This document shows positions 1 to 64,000 of a DNA stretch of 64,000 nt, one piece after another. Both the position numbers and the translations under genes were made by a program. The notes beneath the pieces were generated by a model, which saw nothing but the letters and a program-made list of their open reading frames with translations, was not told where the DNA came from and searched no databases. Source of the stretch: Sphingomonas sp. PAMC 26621 (lineage in GTDB: Bacteria > Pseudomonadota > Alphaproteobacteria > Sphingomonadales > Sphingomonadaceae); contig NZ_AIDW01000019.1 in NCBI RefSeq assembly GCF_000251145.1, positions 62,001-126,000 of the forward strand. The letters are read 5' to 3'. Within the stretch, counting starts at the first letter, position 1. Each line of letters begins with the position of its first letter.

Positions 1-340
1 GTCGCTGATGCAGATGCCGCGCGCGACCGTCGCGATCCAGATGCTCCACGATGCCGGGCTACCGTACATCGTCGTGCTGACCGATCCGACCACGGGCGGC
101 GTCACCGCCAGCTATGCGATGCTCGGCGACGTGCAGATCGCCGAGCCGGGCGCACTGATCGGCTTCGCGGGCCAGCGCGTGATCGAGCAGACGATCCGCG
201 AGAAATTGCCCGACGGGTTCCAGCGCGCGGAATATCTGCTCGAGCACGGGATGATCGACATGGTGAAGCACCGCCGCGACCTGCGCACGACGCTGGCGAG
301 CCTGATCGATTATCTCTGCAGCAAGCGCGCGGCGGCGTGA
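1..340 (+). CDS. accD: AccD, acetyl-CoA carboxylase carboxyltransferase beta subunit (3' part only)
   Basis: The gene runs in from before the window; the frame is open from base 2 and only about 112 C-terminal residues are present. With AccA it forms the carboxyltransferase that moves the carboxyl group from carboxybiotin to acetyl-CoA, the first step of fatty acid synthesis in the cytoplasm. What is visible is the end of the crotonase-like fold: [15 protein letters not shown], then [21 protein letters not shown] and [13 protein letters not shown], which are classic AccD blocks. The zinc ribbon lies outside the window. folC follows on the same strand, the usual accD-folC order in alphaproteobacteria, with a palindromic repeat between them. 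Confidence 0.95.
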
Positions 341-347
341 CGGATCT

Positions 348-467
348 CCCTCTCCCCTCCGGGGAGAGGGCAAGCGAGGCGAAGCGACGCGAGGGAGAGG
401 GGCAGTACGGTTGGGGTGGCGTGCTGGACCGCCCCTCTCCCCGACCCTCTCCCCGGAGGGGAGAGGG
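348..467. repeat. Palindromic intergenic element between accD and folC
   Basis: Two arms, 348-370 and 445-467, each read close to CCCTCTCC-CCGGAGGGGAGAGGG and are themselves palindromic. They are separated by about 75 bases. The right arm ends nine bases before the folC start codon, so it supplies the purine-rich stretch used as the folC ribosome binding site and could fold over it. The arms resemble, but are not identical to, those of the elements at 10063 and 19005. Confidence 0.7.
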
Positions 468-475
468 AGAAGAAG

Positions 476-1810
476 ATGGACCATGCGGTCTCAAAAGACG
501 TCGCCGTTCAGGCGCAGCTCGACCGGCTGTGGAAGCTGTCCCCCGGTGCCGACATCCTTGGCCTCGAGCGAATCACGCTCCTGCTCGACCGGCTCGGCAA
601 CCCGCAAGACCGATTGCCCCCGGTGTTCCATGTCGCGGGCACCAACGGCAAGGGATCGACCTGCGCGTTCCTGCGCGCCGCGCTCGAGGCGGCGGGATAC
701 ACCGTCCACGCCTATACCAGCCCGCATCTCGTCCGTTTCAACGAACGCATCCGCATCGCCGGGCGTCTTATCGACGACACCCTGCTCGCCGCGCTGCTCG
801 AGGAAGTGCTCGACGCGGGCGGCGACATCGGCGCGAGTTTCTTCGAGGTCACCACCGCCGCGGCGTTCCTCGCCTTTGCGCGCACCCCCGCGGATGCATG
901 CGTGATCGAGGTCGGGCTCGGCGGGCGGCTCGATGCGACCAACGTCATCGCGCACCCGCTCGTCACGGGAATCGCGCAGCTCGGGATCGATCACCAGAGC
1001 TTCCTCGGCGATACGGCCGAAGGGATCGCCGGCGAAAAGGCCGGGATCGCCAAGCCCGGCGTCGCGCTCGTCACGATGGCCTATGAACCCGACAGCGCCG
1101 CGCGCGTCGCCGCGGTGGCGATGCAGGCGGGCGCGCATGTCCTTCCGCTCGGCACGGCCTGGCACATGGAAACCGACGCCGCGATGCTCCGCTACGAGGA
1201 TGCTGGCGGGACAGTCGAAACCCCGCTGCCCGCAATGGCGGGACCGCATCAGCCGGGCAATCTCGCGCTCGCCATTGCGATCCTCCGCCACCAGACCGTG
1301 CTGACGATCCCGACCGACGCCTATGCCGCCGCCGCGCGCGACACACGCTGGCCCGCGCGGATGCAGCGCCTCCATCCGGGGCCGCTGGTCGACCTGCTTC
1401 CGCCCGGCAGCCAATTGTGGCTCGACGGCGGGCACAATCCCGCCGCCGCCGGCGCGATCGCGGCGACGCTGCGCGACATCTCCAACCCGGGCGTCGGGCG
1501 GAGCGAGGTCCATCTCGTGCTCGGGATGCTCGCCAACAAGGATCCCGCGGGACTGCTCGCGCCGTTCGCCGGTATTGCGACGACGGTGCATGCGGTGCCG
1601 ATCGGGCAGCACGAACACCACACCCCCGCCGCCCTCGCAGCGACCGCGCACGCCCTCGGGCTTGCGACCCATACCGCGCCAGACGTCGCCAGCGCGCTGC
1701 GCGATATCGCCGAAATCGCGGATCAGGCCGAGCCTCCCATCGTCCTCGTCCTCGGCTCCCTCTACCTTGCGGGCGAAGTGCTCCTGGCGAACGGCGAGTT
1801 GCCCGACTGA
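476..1810 (+). CDS. folC: FolC, bifunctional folylpolyglutamate synthase/dihydrofolate synthase
   Basis: 444 residues. It adds glutamate to dihydropteroate and then to folates, using ATP, in the cytoplasm. The Mur-ligase-like P loop is seen in FHVAGTNGKGST (about residues 45-56), followed by YTSPHLVRFNERIRI and, in the centre, EVGLGGRLDATN. The C-terminal domain carries LDGGHNPAAA and LVLGMLANKD. The start at 476 was chosen because it follows GGGAGAGGGAGAAG closely and gives a normal N terminus (MDHAVSKDVAVQAQLDRLW); an upstream in-frame ATG at 416 would translate the palindromic repeat. Length and motifs are normal. Confidence 0.95.
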   Translation: MDHAVSKDVAVQAQLDRLWKLSPGADILGLERITLLLDRLGNPQDRLPPVFHVAGTNGKGSTCAFLRAALEAAGYTVHAYTSPHLVRFNERIRIAGRLIDDTLLAALLEEVLDAGGDIGASFFEVTTAAAFLAFARTPADACVIEVGLGGRLDATNVIAHPLVTGIAQLGIDHQSFLGDTAEGIAGEKAGIAKPGVALVTMAYEPDSAARVAAVAMQAGAHVLPLGTAWHMETDAAMLRYEDAGGTVETPLPAMAGPHQPGNLALAIAILRHQTVLTIPTDAYAAAARDTRWPARMQRLHPGPLVDLLPPGSQLWLDGGHNPAAAGAIAATLRDISNPGVGRSEVHLVLGMLANKDPAGLLAPFAGIATTVHAVPIGQHEHHTPAALAATAHALGLATHTAPDVASALRDIAEIADQAEPPIVLVLGSLYLAGEVLLANGELPD

Positions 1811-1819
1811 CCGATATTA

Positions 1820-1836
1820 TTGCGATTGACTTGCAA
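1820..1836 (+). promoter_or_regulatory. Predicted Fur/Mur-type iron box
   Basis: The sequence TTGCGATTGACTTGCAA is a near-perfect inverted repeat (TTGCgA...TTGCAA) of the type used by alphaproteobacterial Fur/Mur proteins. It lies in the short gap after folC and 44 bases before the start codon of the next gene, where it could overlap a promoter. Seen directly: the palindrome. Inferred: the protein that binds it. Confidence 0.5.
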
Positions 1837-1879
1837 TAGCGACTGAAGGAGGATGCCCCCACCCCACGGAGCATCCCCC

Positions 1880-2323
1880 ATGACCGCATATCGCCCGTCT
1901 GCCGCCACCCTCCCGGCAGCCCTCCCGCACCTGCTGCCGGAGGATCCCAATGCACAATTGCTGCTCTTCGCCTTTCGCCGGATGGGCGCGCACGGGCTTG
2001 GCGATGCGCACGCAGCCCAAACGATGATCAAAGGTTTCGGCACTGACTTCCGGCGTCCGTTGACCCTGTTGCGCGCGATGATGGCGGATCTTGCAGGCAG
2101 CGCGACGTGCGCGATTGCGATTGCGCCGTGCTGCTGCCGCCGGATGACGCACGCAGAACACGCGGTGCTGACGATCCTCTCACGCGCGGAAACGTCGCCG
2201 GGCAGCGCACGGCTGTTGCTCGGCGACCTGATCGGGGTGCGGCAGCCGGACGGCGTGCTTGCGAGCATCACCGTGGTGGCGCAGGCGTTTGCCGACGCGG
2301 GACGTCCGATCATCGCCGAATGA
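1880..2323 (+). CDS. Conserved sphingomonad protein of unknown function (possibly DUF6628)
   Basis: 147 residues, no signal peptide or membrane segment. The sequence runs LLPEDPNAQLLLFAFRRMGAHGL, then a middle region with RPLTLLRAMMADLAG, a cysteine cluster (APCCCRRMTHAE) and a C-terminal LLLGDLIGVRQPDGVLAS. I recall related sphingomonad proteins grouped as DUF6628, but this is from memory and no function is known. The start at 1880 is preferred because GGAG at 1868-1871 lies 8 bases upstream; an in-frame ATG at 1853 directly abuts an AAGGAGG and has no spacer. A Fur-type palindrome upstream suggests iron control. The CCC motif could bind metal, which is an inference only. Confidence 0.75.
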   Translation: MTAYRPSAATLPAALPHLLPEDPNAQLLLFAFRRMGAHGLGDAHAAQTMIKGFGTDFRRPLTLLRAMMADLAGSATCAIAIAPCCCRRMTHAEHAVLTILSRAETSPGSARLLLGDLIGVRQPDGVLASITVVAQAFADAGRPIIAE

Positions 2324-2358
2324 TGCAGGCGGTGCGCTCCTGCGCCCTGCCTGTCGCC

Positions 2359-3675
2359 TCAGTCCGCCACGCCATTCTCGGTCGCGCCGATCGACGCGTC
2401 GATCAGCCCGGTCCGGCTCATCCACCAGAACAGAACCACTCCCGGAAACGCCACCACGGTCGTGAGCAGATAGAAGTTCACATAGCCCATCGAATCGATC
2501 AGCCCCCCCGCGGTCGTCCCGGTCACCGCGCGCCCGACGATGCTCGCCGCCGCTGAAATCAGCGCATATTGCGCGGCGGTGAAGCGCGCGTTCGTCAGCG
2601 CGGAGAAATAGGCGATCACGGTCACGCCGCCGATCCCGCTCGAGAAATTCTCGAACCCGATCGCGCTGCCCATGCCGAGGTTGGAATGCCCCGCCGCGGC
2701 CAGCGCAGCGAAACTGAGGTTGGAGAGCATCATCAGCACCAGCGACACCAGCACCGACCGCTTGAGACCGAGCCGCGTGTACAGGATGCCGCCAACGAAG
2801 ATCCCGACCATGAACGCGAGGAACCCGACCCAGACGTCGTAGAAGGCGATCTCGTCATTGGTGAAATGGAGCGAATCGAACAACAGCCGGAAGGTCAGGT
2901 TCGCCAGCGTGTCGCCGATCTTGTGGATCAGGATGAACAGCAGGACGAGCACCGCGCCGCGCCGCTGGAAGAACTGGAGGAACGGCCCGAGAATCGAACT
3001 GCCGAGGCTCGCCAGCCCGGCCCGGCGCTGTTCGGGCGCACGGCGACTGGCGGGTTCGCCACAGATCAGCCCGGCGAGCATCGCGGGCAAGGCGAACGCC
3101 GCGCACGCGAGATAGCCGTTCGCCCAGCCGAACCGCGCCGCGATGACGAGCGCGACCGCGCCAGCGCCGGCCGACCCGAGCCGCCAGCCATATTGCGACA
3201 TCCCAGAGCCAATGCCCAACTGGCGCGGCTCGAGCAGTTCGATCCGGTACGCATCGATCACGATGTCGAACGTCGCGCCCGCCGCACCGACCAGAATCGC
3301 CGCGATCGCGGTCGCGAAGATATCCGCCTTCGGGTCGACCAGCGCGAGATTGACGACCGCCGCGATCACCAGCAGCCCCGCCACGATCAACCACGACACG
3401 CGTTGGCCGAGCGCACCGATCAGCGGCAACCGCACGCCATCGACGATCCACGCCCACAGCCATTTGAGATTATAGACCAGGAACGCGAGGCTGAACGCGG
3501 TGACGGTCGACTTGGTAATGCCGTCCTGCGCGAGCCGCGTCGTGAGCGTCGCGCCGATCATCGCGAACGGGAAGCCCGAGGAAATCCCCAGTGCCAGCGC
3601 CGCCAGCGGGGCCTTTTCGAAATAGGGGCGGATGCCATCCGACCAGCTCGCGGCACGCCCGCTCACGCCATCCAT
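2359..3675 (-). CDS. AmpG-like muropeptide permease (MFS)
   Basis: 438 residues with about twelve hydrophobic segments of the major facilitator fold. AmpG proteins import GlcNAc-anhydro-MurNAc peptides across the inner membrane for cell-wall recycling. Typical AmpG features are the N-terminal LALGISSGFPFAMIGATLTTRL, the WAWIVDGVRLP loop, FDIVIDAYRIE at the end of the first half, and GFENFSSGIGGVTVIAYFSAL in the second half. Length fits bacterial AmpG without a large extra domain. It stands alone between divergent or convergent neighbours. A DUF1343 exo-muramidase-like gene at 30-31 kb would belong to the same recycling theme. Substrate is inferred from the family. Confidence 0.85.
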   Translation of the reverse strand: MDGVSGRAASWSDGIRPYFEKAPLAALALGISSGFPFAMIGATLTTRLAQDGITKSTVTAFSLAFLVYNLKWLWAWIVDGVRLPLIGALGQRVSWLIVAGLLVIAAVVNLALVDPKADIFATAIAAILVGAAGATFDIVIDAYRIELLEPRQLGIGSGMSQYGWRLGSAGAGAVALVIAARFGWANGYLACAAFALPAMLAGLICGEPASRRAPEQRRAGLASLGSSILGPFLQFFQRRGAVLVLLFILIHKIGDTLANLTFRLLFDSLHFTNDEIAFYDVWVGFLAFMVGIFVGGILYTRLGLKRSVLVSLVLMMLSNLSFAALAAAGHSNLGMGSAIGFENFSSGIGGVTVIAYFSALTNARFTAAQYALISAAASIVGRAVTGTTAGGLIDSMGYVNFYLLTTVVAFPGVVLFWWMSRTGLIDASIGATENGVAD

Positions 3676-3795
3676 TCGTCTCTTGCCCCCACCGCCACAC
3701 CCACTTCACCACAATCGCTTGCCAAGGCAAGCGACCCTAACGGCTAAACTGCGAAGCGAAAGGGCGCAGCGGGCCAGCGGGACCGATCGTCGCGC

Positions 3796-4227
3796 TCAGT
3801 CGACGTTCGTGAACAGGCTCAGCCCATTTGGCATCCGCCTGGGAATCTTGCCGTCGAGCACCGCCTCGAGTGCCGAGATCGCGGCCAGCAGGTCGCGTTG
3901 CGCATAGGGTTTGGCGAGGCAACCATTGGCCACCGCGCGACCACCCTGCGGGCATTGACCGGTGACGAACAGGACCGCGATCCCCTTCGCCTTCGCGGCC
4001 CGCGCAACGTCGACGCCATTACCGTCCGCCAGGCTGATATCGACCAGCACCAGATCGATCTCGAGCTCGTTGTCGATCACCGCGATCGCATCGGCGACGC
4101 GATCCACCGTCGCGACGATCTCATATTCCGCGTCGCGCAGGAAATGTTCGGTATCGAATGCGACCAACGGCTCGTCCTCAACGAGCAGAAGCTTGCAGAT
4201 TCGCCGCTTTTTCCGTCCGAACAACAT
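3796..4227 (-). CDS. Single-domain response regulator
   Basis: 143 residues, one receiver domain without an output domain. LLVEDEPLVAFD supplies the acidic pocket (E17, D18), D63 in LVLVDISLADG is the phosphoacceptor, T89 in VLFVTGQ and K106 in LAKPYA complete the site. A basic N-terminal stretch (FGRKKRR) is unusual. The start at 4227 was chosen because the eight residues before it (MTEGGGPN) are not typical of receivers. No kinase is adjacent, so it is probably served by a kinase elsewhere. FixJ/HWE-type single receivers are common in this group. Confidence 0.85.
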   Translation of the reverse strand: MLFGRKKRRICKLLLVEDEPLVAFDTEHFLRDAEYEIVATVDRVADAIAVIDNELEIDLVLVDISLADGNGVDVARAAKAKGIAVLFVTGQCPQGGRAVANGCLAKPYAQRDLLAAISALEAVLDGKIPRRMPNGLSLFTNVD

Positions 4228-4374
4228 GTTCGGCCCCCCACCTTCTGTCACGCGCCGAAACTGGCAATGTGCGTATCGCCCTCGTTACGCACCCGTAGCT
4301 TAACGCTCGGCTACAAGATCGGGCGCAAATCTTTTTGTTCAACACGTGCGCCCGATTTTCGGTATCAGGGCGCG

Positions 4375-5703
4375 GTGTCAAAATACCGTCCCCCCAAAAC
4401 CCCCGCACCCGGCGCCACCACCCCCCGCGCCCGCGCCGACGACGAACAACGGATCGCGAAACTGCTCGCGCGCGCAGGCATCGCCTCGCGCCGCGAAGTC
4501 GAACGCATGATCGCCGAGGGTCGCGTCGCGCGAAACGGCGTGGTGATCGATACGCCTGCGACGATCCTCGCCTCGCTCGACGGCGTGACGGTCGACGGCA
4601 ATCCGGTCGCCGCCCCCGCCGACGCGCGGCTGTTCCTGTACCACAAGCCGTCGGGTCTGCTCGTCACCGAGCGCGATCCCGCCGGGCGCCCGACGATCTA
4701 CGACCGTCTGCCGCAGGATCTGCCGCGCCTCGTCCCGGTCGGGCGGCTCGATCTCAATACCGAGGGGCTCTTGCTGCTCACCACCGACGGCGAATTGAAG
4801 CGCCAGCTCGAGCTTCCCGCGACCGGCGTCGAACGCGCCTATCGCGCGCGCGCTTATGGCCCGGTGACGCAGGAGCAGCTCGAGGAACTGATCCACGGGA
4901 TCGAGATCGAAGGCGTCCGTTACGGCTCGATCAACGCCAACCTCGAACGCCGCACCGGCGCGAACGTATGGATCGAGATGATCCTGACCGAGGGCAAGAA
5001 CCGCGAAGTCCGCCGCGTCCTCGAATTCCTCGGGTTGCGCGTGTCGCGGCTGATCCGCACGCGCTACGGTCCGTTCCTGCTCGGCGACCTTGCGCCGGGC
5101 GACATCGGCGAAGTGCGCGCGCATGACGTCGCCGCATTCCGCAAGGACCCCAAGCGAATCCTGCAACCCGAGCGGATCCGCGGCCCGCGCCCCGACCAGC
5201 GGCCGACCGCCGAACCCGAAGCCCCGGCCGCCGCACGCCCGGCGCGTACGCCACGCGCGCTGCCGAAGCCGCAACCGGTGCGGATCACCCGCGCGGTCGC
5301 GAACACTTCGGATCGCGCCGCCTTTGCCGAGCCGCGCCGCGAAGGCATCGTCGTCGCCAAGGCACCCAAGGTGAAGCGTTTCTATGACGCCAAGCCCAAG
5401 GCGGGATCGCCCGCCCCCGCTGCGGCCACCCGTGCTCCGGCGCGCACACCCGATGGCCGCCCGGCACGCGTGTTCAATCCCGAACTCGGTCGTAACGTCC
5501 GTGCCAAGACGCCGCGCGCCACCGGTGGAGCGGGCGCAGCGCCTGCCCGCCCGGGGGCGTCGCGCCCGAATGCGGTGCGACCGACGACCGCTCGGGCCGG
5601 AGCCGATGGTGCCACCGCCAGCCGCCCGACCGGGGCTCGCCCGACCGGCGACCGCCCGACTCCACGCCCTGCCAAGCCACGCACACCACGGACCCGTAAA
5701 TAA
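4375..5703 (+). CDS. rluB: Ribosomal large subunit pseudouridine synthase (RluB/RsuA family)
   Basis: 442 residues with a GTG start. It converts a uridine in 23S rRNA to pseudouridine. An S4 RNA-binding domain is at about residues 22-70 (RIAKLLARAGIASRREVERM), the catalytic domain follows, and D126 in GRLDLNTEGLLLLT is the catalytic aspartate. TEGKNREVRRVLEFLG is the second family signature. From about residue 265 to the end there is a long Pro/Ala/Arg-rich, low-complexity tail, common in sphingomonad members, which may bind RNA. GTG at 4375 gives SKYRPPKTPAP directly before the S4 domain; there is no ATG before residue 45. The stop overlaps the rsmD start (TAATG). Confidence 0.9.
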   Translation: MSKYRPPKTPAPGATTPRARADDEQRIAKLLARAGIASRREVERMIAEGRVARNGVVIDTPATILASLDGVTVDGNPVAAPADARLFLYHKPSGLLVTERDPAGRPTIYDRLPQDLPRLVPVGRLDLNTEGLLLLTTDGELKRQLELPATGVERAYRARAYGPVTQEQLEELIHGIEIEGVRYGSINANLERRTGANVWIEMILTEGKNREVRRVLEFLGLRVSRLIRTRYGPFLLGDLAPGDIGEVRAHDVAAFRKDPKRILQPERIRGPRPDQRPTAEPEAPAAARPARTPRALPKPQPVRITRAVANTSDRAAFAEPRREGIVVAKAPKVKRFYDAKPKAGSPAPAAATRAPARTPDGRPARVFNPELGRNVRAKTPRATGGAGAAPARPGASRPNAVRPTTARAGADGATASRPTGARPTGDRPTPRPAKPRTPRTRK

Positions 5704-6239
5704 TGCGCATCATCGCCGGAGAATGGCGCGGCCGCCCGCTCGTCGCCCCAAAGGGAGACGCGACTCGTCCCACCGCAGACCGCGTCCGCGAGGCGTTGTT
5801 CTCGATGCTTTCGAGCCGCCTCGGCAGTTTCGAGGACCTCAGCGTGGCGGATCTGTTCGCTGGGTCGGGCGCGCTCGGGCTCGAGGCGCTGTCGCGTGGT
5901 GCTGCGTCGTGCATCTTCGTCGAGCAGGACAAGCCAGCGCTCGATGCGTTGCGCACCAATATCGCGAAGCTGTCCGCCAAGGCGGACGTCCGCGCGCAAT
6001 CGGTGATGGCGCTCGGCCATGCGGTCGCGCCGCTCGACCTGATCCTGATGGACCCGCCCTATGACAGCAATGCGGGCGCGGTCGCGCTCGACAAGCTCGC
6101 GCGGCTCGGCTGGGTCGGCGATGCGACGTGGATCAGCATCGAGACCGCCAAGCCCGACCGGGTCGAAGTCGCCGGATTCGTCGAGGACGTCACGCGCGTC
6201 CACGGCAAGGCCCGGCTGACGCTGTTGCGGCGGGGCTGA
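5703..6239 (+). CDS. rsmD: RsmD, 16S rRNA (guanine(966)-N2)-methyltransferase
   Basis: 178 residues. It methylates G966 of 16S rRNA using S-adenosylmethionine during small-subunit assembly. N-terminal MRIIAGEWRGRPL and RPTADRVREALFSML are RsmD hallmarks; DLFAGSGALGLEALSRGA is the SAM-binding loop; LILMDPPYDS contains the catalytic DPPY. The start codon overlaps the stop of the pseudouridine synthase by one base, so the two rRNA-modification genes are translationally coupled. Length and motifs are normal. Confidence 0.95.
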   Translation: MRIIAGEWRGRPLVAPKGDATRPTADRVREALFSMLSSRLGSFEDLSVADLFAGSGALGLEALSRGAASCIFVEQDKPALDALRTNIAKLSAKADVRAQSVMALGHAVAPLDLILMDPPYDSNAGAVALDKLARLGWVGDATWISIETAKPDRVEVAGFVEDVTRVHGKARLTLLRRG

Positions 6240-6258
6240 CTTGCGACCGGGCTGACGT

Positions 6259-6304
6259 GTCCGGGTCCGGCGCCGCGACGGCGCGGGCCCGGACCTTGCC
6301 TTTT
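6259..6304 (+). terminator. Rho-independent terminator after rsmD
   Basis: GTCCGGGTCCGGCGCC and GGCGCGGGCCCGGAC pair into a long GC-rich stem with a five-base loop, followed by TTGCCTTTT. It lies 20 bases after the rsmD stop codon. Confidence 0.8.
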
Positions 6305-6547
6305 ACGGATCACCCTCGATTAATTTGTTTCGAGCGACGTCGATCCGCGCGACCCGTGCCATGCCCGGTATCACGACGTGATCGGAAAGGGACGGCGTGC
6401 GGGGAGCGCTCGGCTGCCGGAATCGATCGAAAGATGGAGGCTGCGACCTACTGTTCTCGCAGCATTTTTTACACCTCGCCGGCAATATCGTCGCCGGGCG
6501 TTACACCCCGATCCTCGTTAACCATCCAAGTCGTTGAGAGTTCGAAA
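6305..6547. other. Non-coding upstream region of the PEP-CTERM gene
   Basis: About 240 bases (340 up to the start codon) are noticeably less GC-rich than the rest. I see no coding frame of interest, only short frames without ribosome binding sites. It probably holds activator binding sites for the sigma-54-like promoter that follows; no clear repeated operator was recognised. Confidence 0.5.
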
Positions 6548-6562
6548 TGGCATGAACTATGC
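6548..6562 (+). promoter_or_regulatory. Sigma-54 (RpoN)-type promoter candidate
   Basis: TGGCATGAACTATGC has the GG-N10-GC arrangement of the -24/-12 elements (GG 6549-6550, GC 6561-6562; consensus TGGCAC-N5-TTGC). Transcription would start near 6574, leaving an untranslated leader of about 75 bases before the PEP-CTERM gene. RpoN together with PrsK/PrsR is known to control PEP-CTERM genes in other proteobacteria. The match is good but based on one site. Confidence 0.45.
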
Positions 6563-6648
6563 GAGGTACACAGCACTCGGGTATTGAGGGCGTTACTAGT
6601 ACTTTAGAATGACTTTCCGTTCCGAGTCAATCAGGGAAAGGAAAAGCG

Positions 6649-7278
6649 ATGCGTATGAATAGGACTTTGGGAGTATTGGCGGCCAGTGCGGCGCTGTCAC
6701 TCGCAGCACCTGCTTTTGCAGCCACCAACTTCTTCACGAATTTCGACTCCATCAACTTCGGTTCCGGCCCGGGTTTCACCACGCGGGAGTCGTACGAGGG
6801 CTGGACCGCCGGCCGCAACGGCCTCGAGGTCCAGTATAACAACGTCGCCGGGGCAGCGTTTTCGGGGGCGAACCTGGTCGAGCTCGATACGTCCGCCAAC
6901 AGCTCTATGAGCCGCATGATCGATCCGGGCACGTACGTCCTGCGCTACTGGTATTCGAACCGGCCCGGCGTTCCGGCATCTTCGAACGGGATCAGCGTCC
7001 TGCTGAACGAGTCGCCGATCTTCACCACGCCCGGCGGCAACGGTGGCGCGTCGACCAACTGGGTGCTGCAGACCGTCAATTTCGCGGTCACCGCCCCGAC
7101 CACCCTCACCTTCTCGGCAATCGGCACCAGCGACTCGGTTGGCGGGTATCTCGACAGCATCTCGCTGTCGGCAGTGCCCGAACCCGCGAGCTGGGTGATG
7201 ATGATCCTCGGCTTCGGAATGCTCGGCGTCGCGCTGCGCCGCCAGCGTCAAGCCAAGCTCCGGGTTACCTACGCCTGA
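6649..7278 (+). CDS. PEP-CTERM sorting domain-containing secreted protein
   Basis: 209 residues. A signal peptide ends at about residue 24 (LSLAAPAFA/ATNFF). The middle 150 residues form a beta-rich, Gly/Ser/Asn-rich domain (YRV-less jelly-roll style, e.g. DPGTYVLRYWYSNRPG), with no recognised catalytic motif. The C-terminal signal is VPEPASWVMMILGFGMLGVA followed by RRQRQ, the form usual in sphingomonads: PEP motif, membrane helix, basic end. Exosortase is expected to process it for export or anchoring, often tied to exopolysaccharide. AAAGGA precedes ATG 6649; ATG 6655 is an alternative. It stands alone behind a sigma-54-like promoter. Confidence 0.9.
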   Translation: MRMNRTLGVLAASAALSLAAPAFAATNFFTNFDSINFGSGPGFTTRESYEGWTAGRNGLEVQYNNVAGAAFSGANLVELDTSANSSMSRMIDPGTYVLRYWYSNRPGVPASSNGISVLLNESPIFTTPGGNGGASTNWVLQTVNFAVTAPTTLTFSAIGTSDSVGGYLDSISLSAVPEPASWVMMILGFGMLGVALRRQRQAKLRVTYA

Positions 7279-7298
7279 CACCATAGGTCGGGGGGGAG

Positions 7299-7333
7299 AA
7301 AAGGCAGTCGGCGCATGCGTCGACGGCCTTTTT
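7299..7333. terminator. Bidirectional terminator
   Basis: AAAAGGC-GTCG-CGCA pairs with TGCG-CGAC-GGCCTTTTT, with two mismatches in the stem. The A-run and T-run on both sides serve the PEP-CTERM gene and the convergent DUF885 gene. Confidence 0.8.
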
Positions 7334-7344
7334 GCACGCAGGCG

Positions 7345-9081
7345 TCAGAACACCGCCTTGCCGTCTCCCCCGAGCATTGCCTTGCGCACCAGCGGCAGCG
7401 GCGGTCCGCCGTAGCTCAGCAACTGGTCGTGGAACGCCTTCCACCCGGCGCGACCGCCATGCGTCGCGGTCCAGTCGGCGCGCATCTTGCGGATCAGCAG
7501 CTTGCCCATCGTATAGTTGAGATACGCCGGGTCATAGGTCCCGCGCGCGGACTGCTGCCGGGCGTTGCCCTCGTCCTGATAGCATTGCTCGATGAACATC
7601 TTGCGCGACTGCTCCTGCGTCATGCCATGCGCATGAAGCCCGATCGCGGAGAGATAGCGGCAGTCGCGTAGCAGCGCGTTCGATAATTGCCCGACATGCG
7701 TTTCCGGGTCGCCCGCATGGAGCCCGGCTTCCCACATCATTTCCTCGGCATAATGCGCCCAGCCCTCGGCGAAGGCGTAGCCGACGAACAGCCGCCCGAA
7801 CAACGAGGGCGAGGCATTGGCGTGGCGGAACTGGAGGAAATGCCCCGGCATCACCTCATGCACCGAGGTGAACAGCAGGTCGTTCTTGCCGGGGATGAAC
7901 CCGTCCTGCTCTGCCTTGCTCCACGACGGGTCCGGCGGGGAGATGTAATAGACCGAGGGGATGCCCTTCTCGAACGGCCCGGGCGGATCGATGTACGCGG
8001 AGTTCTGCCGATTGTACGGCGGGCTTTCCTCGACCAGCGCCTGCTCCTGATCCGGGATCGTGACGACGTCGCTCTTGAGCACGAACGCGCGGAGTTCGGG
8101 GATCTGCTTGCGCGCCTCGGCGACGGGGTCGTCGTTGACCGGCTTGTTCGCGTTCATCTTCGCCATGCACGCAGGCACGCTCGCGCCGGGCGCGAATTGC
8201 GCGCAGGCGGCGACCAGTGCCTGCTGGTTGCGCGCCATGTCCGCCCGCCCCGCCGCCTCGAGCGTCGCGAGCGGCACGTCGACGCCCTCGGTATCGCGCA
8301 CCATCCGCGAGAATTTGTCCGCGCCGAGCGCGAAATCCTGCGTCGCCGAGCCACGCTGGCTCTCAAGCCATGCGCCGAGATCGTGCATCGCCTTCGACGC
8401 CGCGGTCGCGGCCTGGCCGAACTCGTCCTGCAGCGCGGGGCTTTTGACGTCGGCGAACGCCTTCCTGGCGTCCCCGGTGTAATAATCGCCAAACCCGTTG
8501 AACGCCGCGACCCCGAAATTGATGTAGCTCAGCGGCATCGGCGTCTTGAGGTTCGCGCGGATCTGCGCGGTCGCGGTCGGGATCTTGCGGAGGAACGCGA
8601 CCATCGCGCGCATCCGCGTCGGCGCATCGGCATAATGGCGCGCGATATAGACGTTCGGGTCGAGCCCCGCGTTGACATACCATGCCGGATTGCGATGCGG
8701 GAAATCGGCATCCTCGAGCCAGAACAGCTTCCCCGCCGCGACCGTAACCAGATAGTCGCGTTCGAACGCGTCCTGCTTGCCGAGCCTGGCGGAATCGAAT
8801 GTCTTCGCCTTGGCGATCGCCTCCCGCAGGAACGCGCCCTGCCGCTTGAGCCCCTCGGGCGACCAGTCGCCGAGCCCGCCGTCGAAATCATGCCGGCCCT
8901 GATAGACCGCATCGGCGGGCGACACCTTGAACCAGTCCTCGATGAACGCGTCGCGGAACCGCTTCCAGTCCCCCGTCGGCAAGGGGGCCAGCGCTGCCGT
9001 CGCAGTCTTCGGCATCGGCGCCTCGGCGGTACACGCCGCCATCGCCAGCGCCGCTATTCCGGTAAGCCAGATCTTCCGCAT
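7345..9081 (-). CDS. DUF885 family lipoprotein, predicted zinc hydrolase
   Basis: 578 residues. The N terminus (MRKIWLTGIAALAMAACTAEA) is a lipoprotein signal with a lipobox ending at Cys17, so it is probably anchored in the periplasmic envelope. The DUF885 domain covers the rest; HEVMPGH at residues 408-414 is the HExxxGH zinc site and EGWAHYAEEM downstream supplies a further ligand. Members are thought to be peptidases or dipeptidyl-carboxypeptidase-like hydrolases, but few are characterised and the substrate is unknown. Length is normal for the family. It is transcribed toward the PEP-CTERM gene and shares its terminator. Confidence 0.85.
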   Translation of the reverse strand: MRKIWLTGIAALAMAACTAEAPMPKTATAALAPLPTGDWKRFRDAFIEDWFKVSPADAVYQGRHDFDGGLGDWSPEGLKRQGAFLREAIAKAKTFDSARLGKQDAFERDYLVTVAAGKLFWLEDADFPHRNPAWYVNAGLDPNVYIARHYADAPTRMRAMVAFLRKIPTATAQIRANLKTPMPLSYINFGVAAFNGFGDYYTGDARKAFADVKSPALQDEFGQAATAASKAMHDLGAWLESQRGSATQDFALGADKFSRMVRDTEGVDVPLATLEAAGRADMARNQQALVAACAQFAPGASVPACMAKMNANKPVNDDPVAEARKQIPELRAFVLKSDVVTIPDQEQALVEESPPYNRQNSAYIDPPGPFEKGIPSVYYISPPDPSWSKAEQDGFIPGKNDLLFTSVHEVMPGHFLQFRHANASPSLFGRLFVGYAFAEGWAHYAEEMMWEAGLHAGDPETHVGQLSNALLRDCRYLSAIGLHAHGMTQEQSRKMFIEQCYQDEGNARQQSARGTYDPAYLNYTMGKLLIRKMRADWTATHGGRAGWKAFHDQLLSYGGPPLPLVRKAMLGGDGKAVF

Positions 9082-9165
9082 TGCCGCTCCTTCTTGTACG
9101 TTCGGTCAGGGGATTCGTTTGCGATGGGAAGCTGGCAGCTTGCGATGACGAGCGCCACCCCGCAC

Positions 9166-9190
9166 GGAACGGCCCCCGCCGCGTATCGTT
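9166..9190 (+). promoter_or_regulatory. EcfG-type general stress promoter
   Basis: GGAAC at 9166-9170 and CGTT at 9187-9190 are separated by exactly 16 bases, matching the consensus GGAAC-N16/17-CGTT of the alphaproteobacterial general stress sigma factor EcfG. The start codon of the alpha/beta hydrolase is 34 bases further on, a sensible leader length. Confidence 0.7.
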
Positions 9191-9223
9191 CTGGTCAAGC
9201 AGTTCAACGCCAAGGAGCTTTCC

Positions 9224-10027
9224 ATGCCCTATATCAAAACGCGCGATGGCACCGATCTCTACGTCAAGGACTGGGGCAGCGGCCGCCCGGTCGTCCTGAT
9301 TCACGGCTGGCCGCTGAACGCCGACAGCTGGGACGCACAGGCGATGGCGCTCGCCGATGCCGGATTTCGCGCAATCGCTTATGATCGCCGCGGGTTCGGC
9401 CGGTCGGGCCAGCCGTGGACCGGCTATGATTACGACACCCTGACCGACGATCTGGCGGACGTGCTGGAGCGGACCGGTGCGGACGACGCGACCATCGTCG
9501 GCTTCTCGATGGGCGGCGGCGAAGTCGCGCGCTACATGAGCCGGCATGACGGCAAGGGCGTGGTCGCAGCGGGGCTTATCGCCTCGGTCGTGCCGTACAT
9601 GCTCCAGACCGACGACAATCCGCACGGCGTTCCCGAGGACAAGCTCGCAAGCATCGGCGAAGGCATCCAGAAGGATCGCTACGGCTTCTTTCAGACCTTC
9701 ATGAAGCAGTTCCTGGGCGTCGGGTTCATCTCCTCGCCGGTGAGCAGCGAGATGGTCGACTGGGCGTGGTCGCAGACCAACCTGGCCGGGCTCAAGCCGA
9801 TCCTCGCCTGCGCGCAGTCGTTCGGGCATACCGATTTCCGCCCGGATCTCGCGGCCTTCCGCGTGCCGACGCTGATCGTCCACGGGACGAGCGACCAGAC
9901 CGTCCCGATCGACGCAACCGCCCGCCGCGCCGCCGAGGGCATCGCGACGTCGCAACTCGTGGAATATGAAGGCGCGCCGCACGGCTTGACGATTACCGAG
10001 AGCGATCGGTTCCGAATGACCTGCTGA
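9224..10027 (+). CDS. Alpha/beta hydrolase (non-haem chloroperoxidase-like), C-terminal frameshift
   Basis: 267 residues as read. Catalytic triad: S95 in VGFSMGGG, D224 in HGTSDQTVP and H253 in GAPHGLTIT; the oxyanion HGWP motif is at 28-31. Members of this branch act as perhydrolases/haloperoxidases in vitro or as esterases; the physiological substrate is not known. AAGGAG lies 7 bases before ATG 9224. The final residues SDRFRMTC then a stop are abnormal: the family ends with helix residues like NDLLTFL, and exactly these (NDLLTFLGR, then TAA at 10042-10044) are encoded in another frame from 10015. One missing base near 10013 would explain this. The EcfG promoter makes it a likely general-stress gene. 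Confidence 0.85.
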   Translation: MPYIKTRDGTDLYVKDWGSGRPVVLIHGWPLNADSWDAQAMALADAGFRAIAYDRRGFGRSGQPWTGYDYDTLTDDLADVLERTGADDATIVGFSMGGGEVARYMSRHDGKGVVAAGLIASVVPYMLQTDDNPHGVPEDKLASIGEGIQKDRYGFFQTFMKQFLGVGFISSPVSSEMVDWAWSQTNLAGLKPILACAQSFGHTDFRPDLAAFRVPTLIVHGTSDQTVPIDATARRAAEGIATSQLVEYEGAPHGLTITESDRFRMTC

Positions 10028-10062
10028 CGTTTCTGGGGCGGTAAGCCGCTTTGTTGCAACTT

Positions 10063-10174
10063 AGCCCCTCCCCTTCAGGGGAGGGGTTGGGGGTGGGGGA
10101 GGTCTCACCGAGACTGTCTCTGATGGAGTACGCTGCACGGCCCCACCCCAACCCCTCCCCTGAAGGGGAGGGGC
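10063..10174. repeat. Palindromic element, family A (intergenic copy)
   Basis: The left arm near 10063-10099 (AGCCCCTCCCCTTCAGGGGA, then GGGGTTGGGGGTGGGG) and the right arm near 10139-10174 (CCCCACCCCAACCCC, then TCCCCTGAAGGGGAGGGGCT) are inverted copies. Each arm also contains its own short palindrome. The same element lies inside carA at 19005. It fills the gap between the hydrolase and the convergent ftsB gene and may also act as a terminator. Confidence 0.8.
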
Positions 10175-10181
10175 TTTTGGG

Positions 10182-10496
10182 CTAGTTCAGCGGAACGATA
10201 ACCTCGTCCTGATGCACGACGCCAAGATCCTTGCGCGCCAGCTCATCCGCCAGGTCAGGATCGGCATGCCGCGGATCGAGCAATGCGACGCGGTTCTTCA
10301 ACTCGGACCGGTTACGATCGAGCAGCGCCAGGTGATGCTGCTTGACCGCCAACTGCCGCTGGATGTCGCCATACGCCAGCACACCATTCGGCCCGAACAC
10401 CGCATAGCCCCCAAAAAACAGGCCGACGATCATCAACGCCGCCGGCGCGATCGCGCTGCGGAGCATCATTCGGACATTGGAGCGAGTCTTGGCCAC
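10182..10496 (-). CDS. ftsB: FtsB/DivIC-type septum formation initiator
   Basis: 104 residues. A single membrane segment (about 13-33, IAPAALMIVGLFFGGYAVFG) is followed by a periplasmic heptad-rich coiled coil (QRQLAVKQHHLALLDRNRSE) and a short C terminus. FtsB joins FtsL and FtsQ in the divisome. GTG at 10496 was chosen because it yields AKTRSNVRMMLRSAIAP, the usual basic cytoplasmic start in sphingomonads; ATG at 10469 is an alternative. It lies downstream of eno on the same strand with a 53-base gap, the conserved eno-ftsB order. Confidence 0.85.
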   Translation of the reverse strand: MAKTRSNVRMMLRSAIAPAALMIVGLFFGGYAVFGPNGVLAYGDIQRQLAVKQHHLALLDRNRSELKNRVALLDPRHADPDLADELARKDLGVVHQDEVIVPLN

Positions 10497-10549
10497 GAGC
10501 GCGATTCTCTTACATCGCGACTCGTGGATCAAGCGGTTATTTCCCTAAA

Positions 10550-11839
<1,290 letters not shown>

Positions 11840-11913
11840 CTACCAAATTGGGAATGGCGTCGCGGGTGCCTCTATCGCCTAACCGGTGTGGCCGCAATTC
11901 GTGCGCGTCCGAT

Positions 11914-11938
11914 GGAACCCAGCGCGGCCCGGACCGCT
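11914..11938 (+). promoter_or_regulatory. EcfG-like promoter candidate (weaker match)
   Basis: GGAAC at 11914-11918, a 16-base spacer and CGCT at 11935-11938 differ from the EcfG consensus by one base in the -10 element (CGTT). It stands 35 bases before the first gene of the stress-like operon. Confidence 0.4.
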
Positions 11939-11972
11939 TATTGTCGACAAGTAACAATTGGAGGGCATAACA

Positions 11973-12485
11973 ATGGCCACGACTTCAGATTCCCCGACGG
12001 GCGCAGACGCGCAGGCGACTGCAAACGAGAAGATCAACGCCGCTGCCGGTGCCGCCAAGGATGCCGCCTCGTCCGCGCGTGACGAAGCCGCGAAGCTGAC
12101 CAGCGGTGCCGCGCAGCTGTTCAAGGACAGCACCGACAAGCTTGGCAAGGAAGTTGTCGGTCGCGCCAAGACCTATGCCGAGGATGGCAAGGCCCGCGCC
12201 GGGACCGCGCTCGACGAGGTCGTCAAGATGATCAACGATGCCGCCGGCACCGTCGACGAGAAGCTCGGGTCGCAATATGGCCAATATGCCCGCACCGCCG
12301 CCGACAAGGTCCAGGGTTTCTCGGAAGGCCTGAAGGCCAAGGAACTCGACGACCTGATCGAGGACGCGCGTGGCTTCGTGCAAAAGAGCCCGGCCATCGC
12401 GATCGGCACCGCCGCCGCGCTCGGTTTCGTGCTGGTGCGCCTGATCCAGTCGGGTCTCGCCGCCGACAGCGACACCAAGGCCTGA
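11973..12485 (+). CDS. YqjD/ElaB-like tail-anchored helical protein
   Basis: 170 residues, very rich in Ala, Lys, Asp and Glu, almost entirely helical (e.g. AGAAKDAASSARDEAAK). One hydrophobic segment near the C terminus (about residues 142-162, SPAIAIGTAAALGFVLVRLI) should anchor it in the inner membrane; the P-xx-A-x-G pattern before it resembles YqjD/DUF883 proteins. GGAGG at 11961 precedes ATG 11973. It heads a four-gene run with a holin-like protein and a DUF3618 protein, similar in logic to enterobacterial yqjD-yqjE-yqjK. Function is unknown; association with stress, membranes and stalled ribosomes is known for YqjD only. Confidence 0.7.
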   Translation: MATTSDSPTGADAQATANEKINAAAGAAKDAASSARDEAAKLTSGAAQLFKDSTDKLGKEVVGRAKTYAEDGKARAGTALDEVVKMINDAAGTVDEKLGSQYGQYARTAADKVQGFSEGLKAKELDDLIEDARGFVQKSPAIAIGTAAALGFVLVRLIQSGLAADSDTKA

Positions 12486-12507
12486 TCGCAGCGTGACGGG
12501 GACCCGG

Positions 12508-12876
12508 ATGAGTGAAATTCTGAAGAATGCCGGGTCCTCCCCGGCGGACGACACCATCGTGACCTTGCTGTCACGCGTGGTGTCGGACGCCGGCGAGGTC
12601 GCGCGGGCCGAGGTGGATCTGCAGAAGGCCAAGGTCTTCTCCAAGGTCTCGGATGCGAAAGGCGGCGTCGTCATGGCGGCGATCGCAGCGGTGCTTGGCC
12701 TGCTGGCACTGATCGGGCTGGTGGTCGGGCTGCTGATGATCCTGACGCCGGTCGTCGGGCCGATCTGGGCGACGGTGATCGTCGTCGGCGGATTGCTGGT
12801 GCTCGCGGCCATCTTCGCGATGGTGGCGGTGAGCCGCTTCAAGGCGATGTTCGCCGTGCCGGGAGCAAACGCATGA
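12508..12876 (+). CDS. Phage holin family/YqjE-like membrane protein
   Basis: 122 residues. An N-terminal helix (about 14-50, VTLLSRVVSDAGEVARAEVD) is followed by two membrane segments (about 53-80 and 84-108). This is the layout of the YqjE/Phage_holin_3_6 family, whose function in bacteria is not established; the name does not imply lysis. ATG 12508 is preferred over GTG 12493, which would add MTGTR. Its stop overlaps the next start (ATGA), so it is co-translated with the DUF3618 gene. Confidence 0.75.
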   Translation: MSEILKNAGSSPADDTIVTLLSRVVSDAGEVARAEVDLQKAKVFSKVSDAKGGVVMAAIAAVLGLLALIGLVVGLLMILTPVVGPIWATVIVVGGLLVLAAIFAMVAVSRFKAMFAVPGANA

Positions 12877-13172
12877 GCACCACCGATTCGGTCGCGCTGG
12901 CGCAGGCCCGCGCCAATGCCGCCCGGGCGCAACTGGCCGATACAATCGGCATCCTGCAGAAGCGGGCCAACCCGCAGACGCTGGCCTCGGACGTTGCCGA
13001 GAACCTCAAGGTTCGCGGGACCGAGGCGGTGACGACCGCCGTCGAGACTGCCCGAAAGAACCCCGTGGCCACGGGCATCGTGGGCGCGGTGCTTGGGTCA
13101 TTCCTGGTGGTCGGACCGGTCTCCCGGCTGTTGCGGGGTCGCAAGCCCGCGAAATCGAAACTGAAACGCTGA
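12873..13172 (+). CDS. DUF3618 domain-containing protein
   Basis: 99 residues. The pattern ANAARAQLADTIGILQKRANP followed by a short helical segment and RKNPVATGIVGAVLGSFLVVG with a basic end (RGRKPAKSKLKR) is that of DUF3618: an amphipathic helix, one membrane segment and a positively charged cytoplasmic tail. Function unknown. It overlaps the holin-like gene by four bases. Confidence 0.8.
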   Translation: MSTTDSVALAQARANAARAQLADTIGILQKRANPQTLASDVAENLKVRGTEAVTTAVETARKNPVATGIVGAVLGSFLVVGPVSRLLRGRKPAKSKLKR

Positions 13173-13194
13173 AGTGAATTTGGGAGACGATGAG

Positions 13195-13776
13195 ATGACT
13201 GTAGCCGAAACCCTCCATTCGGGTGCCGCAGCGGTGTCGGACAAGGCCCGCACCGCACTCGATACCGCCCGCGAAACCGCCGGCACCGCAGTCGAAACCG
13301 TCCGCGAGACCGCGGGCACCGCGTTCGAGACCGCGCGCGAGGCGTCCGGCAAGGCGATTGAGACGACGACTCACGGCGCACAGGATTTCTCGGCACGCGC
13401 GGTCGCGCTGGCCGAAGCAAACCCGCTGAGCGTGCTCGTCGGCGGTCTTGCGGTCGGGATGCTGACCGGTTCGCTGCTGCCGCGCACCGATCGCGAAGCG
13501 CAGTTGCTCGCCCCGGTCGGGCGACGGCTGAGCCTGACGGCGCATGGCGCGGTCGATGCAGCGAAGGAGACCGCACGGTCCGAATTCGCCGGACTTGGGC
13601 TGTCGCGCAACGCGGCAAAGGATCAGGTGGGCAAGCTGCTCGGCAACGTCATCACCGCGCTGACCGCGGCGGGGACGGCAGCGGTCACCGCGAAGGCCGG
13701 TGGCACCGACGCCGCCGACACGCCTGAGCCTGCCGCACCACAGGCATCGACCAAAACGGGGTCGGCCACCAATTAA
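13195..13776 (+). CDS. Helical repeat protein with 11-residue repeats, membrane-associated
   Basis: 193 residues. Three tandem 11-residue repeats occupy about 24-56 (TARETAGTAVE, TVRETAGTAFE, TAREASGKAIE), the periodicity of LEA-like and apolipoprotein-like amphipathic helices. After them comes ALAEANPLSVLVGGLAVGML, resembling the membrane anchor of DUF883-type proteins, then a second helical half and a low-complexity Ala/Thr/Pro end. GGGAG seven bases before ATG 13195 decides the start over GTG 13174. It is the last gene of the stress-like operon. Function is not known; a membrane-stabilising role is an inference. Confidence 0.65.
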   Translation: MTVAETLHSGAAAVSDKARTALDTARETAGTAVETVRETAGTAFETAREASGKAIETTTHGAQDFSARAVALAEANPLSVLVGGLAVGMLTGSLLPRTDREAQLLAPVGRRLSLTAHGAVDAAKETARSEFAGLGLSRNAAKDQVGKLLGNVITALTAAGTAAVTAKAGGTDAADTPEPAAPQASTKTGSATN

Positions 13777-13788
13777 TCGCGGATGACA

Positions 13789-13847
13789 GGTTCCCGAAGC
13801 GGCAGTGCGTGCCTATGAGAAGCGCGACCCTGCTGTCTTCGGGAACC
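13789..13847 (+). promoter_or_regulatory. Long hairpin covering the ribosome binding site of the DUF4170 gene
   Basis: GGTTCCCGAAG (13789-13799) pairs perfectly with CTTCGGGAACC (13837-13847), and the stem extends inward through CGGCAG/CTGCTG with one G-U pair and a one-base bulge. The 3' strand contains GGGAA (13841-13845), the only Shine-Dalgarno-like sequence, nine bases before ATG 13855. The stem would therefore hide the ribosome binding site. It could instead terminate the upstream operon, but there is no T-run. Confidence 0.5.
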
Positions 13848-13854
13848 CAATACC

Positions 13855-14088
13855 ATGAGCAAACTGCACCTAGTCTTCGGCGGCCGCGTCCGTGATCCGC
13901 GCGGAGTCGACTTCGTCGATACCGCCTCGATCGAAATCGTCGGCGTCTATCCGGATTATGCGAGCGCCGAAAAGGCATGGCGCGCGGCCGCGCAGCGCAC
14001 GGTCGATGATGCCGAGATGAAGTTCGTGGTGGTGCACCTGCACCGTCTGCTCGAGCCGGATCTGCTCAAGCCGGGCACCGCCGCCTGA
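13855..14088 (+). CDS. DUF4170 domain-containing protein
   Basis: 77 residues, small soluble protein. It starts KLHLVFGGRVRDPRGVDFVD and continues DIVGVYPDYASAEKAWRAAAQ-like with VDDAEMKFVVVHLHRLLEP near the end, matching DUF4170, a family largely limited to alphaproteobacteria. Function unknown. It is preceded by a strong hairpin that could control translation and ends just before a bidirectional terminator shared with greA. Confidence 0.85.
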   Translation: MSKLHLVFGGRVRDPRGVDFVDTASIEIVGVYPDYASAEKAWRAAAQRTVDDAEMKFVVVHLHRLLEPDLLKPGTAA

Positions 14089-14092
14089 ATCA

Positions 14093-14129
14093 AAAAAGGC
14101 CCGCCCTGCATCTGCACGGCGGGCCTTTT
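14093..14129. terminator. Bidirectional terminator
   Basis: AAAAGGCCCGCC and GGCGGGCCTTTT form a perfect stem around a short loop (CTGCATCTGCAC), with A-run and T-run on either side. It serves the DUF4170 gene and the convergent greA. Confidence 0.9.
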
Positions 14130-14131
14130 CG

Positions 14132-14608
14132 TTAGATGAACTCGATCTTCGAGACGACATAGTAGCGGTCGCCCGACGGAACGGTCACTTCGACCTCGTC
14201 ATCGAGCTTCCGCCCGATCAGTGCACGCCCGAGCGGCGAGTTGTACGAGATACGGCCGCCCTTGGCGTTCGCCTCGGTCTGGCCGACGATCTGGTAGGTG
14301 ACGGGCTTGTCGTCCTCGTCCATCAGCGTGACGGTCGCGCCGAACACGACCTTGTCGCCCGACAGTTCGAGCGGATCGATGACCTGCGCACGCGCAAGCT
14401 TGTCCTCGATATCGCTGATCGACGCTTCGATCTGGCCCTGACGCTCCTTGGCGGCGTGATATTCGGCGTTTTCCGAAAGGTCGCCATGCGCGCGCGCCTC
14501 TTCGATCGCATCCACGATCGTCGGGCGTTCCGCCTTCAGCCGTTTCAGGTCTGCATTCAGCGTTTCATAGCCTTCCTGCAGCATCGGCATCTTTTCGACG
14601 GTAGCCAT
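14132..14608 (-). CDS. greA: Transcription elongation factor GreA
   Basis: 158 residues. It binds the secondary channel of RNA polymerase and rescues backtracked complexes by stimulating transcript cleavage. The N-terminal coiled coil ([20 protein letters not shown]) includes the acidic tip residues, and the C-terminal FKBP-like domain ends [18 protein letters not shown]. Length is exactly that of the family. It lies downstream of carB on the same strand, with an 85-base gap, as in many alphaproteobacteria. Confidence 0.97.
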
Positions 14609-14693
14609 CCCTTAAACCCTTTGTCTTCGAACAATCCCTTATCAAGCGAACCCTCCGAGGAGGGCGCGCCCGCACTGTTTCAATATGTCGGGA

Positions 14694-18025
<3,332 letters not shown>

Positions 18026-18026
<1 letters not shown>

Positions 18027-18427
18027 TAGTGTGCTTGTCCGGTTTCTTCGGTGTCGTCCGCGTCGTCGTCGGTGCCGTCTTCCGATGTGCAGCCCCAGCC
18101 GTCATATTCGACGCCGTAGGCCATCTCGATCTGGACGCACTTGCGAGTCAGCGCGCGGATCGAGGCTTCGTCGGCGGCTTGCTCGCAGCCGAGGAACAGG
18201 CACATCTCGCCTTCCTCATCCTCTTCGCGCTCGATCACTTCGAAGCCGAGTTCCTCGGCATCCGCCTCGAGCTTGTCGAGAGCCGCGTCATCGCCGCGGA
18301 AGCTGACGTCGACCGGGCGGACGAGATGCGCAAGGTCGCCGCTTTCCTTGAGGCTCGCGAGCACGTCCTTGTCGGCGGCCCATTCTTCCTCGAGCCGGGC
18401 TTGCGGGACTTCTGGGAGGTTCATCAT
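18026..18427 (-). CDS. RraB-family ribonuclease E inhibitor protein
   Basis: 133 residues, acidic. In enterobacteria RraB binds RNase E and modulates mRNA decay. Here [22 protein letters not shown], then [14 protein letters not shown] and the C-terminal [23 protein letters not shown] fit the RraB/DUF1260 fold (helix, beta strands, central D-x-x-YDGW). An acidic tail follows. Two consecutive ATG codons (18427 and 18424) overlap the carA stop codon, and its own stop overlaps carB, so carA-rraB-carB is one tightly coupled operon. Whether the sphingomonad protein acts on RNase E is not known. Confidence 0.75.
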
Positions 18428-19701
18428 GCCGGTGCTTTCAGGGATGAGACGAATTTTGCGAACAGATACAGGCTGTCCTGCGGGCCGGGGCTCGCTTCGG
18501 GGTGGTATTGCACGCTGAACGCGGGGCGGTCGGTGAGTTCGATGCCGGCGTTGGAGCCGTCGAACAGCGACACATGCGTCTCGCGCGCGGTCGGCGGCAG
18601 GGTCGCGCGCTCGACCGAGAAACCGTGGTTCATAGAGGTGATCTCGACCGCCCCATCGCTCAAGCGCTGGACCGGGTGGTTGGCGCCGCGGTGGCCCTGG
18701 AACATCTTGGTCGTGCTCGCGCCGACCGCGAGCGCGAGGAGCTGATGGCCGAGGCAGATGCCGAACAGCGGCTTGCCGGTGTCGAGCAGCTGCTGGATCA
18801 CGGGCACGGCGTATTCGCCGGTCGCGGCAGGGTCGCCCGGGCCGTTCGACAGGAAGATGCCGTCGGGGGAAAGCGCCATGATCTCGTCGAAGCTCGTCTG
18901 CGCGGGGACGACCGAGACGTCCGCGCCGGCGGCGACGAGATTGCGGAAGATGTTGCGCTTCGAGCCGTAATCGATCGCGACGACATGCGGCCGCGTCTTC
19001 TTAAGCCCCTCCGCTTCAGGGGAGGGGTTTGGGGTGGGGCTGTCCTGCGCAGTCGCGGGGTCGGTTGGCTGCACGGCCCCACCCCCGGCCCCTCCCCTGA
19101 AGGGGAGGAGGGAAGAAGTGTCGTAGCCGGCGCCGAGCTTCCACATCCCGCCGGCCCAGCCATAATGCATCTCGGTGCTCACCCCGAGCGCGAGGTCCAT
19201 GCCCTCGAGCCCCGGCCAGGCGCGCGCCATCTCGAGCAGCGCGGGCACGTCGAACACGCCATCGGCCGCATGCGCGATCACGCCGTTGGGCGCGCCGCCG
19301 CTACGGATCCGGCGCGTCAGCGCGCGCGTATCGACGCCCGACAGGCCGATTCGCCCATGCTTCACCATCCACGCATCGAGTCGCTCGGTGCTGCGGAAAT
19401 TGCTCGGTTCGGTCACGTCCTCGCGGACAATCATGCCGAGCGCGTGGGGATCGTCCGCCTCGATGTCGTCCGCATTCGCGCCGACGTTGCCGATATGCGG
19501 GAAGGTGAAGGTGATCATCTGGCCCGCAAAGCTCGGGTCGGTCATGATTTCCTGATAGCCGGTCATCGCGGTGTGGAAGCAGACTTCGCCGACGGCGGCA
19601 CCTTCCGCGCCGAACCCCCTGCCCCATACGATCTCGCCAGTGGATAGCACCAGAACGCCGGTGGCTCCGTCGGGCGCAGTCATGGGATTGGCGTCGGCCA
19701 T
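18424..19701 (-). CDS. carA: Carbamoyl-phosphate synthase small subunit with in-frame repeat insertion
   Basis: 425 residues; glutaminase subunit that supplies ammonia to CarB. The N-terminal CPSase domain (VLVLSTGEIVWGRGFG, FHTAMTGYQEIMTDPS) and the class I amidotransferase domain (SNGPGDPA; GICLGHQLLALA with the nucleophile Cys; NHGFSV; QYHPEASPGP) are intact. Between them, residues about 197-233 (LLPFRGGAGGGAVQPTDP and on to NPSPEAEGLKK) are encoded by a palindromic element and have no counterpart in ordinary CarA proteins. The insertion sits in the interdomain linker before RPHVVAIDYG and keeps frame. ATG 19701, with GGAG 11 bases upstream, is preferred to GTG 19713. Confidence 0.95.
   Translation of the reverse strand: MADANPMTAPDGATGVLVLSTGEIVWGRGFGAEGAAVGEVCFHTAMTGYQEIMTDPSFAGQMITFTFPHIGNVGANADDIEADDPHALGMIVREDVTEPSNFRSTERLDAWMVKHGRIGLSGVDTRALTRRIRSGGAPNGVIAHAADGVFDVPALLEMARAWPGLEGMDLALGVSTEMHYGWAGGMWKLGAGYDTSSLLPFRGGAGGGAVQPTDPATAQDSPTPNPSPEAEGLKKTRPHVVAIDYGSKRNIFRNLVAAGADVSVVPAQTSFDEIMALSPDGIFLSNGPGDPAATGEYAVPVIQQLLDTGKPLFGICLGHQLLALAVGASTTKMFQGHRGANHPVQRLSDGAVEITSMNHGFSVERATLPPTARETHVSLFDGSNAGIELTDRPAFSVQYHPEASPGPQDSLYLFAKFVSSLKAPA
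19005..19112. repeat. Palindromic element, family A, inside carA
   Basis: Arms 19005-19040 and 19073-19112 are inverted copies (GCCCCTCCGCTTCAGGGGAG ... CCCCTCCCCTGAAGGGGAGG) and match the intergenic element at 10063-10174. It is read through in frame as part of CarA, without a stop codon. Confidence 0.85.
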
Positions 19702-19819
19702 TGCGGCGGGCACTCCGTTTTTCGTTTCGATGTCGCTAAGCGCCGGGAGCTAGAGGGGGATGGGCAGTGCGTCAATCGGATAAACCCGCTACCCTCCTGC
19801 CCCAGCAAAAGGACGACAC

Positions 19820-20287
19820 ATGATTCGAGACGACATCAAGGCTGCATTGATCACTGCGATGAAGGGCGGCGACAAGGCTGGCACCGCGACCCTCCGGCTG
19901 GTGCAGTCGTCGATCAAGAATCGCGACATCGAGGCGCGCGCGCCGCAATCACGCGAGGGCAAGGCGCCGGACGACGACAATGTGCTCGTGGTCGAGGTGT
20001 TGCAGAAGATGATCAAGCAGCGCCGCGAGTCGATCGAGATGTACGTCAAGGGCGGACGCCAGGAACTGGCGGATGCGGAGAGCGCGGAGATCGTCGTGAT
20101 CGAGCAGTTCCTGCCTACGCAGCTCGACGAGGCGCAGACCGCGGCGGCGATCGAGGCGATCAAGACCGAGCTCGGCGCGAGTGGCATGAAAGACATGGGC
20201 CGCGTGATGGCGGAGCTGAAGGCGCGCCATGCGAGCGAGCTCGACATGAGCAAGGCGAGTGCTGCGGTGAAGGCTGCGCTGGCGTAA
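19820..20287 (+). CDS. GatB/YqeY domain-containing protein
   Basis: 155 residues. YqeY is a small helical protein related to the tail domain of GatB, the tRNA-dependent amidotransferase subunit; its independent role is unclear. Family features are IRDDIKAALITAMKGGDK, LRLVQSSIKNRDIEAR, the middle IKQRRESIEMYVKGGRQ and C-terminal GMKDMGRVMAELKARH. Length is normal. It lies between carA (divergent) and dnaG; sphingomonads usually have yqeY directly before dnaG, so the GIY-YIG gene between them looks inserted. Confidence 0.92.
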   Translation: MIRDDIKAALITAMKGGDKAGTATLRLVQSSIKNRDIEARAPQSREGKAPDDDNVLVVEVLQKMIKQRRESIEMYVKGGRQELADAESAEIVVIEQFLPTQLDEAQTAAAIEAIKTELGASGMKDMGRVMAELKARHASELDMSKASAAVKAALA

Positions 20288-20289
20288 CC

Positions 20290-20414
20290 GGGAGTAGCGC
20301 GGAGTTCTCGACTTCGCTCGAACCGAACAGGGGGTGGGGGGTGCCCCGCCCCCCCGCCACTTCCCAACCAAACCGCGCTACTCCCAACCGTTCGTTTCGA
20401 GCGAAGTCGAGAAA
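20290..20414. repeat. Palindromic element, family B, upstream of GIY-YIG gene
   Basis: Copy 1 at 20305-20328 (TTCTCGACTTCGCTCGAACC) and copy 2 at 20388-20414 (CCGTTCGTTTCGAGCGAAGT, then CGAGAAA) are inverted. A further perfect 13-bp inverted repeat, GGGAGTAGCGCGG (20290-20302) and CCGCGCTACTCCC (20373-20385), encloses the space between. Together they form a 125-base structured block between yqeY and the nuclease gene. Confidence 0.85.
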
Positions 20415-20471
20415 CCCGGCACCCGCCACCCCCGCGCTCGACTCAACCCAGGCGCGGGAGCACACTACAGC

Positions 20472-20882
20472 ATGGCCTTCTGGACCTACATGCTGCGATG
20501 CGCGGACGGTGCCTATTACACCGGGCATACCGACTCGCTCGACCGCCGGATCGGCGAACACCAGACCGGCGGCCATTGCGACTTCACCTCCCGCCGGATG
20601 CCCGTCGAACTCGTCTGGAGCGAATATTTCCCGACCCGCCTCGAGGCCCTCGAAGCCGAGCGGATCGTAAGCGGCTGGTCGCGTGCCAAGAAAGAGGCGT
20701 TGATCGCCGGAAACTGGTCGATGCTCTCCCATTTCGCGCGCCCTCCAAAAGAACGCACACTCCACCCCAAACCGTTCGTTTCGAGCGAAGTCGTAAAACC
20801 TGGGCTGGTGCCGGGTTTCTCGACTTCGCTCGAAACGAACGGGGGTGTAGGGGGGCCTCCCCCGAAGGCCCCTATCGCATGA
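20472..20882 (+). CDS. GIY-YIG nuclease family protein with repeat-encoded tail
   Basis: 136 residues. The GIY-YIG core is about 2-85: WTYMLRC (GIY strand), YYTGHTDSLDRRIGEH (YIG and catalytic Arg region), and EAERIVSGWSRAKKEALI containing the metal-binding Glu. This is the small YhbQ-like type with no DNA-binding extension; related single-domain proteins are poorly characterised. From about residue 101 the sequence (PFVSSEVVKPG and STSLETNGG) is encoded by the palindromic repeat that follows, not by the nuclease family. The stop overlaps the dnaG start (ATGA). Repeat blocks on both sides and the broken yqeY-dnaG order suggest the gene arrived with the repeats. Confidence 0.85.
   Translation: MAFWTYMLRCADGAYYTGHTDSLDRRIGEHQTGGHCDFTSRRMPVELVWSEYFPTRLEALEAERIVSGWSRAKKEALIAGNWSMLSHFARPPKERTLHPKPFVSSEVVKPGLVPGFSTSLETNGGVGGPPPKAPIA
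20772..20842. repeat. Palindromic element, family B, 3' end of GIY-YIG gene
   Basis: Copy 3 at 20772-20793 (CCGTTCGTTTCGAGCGAAGT) and copy 4 at 20816-20842 (TTTCTCGACTTCGCTCGAAA) are inverted with a 22-base spacer. Both lie inside the reading frame of the nuclease gene. With the upstream block this makes four copies around one gene. Confidence 0.88.
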
Positions 20883-22760
20883 CCCTCTCCCCCCAATTCC
20901 TCGACGAACTCCGCAGCCGCACGCTCCTGTCCGGCCTGGTCGGCAAGACCACCAAGCTCCAGAAGGCGGGCCGCGAGTGGCGTGCGTGCTGCCCGTTCCA
21001 TAACGAGAAGACCCCGAGCTTCTACGTCAACGACGACAAGGGCTTCTACCATTGCTTCGGCTGCTCGGCGCATGGCGATGCGATCCGCTGGATGACCGAG
21101 CAGCGCGGGCTGCGTTCATGGATGCGGTCAAGGAACTCGCGCAGACCGCGGGGCTCGAACTCCCCGCGATGGACCCGCGCGCCGCGGAGAAAGCGGAAGC
21201 CGCCAAGGGCCTCCACGAAGCGTGCGCCGATGCCGCGACCTGGTTCACCGAGCAGCTCGACGGCCTCGCTGGCGCGACCGCGCGCGGGGTGCTCGCCAAG
21301 CGCGGGATCAAGCCCGAGACCGCGCGCACCTTCGGGCTCGGCTTCTCGCCCGATTCGCGCGGCGGGCTCAAGACCGCGCTCAAGGACTATGGCGACCCGC
21401 TGCTGATCGAGGCCGGGTTGCTGATCAAGGTCGACGACAAGGTCCCCTACGATCGCTTCCGTGGCCGCCTGATGATCCCGATCCGCGATCCGCGCGGGCG
21501 CACGATTGCGTTCGGCGGTCGTATCATCGGCGACGGCGAGCCCAAATACCTCAATTCTCCCGAAACCCCTTTGTTCGACAAGGGCCGCACGCTCTACAAT
21601 CTCGATCGCGCCGCCCCCGCCTCGCGCAAGACGGGGCGCGTATTGGTGGTCGAGGGCTATATGGACGTGATCGCGCTCGCGCAGGCTGGGTTCGGCGAGG
21701 CGGTAGCCCCGCTCGGCACCGCGCTGACCGAGCCGCAGCTCGAGCGGCTGTGGCGGCTGTGCGAAGTCCCGATCCTGTGCTTCGACGGTGACAGCGCGGG
21801 GCAGAAGGCGGCTTTGCGCGCCGCACACCGCGCGCTCCCGCTGCTCCAGCCGGGCCGCAGCCTCGCGTTCGTTACCCTGCCCGCGGGTCAGGACCCCGAC
21901 GATCTTGTCCGCGCCAAGGGCCCTGGCGCGTTCGAGGCGTTGCTCCAGCAGACCGAACCGCTGGTCGACCGGCTGTGGAAAAGCGAGCTCGCCGCCGAGC
22001 CGCTCGACACGCCCGAGCAGAAGGCGGGTCTCAAGGCGCGGCTCGCCGATCTTGCCAAGACGATCGCCGACAGCAACGTCGCGCACGAATATCAGGCCGA
22101 ATTCCGCACCCGCTTCGACGAAGCCTTCCGTCCGCAGCGCAAGCCCTTCGAGCCGCGCGCGCCGTTCCAGCCGTTCCAGCGCGGAAAGCCCGGCAAGGCG
22201 TATAAGGCGCCGCATCTTCCCGTCGGCGAAGGGGTCAAATCGGTCCGCACCCGCGGAATCGATCCGATCCTCGCCAAGGCGGTGCTGGCCGGGCTCATCC
22301 GCCATCCGGCGGAAATCGCACGGCATATGGAGGTCCTTGGGAGCCTGAAGCTCGGCGACGACGCGCTCGGGCGGTTGTTCGAGGCGGTGGTCGATCTCGC
22401 GGTCGAAGACCATGTGCTTGATAGTGACCGCTTGCTCACCATATTGGCTTCATCCGGATTTGACAGTATCGCGCATGATCTGCTGCGACCCGACCGATTG
22501 TCGTGTTCGTTCACGCAGAAGGATGCCGAGCCGGCCCGGGCGCGCGAGGACCTCGACGAGGCGATCGCAATCCTGGTGGCGCGACCAGAAGTCGACGCCG
22601 CGCTGGCTGAGGCAACCGCTGCGATGCAGCTGGAGTGTTCGGATGAGGCCTTTGCCCGGCAAGTTGCGCTGGTGAAGGAAAAACAGACGCTCGACGCGCG
22701 ACTTGCAAATCTGGTGCAGTCGAACGAAGACGCAAGAAGCTTTATGACCGAGGGCAGTTG

Positions 22761-22761
<1 letters not shown>
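20879..22761 (+). pseudogene. dnaG: DnaG DNA primase, frameshifted near 21113 as given
   Basis: Primase synthesises RNA primers at the replication fork. The first 78 residues, from ATG 20879, give LSPQFLDELRSRTLLSGLVG and the zinc-binding domain (CPFHNEKTPSF, then YHCFGCSAHGDAI). At EQRGL the frame fails; the expected continuation FMDAVKELAQTAGLELPAM is in the next frame from 21115. A single missing base in the codon at 21113 (probably a proline codon, giving RGLPFMDAV) restores one protein. Downstream everything is intact: TOPRIM motifs VVEGYMDVIALAQAG and CFDGDSAGQKAA, and the C-terminal helicase-binding region. Because primase is essential, a sequencing error is the simplest explanation. 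The stop overlaps the rpoD start. Confidence 0.9.
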
Positions 22762-24788
<2,027 letters not shown>

Positions 24789-24915
24789 GCCGGTGACGGA
24801 CGGCGATGGAGACCCCATCGTCGTCCAGTCGCATGGCAACGACGCGCAATAGCAACTGCATCCGGTTTGGCGGCATTCGGTGGTGCCTCGGCGGTCTTTG
24901 CGCGATCACGGTCGC

Positions 24916-25827
24916 ATGCCGACCGCATCCCACCCCTATCCCGCAGCGTTTCCGGCAACGCCCGACCGGATCGTCACTGCCTCCAATCTGGTTCGACATT
25001 TCGGCGTGTGGCAGGAACGCGCCGCGCGAGAGCCGGTCTATGTCCTGATGCACGGCCGGCCCCGCCTCGTGCTGCTCGCGATGGAAACGTTCAACGGGTT
25101 GTGTGGGGAAGCCACCCCCGATCCCGCCAGCGACAAGAGTGAACCGATCGACGTCGCCCCATTGCTGGATACGATCGGCGACATCGTTCTCGTCGCCGAC
25201 GCGGACGGGAGGATCGCGGCGACGAGCCGCGCGGCGCGGCTTCATTTCGGGACGATGGCTGCGCCCGGTCAACCGCTTGCCGGCATCGCGCCGGTCGCGC
25301 AGCACCCCGTCCTCACCGCGGCGATCCAGCGGGTCGCGATGACCGGAACGGCGGAAGATCTTCACCTCCGTTCGATCGCGCGCGCCGGGCGAGTCCTCGC
25401 CGTAACGCTTGTGCCGTCTCGGCGCGGCGTCGCGCTGATCAGTCGCGACGATACGCTCGTCCAGGACCATGCCCGGATCTGCGCGATCGAACAGGCAGCG
25501 GCGGACGCGATGATGGCGGCGGGGGATGTCGCGCTGGTGCTGATCGACCGGTCCGGGGCGATCGCGGAGCCGGCGCCGGCGCTCACGGTGATGGTCGGGT
25601 CCGACGCGGACATGCTGCGTTCGACCGCCTTTGCCGGTCTGGCCGTGCTGTCGCAGCGTGCCATGGTCGCCCGAACGATCGAGCGCGTCTTTGAAAGCCA
25701 TCGCGCCGAAGCGATCGACACGGCACTCGCCCAGGCACCCCAACGCTCGCTCAAGGTCCGGATCGGCTTCGCGCCGGTATGGCACGGCGCCATGGACCGG
25801 ATCATCGGCATGGTCTGCACACGCTGA
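24916..25827 (+). CDS. Phd/YefM-like domain fused to PAS domains
   Basis: 303 residues. Residues about 20-64 (TASNLVRHFGVWQERAAREP, then YVLMHGRPRLVLLAMETFNGL) have the layout of a Phd/YefM antitoxin DNA-binding fold: S-x-x-R-x-x-F...ER-A...V-x-x-HGRP-x-x-VL...E-x-x-x-L. Residues about 82-200 form a PAS domain (LLDTIGDIVLVADADGRIAA), and a second, degenerate PAS-like segment ends the protein (about 205-303). No kinase, GGDEF or toxin partner is nearby. It may be a ligand-responsive DNA-binding regulator; that is inference. ATG 24916 places the Phd-like part at the N terminus with a short leader. It follows rpoD by 127 bases. Confidence 0.7.
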   Translation: MPTASHPYPAAFPATPDRIVTASNLVRHFGVWQERAAREPVYVLMHGRPRLVLLAMETFNGLCGEATPDPASDKSEPIDVAPLLDTIGDIVLVADADGRIAATSRAARLHFGTMAAPGQPLAGIAPVAQHPVLTAAIQRVAMTGTAEDLHLRSIARAGRVLAVTLVPSRRGVALISRDDTLVQDHARICAIEQAAADAMMAAGDVALVLIDRSGAIAEPAPALTVMVGSDADMLRSTAFAGLAVLSQRAMVARTIERVFESHRAEAIDTALAQAPQRSLKVRIGFAPVWHGAMDRIIGMVCTR

Positions 25828-26111
25828 TCCCGCCGGCAAAGCAACAAGCTAAGACATTGCCATTATAGTAGAATTTTCAGAACCGGCGATGACGGAAAGA
25901 CAATTTCTCGTACCGTCTAGGCGATCCAGCAATCATTTGCCGATCAATAACTTGCGTTTGCCGCCAAGGATTGTGCGCGACTAAGTTGAAATAGGTTTAA
26001 CCTGCCATAAACCAGGTTTTTACGTGCTTCGGTATAAGCCTTGCGCCAAAGCGGTGTGGCGTCCTGCCAATACGGCGGACGCGACTCGAACCGAAGGACG
26101 AACCGAAGATC

Positions 26112-26777
26112 ATGCCGACCGCAGCGACAGGGGTACATTCGGGGGCGGGAGTCCCCGGTACGATCGTGGCGCTTGCGGGGACGGATAGCTGTGCGCACCA
26201 CCCCTTCGTTCCTCGCCTGCTCGGCGCGCGGGCTGCCGGGCGCGATCTTGCCGATGCGATCCACGCGTTGTGTGCGGTGCACGGGCGCGCGAACATGCTG
26301 TTCGAGGCGGCCGCGCGGCAACGCATTCCCGACGTCGACCACCGCTGGCTCGACGATGCCGCCGCCGCAATCGCAGGCGAGCGTGGCTATCTCGCCGCTT
26401 TGACCGCCGCGGTAGGCCCCCTGCCCTCGACCCCGGGCCAGGCAGAGAGCGACAGCGCGTTCGCCGCGCTTCGACATGCCTTCGATACGCTCGCCGGCTC
26501 GGACCGGCTCGGTTGCGCCACCGGGGCGGCCATCGCGCTGCTGATCGACTGGCAGACGTTTCGCCGCATCTGCGATACCGCCGCGGGTCGGGTCGGAGTG
26601 GAAGTTCCGCCGAGCGAACTGCCCGACGAGGGTGCGATCGTCCGGCTGAGTGCGGCGGCGGGCGCAGGCGCGGCGGTCCACCGCGCGATGCGGTTCGGCG
26701 CGCAACAGGCGTTTGCGCAGCATCGCGGTCTGTTGTGCCTGATCGAGGCGCGCGCGACCGCGCGCGACCGGCACTAG
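26112..26777 (+). CDS. Conserved hypothetical protein, helical
   Basis: 221 residues, no signal peptide or membrane segment. The sequence is mostly helical with conserved-looking blocks HHPFVPRLLGARAAGRDLAD, AIHALCAVHGRANMLFEAAA, PLPSTPGQAESDSAF and CATGAAIALLIDWQTFRRI. I do not recognise a characterised family. The spacing of HPFV, HGR and the CATGAA helix suggests an all-alpha domain with a bound ligand or metal, but no catalytic motif is evident. A 284-base non-coding region precedes it and the MoxR gene follows after a repeat. Confidence 0.65.
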   Translation: MPTAATGVHSGAGVPGTIVALAGTDSCAHHPFVPRLLGARAAGRDLADAIHALCAVHGRANMLFEAAARQRIPDVDHRWLDDAAAAIAGERGYLAALTAAVGPLPSTPGQAESDSAFAALRHAFDTLAGSDRLGCATGAAIALLIDWQTFRRICDTAAGRVGVEVPPSELPDEGAIVRLSAAAGAGAAVHRAMRFGAQQAFAQHRGLLCLIEARATARDRH

Positions 26778-26808
26778 GCGAGGCCACCGCGCACACCCCT
26801 CCCCCCGG

Positions 26809-26880
26809 GGTTCGTTTCGAGCGCGCTTGCGCTACTGCGCGCATTCCCGCTATCGCCGTACCCGGAATTCAAACGAACGA
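26809..26880. repeat. Diverged palindromic repeat (family B-like) before the MoxR gene
   Basis: GGTTCGTTTCGAGCG at 26809-26823 and CAAACGAACG at 26870-26879 are the ends of an inverted repeat resembling family B. The inner part has diverged, with its own GCGCGC palindromes. It ends ten bases before the start codon at 26891. Confidence 0.5.
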
Positions 26881-26890
26881 GGGCGTCGCG

Positions 26891-27745
<855 letters not shown>

Positions 27746-27852
27746 AGCGCGACCCCGGCCTGCCCCGAGGTGACGGCGGCTGAATTTCGGTAACGACTCG
27801 GTCACCGTTTCGCGCTACGCAAACCGCCGGGCTGTGTCCGACGGGATGCCAG

Positions 27853-28416
27853 ATGCGCGGAATTCGATTGACGATCACGGCGTTGAGTGCGGTCCTTGTG
27901 ACGGCACCGGCGGTCGCGTCGTCGCTGCTCGACTATGTCGGCCAATGCGTTCCCTTCGCGCGCGCCGCCTCCGGAATCCAGCTGTTCGGCGATGCCTGGA
28001 CGTGGTGGGCGCAGGCCGCGGGGCGTTATCGCCGGGGCGAGATGCCCAAGGCGGGTGCCGTCCTCGTCTTCGCCCGCACCAGCCGGCTTCCGCTCGGCCA
28101 TGTCGCGGTCATCAGCCAGGTCGTCGATTCACGCGTCGCGATGGTGACGCACGCCAATTGGTCACGGATGAACGGCGAGCGCGGCCATGCCGAACAGGAT
28201 GTCACGCTGACCGACGTCTCGCGCGACAATGACTGGAGCGTGGTCAAGGTGTGGTTCCGCGACAATGCCGGGCTCGGCGGGTCGGTCTTTCCGACCTACG
28301 GCTTCATCTATGGCCAGCCGGTCGGCGACCGGGCGGTGGCAAAGGTCCGGCCCGCACGCGAGCTGACCGGGCGGCATCCCGACTACGTCGGCGCGTTGAT
28401 CGACGCCTATCGCTGA
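27853..28416 (+). CDS. CHAP domain-containing secreted protein
   Basis: 187 residues. A signal peptide covers about 1-22. The CHAP (amidase/endopeptidase) domain has the nucleophile C32 in YVGQCVPFAR and H83 in RLPLGHVAVISQV, with GDAWTWWAQAAGRY between them. CHAP enzymes cut amide bonds in peptidoglycan or in glutathionylspermidine; here a role in cell-wall turnover in the periplasm is likely. No wall-binding domain is present. It is inserted between the MoxR and VWA genes. Confidence 0.85.
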   Translation: MRGIRLTITALSAVLVTAPAVASSLLDYVGQCVPFARAASGIQLFGDAWTWWAQAAGRYRRGEMPKAGAVLVFARTSRLPLGHVAVISQVVDSRVAMVTHANWSRMNGERGHAEQDVTLTDVSRDNDWSVVKVWFRDNAGLGGSVFPTYGFIYGQPVGDRAVAKVRPARELTGRHPDYVGALIDAYR

Positions 28417-28547
28417 CGCCGCGCGGGCTGTCCTACACGGCCCAAGTCTGTCATCATCGGGTCGCGGCGTCGTCCAGCCGACGCGCCGTGCGCCCGTCTG
28501 CAATGGCGTGCGTGTGCGACCTTTGTGATGTTCCGGACCATAACGCC

Positions 28548-29726
28548 ATGTTCCTCCACTTCCTCGACGAGCTCCGCGCCGCCGGCATCCCGGCCAGCCT
28601 CAAGGAACATCTGCTCCTGCTCGAGGCACTCGACGCCGAGGTGATCGATCGCACGCCCGAGGATTTCTACTACCTGTCGCGCGCGGTGTACGTGAAGGAC
28701 GAGGGCCTGCTCGACCGGTTCGACCAGGTCTTCTCGAAGGTGTTCAAGGGCATCGCCACCACCTTCGGCCAGACCACCGCAGAGATCCCGGAAGACTGGC
28801 TCCGCGCGGTCGCCGAAAAATATCTAAGCCCGGAGGAAATGGCCGCGATCACGGCGCTCGGATCGTGGGACGAGATCATGGAGACGCTCAAGAAGCGGCT
28901 CGACGAGCAGAAGGAGCGGCACCAGGGCGGCAACAAGTGGGTCGGGACCGGCGGCACCTCGCCCTATGGCAACAGCGGCTATAACCCGGAGGGCGTCCGC
29001 ATCGGCGGCGAAAGCACGCACAAGCGCGCGCTCAAGGTCTGGGACCAGCGCGAGTTCCGCAATCTCGACAACACCCGCGAGCTCGGCACGCGCAACATCA
29101 AGGTTGCGCTCCGCCGGTTGCGCAAGTTCGCACGTGAGGGGGCGGCGGACGAACTCGATATCGACGCAACGATCGACGGCACCGCGCGGCAGGGCTGGCT
29201 CGACGTCGTGATGCGCGCCGAACGCCGCAATGCGGTCAAGCTGCTGCTGTTCCTCGACGTCGGCGGCTCGATGGATCCGTGGGTGAAGTTGTGCGAGGAA
29301 TTGTTCTCGGCGGCGACCACCGAGTTCAAGAACCTCGAATTCTTCTACTTCCACAATTGCCCTTATGAGGGCGTGTGGAAGGACAACACCCGGCGCTTCG
29401 CCGAGCGGACTCCGATGTGGGACGTGCTCCACAAGTTCGGGCATGACTATAAACTGGTGTTCGTCGGCGACGCGTCGATGAGCCCGTATGAGATAAGCCA
29501 CCCCGGCGGATCGGTCGAGCATTTCAACGAGGAATCAGGAGCGGTGTGGATGCACCGCCTCACCACGACCTATCCGGCCGCAGTATGGCTCAATCCGATT
29601 CCCGACCAGCAATGGGGCTATTCGCAAAGCGTCCGGATCATCCGCGAGCTGATGAGCGACCGCATGTATCCGCTGACGCTCGCCGGGCTCGACGAGGCGA
29701 TGCGCGAACTGACCCGGAAACGCTAG
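28548..29726 (+). CDS. CoxE-like VWA domain protein
   Basis: 392 residues. The C-terminal half is a von Willebrand A domain with an altered metal-ion-dependent adhesion site, DVGGSMD in LLLFLDVGGSMDPW, as in CoxE. The N-terminal half is helical (FLHFLDELRAAGIPASLKEH) and a Gly-rich linker (GTGGTSPYGNSGYNPEG) separates them. CoxE acts with a MoxR-type ATPase in maturation of a metalloenzyme; in sphingomonads the target is not known. ATG 28548 begins the typical MFLHFLDELR. The MoxR partner gene is at 26891. Confidence 0.88.
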   Translation: MFLHFLDELRAAGIPASLKEHLLLLEALDAEVIDRTPEDFYYLSRAVYVKDEGLLDRFDQVFSKVFKGIATTFGQTTAEIPEDWLRAVAEKYLSPEEMAAITALGSWDEIMETLKKRLDEQKERHQGGNKWVGTGGTSPYGNSGYNPEGVRIGGESTHKRALKVWDQREFRNLDNTRELGTRNIKVALRRLRKFAREGAADELDIDATIDGTARQGWLDVVMRAERRNAVKLLLFLDVGGSMDPWVKLCEELFSAATTEFKNLEFFYFHNCPYEGVWKDNTRRFAERTPMWDVLHKFGHDYKLVFVGDASMSPYEISHPGGSVEHFNEESGAVWMHRLTTTYPAAVWLNPIPDQQWGYSQSVRIIRELMSDRMYPLTLAGLDEAMRELTRKR

Positions 29727-29727
29727 C

Positions 29728-29886
29728 TCAGGCGGCGGTGAGGTCGGTCGACAGCGCCTGCAATTTGGCGAGATAGGAATGCACGAGCACCATGCGCCGC
29801 TCGCGCGCTTCGACGGTAATGGCGCGTGCGGCGGCAAGACGTTCCGCCGTCACCCGGCGCATGTAAAACAGACGGTCTGATTCCAC
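29728..29886 (-). CDS. Small hypothetical protein, 52 residues
   Basis: GTG start with GGAGG eight bases upstream. The product is (M)ESDRLFYMRRVTAERLAAA..., continues RAITVEARERRMVLVHSYLA and ends KLQALSTDLTAA: one amphipathic, strongly basic helix with no cysteine or membrane segment. The good ribosome binding site, sensible codons and position in the otherwise empty 330-base gap support it. Function unknown. The reading ends two bases after the convergent VWA gene stop. Confidence 0.55.
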   Translation of the reverse strand: MESDRLFYMRRVTAERLAAARAITVEARERRMVLVHSYLAKLQALSTDLTAA

Positions 29887-30056
29887 TTGGTCCACCCTCC
29901 GATACGATCCGACAACCCCCCAGCCGTCGCGAATCGCCTAAGTCCTGCATGACCGAGGGTGCGGCATCGCGCCATCGTCAATCCGGCTTATGACCGCGAC
30001 TCGTTACTCAATTACGACCAACCGAAATTTATTTTCGTAAAGCGATCAGGACACGG

Positions 30057-31253
30057 TCAATAGCGGAGGAAGTCTTGGCGACGTTCGGCCCAGGCGGCTT
30101 CGTCGGCGATCGTTACTGCAGTGAGATCGCCTGGGCACGAAGCCGCATCGTCGACCCATTCCCGCAAGCCCGGGCCGCCGTTGATGACGTCGATCGGCAA
30201 TTTGCCGAAGGCATATTCATACGGAAAGTCGCGCCACAACGGATACTCTGGATAGAGCGTCCGGATCGCCTTGAACGCGAGCGCCTGAAGCCGCCACGGC
30301 CGGAAGGCGGCATGGTCGTAGCTGGGGCCTTCGCAGTGGATCTGGACGCCGTTGCACAATTGGTGGACGTGCTTGTGGAAGGTCGGTTCGAACCAGATCT
30401 CGCGCAACCGGCAGCCCTCGAGCCATTCGGGCGCGAGCCGCCGCATCTCGCCGATCACCGCGCGTGCCGCGACATCGGGAGCACCGAACAGTTCGAGCGG
30501 ACGGGTCGTCCCGCGGCCTTCGGAAAGCGACGTGCCTTCCAGCATCACCGTACCCGGGTAAGCCCGCGCCATCATCACATTGGGCGCGTTCGGGCTGGGG
30601 TTGATCCACGTCCGGTCGACCGGCCAGCCGAAGCCCGGCGCGGCGTCGGGCTGCCAACCTTCCATCGCCACGACCTGATAGTCGACATCGAGCTTGAGCA
30701 AGTCGACGAACCAGTGGCCGAGTTCCCCCATCGTCAGCCCGTGGCGCATCGGCATCGGCCCCGCGCCGACGAAGCTTTCCCAGCCCGGCAGCAGCGTCAG
30801 CCCTTCGATCGGACGGCCGACCGGATTGGGGCGATCAAGCACCCACACCGCCTTGCGGTGTTCGGCGGCGGCTTCGAGCACATAGCGCAGCGTCGTGATG
30901 AAGGTGTAGATCCGCGTGCCGAGGTCCTGCAGGTCGACCAGCAGCACGTCGAACAGGTCCATCGATTCCGCGGTCGGGCGGCGCACCTCGCCATACAGGC
31001 TGAAGACCGGCATCCCGTAGGTCGGATCGGTGAAGTCGGGCGACTCCATCATATTGTCCTGAAGATCGCCGCGCACGCCGTGTTGCGGGCCGAACATCGC
31101 GGTGACGTTCACGCCGACCCCGACCAGCGCGTCGATCGCGTGCGTCAGGTCGGCGGTCACCGAAGCGGGATGCGCGAGCAGCGCGATGCGCTTGCCCTCG
31201 AGCGGCTTGCGGAGCGCAGGGTCGGCGAGGAGGCGATCGATACCGAAGTTCAT
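30057..31253 (-). CDS. DUF1343 protein, predicted NamZ-type exo-beta-N-acetylmuramidase
   Basis: 398 residues. Typical blocks are GKRIALLAHPASVTADLTHA, MFGPQHGVRGDLQDNM, VFSLYGEVRRPTAESMDLFD, VDLQDLGTRIYTFITTL, AVWVLDRPNPVGRPIEG, and the C-terminal LEGTSLSEGRGTTRPLELFG. Characterised members (NamZ) release MurNAc from wall fragments. No signal peptide is seen, so it may act in the cytoplasm on recycled muropeptides, which would fit with the AmpG-like permease in this window. The start at 31253 is preferred because AGGGACC lies upstream and the product begins MNFGIDRLLADPALR. Confidence 0.85.
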   Translation of the reverse strand: MNFGIDRLLADPALRKPLEGKRIALLAHPASVTADLTHAIDALVGVGVNVTAMFGPQHGVRGDLQDNMMESPDFTDPTYGMPVFSLYGEVRRPTAESMDLFDVLLVDLQDLGTRIYTFITTLRYVLEAAAEHRKAVWVLDRPNPVGRPIEGLTLLPGWESFVGAGPMPMRHGLTMGELGHWFVDLLKLDVDYQVVAMEGWQPDAAPGFGWPVDRTWINPSPNAPNVMMARAYPGTVMLEGTSLSEGRGTTRPLELFGAPDVAARAVIGEMRRLAPEWLEGCRLREIWFEPTFHKHVHQLCNGVQIHCEGPSYDHAAFRPWRLQALAFKAIRTLYPEYPLWRDFPYEYAFGKLPIDVINGGPGLREWVDDAASCPGDLTAVTIADEAAWAERRQDFLRY

Positions 31254-31280
31254 GGGGTCTGGTCCCTGCACCATCTCGAT

Positions 31281-31394
31281 TTTGCTTCCCCGGCGACGGC
31301 TGGGGCCCAGTAGCGAAGGTGATCGTTACCGCGCGCTGCGTCTTGCGTTCAACCGTCCCTCGACTGTGCCCCGGCCTTCGCTGGGGAAGCAAAG
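31281..31394. repeat. Palindromic element, family C (intergenic pair)
   Basis: The left arm at 31281-31310 (TTTGCTTCCCCGGCGACGGC, then TGGGGCCCAG) and right arm at 31366-31394 (GTGCCCCGGCCTTCGCTGGG, then GAAGCAAAG) are inverted. It lies between the DUF1343 and DOMON-like genes, both on the minus strand. Confidence 0.85.
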
Positions 31395-31398
31395 CAGG

Positions 31399-31914
31399 TC
31401 AAGGGTGCGGCGGCACCGGCAGGGTCGCGATAAACGTCGCGCGGTTGTGGAAATCGGGCGGCCCGGGCGCATGGGCGAGTGCCCAATAGGATTTGGTGCC
31501 GTCGGTTTCCTCGATGACGGCGGTGAGGCTCATCTGAAGCGGGCCCGGCGGCAGGTCGGACAGGTTTTGGCGAACCACGGCGAGATAGGCGGACTCGTGA
31601 TCAACATGTGGCTCTACCGACAACGGAAGATCGCAACCGCCCGCCCGATAGGAGTCGAACCGATAGGCCGCCCATTGCGTCGACGGCGAATAGTTGAACT
31701 CGAAATAGACGTCCGATCCGGGAGGCGCGAGGAAGAGCTCGCAGCAGGTGGTCTTCCAGAGGCCGTCGGTGCGCGAGGGAACAGCCCGGTCGGGAAGCGC
31801 GACGTGCTCCAGACCCTCGACGGTGAAGGTCAGGAGCAGTTCGTCGCCGTCCCGAAGCACCTCCGCGCTGACCGATCGCACCGCACTGGGCGGCCTGTCA
31901 GGATGCGCGACCAA
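31399..31914 (-). CDS. DOMON-like domain-containing protein
   Basis: 171 residues with a TTG start. The beta-sandwich-like sequence runs GDELLLTFTVEGLEHVALPD, DGLWKTTCCELFLAPPGSDV, YFEFNYSPSTQWAAYRFDSY, which match the DOMON-like family; some DOMON domains bind haem or sugars. No signal peptide. TTG at 31914 is chosen because GGAAGGAA, supplied by the adjacent palindromic repeat, is about 7 bases upstream and the overlap with the GIY-YIG gene disappears. An ATG at 31965 is possible but its first 14 residues are encoded by the repeat and it lacks a ribosome binding site. Confidence 0.75.
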   Translation of the reverse strand: MVAHPDRPPSAVRSVSAEVLRDGDELLLTFTVEGLEHVALPDRAVPSRTDGLWKTTCCELFLAPPGSDVYFEFNYSPSTQWAAYRFDSYRAGGCDLPLSVEPHVDHESAYLAVVRQNLSDLPPGPLQMSLTAVIEETDGTKSYWALAHAPGPPDFHNRATFIATLPVPPHP

Positions 31915-31915
31915 C

Positions 31916-32269
31916 CTATATTCCTTCCCCGGCGAAGGCCGGAGCCCAGTAGCGGTGTCCGTCATGGCTGTGCGATCCGATCGTACGACGTTCCCACTCC
32001 CGGTTGAGACCTTCGATTTCGCGGACTTTCCACGTCCGATGCCAAGATTTCATTTGAAACTCCCGAACACGCGCTGATTCAAACGAGCTCTGCGCCTCGT
32101 ACCACACCAGTAATTTGCAGCCGTTGGTCTTAGTGAAGCCTCCAACTACGCTTTCACAGTGCTCCCAAACGCGCCGTACCAGATCATTGGTTGATCCGAG
32201 GTAGAGCGTGCCGTTTCGTCGGCTCGCCATCATGTCGATACAAGCCTGCTCGTCCATAACGACCGCCAT
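31916..32269 (-). CDS. GIY-YIG nuclease family protein, bounded by palindromic repeats
   Basis: 117 residues. [18 protein letters not shown] holds the YIG and catalytic Arg, followed by [14 protein letters not shown] and a C-terminal [19 protein letters not shown] that closely resemble the standard sphingomonad UPF0213-like GIY-YIG proteins. The GIY strand is degenerate: relatives read YVYMMAS, this protein reads CIDMMAS, so the first catalytic tyrosine is missing and activity is doubtful. The last residues ([13 protein letters not shown]) are encoded by repeat family C. A copy of the same repeat lies in inverted orientation just upstream of the start. ATG 32269 or 32257 is the likely start. 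Confidence 0.75.
31921..31948. repeat. Palindromic element, family C, 3' flank of the second GIY-YIG gene
   Basis: TTCCTTCCCCGGCGAAGGCC followed by GGAGCCCA. It encodes the C-terminal end of the nuclease and supplies the ribosome binding site for the DOMON-like gene. Confidence 0.85.
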
Positions 32270-32273
32270 CGCT

Positions 32274-32306
32274 CTTGGGCCCCGGCCTTCGCCGGGGAAG
32301 GAAGAA
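32274..32306. repeat. Palindromic element, family C, 5' flank of the second GIY-YIG gene
   Basis: CTTGGGCCCCGGCCTTCGCC followed by GGGGAAGGAAGAA is the inverted counterpart of the copy at 31921-31948. The two copies enclose the nuclease gene like terminal inverted repeats. Confidence 0.85.
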
Positions 32307-32367
32307 GAATAGCGTAATCGGGGTGGCTGGAAAAATTGCTCGAACACGCCTACATGCCACCGTTCCC

Positions 32368-33696
32368 ATGGCAACAACACTCCCCTCCCCGCCGAAGATC
32401 GGCATGGTCTCGCTCGGCTGTCCCAAGAATCTGGTCGATAGCGAACGGATCCTGACCAAGCTGCGCTCCGATGGCTATGCCATGTCCCCCGATTATGCGG
32501 GTGCCGACGTCGTGCTCGTCAACACCTGCGGTTTCCTCGATTCCGCCAAGGAAGAGTCGCTCGAAGCGATCGGCGAGGCGATCGCGGAGAACGGCCGCGT
32601 CATCGTCACTGGCTGCATGGGCAAGGAAGCGGAGATGATCCGCGCCAAATTCCCCGGCATCCTCGCGGTCACCGGTGCGCATCAATATGAGGAAGTCGTC
32701 GGCGCGGTGCATGAAGCCGCCCCGATGCCGCCGAGCGCGTTCCTCAATCTCGTCCCCGAGAGCGGGCTCAAGCTGACGCCGCGGCACTACAGCTATTTGA
32801 AAATTTCAGAGGGCTGCAACCACCGCTGTGCCTTCTGCATCATCCCAAGCTTGCGCGGCGACCTCGTCAGCCGCCGCCCCGATGCGATCCTGCGCGAGGC
32901 GGAGAAGCTGATCGAGGCGGGCACCCGCGAACTCCTCGTGATCAGCCAGGACACATCGGCCTACGGCGTCGACATCCGTCACCAGCCGCGGATGTGGCAC
33001 GGCGAAGAAGTCCGCGCGCACATGACCGACCTGTCGCGTGAACTCGGAAAGCTGGGCGCGTGGGTCCGGCTCCACTACGTCTACCCCTACCCGCACGTCG
33101 ATCAGGTCATCCCGCTGATGGCCGAGGGGTTGATCCTCCCCTACCTCGACATTCCGTTCCAGCATGCCAGCCGCAACGTCCTCAAGCTGATGAAGCGCCC
33201 GGCGAACGAAACCAAGGTGCTCGAGCGCATCAAGACCTGGCGCACCATCGCGCCCGACATCGCGATCCGCTCGACTTTCGTCGTCGGCTTCCCCGGCGAG
33301 ACCGAGGACGATTTCGCCTATCTGATGGACTGGCTGGAAGAAGCGCAGCTCGACCGCGTCGGCGCGTTCCGCTTTGAGCCGGTCGAGGGCGCCGCTGCCA
33401 ACGACCTGCCCAACCACGTGCCCGAAGAGATCAAGGAAGAGCGCTACGCACGCCTGATGGAACTGACCGCGCGGATTTCGGCAGACAAGCTCCAGGCCAA
33501 GGTCGGCCGCACGCTCGACGTCATCGTCGACGCGGTCGATGACGAGGGCGGCGCGACCGGTCGGTCGAAGGCGGATGCGCCGGAGATCGATGGTGAAGTC
33601 TTCCTCCGCGACGCAGGGCACCTCAGCATCGGCAGTATCGTTCCGGTCGTGATCGAGGATGCCGACGAGCACGATCTTTACGGCGTGCCCGCCTGA
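32368..33696 (+). CDS. rimO: RimO, ribosomal protein S12 methylthiotransferase
   Basis: 442 residues. This radical-SAM enzyme adds a methylthio group to Asp89 of ribosomal protein S12. The N-terminal UPF0004 domain ([42 protein letters not shown]) carries three cysteines for the second cluster. The radical SAM motif is [34 protein letters not shown] and [13 protein letters not shown] follow, and a TRAM domain ends the protein. ATG 32368 was chosen because it gives [20 protein letters not shown]; no clear ribosome binding site was seen. Confidence 0.95.
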
Positions 33697-33734
33697 CCGC
33701 TTGCGCGCGGGGCGAGCGCTCCCGATACAAGGGT

Positions 33735-35126
33735 ATGACCTTTGACCCCGCGCAGTTGCTCCAGGCCGATCGCGGCCAACCCGCCCGCCTCATTCACGTC
33801 GTCCACCCGGATCAGTGGTCGGCGTGGCTCACCGCCCAGCCCCCACGGATCCGCGCAACGATAGCCGCGCATCGCCTGACGGGAAAGCCGGGCAACCGAG
33901 CGGTTCTCCCCGGCGATGCTGCAGACGACTGGGCGATGCTGCTGGTTTGCAACGAAAGCCTCGAGTCGCCGTGGCGGATCGCGTCGCTTGGCGGACAGCT
34001 TCCGGAAGGCACGTATCGACTGGCGCAGGGCGAGCCCGGCGCGGCGATGCTCGGCTGGGCGCTCGCGCAGCACAGCTTCGATCGCTACCGCAAGGATGAG
34101 GCGGCGGTCGGCCCTCGGGTCCTGCTGACCAGTGAACCCGCGCGGATCGATCCGGTCGTGGCGATCGCGCGTGCCGTTGCGAAAGTGCGCGATCTCGTCA
34201 ACACGCCAGCGGCCGATCTTGGTCCGGCGGAGCTCGAGGCAGACGCTGCAGCGCTCGCCAAGTCGCACGGGGCGACGCTGACCGTTGCCAAGGGGGAGCC
34301 GCTGGTCAAGGGCTATCCGATGATCCACGCCGTCGGCCAGGCAGCGGCCAAGGGGCGCGAGCCGCGGCTGATCGAGCTCGAATGGGGCAACCCGGCGCAT
34401 CCCCGCATCGCGGTTATCGGCAAGGGCGTGTGTTTCGATTCCGGCGGGCTCGACATCAAGCCCTCGTCGGGAATGCGGCTGATGAAGAAGGACATGGGCG
34501 GTGCCGCCCATGCGCTCGCGCTCGCCGGGCTGATCATGGGCGCGCGGTTGCCGGTACGGCTGCACCTGCTGATCCCGGCGGTCGAGAACAGCATCGCGGG
34601 CAACGCGTTCCGCCCGGGCGACGTGCTGGCGACGCGCAAGGGCGTGACGGTCGAGAACACCAACACCGATGCCGAGGGTCGGCTTGTCCTTGCCGACGCG
34701 ATCACGCGTGCCGCCGAGGAAGCGCCGACGCTGATCCTCGACTTTGCAACGCTGACCGGCGCGGCACGGGTCGCGCTCGGGCCCGACCTGCCCGCCACCT
34801 TCGCCAATGACGATGCGTTGGCCGAGGCGCTGCTCCACGCCGGAACCGAGACCGGGGATCCATTGTGGCGGCTGCCGCTGTGGGATGGCTATGACGAGAT
34901 GCTGGCCTCCGACATCGCCGACATGGTCAATGCGCCCGACGGCGGGTTCGCCGGATCGGTGACGGCGGCGTTGTTCCTGCGCCGGTTCGTGCCTGCGGAT
35001 ACGCCATGGGCGCATTTCGACACGTTCGCGTGGCGCCCGTCCGCCAAGCCGGGCCGCCCCAAAGGGGGTGACGCGCTCGGCCTGCGCGCGGCATGGGCAA
35101 TGCTGCAGGCGCGCTATCCGGGATGA
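33735..35126 (+). CDS. M17 leucyl aminopeptidase family protein
   Basis: 463 residues. It removes N-terminal residues from peptides with two metal ions. Metal- and substrate-binding blocks are GKGVCFDSGGLDIKPSSGMR, MKKDMGGAAHALALA and the family signature NTDAEGRLVLADA; FATLTGAARVALG follows. The N-terminal domain is shorter and unlike PepA, so it belongs to the PepB-like branch common in alphaproteobacteria. The stop overlaps the start of a small membrane protein (ATGA). Confidence 0.92.
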   Translation: MTFDPAQLLQADRGQPARLIHVVHPDQWSAWLTAQPPRIRATIAAHRLTGKPGNRAVLPGDAADDWAMLLVCNESLESPWRIASLGGQLPEGTYRLAQGEPGAAMLGWALAQHSFDRYRKDEAAVGPRVLLTSEPARIDPVVAIARAVAKVRDLVNTPAADLGPAELEADAAALAKSHGATLTVAKGEPLVKGYPMIHAVGQAAAKGREPRLIELEWGNPAHPRIAVIGKGVCFDSGGLDIKPSSGMRLMKKDMGGAAHALALAGLIMGARLPVRLHLLIPAVENSIAGNAFRPGDVLATRKGVTVENTNTDAEGRLVLADAITRAAEEAPTLILDFATLTGAARVALGPDLPATFANDDALAEALLHAGTETGDPLWRLPLWDGYDEMLASDIADMVNAPDGGFAGSVTAALFLRRFVPADTPWAHFDTFAWRPSAKPGRPKGGDALGLRAAWAMLQARYPG

Positions 35127-35518
35127 TCTACATCCTGATCAATCTGGTGCCGATCCTCGTAGCGACCGGAATCGGGCTGCTGCTCGGCGCGGCGTATCGC
35201 GCCACGGTTGATCGAGGTGTGTCGCCGCCGGTGACGATCGCGACTCTGCTGATCGCAACGCTCGGCCTGTTCTGGTTCGCGTCGATTCTGGCCGGCGCGC
35301 TGATCCTTGCGCCGCCCAAGGCGGCACCGTGGATCATGGCGGTGGGCAGCGCCGTGGTGATCTGGGCCGGGTTCGTGCTGCCGGTCGTCGCGATCACGCA
35401 AAGCTATCGCGGTGCGCGGCTCGGGCAGATCACGCGCGATGGTCTGTTCTGGTTGGTCACGATGGTTTTTCAGGCCGTGGCAATGAAGTTGGTCGGGCTG
35501 GCCCCGCCGCCCGCCTGA
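35123..35518 (+). CDS. Small membrane protein of unknown function
   Basis: 131 residues with four predicted membrane segments (about 3-24, 38-62, 68-90 and 108-125) and short loops. I do not recognise the family. It overlaps the M17 peptidase gene by four bases, so it is translationally coupled with it, but nothing in its sequence shows transport or catalysis. Confidence 0.7.
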   Translation: MIYILINLVPILVATGIGLLLGAAYRATVDRGVSPPVTIATLLIATLGLFWFASILAGALILAPPKAAPWIMAVGSAVVIWAGFVLPVVAITQSYRGARLGQITRDGLFWLVTMVFQAVAMKLVGLAPPPA

Positions 35519-35528
35519 CACAGCACGG

Positions 35529-36170
35529 TCACCGGTCGACGATTTCGATCGTCGTGTATGGCGCAACGACACGCCACCCCAGCGTCTCGTACAGGGCTCG
35601 TCCCGCGTCGGTCGCGGCAAGCATTCTGCACGCGGCACTATCCGGTTGCGCGTGGCCGAGCGCATGCATCACCGCGCGACCCAAGCCGCGTCGATAGTGT
35701 GCCGCCTCGGTCCTGATCCGGTCGTAACAGTCGATCCTGCCCGAGCGGCAGCCATAGCCCCGCGCCGCGAGTGCCCCATCATCGCCGATGATGACGGCCG
35801 CAACGACACCGTCGGCCGTCGTCACGTCCAGCGCATAGCCGGGCGGGAGCGTCGGCTCGGCATCGTCGCGTCGCGGATCCTGCACCATGATCCAGGCGAC
35901 GGACTGGAGCGTCCAGCGCGACGGCACGACCGCCAGCACCGCCGAAGGGGCCGCGCACGCCTTGAGGAACACGCGCGGCGCAGCGATCGCTTCCGCTGTC
36001 GCAGCAAATGCCGTGTCCACGTCGAGGAAGACATAGCGGGCCTGCTCGACCGCGCTAGCGGTATCGACTCGCAGACCGCCCCGGTCACGAACCGGGAGAG
36101 GCAGGAGGCGTGCGCGCGACCGCGCCGTCGCCCAGTCCTCCAGCATCCACCACGAAAGGGGCCCGGTCAT
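35529..36170 (-). CDS. GNAT-family N-acetyltransferase
   Basis: 213 residues. The acetyl-CoA-binding pattern is in the second half: IRTEAAHYRRGLGRAVMHAL (R-x-x-G-x-G/A-like loop), then CRMLAATDAGRALYETLGWR at the end. Before that, VAAVIIGDDGALAARGYGCR forms a central strand pair. The N-terminal 70 residues are divergent. Substrate unknown. It is convergent with the small membrane protein and upstream of, and on the same strand as, tpiA's downstream side. Confidence 0.75.
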   Translation of the reverse strand: MTGPLSWWMLEDWATARSRARLLPLPVRDRGGLRVDTASAVEQARYVFLDVDTAFAATAEAIAAPRVFLKACAAPSAVLAVVPSRWTLQSVAWIMVQDPRRDDAEPTLPPGYALDVTTADGVVAAVIIGDDGALAARGYGCRSGRIDCYDRIRTEAAHYRRGLGRAVMHALGHAQPDSAACRMLAATDAGRALYETLGWRVVAPYTTIEIVDR

Positions 36171-36186
36171 CCCGTCGATCCGATGC

Positions 36187-36924
36187 TTACGCCGCTTCGA
36201 TGATCGGCACGAACTTCGCCGCGGTCAGGCTCGCGCCGCCGACCAGTGCACCGTCCACCTCCTCGGTCTCCAGGATCGCCGCGGCATTCGCGCCCGTGAC
36301 CGAGCCGCCGTACAGGATCCGGATCCCGTCCGCGGCATCTCCCACCAGCGTCCGCAGCTTGGCGCGCGCGATCGCATGGACTTCGCCGATCTCGTCGAGC
36401 GTCGGGGTACGCCCGGTACCGATCGCCCAGCGCGGTTCATAGGCGAGCGTCAGCCAGTCGCCCGTCGCAAGATCGGGGACCGACTTCTCGATCTGCGCCT
36501 GCACCACCCGCGCGGCGCGACCGGCATCGCGTTCCGCGTCGGTCTCGCCGACGCACAGGATGACGCCGAGCCCGTGGCGGTGCGCTGCGCTTGCCTTCGC
36601 CCAGGCATCCTGGCTGGTCTCGCCCTGATCGGCGCGCCGTTCGCTATGCCCGACGATCGTGAAGCGCGCGCCCGCCTCGGCAAGCATCGATGCCGACAGG
36701 CATCCGGTGTGCGCGCCGCTCTCCGCCTCGTGAACGTCCTGTCCGCCGATCATGAACTTGGGGACCAATGCCACCGCGGGTGCGATGAGCGTTGCCGGCA
36801 TCGCAATCGACACGTCGATGCCGCCAGCCGCCTCCGCCGCCGCCGCGATCGTCACGAGCTCCGCCAAGGCGGCGTGACTGCCGTTCATTTTCCAATTGCC
36901 TGCCACCAGCTTGCGTCGCGCCAT
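36187..36924 (-). CDS. tpiA: Triosephosphate isomerase
   Basis: 245 residues. It interconverts dihydroxyacetone phosphate and glyceraldehyde 3-phosphate. GNWKMNG at the N terminus supplies the catalytic Lys, VGHSERR the catalytic His, AYEPRWAIGTG the catalytic Glu and loop 6, and YGGSVTGANAA and DGALVGGASL the phosphate-binding loops. The start at 36924, after GGAGA in the leader, gives MARRKLVAGNWKMNG. It is divergent from ppiD with 136 bases between the start codons, the conserved sphingomonad arrangement. Confidence 0.96.
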   Translation of the reverse strand: MARRKLVAGNWKMNGSHAALAELVTIAAAAEAAGGIDVSIAMPATLIAPAVALVPKFMIGGQDVHEAESGAHTGCLSASMLAEAGARFTIVGHSERRADQGETSQDAWAKASAAHRHGLGVILCVGETDAERDAGRAARVVQAQIEKSVPDLATGDWLTLAYEPRWAIGTGRTPTLDEIGEVHAIARAKLRTLVGDAADGIRILYGGSVTGANAAAILETEEVDGALVGGASLTAAKFVPIIEAA

Positions 36925-37060
36925 CTGCGGGTCTCTCCTTTTGTATCTTTCCGACAGCGATAGCGCAGCGTGCGTGCTGCACAAGCTTGATGCCGCCCCG
37001 ACCTGCCCGTAAAGCAACCCCTCTTAGTCCCTTACAACGACAGATCGGCCGCACCCGACC

Positions 37061-39010
37061 ATGCTCAGTTTCTTCCGTAGAATGATCCGCCACCCGCTCG
37101 GCGGCGCGGTCGCGCTGGGCTTCGTCGCCCTGCTCGGTCTCGCGTTCGTCCTGTCGGATCATTCGAGCAGCAACACCGGCGCGTCGGTCAACGCCGCCGA
37201 CGTCGCGGTGAAGGTCGGTAACAAGACGATCACGATCAGCGAGCTGCGCGCCGCAGTGGCGCGCGACATGGACGGCTATCGCCAGCAGCAGCCGACGCTC
37301 GACATGCAGCAGTTCGTCGCGGGCGGCGGGTTCGACGCGACGCTCGAGCGACTGATCGATTCGACCGCGTTCCGCCAATATGCCCAGGCGCAGGGCATGG
37401 TCGTTAGCAAGCGTGCGGTCGACGGTCTGATCGCCAGCCAGCCGGGCCTTACCGGGCTCGACGGCAAGTTCAGCCAGGAGAAATACGAGCAGGTGCTCCG
37501 CCAGATCGGGATGACCGATGCCGAGGTCCGGCTCCAGTCGACCGACCAGGTGCTGACGCGCCAGTTGCTGCTCTCTCCGATCCAGGCGAAGCAGGTGCCG
37601 GCGGCACTTGCGATGCCGTACGCAGATCTGCTTCTTGAGAAGCGCAGCGGCCAGATCGGGTTCATCCCGGCGGCGGCGCTGCCTGCCGGCCCCGCGCCGA
37701 GCGATGCCGAGCTGACCACTTTCTATGCGCGCAACTCGGGCAAATATCGCCTGCCCGAGCGCCGCATCGTCCGTTACGCGACGCTGACCCCGGCCTCGGT
37801 TGCCGCACAAGCGACACCAAGTGACGCCGAGATCGCCGCCGCTTACCGCGCGCAATCTCAGAAATACGCCGCTGCCGAGCTTCGCACGATCGTTCAGGTC
37901 GTCGTTGGCGATCAGGCCTCGGCCAATACGCTTGCCGCCAAGGTGCGCGGCGGAACGCCGATCGAGCAGGCCGCGCGCGCAGCCGGGCTCGAGCCTGCGA
38001 CGATCAAGGATACGCAAAAGGCGGCCTTTGCCGGCCAGTCGTCGCCCGAGATCGCCAATGCAGCGTTCGCAGCGAAGGCCGGCGACGTCGTTGGCCCGCT
38101 CCGCGCACCGCTCGGCTTCATCGTCGCCAAGATCGCAACCGTCCGCACCCAGGCCGCAAAGTCGCTCGCCGAGGCAACCCCCGAACTCAAGGCATCGCTC
38201 GCGCCGCAGAAGGTGACCGCGCTGCTGACTGAGAAGCGCAACGCGCTTGACGATGCATCGGGCAAGACGAGCTTCGATGGCCTTGTCGCGAAGAACCAGA
38301 TGGCGGTGCAGACGACCCCGGCGCTCACCGCGAGCGGTCAGAACGTCGACACCCCGACCGTCAAGCCCGATCCCGCTTTGACCCCGATCCTTGCCGCCGC
38401 CTATGCCGCGTCGGCGGGTGACCAGCCGCAGACGGTGCCGCTCGGGCAGGACGGTAGCTTTGCCCTCGTGACGCTCGACAAGGTGATCCCCGCCGCTGCC
38501 CGTCCGCTCACGGAGATCCGCGATGCCGTCGTGCGCGACTATCAGCTCGACCGTGCGGAACGGTCGGCGCGTGATGTCGCGGCGAAGGTCGTTGCGGCGA
38601 CCAATGGTGGCACCGCGCTGTCGCAAGCGCTGGCCGCGACCGGGCTCAAGCTGCCGCCGCTGCGTCCGGTCACCGGTCCGCGCGCAGCGCTGATCGGCAA
38701 CCCGCGGCAGGTGCCGCCGCCGCTCGCGCTGATGTTCGCGATGGCGCCCAGGAGCACCAAGCTGCTCGAGGCACCCGACAAGTCGGGCTGGATCATCGTC
38801 CATCTCGACACCATCACGCCCGGCAATGCGCAGGGCAACGCCAAGGTGATCGCGGGCACGCAGAGCGATCTCGGCAATGTCGTCGGGCGCGAATATGTCG
38901 CGCAATTCGGCAAGGCGGTGCAGAATTCGATCGGGACGTCGCGCAACGCCGCTGCGATCGCGTCGCTCAAGGCCGAACTGCTTGGCGTCGCCAGTGCCAG
39001 CCAGCCCTGA
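37061..39010 (+). CDS. ppiD: PpiD-like peptidylprolyl isomerase (SurA N-domain and parvulin domain)
   Basis: 649 residues. An N-terminal membrane anchor (about 11-30, GGAVALGFVALLGLAFVLS) puts the rest in the periplasm. A SurA-type chaperone domain (about 45-250) contains TISELRAAVARDMDGYRQQQ and FDATLERLIDSTAFRQYAQA; a parvulin-like domain (about 260-370) contains SPEIANAAFAAKAGDVVGPL and APLGFIVAKI. It helps fold secreted and outer-membrane proteins. The trpE start lies inside its last codons. Length is in the family range. Confidence 0.9.
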   Translation: MLSFFRRMIRHPLGGAVALGFVALLGLAFVLSDHSSSNTGASVNAADVAVKVGNKTITISELRAAVARDMDGYRQQQPTLDMQQFVAGGGFDATLERLIDSTAFRQYAQAQGMVVSKRAVDGLIASQPGLTGLDGKFSQEKYEQVLRQIGMTDAEVRLQSTDQVLTRQLLLSPIQAKQVPAALAMPYADLLLEKRSGQIGFIPAAALPAGPAPSDAELTTFYARNSGKYRLPERRIVRYATLTPASVAAQATPSDAEIAAAYRAQSQKYAAAELRTIVQVVVGDQASANTLAAKVRGGTPIEQAARAAGLEPATIKDTQKAAFAGQSSPEIANAAFAAKAGDVVGPLRAPLGFIVAKIATVRTQAAKSLAEATPELKASLAPQKVTALLTEKRNALDDASGKTSFDGLVAKNQMAVQTTPALTASGQNVDTPTVKPDPALTPILAAAYAASAGDQPQTVPLGQDGSFALVTLDKVIPAAARPLTEIRDAVVRDYQLDRAERSARDVAAKVVAATNGGTALSQALAATGLKLPPLRPVTGPRAALIGNPRQVPPPLALMFAMAPRSTKLLEAPDKSGWIIVHLDTITPGNAQGNAKVIAGTQSDLGNVVGREYVAQFGKAVQNSIGTSRNAAAIASLKAELLGVASASQP

Positions 39011-40517
39011 TCGTGCAGGCGCCGCCGCGGCGCGGGTTGCGCTTGCGGCGGGGCGCCCGGCGTTGCTGTGGCAGCGCCAGATCGCGGACACCGAAACCCC
39101 CGTCGCCGCGGCACTCAAGCTGATCGAACCGGGTCGCGGGGATTTCCTGCTCGAATCGGTCGAGGGTGGGGAGACGCGCGGACGGCACAGCCTGATCGGG
39201 CTCGCGCCGGATCTGCTGTTCCGCGCGCACGGGTCGGCAGCGGAGATCAACCCTTCGTGGCTGACCGATCGAGCCGCCTTTAAGCCCTGTGCGCAGCCTA
39301 CGCTCGACGCGCTTCGGGCCTTGGTCGCGACGTGCCGGATGGACGTCCCCACCGAACTGCCGCGCGCGCTCGCCTGCCTCGTCGGCTATTTCGGCTACGA
39401 GACGATCGGCCTGGTCGAACGGCTGCCGCGCCCATCCCGGGACGCGCTCGGCGTGCCCGACATGATCTTCGTGCGGCCGACCGTCATTCTCATCTTCGAC
39501 CGGTTGGCGGATGCATTGTTCATCGTCTCCCCGGTCTGGCCCGATCACGCGCGCGACCCGGACGCGATCATCACCGACGCGCTCGATCGGATCGAATCGA
39601 CCGCAGCCCGGCTAGCGACCGCCCCCCTGCCCGCACCGGTCCGGATCGAAACGCCCGACGAGATCGCGCTGACGTCGGCCCTGCCCGCCGGGCGTTATGC
39701 CGAGATGGTCGCACGTGCGAAGGACTATATCGTCGCTGGCGATATCTTTCAGGTCGTGCTCGCACAGCGCTTCACCGCGCCATTCCCGCTCCCGCCGATC
39801 GAACTGTATCGCGCGTTGCGACGGATCAACCCGTCACCGTTCCTGTATCACCTCGATCTGCCCGGATTCGCGTTGACCGGTTCGTCGCCCGAAATCCTCG
39901 TCCGGGTCCGCGATGGCGAAGTCACGATCCGCCCCATCGCGGGAACCCGCCCGCGCGGCAAGACCGCCGCCGAAGACGAGGCCAACCGCACGAGCCTGCT
40001 CGCCGACCCCAAGGAGCGCGCGGAGCATCTCATGCTGCTCGATCTCGGCCGCAACGATGTCGGACGTGTGGCGGAGGCCGGCAGCGTTACCGTCACGGCC
40101 AGCTACACGACCGAGTTCTACAGCCATGTGATGCACATTGTGTCGAACGTCGTCGGGCGGCTCGCCCCCGACAAGGACGCGCTTGACGCACTGTTCGCCG
40201 GCTTCCCGGCTGGCACGGTTTCGGGCGCACCGAAGGTCCGCGCGTGCGAGATCATTGCCGAACTGGAGGATGCGGTGCGCGGGCCGTATGCGGGCGGCGT
40301 CGGCTATTTCTCGCCGGACGGATCGATGGATTCGTGCATCGTGTTGCGCACCGCAGTGGTCAAGGACGGGGTCATGCACGTCCAGGCCGGCGCGGGGATC
40401 GTCGCGGACAGCGAGGCCGTCTATGAGCAGCGGGAGTGCGAGGCGAAGGCCGGAGCGTTGCTGGCGGCCGCGCGGGAAGCGGTCGGACGGGCCAGCGAGG
40501 CCGGCTTCGGTCAGTAA
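38994..40517 (+). CDS. trpE: Anthranilate synthase component I
   Basis: 507 residues with a probable GTG start that overlaps the ppiD end by 17 bases. It makes anthranilate from chorismate with TrpG. The N-terminal domain has FLLESVEGG, containing the LLES feedback site for tryptophan, and YFGYETIGLVERLP. The chorismate-binding domain has GDIFQVVLAQRF, GSSPEILVRV, DPKERAEHLMLLDLGRNDVG and GAPKVRACEIIAELE. There is no ATG at the right place; GTG 38994 yields PASPDRAGAAAARVALAAGR before the conserved RPALLWQRQI. trpG follows after an intervening divergent gene, an uncommon split. Confidence 0.93.
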   Translation: MPASPDRAGAAAARVALAAGRPALLWQRQIADTETPVAAALKLIEPGRGDFLLESVEGGETRGRHSLIGLAPDLLFRAHGSAAEINPSWLTDRAAFKPCAQPTLDALRALVATCRMDVPTELPRALACLVGYFGYETIGLVERLPRPSRDALGVPDMIFVRPTVILIFDRLADALFIVSPVWPDHARDPDAIITDALDRIESTAARLATAPLPAPVRIETPDEIALTSALPAGRYAEMVARAKDYIVAGDIFQVVLAQRFTAPFPLPPIELYRALRRINPSPFLYHLDLPGFALTGSSPEILVRVRDGEVTIRPIAGTRPRGKTAAEDEANRTSLLADPKERAEHLMLLDLGRNDVGRVAEAGSVTVTASYTTEFYSHVMHIVSNVVGRLAPDKDALDALFAGFPAGTVSGAPKVRACEIIAELEDAVRGPYAGGVGYFSPDGSMDSCIVLRTAVVKDGVMHVQAGAGIVADSEAVYEQRECEAKAGALLAAAREAVGRASEAGFGQ

Positions 40518-40627
40518 TTCGCCACGCCAGAGCCTGATCCATGGTCGCGAGGTAAAGACGGCTTCCCGCCCCCTTTGAAGCGGGAGTTGGAAGAGATGAT
40601 GATCTCCCAAGCCGTTGCCCGAGTGTC

Positions 40628-40648
40628 ACCCCGGTGCAACACCGGGGT
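40628..40648. terminator. Hairpin downstream of trpE
   Basis: ACCCCGGTG-CAA-CACCGGGGT is a perfect nine-base-pair stem. There is no T-run. It sits between the convergent trpE and the small secreted-protein gene and may stop both. Confidence 0.5.
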
Positions 40649-40663
40649 TCACCACCCATCAGA

Positions 40664-41095
40664 TCACGGAACGATCTCGGCCTGCCGCCGCCGTTCTGCA
40701 CGATCCGCCGCAAACTGTTCCGCGCGGAGCTTCGAGCAGCCCGTCTGCCCGCCCGAACCGACCGGTGAGCAGGTATCCGGCAGGCCCGCTGCCCGACGTC
40801 CGGCGTCATCGGCGACGGCAGTGCGGTTCACCCAGCTCTGGTTCTGCGCCGGGATCGGCTTGTCGTCGCGCAATTCCTTCGGGATCCGGTACGGTTCGCC
40901 GACGCGCGCGCAGACGACGATCTCGGCATCGGGATCCGTCGACTTGGGACACGCCTGATTCCCCGTCAGGGTGATCGAACGAATCCGCTGCGGCGGTTTG
41001 CCCGACTCGGCTTGCTGCTGCCCCGCGGGAACTTGCGCGAACGCGGCAACGGGCAAGGCGGTCAGCAGCCCCAGCAGGGCAAAGGTGCGCGACAT
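40664..41095 (-). CDS. Secreted protein of unknown function, sphingomonad type
   Basis: 143 residues. Signal peptide about 1-20 (FALLGLLTALPVAAFA/Q). The mature part contains CPKSTDPDAEIVVCAR and EPYRIPKELRDD, a motif common in sphingomonad secreted proteins, with two cysteines that could form a disulphide, and a second Cys pair near the end (PDTCSPVGSGGQTGCSKL). Three consecutive ATG codons (41101, 41098, 41095) follow AGGAG; the third has the best spacing. Function unknown. It lies in opposite orientation between trpE and trpG. Confidence 0.75.
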   Translation of the reverse strand: MSRTFALLGLLTALPVAAFAQVPAGQQQAESGKPPQRIRSITLTGNQACPKSTDPDAEIVVCARVGEPYRIPKELRDDKPIPAQNQSWVNRTAVADDAGRRAAGLPDTCSPVGSGGQTGCSKLRAEQFAADRAERRRQAEIVP

Positions 41096-41219
41096 CATCA
41101 TTTCTCCTGAGGATTCCCTAACGTGCGGGGTGCAAGGTTGATCCATGCTGAACCACGTCCGCCGGGCCGGTAGCAGCGTAATCATTGTGGTATATGTCCA
41201 AACACGGTAGCGGCGCGCG

Positions 41220-41804
41220 ATGATCCTCGTCATCGACAATTATGACAGCTTCACCTGGAACCTGGTCCATTATCTGATGGAGTTGGGCGCCGAGGTGAAG
41301 GTCGTTCGCAACGATGCGCTGACCGCCGCGGATGCGATGGCGAGCAACGCGCAAGGGTTTCTAATTTCCCCCGGCCCGAAGACGCCGACCGAGGCGGGCG
41401 TCTCGCTCGATCTCGTCGCGGCCTGCGCGGAGGCAGGGCGGCCTTTGCTTGGCGTGTGCCTTGGCCATCAGGCGATCGGGCAGCATTTTGGCGGCACGGT
41501 CGTGCGTGGCGGGCTGATGCACGGGAAAACCTCTCCGGTGCAGCACGATGGCAGCGGCGTGTTCGCCGGCCTCCCCTCGCCGTTCATTGCGACGCGCTAT
41601 CATTCGCTGATCGTCGAGGACATGCCCGACTCGCTGATCGCCAACGCGCATGCCGACGACGGGTCAGTGATGGGCGTCCGCCACCGCACGCTGCCGATCC
41701 ACGGCGTGCAATTCCACCCCGAGAGCATCGCCACCGAGCACGGCCATGCGATGCTCGCCAATTTTCTCGCCGACGCGGGCATCACCGCGAAGACGCCGGC
41801 ATGA
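41220..41804 (+). CDS. trpG: Anthranilate synthase component II (glutamine amidotransferase)
   Basis: 194 residues. It supplies ammonia from glutamine to TrpE and may also serve aminodeoxychorismate synthase. The class I amidotransferase triad is complete: C80 in [10 protein letters not shown], and the His and Glu in [33 protein letters not shown] is the standard start. The stop overlaps the trpD start (ATGA). Confidence 0.95.
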
Positions 41805-42796
41805 GCACGCTCGCCTTGCTCCCCGATCCGACGAGCCCGCTCAGCCGCGAGACGGCGGCGAAGGCGTTCGCCGACCTGCTCGACGGGCATGTTCCCGAAG
41901 ACGCGATCGCGGCGTTCCTGGTCGGGCTGACCGAACGCGGCGAGACCAGCATCGAGATCGCCGAGGCCGCGCGCGCGTTGCGCAACCGACTGATCCCGAT
42001 CTCCGCGCCTGCGGGCGCGATCGACGTTTGCGGCACCGGTGGCGACGGGCATCATACGCTCAACGTGTCGACCGCGGTATCGATCGTCGTTGCGAGCACG
42101 GGCGTGCCGGTCGCCAAGCACGGCAATCGCGCGGCGTCGTCCAAGGCGGGCGCCGCCGACACGCTCGAGGCGCTCGGGCTAGACATGGACCGTGCGGGCG
42201 CGCTCGCCGAGGCGAGCCTGCGCGACATCGGCATCGCCTTCCTGTTCGCCGCGAACCATCACCCGGCGATGCGGCAGATTACCCCGATCCGCCGGCGGAT
42301 CGGGCGGCGGACGATCTTCAATTTGATGGGCCCGCTCGCAAATCCTGCCGGGGTCACCCGCCAGCTGATTGGGATCGCTCGGCCCGATTATACCGCGACC
42401 TATGCCGCCGCGCTCGAGCAGCTCGGCACCGAGGCGGCGCTGGTCGTTTCAGGCGAGGAAGGCCTCGACGAACTGTCCTGTGCCGGGCCAACCGTCGTCG
42501 TCGGCGTCGGGCAAGCGGAGCTCCCCGGCCGGATTGCACCCGAGGACGCCGGACTGTCGCGCCATCCGATCAGCGCGATCGTCGGCGGCGACTCCGCCCA
42601 TAACGCCGCTGCGTTGCGCCGCCTGCTGACCGGCGAAACCGGTGCCTATCGCGATGCCGTGCTGTTCAACGCCGCCGCCGCGCTGATCGTCGCGGGGACC
42701 GCGCAGACTTTGTCCGACGGCGTCGCACGCGCCACCGATGCGCTCGATTCGGGCGCCGCCAATACCTTGCTCGATCGCTGGATCGCTTATTCATGA
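41801..42796 (+). CDS. trpD: Anthranilate phosphoribosyltransferase
   Basis: 331 residues. It joins anthranilate and PRPP in tryptophan synthesis. The glycine-rich PRPP loop is [15 protein letters not shown], followed by [33 protein letters not shown] and [14 protein letters not shown]. The N-terminal [18 protein letters not shown] is the usual helical domain. It overlaps both neighbours by four bases, showing translational coupling of trpG, trpD and trpC. Confidence 0.95.
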
Positions 42797-43578
42797 CCGA
42801 TATTCTCAATCGCATCCTCGAAACCAAGCGCGCCGACGTCGCCGCGCGCAAAGCGACGATCCCGATGGCCGAACTCGATGCGCGAATGGCGGCACAGAGC
42901 AAGCCGCGCGGGTTCCGCGCTGCGCTCGACGCCAAGGCGCTGACGGGACCCGCACTGATCGCGGAGATCAAGAAAGCCAGTCCGTCCAAGGGCCTGATCC
43001 GCGAGGATTTCGATCCCCCTGCGCACGCCACCGCTTATGCCGCCGGCGGTGCGGCCTGCCTGTCGGTGCTGACCGACGAGGCGTGGTTCCAGGGGGCGGA
43101 CTCGTATCTTTCGGCCGCGCGGGGGGCGTGTGACCTTCCCGTGCTGCGCAAGGACTTCATGGTCGATCCGTGGCAAGTGCCCGAGTCGCGCGGGCTTGGC
43201 GCGGATGCGATCCTGCTGATCATGGCCGCGCTTGACGATACGTTGCTCGCCGAGATCGAGGCGAGCGCGATCGAATGCGGGATGGACGTGCTGGTCGAGG
43301 TTCATTCGCAGGACGAGATGGAGCGCGCGATGAAGCTCAAGTCGCGGCTGATCGGCGTCAACAATCGCGACCTGCGCACCTTCACGGTCGATTTCGCGCG
43401 GACCTACGAACTCGTGTCCAAGGCCCCCAAGGGCTGCACCTTCGTCGCAGAAAGCGGGCTGACGACCCGCGCCGACCTCGACGCGATGGCGGAGCACGGC
43501 ATCCGCTGCTTCCTGATCGGCGAGGCGCTGATGCGGCAGGCGGATGTCGAGGCGGCGACGCGGAGCCTGATCGGATGA
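42793..43578 (+). CDS. trpC: Indole-3-glycerol phosphate synthase
   Basis: 261 residues, a TIM barrel that closes the indole ring in tryptophan synthesis. [18 protein letters not shown] starts the protein; [19 protein letters not shown] holds the catalytic Lys; [35 protein letters not shown] and [14 protein letters not shown] follow in order. It is a monofunctional enzyme without TrpF fusion. The stop overlaps moaC (ATGA). Confidence 0.95.
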
Positions 43579-44042
43579 GCGGGCTGACGCATCTCGACGC
43601 GGCGGGTGCCGCGCACATGGTCGACGTCGGCGGCAAGGATGCGACCCGGCGCGAAGCGGTCGCGCGCGGGCGGATCGACATGATCCCCGAAGCGGTCCGC
43701 GCGATCCGCGATGGCAGCGCGATCAAGGGCGACGTGCTCGCGGTGGCGCGCGTTGCCGGCATCATGGGCGCGAAAAAGACGAGCGACCTGATCCCCTTGT
43801 GCCACCCGCTCCCGCTCACGCGTGTAGCGATCGATCTTGCGGTGGATGATGCGGGCGTCGTCGCAACCGCGACCGCGGCGACCGAAGGCAAGACCGGAGT
43901 CGAAATGGAGGCGCTCACCGCGGTCAGCGTGGCGCTACTGACGATCTACGACATGGCCAAGGCGATCGACAAAGGCATGACGATCCGGGACATCCAGTTG
44001 CTGACCAAGTTCGGCGGCAAGTCGGGCGACTGGGTACGCTGA
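43575..44042 (+). CDS. moaC: Cyclic pyranopterin monophosphate synthase MoaC
   Basis: 155 residues. It makes cyclic pyranopterin monophosphate in the first stage of molybdenum cofactor synthesis. [51 protein letters not shown] and [20 protein letters not shown] are all present. It overlaps trpC and ends the trp run. In many sphingomonads moeA follows directly; here four unrelated genes lie between. Confidence 0.95.
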
Positions 44043-44121
44043 ACCCTGCGACGGCGGCTGCTTTGACGCCATACAGGCGGCTGGGCGTCGTCAGGTGCGG
44101 GAACGGCGGCCGGGAACGGCG

Positions 44122-44496
44122 CTAGGCCCACGCTGGCAGAGGATGGTCGGCTATCAGCTGTTTCAAAACTGCCACCAAAGGCGCTTTCGCATACGGCTTC
44201 CTTAGCATCGGCCGATCGAGCAGGTCCGTGCGGTCTCCATGATCGCCATAGCCGGTCGCGAACGCAAACGGGATACCGCGCTGCGCCAGCATATCTGCGA
44301 CCGGATAGCTTTTCTCACCGTTCAAGTTGACGTCGATCATTGCCGCATCGAAACTGTGTCCGGCCAGAATTGCGAGCGCCTCGGCAACGCTGGCGGCGGA
44401 GCAGCCGAGCTCTTCCAGCGACATTTCTATCTGCATTAGCACGAGCATCTCGTCCTCGACGACGAGGATCCTGCGGCCGGCGAGAAGGCCGGTCAT
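44122..44496 (-). CDS. Single-domain response regulator paired with HWE kinase
   Basis: 124 residues. Receiver domain with E14/D15 in LVVEDEMLVL, D55 in AAMIDVNLNG, a Thr in PFAFATGYGD, and Lys in LRKPYAK. No output domain. ATG 44496 overlaps the stop of the kinase gene upstream (ATGA), so the two are co-translated and probably a cognate pair. The start is set by MTGLLAGRRILVVEDE; further upstream sequence is unlike receivers. Confidence 0.9.
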   Translation of the reverse strand: MTGLLAGRRILVVEDEMLVLMQIEMSLEELGCSAASVAEALAILAGHSFDAAMIDVNLNGEKSYPVADMLAQRGIPFAFATGYGDHGDRTDLLDRPMLRKPYAKAPLVAVLKQLIADHPLPAWA

Positions 44497-45539
44497 GCTT
44501 GCGCCCCGGAGGAGATTGGTATGTCGATCGTGCACGCCAAGCCTGCCCGCAGATATTCGAGCGTGACATTGCCGCCGAGCTCGTGCGGCAACCCACGCTC
44601 GATGACCCACGATCCGAACCCCTTGTGCGTCGGCGGCACCACCGGCGGTCCGTCGTGCTCCCGCCACCGGAGCACGAGCCGGTCTTGCGGCGCTGAAGAC
44701 ACCGTCCAGTCGATCGCGACGTTGCCAGCATCGTTCGAGAGGGCACCGTATTTAACGGCGTTGGTCGCAAGCTCGTTGAGCGCGATTGCGACCGAGAGTG
44801 CGGCCTTGGGCGACAGATGGACATTGCCGCCTGTGATCGTGAAACGCTCGGCGCAGCCCGCGACAACCTTGAACGGGTGCAGCGCTGTATCGACCAGATC
44901 GTGTAGCCCCGCGCCCTCCCAATTGCGGTGGGTGAGGAGGTCGTGCGACCGCGATAAAGCCAGAATGCGGGACTCGATCGCTTCGCGGATCACCGCCGGT
45001 TCGGCCGGCCGCCGCAACGCCTGGGTGACGATCGACTGCACCGTCGACAACGTGTTTTTTACCCGATGGTTGAGTTCGTCGATCAACATCTTGCACCGAG
45101 CGTTATCCTGCCGGTGGTTGGTCAAATCGACGAGCGACACGAAATGCTGCACAACCGTGCCGCTATCGTCGCACACCGGGCTGACGAACATCGACGCCCA
45201 GAATTCGCTACCGTTCTTTCGCTTGTAATGGATTTCCGGTTCGTGGTCGCACTCTCCGCGGAACGCTGTTTCGACCGTCTCCATTGTTTCCGAGTCGACC
45301 CCCACGGCGAGCAACGACTGGAAACTTTTGGCGAGCACTTCTTCTCGGGAATAACCCGTCAGCGTCAAGAACGCATCATTTGCGAAGATGACTGGGTGGC
45401 CGGGCTCCACGTCAGTAAAAACCATCGGCATCCGGGTCTTCTGAGCAGCCACGACGAATGGGCCAAGTTCCTTTCGGAACGTGTCGACTGCTGCCTCGCC
45501 CTCTTTTTGGGCCTCTGATTTTGCTGTTACATCCGCCAT
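44493..45539 (-). CDS. LOV-like PAS domain HWE histidine kinase
   Basis: 348 residues. A PAS domain of the LOV type covers about 28-143 (IFANDAFLTLTGYSREEVLA; KRKNGSEFWASMFVSPVCDD), but the photoactive cysteine of NCRFLQ is replaced: the corresponding stretch is SFQSLL, with Phe at 73. Light sensing by the usual cysteinyl-flavin bond is therefore unlikely. The HWE kinase core follows: H158 in DELNHRVKNTLSTVQSI, the NELATNAVKYGALS box and the WREHDGPPV motif that names the family. ATG 45539, with AGGAAT upstream, is chosen over ATG 45602. It is coupled to the receiver gene. Confidence 0.88.
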   Translation of the reverse strand: MADVTAKSEAQKEGEAAVDTFRKELGPFVVAAQKTRMPMVFTDVEPGHPVIFANDAFLTLTGYSREEVLAKSFQSLLAVGVDSETMETVETAFRGECDHEPEIHYKRKNGSEFWASMFVSPVCDDSGTVVQHFVSLVDLTNHRQDNARCKMLIDELNHRVKNTLSTVQSIVTQALRRPAEPAVIREAIESRILALSRSHDLLTHRNWEGAGLHDLVDTALHPFKVVAGCAERFTITGGNVHLSPKAALSVAIALNELATNAVKYGALSNDAGNVAIDWTVSSAPQDRLVLRWREHDGPPVVPPTHKGFGSWVIERGLPHELGGNVTLEYLRAGLACTIDIPISSGAQA

Positions 45540-45751
45540 TTTATTCCTTAACCTGCCGTGGCTTACTCGCTTAGTCTCCGTCCTCCTAAGAATATTTGTC
45601 ATGCAGGCGGGAAGACGGTCGTCTTGAGCCTCGGGGGCGTCCAGCGCGTCTGGAATGGTTGCTTGCTAAGGCCGGCCCGAGGCAGGAACATCGCGGAGCT
45701 ACCAACGCCCGCCCACTTGCGAACACGCTGAACCCGCCTTTACAAGTCGCC

Positions 45752-46084
45752 ATGCGCGTTCGGGGAAGTTGCCACTGCGGTGCGGTTCGGGTGGAGGTGC
45801 CGGACACCCCATCGTGGGTAGCCGACTGCAACTGCTCGCTGTGTCGCAAGCTTGCGTGGCGTGTGGCCTATTACCCGCCCGAGCAGGTCCGCATCTCGGG
45901 CAAAACCACCGCCTATGTCTGGGGCGACCGGATGATCGGCATCCACCATTGCCCGGTCTGTGGCTGCGGAACCCACTGGCAAACGCTCGGCGAGGATTTC
46001 GGCAAGATGGGCGTCAACGCCCGCCTGCTCGACGGCTTCGATGAGAGCGGCATCGAAGTTCGCAAGGTCGACAACGCGGACTGA
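45752..46084 (+). CDS. GFA family protein (zinc-binding)
   Basis: 110 residues. Cysteine pairs fit the GFA/CENP-V fold: GSCHCGAVRVEV, DCNCSLCRK and HHCPVCGCGTHWQ. The family includes glutathione-dependent formaldehyde-activating enzymes, but most small members are uncharacterised, so the name should not be read as activity. ATG 45752 gives MRVRGSCHCGAV. Confidence 0.88.
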   Translation: MRVRGSCHCGAVRVEVPDTPSWVADCNCSLCRKLAWRVAYYPPEQVRISGKTTAYVWGDRMIGIHHCPVCGCGTHWQTLGEDFGKMGVNARLLDGFDESGIEVRKVDNAD

Positions 46085-46095
46085 ATGAAACGCCA

Positions 46096-46122
46096 CGGCC
46101 GCTCCCGACAAGGGAACGGCCG
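46096..46122. terminator. Hairpin between convergent GFA and TonB-receptor genes
   Basis: CGGCCG-ct-CCC and GGG-aa-CGGCCG form an interrupted stem with a five-base loop. No T-run. Likely a shared transcription stop. Confidence 0.5.
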
Positions 46123-46135
46123 GGGCGCCAGGCCA

Positions 46136-48463
46136 TCAGAACTTGCCGCTGAGTGATACGCCGATGATCCGCGGGTCGTTGAAGACTGCGGCGTTGTAAT
46201 TCTCGATCACGCCCTTCAGGTTCTTCTCGTTGGTCAGGTTGCGGACGAACACCGCGAGCTCATATTTGTTGTCCGGCGCGACATAGCCCGCCTTCAGGCC
46301 TGCCTCGAACGTCCCGTCCGAGGTGAACTCGGCGGTCTTGTAGAGCACGAAGTTGGTATAGCCCTGGACGTTCGCATCGCCCGCGAGGAACAGCGAGCCG
46401 CCGTTGCCGAGCGGCAGATCGTAGCGTGCGGTCGCATTGAACTGATATTTCGGCGCGTTGGGGAGCGGGTTGCCGTCGATCTGCGCGAAGGTGTTCGGGC
46501 CGACACGGATCGTCGGATCCTGCACCGTGCAGGTGACGACCCCGCCGAGGATGCAGACCTGCGCATAGACGCGCGGATCGTTGATCTCGGTGTGGAGCAG
46601 GCTGCCGCCGAGGCCCAGCGTGAACTGGCGGACCGGCCGCCACTTCAGCTCCGCCTCGCCGCCCCATGCCTTCGCCTTGTCCGCGTTGAACAGCACGCCA
46701 TTGCCGAACGAATCGTTGCCGTTGAGCTGAATGTCGCTGACTTCGTAATAGAAGCCGGTCGCGTTGAAGCGCAGCGTGTTGCCGAACAGGTTCGACTTGA
46801 AGCCCGCTTCATACGACATGATCGTTTCGGAATTGGCGGTGGTAAAATCGGTGTTGAACACCGCAGAACGCCCCTGGATCGTCGGTCCGCGGAAGCCGCG
46901 CGCGACGCGCGCATAGACGCTGACATTGGGGTCGATCTGGTACAGCGCACTCGCGTCCCAGCTCGGCTGCGTATCCGACAGGCGGACGTAGCGGCGACCG
47001 GTGTAGCTCGACACGCCCGCCGCATTGGCGTTGGCGATCAGCAGACGGGTCGCTTTGGTGTCGTTGGTGACGCGCACGCCGCCGGTCAGCGTCAGCTTGG
47101 GGAGGATCTCATAGCTGATCTGGCCGAAGCCCGCGTAGGACGTGTTGAAGTCCCGCAGCAGGACGTAGTTGTTCGGGTTCGGGCGGGTGTTGTTGAGATC
47201 GGGCTGGATCAGGAAGACGCCGCGCTGGTCGAATTCCGTCAGGTCGCGCTGCTCGAAATACATCTCGCCGATCTGCCACTTGAACCGGCCGGTGCCGTCG
47301 TCCGACAACCGGACTTCCTGCGTCAGCTGGTCGAGATTGCGGACCCGGCCCTGGCTCTCGCCATAGAAGCGCGCGCCGGCGAAGTTGGTCGCAGCACCGC
47401 CATCGGTGTCGCCGCGGCTATAGCCCGAGGTCGTTTCCCACGCGGTGATCGAGGTCAGCACCACGCCGCCAAAATCGTTCTTCAGGTTGAGCGACGCGCC
47501 GTAGGTCTTGTACGCCTGCGGATTGTTGGCCGCCTCGTCGAGCGCGATCGACGCGCGCGGTTCGGCGCTGACGTCGTTCGAGCCGCGCTTGAGCGCGCCG
47601 CGATGGAAGATCGTCGACGTGCCGCTGTAATCACGCGCATGCGCGGAAAGCAGCCCGGTGAAGCCCGTGTCGGGCGGGGTCAGCATTAACTGGACGCGAA
47701 CGTCCTTCTCGTCGAACCCGCCGAGCTTGTCCTTGCCGCCGACAGTGCCGTCCGCGCTGACGCCGGTATAGGTGTTGTCGACCCAGTTGTCGCGGTGCTG
47801 GAACAGCCCGGAGACCCGGAACGACAGCACGTCCTTGACGATCGGCCCGCCGACGCCCGCATCGATCGTCGCGGTGTTGTAGCTGCCGAACGACGCCGAG
47901 GCGCGACCGTGGAAATCGTTGGTCGGGCGGTTGGTGTCGAACTTGATGATGCCCGCGGTGGTGTTGCGGCCGAACAGCGTGCCCTGCGGCCCGCGCAGCA
48001 CCTCGACCTGACGGACGTCGAACACCGGGTTGGACTTGAGCACGACATGCTCGAGCACGACGTCGTCCTGGATGATCGACACCGGCTGCGAGGCGCCGAG
48101 ATAGAAATCGATGTTGCCGAGGCCGCGGATGTAAAAGCGCGGGAAGATGCGCCCGGTCGTCGTCTCGGCATAGAGGCCGGGAACACGGTTCGCGAGTTCG
48201 AGCACGTCGCCGCCACCGCTCTGGAAGGCGCGCAGATCGTCCCCACCGACGACGCCGACCGACACCGGCACCTTCTGCAGGTTCTCGCTCCGGCGCTCCG
48301 CCGTGACCACGATATCGCCGACGCCGTCCGTAGTAGCGGGTGCCTCGACCGATGCGGGCGTGGCAGCGTCGGGCGCGGTCTGCGCCATCGCCGACGGGAC
48401 CGCGAGCAGAGCCGAACCGGCGGCACCGGCAAGCAGCAGCGATTTTGCGATGGTGATCGTCAT
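46136..48463 (-). CDS. TonB-dependent outer-membrane receptor
   Basis: 775 residues. Signal peptide about 1-27 (ALLAVPSAMA/QTAPD). A TonB box-like stretch GDIVVTAERR lies at about 49-58 and is followed by the plug domain (ENLQKVPVSVGVVGGDDLRA; VRQVEVLRGPQGTLFGRNTT), then a 22-strand barrel ending in GVSLSGKF with the C-terminal Phe. It takes up a large substrate across the outer membrane using TonB energy. Substrate unknown; no Fur box or riboswitch was found in the 280-base upstream gap. A surface loop contains a Cys pair (QVCILGGVVTCTV). Confidence 0.92.
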   Translation of the reverse strand: MTITIAKSLLLAGAAGSALLAVPSAMAQTAPDAATPASVEAPATTDGVGDIVVTAERRSENLQKVPVSVGVVGGDDLRAFQSGGGDVLELANRVPGLYAETTTGRIFPRFYIRGLGNIDFYLGASQPVSIIQDDVVLEHVVLKSNPVFDVRQVEVLRGPQGTLFGRNTTAGIIKFDTNRPTNDFHGRASASFGSYNTATIDAGVGGPIVKDVLSFRVSGLFQHRDNWVDNTYTGVSADGTVGGKDKLGGFDEKDVRVQLMLTPPDTGFTGLLSAHARDYSGTSTIFHRGALKRGSNDVSAEPRASIALDEAANNPQAYKTYGASLNLKNDFGGVVLTSITAWETTSGYSRGDTDGGAATNFAGARFYGESQGRVRNLDQLTQEVRLSDDGTGRFKWQIGEMYFEQRDLTEFDQRGVFLIQPDLNNTRPNPNNYVLLRDFNTSYAGFGQISYEILPKLTLTGGVRVTNDTKATRLLIANANAAGVSSYTGRRYVRLSDTQPSWDASALYQIDPNVSVYARVARGFRGPTIQGRSAVFNTDFTTANSETIMSYEAGFKSNLFGNTLRFNATGFYYEVSDIQLNGNDSFGNGVLFNADKAKAWGGEAELKWRPVRQFTLGLGGSLLHTEINDPRVYAQVCILGGVVTCTVQDPTIRVGPNTFAQIDGNPLPNAPKYQFNATARYDLPLGNGGSLFLAGDANVQGYTNFVLYKTAEFTSDGTFEAGLKAGYVAPDNKYELAVFVRNLTNEKNLKGVIENYNAAVFNDPRIIGVSLSGKF

Positions 48464-48745
48464 GTGCGGAGTCCCCCTTGGATTGCTTTGGGAACCGACC
48501 GACCCGCTGCGCCGTCCCGCGCCATTTTGGCATCGTGACGGGTGAGTTGCGCCCGGGATCGAAAAGTCCGTTCCCCCGCCGCGCCCGCTAGGGTTGGTTT
48601 GTTGCTAATTGATGACATGCTGTTTCGGCATCGAAACTTGGTTACCGAGCGTGGCTGCAATGTCGCACTTTCGACGCGCGATCCAAGCGTGTGCGCTGGC
48701 TGACAGGGGTCGACGCGAGGCGATACGAGGCGATAAGGCAGCCGA

Positions 48746-49936
48746 ATGACCACCCCCGTACCGCTCCTCTCCGTCGAAGAGGCCCAGACCCGTCTGCGCG
48801 CGCTCGCTCCGACGATCCCGCTCGAGACCGTTCCGCTCCGCACCGCGAGCGGACGGTGGAGCGCGGCGGACGTCCTGGCGCTCCGCACCCAGCCCGCGCG
48901 CGACCTGTCCGCGATGGATGGCTATGCGGTACGGTTCGACGATCTTGCGCAGCCGCTGCAGCTCATCGGCGAAAGCGCGGCCGGGCATCCGTTCGACGGC
49001 GCAATCGGCCAGAACCAGACCGTCCGGATCTTCACCGGCGCGGCGCTGCCCGGTGGCGCGGATGCGGTGCTCGTCCAGGAGGAAGCGGCGCGCGACGGCG
49101 ACACCGTCCGCCTTTCGGGAAGCGGCCCGGTTCGTGGCGGCAACATCCGCCGCGCAGGAATCGACTTCTCAAACGGGGACGTCCTGATCTCGACCGGTCA
49201 GCGGCTGAGCCCCGCCCGCATCGCGCTCGCCGCGAGCGGCGGACACGGCGAACTAAAGGTGGCGCGGCGGGTGCGTGTCGCGATCGTGGCGAGCGGGGAC
49301 GAACTGACGCTGCCGGGCGCTCCGCTCAGCGACCGGACGCTCCCCGAATCGAACGGTGTGATGCTGGCGGCGATGCTCGCCGACCTCCCGGTCGACGTCG
49401 TCGATCTCGGGATCCTGCCCGATCGGCTCGACACGATCGTCGAGGCTTTCGCGCGGGTCGAGGCGGATATCCTCGTCACCACCGGCGGTGCCTCGGTCGG
49501 CGATCACGACCTGATCCGTCCCGCCCTCGCAGCAGCGGGGGGCGCGATCGATTTCTGGCGGATCGCCTTGCGGCCGGGCAAGCCGATGCTGGCGGGAAAG
49601 ATCGGCGAAATGCTCGTGCTGGGGTTGCCGGGCAATCCGGTGTCCGCGTTCGTGACCGCGGCGATCTTCCTCAAGCCCTTGATCGCGTCGATTTCGGGCG
49701 CGAGCGATCCCCGCCCGATCGCTTACCCGGCAATTCTTGGCGCCCCGCTCAAGGAAAACGACCGGCGGCAGGATTATCTGCGCGCGACCACCCGCGACGG
49801 CCGAGTCTACGCCGCCGAACGGCAGGATTCGTCGCTGCTGGCGACCCTTGCCGATGCCGACTGCATGATCATCCGCGCCCCCTTCGCGCCCGCCGCCGCG
49901 ACGGGCGACTCGGTGGAAATCCTGCCGATCGCTTGA
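48746..49936 (+). CDS. moeA: Molybdopterin molybdotransferase MoeA
   Basis: 396 residues. It inserts molybdate into adenylated molybdopterin. The domain order is normal: [12 protein letters not shown] at the N terminus, [65 protein letters not shown] and [12 protein letters not shown]. No MogA fusion. A 282-base gap separates it from the TonB receptor; lexA follows on the same strand. Confidence 0.95.
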
Positions 49937-49949
49937 CGCACTGCTTTAT

Positions 49950-49975
49950 GTTCCGTATAGGTTCGTCGTCTGTTC
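49950..49975 (+). promoter_or_regulatory. Tandem overlapping SOS boxes (LexA operator)
   Basis: Three GTTC repeats at 49950-49953, 49961-49964 and 49972-49975 are each separated by exactly seven bases. That gives two overlapping matches to the alphaproteobacterial SOS box GTTC-N7-GTTC, 18 bases before the lexA start codon. Confidence 0.85.
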
Positions 49976-49992
49976 CGACGAAAGGGCCCGGA

Positions 49993-50673
49993 ATGCTAAC
50001 GCGCAAACAGCATGAGTTGATCTGCTTCATCAACGACCGGCTGGACGAGACCGGGGTTTCGCCCTCGTTCGAGGAAATGAAGGAAGCACTCGACCTCAAG
50101 TCCAAGTCCGGCGTCCACCGCCTGATCAGCGCGCTCGAGGAACGCCAGTTCATCCGCCGCCTGCCCAATCGTGCGCGCGCGCTCGAAGTGCTCAAGATGC
50201 CCGAACGCGGCGCCAAGCCGGTTTCCAAGGTTGTGACCCTGCCCGAGGCGTCGCCCGCCAACGTGCGTCCATTGCCCAATCCCGCGAACGATGTGATCGA
50301 GATCCCGCTCCACGGGCGGATCGCGGCGGGCGTTCCGATCGAGGCGTTCGAAGGCGCATCGATGCTCGCGGTGCCGGCCGCGCTGCTCGGCGGCGGCGAG
50401 CATTACGCTCTCGAAGTTGCGGGGGATTCGATGGTCGAGGCAGGAATTCTCGACGGCGACTACGCGCTGATCAAGCGACAGGAAGTCGCGCGCGACGGCG
50501 AGATCGTCGTGGCGCTGATCGACAACAGTGAGGCGACGCTCAAGTTCTTCCGGCGCGAGGGCGCGATGGTCCGGCTCGATCCCGCCAACCGAGCGTATGA
50601 TCCGCAGCGTTATACCCCGGCGCAGGTCCGGGTGCAGGGCAAGCTCGCCGGATTGCTGCGCCGCTACGACTGA
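49993..50673 (+). CDS. lexA: LexA, SOS repressor
   Basis: 226 residues. It represses DNA-damage genes and cuts itself when RecA is active. N-terminal winged helix-turn-helix about 1-65 ([38 protein letters not shown]). Cleavage site A112-G113 in [10 protein letters not shown]; catalytic S146 in [10 protein letters not shown] and K184 in [12 protein letters not shown] 49993 gives MLTRKQHEL. It has its own tandem SOS boxes, so autoregulation is likely. Confidence 0.97.
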
Positions 50674-52941
50674 TCGGGTGCGGTGCGGGAGTGGCGGAAG
50701 CGCCGCCCCGTGCCCCGTGCCCCGCGCGCCCTGCGGTAGTGGTTCGAGGACGGTGATCCAGGGATGTTCGTCCCGTACCCGTCGCACCGTCCGTACGCTC
50801 GCGGTAGCCGGGAGCGACAGCACGGACGGGTAAAACGTGATCGCCACCCCGCCGGTCTGTGCGAGCATCGTCCGGTCCAGTCGCAGCCAGCGCGGGTGAC
50901 ACCGCTTGGGCAGCCGTCGCTCGCTGATGACGATATCGGCGCGCGAACAGACGTCTAGCAGCGTCTGCACCGGGATCGCATATGCGCTGCGAGTCGCGAG
51001 TACCTGCCAGCGGCGGTTGCCGACCAGGCGCGTCGCCATGCACAGATCGCGGCTGCATCGCGCTGAGCGCTGGTCCGACCAAAGGACGGGAAGTCCCGTC
51101 GCCCCGCCGCCTTGCGCCATCATGTCCGCCGTATAATCCCCGGTCCGGTCCCGCAGCAACGCGACCGCCCCGTCCTGCGTGCGGATCGCGACATGGCGCC
51201 CGTCACCGGTCACGAGCAGGTCGGGCGCTGGCGTCGACAGCGCCCATACCGCACCAATCGCCAGCGGCCCGACGCCAAGCCGCCGCCATTGCGTCCGCCA
51301 CAGCGCAATCCACAGGCCGCCCGCGATCATCAGGCCGAAGGCGCCATCCGGCATCGACGGCAGCGGCGCGACCGATCCCGGGATCGCCGCCGTCGTCCGC
51401 GCGATCCACAGCAACACGTCGAGTGCCAGCCGCGTGGCCCACCACAAGGGCGCGCCTGCGCCGATCAGGTCGAACAGCAAGGCCCCCGCCTCGAGCGGCA
51501 TGATGACGAACGTCGTCAGCGGGATCGCGCAGATGTTGGCGACCGCGCCGTAAATCCCCGCTTTCTGGAAGTGATAGAGCGAGATCGGCAGCAGCGCCGC
51601 CTCGACCATGATCCCGGTCAGCAACAGCGACGCCAGACTGCGCGCTACCGAACGCACGCGCGGCTCGTCCCGCGCGGCGAACAGGGTGCGGATGCGCGGA
51701 TGCTCGTTGAGCGCGATGATCGACGCCACTGCGGCGAACGAGAGTTGGAAACTCGGGCCGACGAGCGATTCCGGATACAGCAGCAAAACGACGATTGCCC
51801 CCGCCGCAACGAGCCGCAGCGTCAACGCCTCGCGCCCGAGCGCCAGCGCGATCAGCACGCACAACGCGGCAACGCACGACCGGATCGTCGGAACCTCGGC
51901 CCCGGTCAGCAGTGTATAGCCGATCGCGACCAGCGCCCCGGCAGCGCCCGCAACGAGCGGCAGACGCCAGCGCAATGCCAGCCACGGCGACAAGGCGAGC
52001 AATCGCGAGACGAGGATCATGGTCGCCGCGACAGTCGCACTGATATGCAGCCCGCTCACCGACAGCAGGTGGGCAAGGCCCGAGCGGCGCATCGCCTCGG
52101 TATCATCGAGCGGGATCGAGCCCTGCTCGCCGGTCGCGAGCGCCGCCGCGATCCCCCCCGCCCCACCGCCGCCGGCGCTCGCCTGGATATGGGCGGACAG
52201 GCGCTGGCGGAGCGGAATGCCGGTTGCGCGCGCTCCCGCGACGATCGTTACCGGCGGCAGCCCCCGTCCGGTCGCGCCGATCCGGTCGAACCAGGCACCG
52301 ACCGCATAATTATAAGCACCGGGAACCGACGGTTCAGGGGGTGGCAGCAACCGCGCCGTCAGCCGAAGCGTGACCCCGACGGCGAGTCCGGCGGGAACAT
52401 CGCCGACCGCCAGATTGAGGCGCAGCCGCCGCGGCAAGGCGGGCGGTGGCCGGTCGCTGCCTGCCCGCCTGAAAACGGCGACCGGTGCGAGCCGAAGCCG
52501 GACCAGGTCGCGCGCAGGCAAGGGTTCGATCCGCTCGACCGTTGCGGTGAACGTCGCGATGCTCGGGCGCTGCAGGACGACATGGCCGACCTGCGTCGCC
52601 CGCCACCAGATCAGTCCGATCCCGAGCGCCACCATCAGCGCGCCGATCGCGAGAACGCGCGCGGCGCGCCCATGTCGACCGATCGCCGCCGCAGTGAGCG
52701 CCACGCCGAGCGCGCCCAGCAAAGCGACGGTCCATGCGGTGCGATCGGGAAGCACGAACCACACAGCGATCCCGCCGCCCAACATCACCGGAAGCCACAG
52801 CGCGAGCTGATCGCGCTCGGCCTCGAGCCAGCGTTCCAGCGCGTCCGCCGCCTTGCGCGCGCCATCGCCCAACCATCTGCGAACGCCAGTTTGAAGCGGT
52901 GCAAAGCGCGTGCTAGGGGCGCTGCAGGCTGTTCCGGCCAT
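49996..52941 (-). CDS. comEC: ComEC/Rec2-type DNA uptake membrane protein, abnormal 3' end
   Basis: The conserved part runs from ATG 52941 to about 50740 (some 735 residues). A DUF4131-like region precedes the competence domain ([20 protein letters not shown]), which has about ten membrane segments ([20 protein letters not shown]) and a C-terminal soluble domain ending [14 protein letters not shown]. ComEC forms the inner-membrane channel for transforming DNA. After HPW relatives stop, but here the frame stays open to 49996, across all of lexA on the other strand (981 residues in total). A stop in the next frame at 50664-50666 would fit a one-base slip, perhaps in the GTGCCCC repeats near 50710. 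The true end is uncertain. Confidence 0.75.
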
Positions 52942-53008
52942 CGATCTTCTAGTCTGGGAGTATGCGCGGTTGAGCGCAATCAGTGATACCACCGCAGCCC
53001 CCGAGGGC

Positions 53009-54448
53009 ATGCGGGACGCCGCCTCCGGCGCGCAGGTCGTGACTCGTTTCGCGCCCTCGCCGACCGGATTCCTCCACATCGGCGGCGCGCGCACCGCGTT
53101 GTTCAACTGGCTGTACGCGCGCCACCATGGCGGGCGCTTCCTGCTGCGGATCGAGGATACCGATCGGGCGCGCTCGACCCAGCCCGCGATCGACGCGATC
53201 CTCACCTCGCTGCGCTGGCTCGGGCTCGATTGGGATGGCGACGAAGTGTATCAGTCCGCGCGCGCGGATCGCCACGCCGAGGTCGCGCACCGGATGGTCG
53301 AGCACGGCCACGCCTATCGCTGCTACCTCACCACCGAGGAGCTTGCCGCGATGCGCGCCGAGGCGGAGGCAGCGAAGAAGCCGCTCCGGGTCCGCAGCCC
53401 GTGGCGCGACCGCACCGATACGGACGATACGCGCCCGTTCGTCGTCCGCCTCAAGGCGCCGACCGAGGGTGCCGTCACGATCGACGACCGTGTCCAGGGG
53501 TCGGTGACGGTGCAGAATGCCGAACTCGACGATCTCGTCCTCCTGCGCTCGGATGGCACGCCCACCTATATGCTCGCGGTGGTTGTGGACGATCACGACA
53601 TGGGGGTGACCCACGTGATTCGCGGGGATGACCATCTCAACAACGCATTCCGCCAGTTGCCGATCATCCGCGCGATGGATGCGATTGCCAGGAAATCCGG
53701 CGAAGCTGGCTGGCCCGATCCCGTTTATGCACACATCCCGCTGATCCACGGTTCGGATGGCGCGAAGCTGTCGAAGCGGCACGGCGCGGTCGGGGTGGAA
53801 TATTATCGCGACGAGCTCGGAATGCTGCCCGAAGCGCTCGACAATTACTTGCTCCGGCTGGGCTGGGGGCATGGTGACGACGAGATCATCAGCCGAAGCC
53901 AGGCAGTCGAATGGTTCGATCTCGCCGGAGTGGGCAAGTCCCCGTCGCGATTCGATTTCAAGAAGCTCGAGAATCTGAACGGCCAGTACATTCGCGTCGC
54001 AGACGATGCACGGCTCGCCGCGCTGGTGGCGGAGCGGCTTGATTTCGTACCCACGGAGCAGCAACGCGAGGTTCTTGGCCGAAGCATGGCCTCGCTCAAA
54101 CCGCGGGCGGCGGATCTGCTCGATCTCACCAACGGGGCTGCCTTCCTGTTCCGCCAGCGCCCGCTCGAGATGGACCGCGACGCCACCGCGCTGCCGTCCG
54201 ACGATGCGCGATCGCTTCTCGCCCGGCTGCACGCAGCGCTTGACGCGGTCGAACGCTGGGATACGGAGAGCCTCGAAGCTGCGGTACGGCAGGTTGCCGA
54301 AGACGCAGGGGTCAAGCTCGGGCAAGTCGCGCAACCGCTGCGCGCGGCGCTGACCGGGCGCAAGACCTCGCCCGGAATTTTCGACGTGCTCGACCTGCTC
54401 GGGCGCGACGAGAGCCTGGGTCGCATCGCAGACCAGATGACCGCGTAA
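53009..54448 (+). CDS. gltX: Glutamyl-tRNA synthetase
   Basis: 479 residues. It charges tRNA-Glu. The class I signatures are [13 protein letters not shown] (HIGH) and [12 protein letters not shown] (KMSKS-like), with the anticodon-binding domain at the end ([18 protein letters not shown]-like [20 protein letters not shown]). ATG 53009 gives [20 protein letters not shown] but has its GAGGG only one base away; TTG 52970, with GGGAG nine bases upstream, would add 13 residues and is a serious alternative. comEC is divergent. Alphaproteobacteria often have two gltX copies; which this is cannot be told. Confidence 0.92.
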
Positions 54449-54468
54449 AAGTCACGAAAGGACTATCC

Positions 54469-55755
54469 ATGACCGACACCGCCAAGCTGAGCGCCGCTGG
54501 CAAGGACCTCGATGTGAAGGTCATGCACGGCAGCGTCGGCCCCGACGTACTCGATATCCGAAAGCTGTACGCGCAGACGGGTATGTTCACCTACGACCCG
54601 GGCTTCACCTCGACTGCGTCGTGCGATTCCGCGATCACCTACATCGACGGCGACGAGGGCGTCCTGCTCCATCGTGGCTATCCGATCGGCCAGCTCGCCG
54701 AACAGTCGAGCTTCATGGAGGTCTGCCACCTGCTGCTCAACGGCGAGCTGCCGACCAAGCCCGAGCTCGAGAAGTTCACCTACACGATCAGCCGCCACAC
54801 GATGCTCCACGAGCAGCTCGCGACCTTCTATCGCGGCTTCCGTCGCGACGCGCATCCTATGGCGATCATGTGCGGCGTCGTTGGCGCGCTGTCGGCGTTC
54901 TACCAGGATTCGGCGGACATCACGGATCCGCAGCAGCGCATGATCGCGAGCCATCGGCTCATCGCGAAGATGCCTACGATCGCTGCGATGGCGTACAAAT
55001 ATTCCATCGGCCAGCCGTTCATGCATCCCAAGAACAACCTGAGCTACACCGGCAACTTCCTGCAGATGACGTTCGGCGTCCCTGCGGAAGAATATGTGGT
55101 GAACCCGGTGGTCGAAAAGGCGATGGACCGGATCTTCATCCTCCATGCCGACCACGAGCAGAACGCCTCGACCTCGACCGTCCGTCTTGCCGGCTCGTCG
55201 GGCGCGAACCCGTTCGCGTGCATCGCAGCGGGCATCGCCTGCCTGTGGGGTCCCGCGCATGGCGGCGCGAACGAGGCCGCGCTCAACATGCTGCGCGAGA
55301 TCGGCACGGTCGACCGCATCCCCGAGTATATCGCGCGCGCCAAGGACAAGAACGATCCGTTCCGCCTGATGGGCTTCGGCCACCGCGTGTACAAGAACTA
55401 CGATCCGCGCGCGACCGTGATGCAGCAGACTGTGCGCGAAGTGCTCGGCGAGCTGGGCGTGACCGACCCGGTCTTCGACGTCGCGCTCAAGCTCGAGGAA
55501 ATGGCGCTCAACGATCCATATTTCATCGAGAAGAAGCTGTTTCCGAACGTCGACTTCTACTCGGGCGTCATCCTCTCGGCGATCGGCTTCCCGACCACGA
55601 TGTTCACCGCGCTGTTCGCGCTCGCGCGGACCGTCGGCTGGGTCGCGCAGTGGAATGAGATGATCGCGGATCCAGAGCAGAAGATCGGCCGTCCGCGCCA
55701 GCTCTACACCGGTCCGACGCAGCGCGACTACGTCTCGCTGGACGCGCGTTCGTGA
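54469..55755 (+). CDS. gltA: Citrate synthase
   Basis: 428 residues, type II hexameric form. It condenses acetyl-CoA and oxaloacetate at the entry of the TCA cycle. [43 protein letters not shown] (catalytic His), [15 protein letters not shown] (catalytic His) and [19 protein letters not shown] are all present, and the catalytic Asp is in [15 protein letters not shown] lies upstream of ATG 54469. It is 20 bases after gltX and overlaps the next small gene. Confidence 0.97.
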
Positions 55756-55940
55756 AAACCCTGGTGGCCCTCGTCGGCGTGCTCGCCACGCTGATGGGGC
55801 TGCTGTGGATCGGTCAGGGGCTCGGACTGGTGCATTGGCCGGCGTCGAGCTTCATGATCGCGCAGACGCAATGGGCGGTCTACGGCGCGGTTCTGGCGCT
55901 GGTTGGCGTTGCCGCGATCTGGTGGTCGCGGCGGCGCTGA
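55752..55940 (+). CDS. Small two-helix membrane protein
   Basis: 62 residues, GTG start overlapping the gltA stop by four bases. Two hydrophobic helices (about 3-22 and 38-57) flank [17 protein letters not shown], and the protein ends WWSRRR. Similar short proteins follow gltA or related genes in other sphingomonads from memory; function unknown. Confidence 0.7.
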
Positions 55941-55973
55941 CCTGCCCCTGCGGTTTGTTTCCGATTGGCCCGT

Positions 55974-56002
55974 CGTCACTCCGGTCTCGTACCGGAGTGA
56001 CG
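55974..56002. terminator. Perfect hairpin between convergent small genes
   Basis: CGTCACTCCGGT-CTCGT-ACCGGAGTGACG is a perfect 12-base-pair stem. There is no T-run, so it may be a repeat of the REP type as well as a stop signal. Confidence 0.55.
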
Positions 56003-56016
56003 GCGGTTCAAGACCT

Positions 56017-56205
56017 TCAGGCGGGCTTCGCGCCCGGCGTTCCGCATTTGGCGAATTTGCCGTTCAACCGGCATTTGGTGGCCTTCGGAGCCACCGTCGG
56101 GCATTTCATGAAACGCCCCTTGGCGTCCTTGCACGGCGCAGCCGTGGCCGGCGCCGTTCCAACGGCAAACGCGAGCAGTGATGCCGCGACGATAAGCTTA
56201 CGCAT
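56017..56205 (-). CDS. Small secreted cysteine-motif protein
   Basis: 62 residues. Signal peptide about 1-22 (LLAFAVGTAPATA/A). The mature 40 residues hold two similar units, PCKDAKGRFMKCP and KCRLNGKFAKCG, each with two cysteines eight to nine residues apart, and a PGAKPA end. Disulphide-bonded or metal-binding; function unknown. Confidence 0.7.
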   Translation of the reverse strand: MRKLIVAASLLAFAVGTAPATAAPCKDAKGRFMKCPTVAPKATKCRLNGKFAKCGTPGAKPA

Positions 56206-56289
56206 ACAAACTCTCCCCGCCCATACGTGGGCACGGGAAAGGTACGCGAAGCGTGGCGCTCGTCAATTGTCGTTTATGTCATCCCGTCG

Positions 56290-57687
56290 TCATCCGCGCA
56301 GCGGGAGCGAGAAGATGAAGCGCGCGCCCTGCCCCGGTGCGCTGTCGACGGTAACGTCCCCACCCATTGCGCGCGCGAGCCGTCGCGCGATGTAGAGGCC
56401 TAGCCCCGAACCGCCCGCCTCATTCTGGTCGACTCGCTCGAACTTGCCAAAAATCCGCATCTGGTCGGCAAGCGCGATTCCCTTGCCCTGATCGGCGACG
56501 ATGATCGCGGCAAACTGCCCCGCGCGCTCGGCGCGGATCCATACCATCCCGTCGATCGGGGAATAGCGCACCGCATTGGCGATCAGATTGACCAACACCT
56601 GTAACGCGCGCCTGAATTCGCCAGTCGCCGGCAGGATTTCGCCGAATGCAGGCTTGTCGATTCTGACCCGTGCGACGGTCGCACGGATCTGGAGCAGCCC
56701 TGCCGCGCGCCGCGCCACGTCGGTGAGGTCGATCGGCTCGCGCGCCACGGAAAAGTCGGGCCGTTCGATCGCCTGCAGGTCGACCAGATCGTCGACCAGG
56801 CCCATCAGGTGCCGCCCCGCGCTCGCGATGTCGGCAGCGTACTCCGCATAGTCCTGTTTGAGCGGTCCGTCCGACTGGGCGTGGATGCTGTCGGCGTTTG
56901 CGATGATCCGGTCGAGCGGGGCGCGCAAGGTCTGGTCGAGCCTCGCTGCAAAGGCGGTCGCGACCGCATCGAGATCGGGGGTTGGCGGCTCGGTCGGTTT
57001 GGCAGCACCCGGCACCGATGATCCGATCGCATGCGCCGCACCGATGAAGCCGACGAACGCTCCCGCCGAATCGATCCGTGGCGCGGCGGACAACAGGACC
57101 GGCTGCCCGGTAGCGCGGAGCGTCGCCCGTTGATCCTCGAAGGGACGCCGCTGCGCGAGCCCGGTCAGGATCGGGAAGGTGCCGGCATCATCCTCGCCCA
57201 GCAGGAAGATCCGGGTCAGCGGCAGGCCGAGCAACGCGGTGTCCACCGAACCCGGCATACTGTCGGACGCTGCGAGAAAAGTGAGGGCCAGCGTCGAATC
57301 GGTCTCCCACATCCAGTCCGCTGCGCTGCGCAGGAAGTCCCCCGCGGTGCCCTCCGCCGTTCCGGCGGGTTGCCACGATGGCCGTTGCCGCCAGCCGCTG
57401 ACGGTCAGCGCGACGCCGTCGGCCCCGGCGTCCACCAAGGTCGGCTCGGCGCGAACCCAGAGGTCGAGATCGTCCCCGCCGTCGGCGACCACGACGTTGC
57501 GCGAAACCCCGATCCCCAACCGCCTCGCCAACCGCGCGATCGTCCCGAGTTGCGGGACTGCGAGCATTTGTCCGATCGTGCCACCCGCACGATTGTTCAG
57601 GTCCAGCAACCGTGGGTCGGCCGCGACCAGCCGGCCCTCCCGATCGAGCGTTGCGCGCGCGGGCAGCAGCGCCGCCGCGTTCGCCAT
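56290..57687 (-). CDS. PAS-containing histidine kinase lacking the phosphoacceptor His
   Basis: 465 residues, no membrane segment. N-terminal PAS-like segments (about 10-90 and 115-215; ADWMWETDSTLALTFLAASD) lead to a dimerisation helix where the usual SHELRTPL reads DQTLRAPL, with Gln252 at the histidine position. The ATPase domain is complete: NLIANAVRYSP (N box), VADQGKGIALADQ, and GGSGLGLYIARRLARAMGG. It could bind ATP but should not autophosphorylate in the normal way. Its start overlaps the stop of the DUF2336 gene (ATGATGA), so the two are coupled. Confidence 0.85.
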   Translation of the reverse strand: MANAAALLPARATLDREGRLVAADPRLLDLNNRAGGTIGQMLAVPQLGTIARLARRLGIGVSRNVVVADGGDDLDLWVRAEPTLVDAGADGVALTVSGWRQRPSWQPAGTAEGTAGDFLRSAADWMWETDSTLALTFLAASDSMPGSVDTALLGLPLTRIFLLGEDDAGTFPILTGLAQRRPFEDQRATLRATGQPVLLSAAPRIDSAGAFVGFIGAAHAIGSSVPGAAKPTEPPTPDLDAVATAFAARLDQTLRAPLDRIIANADSIHAQSDGPLKQDYAEYAADIASAGRHLMGLVDDLVDLQAIERPDFSVAREPIDLTDVARRAAGLLQIRATVARVRIDKPAFGEILPATGEFRRALQVLVNLIANAVRYSPIDGMVWIRAERAGQFAAIIVADQGKGIALADQMRIFGKFERVDQNEAGGSGLGLYIARRLARAMGGDVTVDSAPGQGARFIFSLPLRG

Positions 57688-58832
57688 CATGCCGTCCAGT
57701 CCCACGTCAGCGCCGAACGCTGCTGGCTGCGGGCAAACGCGGTCAGGGCTGCACGATAGTCGCGGTGCAGCAGAAGCGGCGCCAACGCCTGCCGTGCGGC
57801 AAGCGGATCGATCGCGACGATCGTGTCGAGCATTTCGGCGAAACCATCGAGATCGCGCCGCGGGTCGGCCTCGCCCAGCGAGAAACCAATCCGCGCGATC
57901 GTGGCGCGATCGAGATCGAGCGCGCGCAACAGCAGCCACAGCCGCTCGCCGTTCGGATCGAGCACGATATCGCGCGTATCCGGGTGGTCCAGCCCGAGCC
58001 CTTGCGCGATGACCGCGATGAACAACGCGAGGCGGCGGTCGAACAGCGCCTCGACCAGCAATGTGGCGCGTTCGCCCGGATTGGGATCAAGCGCTGCGGC
58101 AAGACGCAAGGCCACCGCTTCCAGACGCTCCCCTTCGTCGTGCGTCGCGATGCTGCGCATTGCCGCTTCCGCAAGCGCGCGATCGAGTGCCGGCAGCGCC
58201 GCACCGGCAGCCTTCGCAAACTGGTCCCGCACTGCGGCTGCGTTTATCCAGACAAGCCGGCGATGTACCTCGGCAGGAAGGTCGCTCGCGAGGGGGGCTC
58301 CGACCGGGCCGCCGATGCGGCGTCGACTTTCCGCGCCGAGCAACGCCGCTGCACTTTTGCCCACGACCGGATCGGCATGGTACAGCAGACGGGGGAGCAG
58401 ACTGGACGCGTCCGGATCTTCCCGCGCCATCGCTGGCAACGCTTCGGCGATCACATCCTGCCGCACGCGTCCGACGATCTCGCGCATCAGCTGCGCGTCG
58501 CGGAGCAAGCCGGCTGAAGCGAGCGCTCTGCCGGTTTCGCCACCGCCCGACACGGCCAGCCGTTCGGCGAGCGCGCTTTCGTCGCGCGCGGTCAGCAGCC
58601 GCGCGGCATGCCGTCGCACCGTCGCCGCGATCCCGTTCGCCAGATCGTCGAGCAAAAGCGTGACCCCGAGGCGGGTCCGGTCGTCGAGCCGCGCGGCATC
58701 GGGCAAGAACACATCGTCGATCGCGACCTGCAACGCCTCGTCCGCCCGCACGTCTGCGATCGTTGCTCGAGCGAGCAACGCCGTCATCCCCCCCTGGGCC
58801 CTGTCCTCCATCTCACGATCGTTGATCGGCAT
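57687..58832 (-). CDS. DUF2336 domain-containing protein
   Basis: 381 residues, nearly all helical, repeat-like (LLPRLLYHADPVVGKSAAAL; VHRRLVWINAAAVRDQFAKA), as in DUF2336, an alphaproteobacterial alpha-solenoid family of unknown function. No signal peptide or membrane segment. It is coupled to the atypical kinase gene that follows, suggesting a shared pathway, perhaps as scaffold. Confidence 0.7.
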   Translation of the reverse strand: MPINDREMEDRAQGGMTALLARATIADVRADEALQVAIDDVFLPDAARLDDRTRLGVTLLLDDLANGIAATVRRHAARLLTARDESALAERLAVSGGGETGRALASAGLLRDAQLMREIVGRVRQDVIAEALPAMAREDPDASSLLPRLLYHADPVVGKSAAALLGAESRRRIGGPVGAPLASDLPAEVHRRLVWINAAAVRDQFAKAAGAALPALDRALAEAAMRSIATHDEGERLEAVALRLAAALDPNPGERATLLVEALFDRRLALFIAVIAQGLGLDHPDTRDIVLDPNGERLWLLLRALDLDRATIARIGFSLGEADPRRDLDGFAEMLDTIVAIDPLAARQALAPLLLHRDYRAALTAFARSQQRSALTWDWTA

Positions 58833-58867
58833 TGGCTGGGCTTAGGGACTTTGTCGCTGAAGCGGGA

Positions 58868-60028
58868 CTACGGCTTTTGCCGAAAAGCCTCGATCGCTGC
58901 CCCAAGTGTCCCAGCAGCGTACAGTGCAGCCGCCGCGAGCCCGATCAACGGCCAGCCCACGAGCACGAACGGCAGCAGAATCATCAGGTAAGAAACCGGG
59001 CTCGCCCACCAGCGGCGCAGCAGCGCCGGCAGCGCGGCGCGCTCCAGCAGCGCGCCTGCGACGACCAGCGCCCCCGCGAGCGCGCCCCCCGCAACCGGAT
59101 CGGCGCGGACGCCGATCGCAAGGACGACCAGCGCGACGAACCCGGACCGGGCATGCCCCGCAACCTCCGCAAGCCGCGTCTCCTCGCGGACCCAGGCCAG
59201 CGCGGCAGCAACGCTTGCCGAGACGATCGCGAGCCCGGCAACGCCAATTCCGATGACCGGATGCTTCGCGAGGATCGTCGCCAGGGCAACGACGACGAGG
59301 AGTCCGGCGACCGCGAGCGGCGCGAGCGTCGACACGAGGCGTGCCATCAGCGGCGGCAGGGCGAACCGAACCACCGGTGCAAGCAGGAAGCGCTCTGCCC
59401 AGCGGACGGGCTTGGCGACCAACGCCGCAACCGTGCTCGTCCCGCGTCGCGTCAGCGCGTCGGCGCTGCGTTCGATCGCGTGCTTGGGCGCGTCGCGCGG
59501 GTCGAGCCGGACCTGTTCCGCCCCGGCCTGTGCCGCAACCCGCAGCAAGGTCGATTGAAAATCATAGTCACGGGGCATCGCCGCGACTTCCGCGACGCGC
59601 TTGCATTCCAGCAGTGCCAGCCCGGCCCACGCCGCCTTCGACCCGACCCGCTCGTAGCGCTGGTCGTCGGGATCGCAGACGACGATCGTATCGTGTGGCG
59701 CGGCGGCGAGGCTCTGGACGATGTCGCCGCTTGTCACGACGCCATCCGCGACGATCATCACGCGCGCGAGCGGATGGAGCTTGGCAACCGCATCCTGCGC
59801 GCTGCGGACCGCATCGACCGACCCGCCGCGCTTGCCGATCCGGCCGATCACGCCAAGCAGCTCGGGCGTCATCCGCGCGACGACGAGAATGATCTGTGTC
59901 GCTCCGGCGGCCGCGAGCAGCCGCGCCTGGAACTCGACCAGCGTCAAGCCGCCGAACGGCAGCGTCGCCGCCAGCGTCCCCGGACGGTCGTCGGCGTCGT
60001 CGGTCGCGAAAATCAGTCCTGCCAGCAT
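58868..60028 (-). CDS. Nucleotidyltransferase-like domain fused to membrane domain
   Basis: 386 residues. The first about 200 residues look like a degenerate GT-A/NTP-transferase fold (GLIFATDDADDRPGTLAATL; GGLTLVEFQARLLAAAGATQ; VMIVADGVVTSGD), reminiscent of sugar-phosphate nucleotidyltransferases, but without the G-x-G-T-R-x-x-P loop. The remaining part has about five to six membrane segments, where an alcohol phosphatidyltransferase would be expected, but no D-x2-DG-x2-AR motif was found. It may be an inactive descendant of a bifunctional enzyme. ATG 60028 is chosen; TTG 60064 is possible. Confidence 0.55.
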   Translation of the reverse strand: MLAGLIFATDDADDRPGTLAATLPFGGLTLVEFQARLLAAAGATQIILVVARMTPELLGVIGRIGKRGGSVDAVRSAQDAVAKLHPLARVMIVADGVVTSGDIVQSLAAAPHDTIVVCDPDDQRYERVGSKAAWAGLALLECKRVAEVAAMPRDYDFQSTLLRVAAQAGAEQVRLDPRDAPKHAIERSADALTRRGTSTVAALVAKPVRWAERFLLAPVVRFALPPLMARLVSTLAPLAVAGLLVVVALATILAKHPVIGIGVAGLAIVSASVAAALAWVREETRLAEVAGHARSGFVALVVLAIGVRADPVAGGALAGALVVAGALLERAALPALLRRWWASPVSYLMILLPFVLVGWPLIGLAAAALYAAGTLGAAIEAFRQKP

Positions 60029-60219
60029 GGCCGGGCTGTTACGGGGTTCGGCGGTGCTTGGCAAAGGGGTGTGATACGGCGGGCCGGCGCCCGTCTTCGA
60101 GGCGCTCCGCGATCACGCCGGTTTTGCGCGATCCTTTCTAACCAGCGTCGTCCGGGGCCTGGCCCGTGGTAACGCAGTGCGGGCCTGCGCAGCGACCGCC
60201 CCAAAGCTTTCGCCCGCGA

Positions 60220-60513
60220 TCAGAGCCGGTCGACCGCGCGCCGCAACCGTCGCATCAACGCGGGATCATGTGCGTCGCTTTCCGCCGCCTCGGTCGCGAT
60301 CGCCATCAGGCGGACCGCGCCGAAACTGGCCGCCAGCCCGCGCAACCGCCATGCGGCCTTCTCCCATTCCGCTTCGCCGGAGGCAGTCTCCAACCCATGC
60401 AGCCCGCGCCGCACGCTTTCCAGGAAGGCTACACGCAATTCCGCGATCAGCATGGGCTCGTCGCCTACCGCAGCCGCGAGCGCCGCATCGATTGCACCGG
60501 GTTCATACACCAT
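60220..60513 (-). CDS. Hpt-like helical protein without the phosphoacceptor His
   Basis: 97 residues in a four-helix pattern. The segment KAAWRLRGLAASFGAVRL aligns with the Hpt signature AAHxLKGxxxxxGAxxL, but the histidine position is Trp55. It could be a pseudo-Hpt that binds but does not transfer phosphate. The start at 60513 gives MVYEPGAIDAALAAAV. It is divergent from the coiled-coil gene. Confidence 0.6.
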   Translation of the reverse strand: MVYEPGAIDAALAAAVGDEPMLIAELRVAFLESVRRGLHGLETASGEAEWEKAAWRLRGLAASFGAVRLMAIATEAAESDAHDPALMRRLRRAVDRL

Positions 60514-60596
60514 ATCGCACCCTCTACCGGGCAAGGACTTAAGGCAAAGTTTCGCTATTCGCTTTGCCTCCGGGCTTTTCGTGATAAACGAGCCTG

Positions 60597-62924
60597 ATGA
60601 ACGGGGGTTCTCGCATCATCGATCTTCGGCCCAATGGTCGCCCGAAACCCGGCGACGCGCCGCGCGGGGATCTGCTGCCCGATCCGCAAGCCCTGTCGTC
60701 CGATGCGGAAACCATGCCCATGCAGACTCTCTCCCACCCCGACGACTTCACCGACGAGGAAGTGCCGCGCCGGCCTTTCCCATGGCTCATTGTGGTCGGC
60801 GTGGTGCTGTCGCTGGCCTGGATCGGTGTGATGACGGCGCTGTGCTGGTCGAGCCTGCTCGACGCCAGGCCCATCGAAGTCGTACTTTTCCTTGGCGCAC
60901 TCTGTGTGCCGCCCGCGCTGGTCGGCATTCTCTTGCTGCTCGCGTTGCGCACCAGCACCGCCGAGGCGCGACGCTTCGGACGGACCGCACAGGCGATGCG
61001 CGCCGAGGCCGCCAATCTCGAACGCACGGTCAACCGGCTCTCGACGCGGATCGACGATCACCGGATCCAGCTGACCGAGCAGACCGAATGGCTCGGCACG
61101 CTCGGCGATACCGCGGTGGCGCGGCTCGCAGGGGTCGGCAACGGGTTGCGGGACCATATCGCCTCGGCGGATTCACACGCGACGACGCTCGCCAAGGCTG
61201 CCGAAAATGCGCAGACCCGGCTCGACGTCCTGCTCGCGCTGCTACCGCGCGCGCATGGCGAAACCGATGCGCTCGCGCAGGTGCTCAAGGCGACCGGGAT
61301 TACCGCGAGCGAACATGCCGCAGCGCTCGATGCGCAATTGTCCGCGCTCGCCGAGCGCGGTCGTGAAGCCGACGCAGTCGCCAATGGCGCTGCGCAGAAG
61401 CTCGCTGCCCACATCACGCGGATGGAAGCGACCAGCGAAACCGCCGGCGCGCGGCTCGAACAGGTGACGGGCGACATGTCGCTTGCGGTCGACGGGCTCC
61501 TCAACCGCACCGCCGACGCGATCGACGAATCCCGCCGCGGCATCGCGGCGCAGGGCGATGCGCTGCTTGCGATGCTCGGCACGAACCAGGCTGCGCTGGA
61601 GCGCGTCGCGCATGACAGCGCCGATGGCCTCGCATCGCGGATCCACGAGATCGAATCGCTGATCGAACACGTTGCCGCGCGGCTCGATGCCCAGCGCGGC
61701 ACGGGTGGCGAAATCTTTGCCGAGCTCGATCACGGCATCGCGCATGTCTCGGGTCGGTTCGATGCGCTGCACGCACAAGGCATCGATCGCAGCCAGGCGT
61801 TGGCCGCATCGATCGGCGCGCTCGGCGGCTCGGCGCACGCGATGACCGAAGCCTTGCGGCTCGGCGATACCGTTGCCACCACCGCGATCGAAACGACCGA
61901 GCGACTGCTGCTCGCGCTCGACGCCGCCGCACGCGAAATCGACGAGACGCTGCCCGACGCGCTCACACGGCTCGACACCAAGGTTGCCGATACCCGCCGC
62001 CACGTCGGTGCGACCAAGCCCGAACTGCTCGCGCTGGTCACCGCCGCGGAAAGCACGCACGATGCGATCGAGGCGATCGCGCATGTCGTCGCCAACCAGC
62101 GCGACACGGTCGACAAGCTTGCGGGGACGCTGATCGACACGCTCAGCGACGGCAAGCTCAAGGCGGATGCGCTGGGGCAGATGGTCGACGACACGATCGG
62201 GCAAACCAACCGTTTTGCCGACGAAGCCGCACCGCGGCTGGTCGAAGCGCTGCTCCGCGTCCGCGATACCGCAAGCGCCGCCGCCGATCGCGCGCGCGAG
62301 ACGCTGGCGAGCGTCATCCCCGATGCCGCGCTCGCGTTCGAGCAGCATAGCGCCGCCGCGGTCGAACGCGCCGCCACGCGCGCGGTGCAGCAGCAACTCG
62401 CCGCCATCGCCGACGCTGCTGATGCCGCTGCCGATACGGCCGCGCGCGCGTCTGAGCGGCTGGAACATCGGGTCGCGGCCCTGTCAGATGCGTCCGCGAT
62501 CCTCGAGACGCGGTTCGAGGACGACCGGCTCGAGCGCGAGGCAGCGGACCAGAATTCGATGGCACGCCGCGTGTCGTTGCTGATCGAGGCGCTCAACTCG
62601 GCATCGATCGACATCGCCAAGACCTTTGCGGCGGATGTCTCCGACAGCGCCTGGTCCGCCTATCTCAAGGGCGATCGCGGTGTCTTCACCCGGCGCGCGG
62701 TCCGGCTGCTCGATTCGACCGAAGCGCGCGAGATCGTCCATCTCTATGACGAGGATGACGGGTTCCGCGAGCATGTGAACCGCTACATTCACGACTTCGA
62801 ATCGATGTTGCGCGCCATCCTTTCGGGCCGCGACGGGTCGCCGCTCGGCGTCACGCTGTTGTCGTCGGATATGGGTAAGCTCTACGTTGCGCTGGCACAG
62901 GCGATCGAGCGACTGCGGACCTGA
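60597..62924 (+). CDS. Membrane-anchored long coiled-coil protein
   Basis: 775 residues. A soluble N-terminal part (1-60) precedes two membrane helices (about 61-84 and 93-117), then a region of about 550 residues that is nearly all helical with heptad character, like the cytoplasmic part of a chemoreceptor but without its hairpin tip. The C-terminal 100 residues form a distinct domain (YLKGDRGVFTRRAVRLLDST; FREHVNRYIHDFESMLRAIL). I do not recognise a characterised family; the layout suggests a scaffold or structural protein at the membrane. The convergent intact Hpt gene lies just downstream. Confidence 0.7.
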   Translation: MNGGSRIIDLRPNGRPKPGDAPRGDLLPDPQALSSDAETMPMQTLSHPDDFTDEEVPRRPFPWLIVVGVVLSLAWIGVMTALCWSSLLDARPIEVVLFLGALCVPPALVGILLLLALRTSTAEARRFGRTAQAMRAEAANLERTVNRLSTRIDDHRIQLTEQTEWLGTLGDTAVARLAGVGNGLRDHIASADSHATTLAKAAENAQTRLDVLLALLPRAHGETDALAQVLKATGITASEHAAALDAQLSALAERGREADAVANGAAQKLAAHITRMEATSETAGARLEQVTGDMSLAVDGLLNRTADAIDESRRGIAAQGDALLAMLGTNQAALERVAHDSADGLASRIHEIESLIEHVAARLDAQRGTGGEIFAELDHGIAHVSGRFDALHAQGIDRSQALAASIGALGGSAHAMTEALRLGDTVATTAIETTERLLLALDAAAREIDETLPDALTRLDTKVADTRRHVGATKPELLALVTAAESTHDAIEAIAHVVANQRDTVDKLAGTLIDTLSDGKLKADALGQMVDDTIGQTNRFADEAAPRLVEALLRVRDTASAAADRARETLASVIPDAALAFEQHSAAAVERAATRAVQQQLAAIADAADAAADTAARASERLEHRVAALSDASAILETRFEDDRLEREAADQNSMARRVSLLIEALNSASIDIAKTFAADVSDSAWSAYLKGDRGVFTRRAVRLLDSTEAREIVHLYDEDDGFREHVNRYIHDFESMLRAILSGRDGSPLGVTLLSSDMGKLYVALAQAIERLRT

Positions 62925-62964
62925 ACGCAGACACGTCCGCTTACTCGAGCGTCGGTGGACTTGG

Positions 62965-63372
62965 TCAGCCGATCCGGCGACCGAAGCCCTGACGGCGCTG
63001 GACCACGGGATTGCCTTCGGCCTCGAGGATCGTCAGCGTCCGCTGGAACAACCCCCGCAACGCGGCGACTTCCGCGATTGCTTCGTCCGGCGTATCGCGG
63101 CTTTCGACGCAATCGCGGGCGACGACTTCGATCTTTTCGGCCAGCGCCCCGAGCGGCTCGGCACCGAACTGACGCGCCTCGCCTTTCAACGTGTGCGCTG
63201 GAATCACCAACGCCGCGGCATTCTGCGCGCGCATTGCGACCTCGATTGCGGCTACTGACTTGACGCCGTCCTCACGGAAATACCCGAGGATGCGGACAAA
63301 TCCGGTACCAAGCTCGCTTCGCGCCTTCGCGAAGGCGACCCAGTCGATCAAGTCTCTGTCGTCGAGTGACAC
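62965..63372 (-). CDS. Hpt domain-containing protein
   Basis: 135 residues. H60 in VIPAHTLKGEARQFGAEPL is the phosphoacceptor of a complete histidine phosphotransfer domain. GTG 63372 with GGGGGAG upstream is favoured over ATG 63393. It can pass phosphate between receivers and kinases, but no complete kinase is adjacent. It is convergent with the coiled-coil gene. Confidence 0.85.
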   Translation of the reverse strand: MSLDDRDLIDWVAFAKARSELGTGFVRILGYFREDGVKSVAAIEVAMRAQNAAALVIPAHTLKGEARQFGAEPLGALAEKIEVVARDCVESRDTPDEAIAEVAALRGLFQRTLTILEAEGNPVVQRRQGFGRRIG

Positions 63373-63540
63373 CGTCGTCTCCCCCGGACACATCCACCGC
63401 GGATGTGTAGGTCATGCGTTCGATGTAGCGAGATACCGTAAACGAGGCGTTGACGCCGGTGCAGATTATTGACGCTCGCGCTTGTTTCCCGTTGAACTGC
63501 CACGGATAATCTCGCGAGAGAGGGTCGCCTTAAATACGAA

Positions 63541-63571
63541 GGCCCCGCCCCCGAAGATCGGGAGCGGGGCC
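63541..63571 (-). terminator. Rho-independent terminator after the glycine-zipper gene
   Basis: Read on the minus strand, GGCCCCGCTCCCGA and TCGGGGGCGGGGCC form a strong stem (with a one-base asymmetry), followed by TTCGTATTT. Confidence 0.65.
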
Positions 63572-63614
63572 ATCATTCGGTCCCGAACTGGCTTACGCCA
63601 GCGCGGTTTTCAGG

Positions 63615-63956
63615 TCAGCAACCGTTCTTGCGGTTCTGCGCAGCGTCGTGCTTCTTGTCGAGGTGACGCCCGAGCAGCGCACCGCCAACACCGCCTGCGA
63701 CCGTCCCAAGCGTACCGCCGCCAAGCACGTTGCCGAGGACCGCGCCACCGGCACCACCCGCGATCGTTCCGGTCGTGCCGCTGCTGCGCTTGCAATCCTG
63801 ATACCGGCGCGAGTCACGACCACGGTAGTTGCGATCGCGATAGTCGCGGTCACGATAGCCATCACGGTAACCGTCGCGGTCACGATCCTGCGCTGCGAGA
63901 ACCGGACCGGGGAGCGCAACTGCTGCTACCATCACTGCCATCAAAAACTTCTTCAT
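63615..63956 (-). CDS. Glycine-zipper 2TM domain-containing surface protein
   Basis: 113 residues. Signal peptide about 1-21 (LPGPVLA/AQDRD). A low-complexity Asp/Arg/Tyr region (DRDGYRDGYRDRDYRDR) is followed by a glycine zipper (about 60-95, GTIAGGAGGAVLGNVLGGGT and GVGGALLGRHLDKK) as in the Rickettsia 17-kDa antigen family. Probably outer-membrane associated; no lipobox Cys. GAGGAAA precedes ATG 63956. Confidence 0.85.
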   Translation of the reverse strand: MKKFLMAVMVAAVALPGPVLAAQDRDRDGYRDGYRDRDYRDRNYRGRDSRRYQDCKRSSGTTGTIAGGAGGAVLGNVLGGGTLGTVAGGVGGALLGRHLDKKHDAAQNRKNGC

Positions 63957-64000
63957 GAGCTTTTCCTCTGTCTCAAAACCTGTGGCCGGATAACCGTCCA

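Follow-up and report, generated by a model that had tools for sequence, protein, structure and literature searches.

The window, by which we mean the whole stretch of 64,000 nucleotides that was analysed, harbours at 31921-32303 a compact unit of about 380 bp, organised as repeat, gene and repeat. On one side lies a gene on the plus strand (32371-33696) with Radical_SAM, UPF0004 and TRAM_2 domains, which we take to be rimO; on the other, an uncharacterised ORF of 188 amino acids on the minus strand (31399-31965), whose present start codon is inside the inserted unit. A DOMON-like identity was considered for this ORF and discarded, Pfam finding no domain there. The gene of the unit (31916-32269, minus strand) codes for a relic copy of a GIY-YIG nuclease, matched by PF01541 at 38.7 bits. 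Its ATG is at 32269, inside the inner edge of the right repeat, and its stop codon at 31916-31918, while an open frame devoid of ATG extends to 32380. The left repeat (31921-31954, plus strand) contains a hairpin at 31927-31944 (CCCCGGC-GAAG-GCCGGAG); the right repeat (32270-32303, minus strand) is its inverted counterpart, with a hairpin at 32280-32297 that, folded as DNA, displays its 7-bp stem and GAAG loop on the minus strand. Exact matches to TTCCCCGGCGAAGGCCGG at 31925 (plus) and 32282 (minus), with the PF01541 ORF between them, bear out the inverted copies that a preliminary description had placed at both ends of the second GIY-YIG gene of the window. The inverted match across the gene covers 43 nt at 86% identity (31921-31963 against 32261-32303).

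This repeat, hereafter repeat A, folds into a hairpin whose 7-bp stem closes a 4-nt GAAG loop, the stem being followed by CCCA or TCCA. With three mismatches allowed, TTCCCCGGCGAAGGCCGG has four sites in the window against 0.16 expected, a number reached in none of 100 shuffles. The other two sites, at 31286 and 31371, are accounted for by a slightly degenerate inverted dimer of the same repeat (31286-31388, hairpins at 31288-31305 and 31369-31386), which contains no gene and belongs to a type of 100-103 bp. In the whole genome (68 contigs, 4.77 Mb) repeat A occurs 118 and 112 times within two mismatches, about 230 copies in all, including 29 pairs forming exact inverted dimers of 100-103 bp; a backwards control returned none. 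The whole dimer folds strongly (z -10.5) because of its arms; the idea that the spacers are conserved structures was rejected (mean z 0.11, with 0 of 15 below -2). The gene-less dimer of the window has an orthologue in the sister genome G022 (locus L058), with common arms and outer bases, similar flanks and widely different spacers. It is absent from genome G139, where the edges of the difference are ambiguous.

The first GIY-YIG gene of the window, of a different subfamily (D), is found at 20472-20878 on the plus strand (PF01541, 55.9 bits). It has an inverted pair of repeat copies upstream (20303-20415, with copies at 20303-20324 and 20394-20415) and another downstream (20778-20836, with copies at 20778-20799 and 20815-20836), so that the window does contain two GIY-YIG genes framed by different repeat families, as had been proposed. 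In a set made of 30 relatives and locus L001, repeats of the type CCGTTCG...CGAACGG or TTTCGAGCGAAGTCGAGAAA frame the gene at 26 of 31 D loci. A further GIY-YIG gene lies elsewhere in the same genome (contig C63, 70000-72100; loci L003 and L097), with an apparent dimer of yet another repeat upstream, read from translation only (RHPGLVPG...GPRDEPGVTT).

The copy beside rimO looks dead, an ordinary relic, by its sequence, of an interesting system. It scores above the PF01541 cut-off but has Asp at the position of the catalytic Tyr of the GIY motif; among 110 loci of the genus this position holds Tyr in 106, Cys in one and a gap in two, the window copy providing the sole Asp. The reading CIDMMAS in place of xVYxMAS was therefore correct, and this change, together with the loss of 1 nt near the end of the gene relative to G022, supports the proposal that the nuclease decayed after insertion. 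It had also been noticed that the repeat encodes the C terminus of the protein. The ORF does end inside the left repeat, reading into it because of the 1-nt deletion; as the stop codon of the G022 orthologue precedes the repeat, this ending is an accident of decay, and the idea that the repeat is designed to code for the C terminus was rejected. The unit is also present beside rimO in G022, G082 and G137: three of the 30 rimO loci fetched carry it (the genome of the window, G022 and G082), and the copy in G137 was identified separately, by coordinates and in locus L090. The gene has two in-frame stops in G082, and Ser in place of Tyr in G137. In the genome of the window and in G022 the unit lies within the first codons of the neighbouring ORF and now provides its start; in G082 the join is slightly upstream of that start. 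As for a comparison with empty sites on the rimO side, the gap holds another gene in G139 and G031, and is too diverged in G053.

Bracketing was scored as the best ungapped inverted repeat across the gene, within 260 bp on each side (+1 for a match, -2 for a mismatch, threshold 14), with regions 250-510 bp away from the same genes as controls. The 30 best loci of the genus all reach at least 15. When 80 loci, hand-picked further down the match list and thus chosen rather than random, are added, 89 of 110 score at least 14, against 0 of 150 controls (maximum 12). Named loci in a second sample are the best 80 of 578 and hence biased towards close relatives; there, 56 of 80 pass the threshold (25 of 41 in Sphingomonadales and 31 of 39 in other groups, which include Nitrospira, Nitrospinae and deltaproteobacterial metagenome-assembled genomes, and Neisseria), against 1 of 70 controls. 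A sample of 299 Pseudomonadota genomes, from which 30 loci were retrieved, gave 24 of 30 at 14 or more, and 0 of 27 controls. The remaining loci fall below threshold: 21 of the 110 in the genus, 24 among the best 80 of 578, and 6 of the 30 in the phylum. No repeat brackets any of six loci of a clade marked by the endings ..DLAIGLGLP or DLGVGLGLP (L158, L165, L166, L169, L170 and L173), which, judging from their sequences, are possibly settled genes. Plasmid-borne relatives are bracketed in six cases out of ten and not in the other four, and a Rhizobium copy has no bracketing. Farther away, GIY-YIG genes of Planktothrix (Cyanobacteriota, L312, score 12) and Spirosoma (Bacteroidota, L313, score 11) are below the cut-off, with hairpin sequences resembling GTCATTCTGAG or TTTGTCATCC nearby; the Planktothrix gene is located between MmeI-type restriction-modification genes and DISARM genes.

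The repeat switches with the clade along the nuclease tree: CCCCGGCGAAGGCCGGGG goes with subfamily A, CGTCATTGCGAGCGNAGCGAAGCAATCC with subfamily E, and CGTCATTCCCGCGAAGGCGGGAATCC, CGTCATGCTGAACTCGTTTCAGCATCC and others with further subfamilies. The sister subfamily A' has a version of the A repeat with a CCGTCA front, and CCGTCACCCCGGC. Distances between nucleases and between repeats are correlated (Mantel r 0.706, 86 loci, a value reached in 0 of 2000 permutations), a signal that linked co-inheritance alone would partly explain. Where a genome has two or three bracketed genes, as 11 genomes do, the left arm fits best its own right arm at 23 of 23 loci. Copy number follows the same rule. In a survey of 151 genomes of the genus, the median number of A repeats is 72 in the 57 with an A nuclease (assigned manually, about nine without their flank sequence fetched) and 20 in the 94 that lack one (p 1.1e-10, shared ancestry ignored); for E repeats it is 54 in the 11 with an E nuclease (defined by at least 73% identity) and 0 in the remaining 140 (p 7.9e-11, with the same proviso). 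The crossed tests in these 151 genomes are negative: A repeats do not follow the E nuclease (p 0.87), nor E repeats the A nuclease (p 0.89). At the scale of the phylum sample, where presence was set as a match at E 1e-20 or better, at least five CGTC-type repeats occur in 25 of 73 genomes that have the nuclease and in 22 of 226 that lack it (p 3.4e-6, and p 2.8e-8 in a rank test, both ignoring ancestry). There are exceptions. Repeats A abound in G058 (285 copies), G099 (232) and G061 (218) without an A nuclease, repeats E in G105 (211) and G060 (127) without an E nuclease, and six genomes of the phylum sample have 162, 95, 38, 35, 23 and 23 copies and no matching nuclease; G075 has an A nuclease and four A repeats. 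The preliminary description had named the lack of any consistent correspondence of nuclease subtypes with repeat families as an outcome that would count against a nuclease-repeat relationship. The pairing found across genomes is consistent by position, subfamily and copy number, and the association, as well as its specificity, is well supported by these comparisons.

Filled and empty sites are seen in Azospirillum. In A. lipoferum 4B a nuclease gene, coding for WP_014249537.1 and flanked left and right by a CGTC-type dimer, is found between sufB and sufC, in a gap of 617 bp; the gap without the unit measures 91 bp in A. ramasamyi, 87 bp in A. oryzae, 129 bp in Azospirillum sp. B510 and 55 bp in A. 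thermophilum, while the flanking genes of these four relatives are 98-92% identical to those of A. lipoferum. When filled and empty sites are compared, about 29 bp at the left end and 45 bp at the right end do not align. A search for empty sites with target duplication had been suggested: the former exist, and duplication is not evident by eye at the two sites read. Between gltA and lpxB, Sinorhizobium meliloti and strain K101 both carry repeats and give no clear-cut comparison of a filled with an empty site. On pSymB of S. meliloti (L310, around 890-1000), just upstream of the intact gene of the gltA-lpxB site, another nuclease copy is represented by a truncated end, accompanied by a repeat of its own. 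Around rimO, no fresh movement of repeats was seen over 40 kb in ten related genomes, because the repeat sites of this region are mostly shared. At one of them an A dimer is present in 10 of 10 genomes, with identities of 94 and 97% in the arms, 72% in the spacer and, by global alignment, about 50% in the flanks. Another site, intergenic and at about 29.8 kb in the 40-kb stretches (L099-L118), holds an A dimer in G034, G127, G124, G058 and G024, and other repeat families, one of them degenerate, in G071, G018, G070, G099 and G134. To judge from these sequences, one repeat family seems to have replaced another at a constant position, whether through recurrent insertion into a preferred spot or because one repeat was copied over the other.

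The nuclease belongs to PF01541, with the Tyr, Tyr, Arg, Glu and Asn of this family. Among the 110 loci of the genus, the Tyr of the YIG motif, the Arg and the Glu are present in all, the His in 109, the Asn in 108 and the GIY Tyr in 106. The predicted structure (pLDDT 92) has as its nearest Foldseek neighbour 1zg2, of the UPF0213 family (E 8.3e-4), which sequence comparison also retrieves (E 1.4e-5) along with 1ywl; next come UvrC (1yd6, 0.038) and Slx1 (6seh, 0.088), both above the usual cut-off. The DNA cut by UvrC and Slx1 is distorted or branched. A structure-specific nuclease is the best reading of the protein, given that UPF0213, UvrC and Slx1 are its nearest neighbours in fold and that its active site is kept in nearly all loci.

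We favour, with a probability of about 0.7, the view that we have here a decayed representative of a minimal, widespread element whose GIY-YIG nuclease drives its own family of hairpin repeats (REPs). The element would be a one-gene unit, in which a nuclease of about 95 amino acids is bracketed by inverted REPs, with a separate REP family for every nuclease subfamily, dispersed through the genome for the most part as inverted dimers that contain no gene. The nuclease would recognise its own REP as a hairpin or a cruciform and nick it; host repair or replication would then place copies of the dimer, and occasionally of the complete unit, at new sites or on top of other REPs. As part of the same view, the nuclease of the repeat family of the window would probably be broken in this genome, with its repeats persisting. 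Comparison of genomes shows bracketing, the pairing of subfamily and repeat, the link with copy number, conservation of the active site and presence or absence of the whole unit at orthologous sites; that causation would run from nuclease to repeats we infer.

Other accounts would give the nuclease a lesser role. GIY-YIG homing endonucleases exist, and the gene might be a passenger of that kind inserting into REP dimers, which would be only targets, spread by something else. Its place in subfamily A, between single REPs where a dimer has its spacer, fits such a passenger, and an NCBIfam scan of 11 members, which gave no useful name, produced one weak match, to TIGR01453. However, whole dimers rather than the halves of a split one stand on both sides of the gene in subfamily E, at the D gene of the window and in A. 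lipoferum, and repeat copy number follows the cognate nuclease, not that of another subfamily; we hold the passenger to be unlikely. Slightly less likely still, the nuclease might be a housekeeping partner, trimming or policing REP hairpins or cruciforms with no part in their spread. The nearest folds are indeed those of repair nucleases, and repeat sites are long-lived; at one site in ten genomes the arms are 94-97% identical between flanks at about 50%. Against this role, an operon gap (sufB-sufC) that contains a whole unit in A. lipoferum is empty in relatives, whole units occur beside rimO in few genomes, and the number of E repeats ranges between 0 and 349 copies among the species of a single genus.

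That a RAYT or another transposase moves the repeats, with the GIY-YIG genes carried along, is suggested by the GTAG-type REPs, which go with RAYTs according to PMC3733652 (Di Nocera, De Gregorio and Rocco, 2013). With PF01797 as the sole search, however, RAYTs are scarce (16 of 151 genomes, that of the window not among them) and their presence predicts the number of neither A repeats (p 0.56) nor E repeats (p 0.14), and we reject them as movers, the account as a whole being very improbable. Even less credit can be given to chance. Some 230 copies in 4.77 Mb might be thought enough to frame genes often, but control regions reach the score of 14 in 0 of 150, 1 of 70 and 0 of 27 cases.

REPs rank among the commonest bacterial repeats, and one of their two superfamilies had no dedicated enzyme known. 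A candidate enzyme is now named; every subfamily comes with its partner repeat, and ordinary soil bacteria have intact homologues, which opens the question to a simple nuclease assay. If the proposal is true, the many small GIY-YIG proteins that are annotated by fold alone would gain a function. At even odds, we would go as far as seeing in small GIY-YIG nucleases the engine of a second great REP class, parallel to RAYT-REP with an unrelated enzyme; this would explain both CGTC-tagged and CCGTTCG...CGAACGG-type repeats in several phyla, spread by structure-specific nicking and copying, and their overwriting at shared sites.

It remains to set the system beside those already described. In PMC3733652, CGTC-tagged REPs are defined by an unpaired CGTC (or TGTC, CCTC) at one end, a stem of 8-9 bp, a loop of 4-5 nt and a CCA tail; no dedicated transposase had been found for them, and it is suggested that CGTC REPtrons may have disappeared. 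The partner repeats of several subfamilies conform to this description, CCGTCATTCCCGCGAAGGCGGGAATCCA and CCGTCACCCCGGCGAAGGCCGGGGTCCA folding with a CGTC tag, an 8-bp stem, a 4-nt loop and a CCA tail. The E repeat has the tag and the tail, with a hairpin no better than shuffles (z 0.14). Repeat A differs, by its 7-bp stem and by the absence of the tag, the outer bases of its dimers in the genome of the window being variable (gcac, ttgc, accc, ccgc). A. lipoferum, S. meliloti and N. aromaticivorans, which that paper names, have nuclease genes bracketed by CGTC-type repeats, and GIY-YIG nucleases are likely, from these matches, to be the missing partner of CGTC-tagged REPs. 'GIY' is absent from the main text of PMC3733652. 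In a literature search judged by its listings, which did not extend to preprints and most subscription papers, no paper linking GIY-YIG or UPF0213 proteins with REP, REPIN, REPtron, MITE, inverted or dRS3 repeats was found.

The enzyme shares its fold and active site with UPF0213-like GIY-YIG proteins, presumably those labelled COG2827, with the N-terminal domain of UvrC and with Slx1; to our knowledge none of these has been described with a repeat family of its own. As with MITEs and their autonomous elements, a gene-bearing unit coexists with many shorter gene-less copies having the same ends. By contrast with MITEs, these ends are hairpins, there is no DDE transposase and, at the two sites read, target duplication is not evident by eye, so that of the traits of insertion sequences the inverted ends are those observed. 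There is also a likeness with RAYTs, REPtrons and REPINs: short hairpin repeats, arranged as inverted dimers, flank a dedicated small nuclease gene, persist for long and are amplified in a species-specific manner. The difference lies in the enzyme, a GIY-YIG protein (PF01541) rather than a HUH Y1 transposase. If this nuclease nicks its own REP and copying follows, the system would be the counterpart of RAYT-REP, built on an unrelated enzyme.
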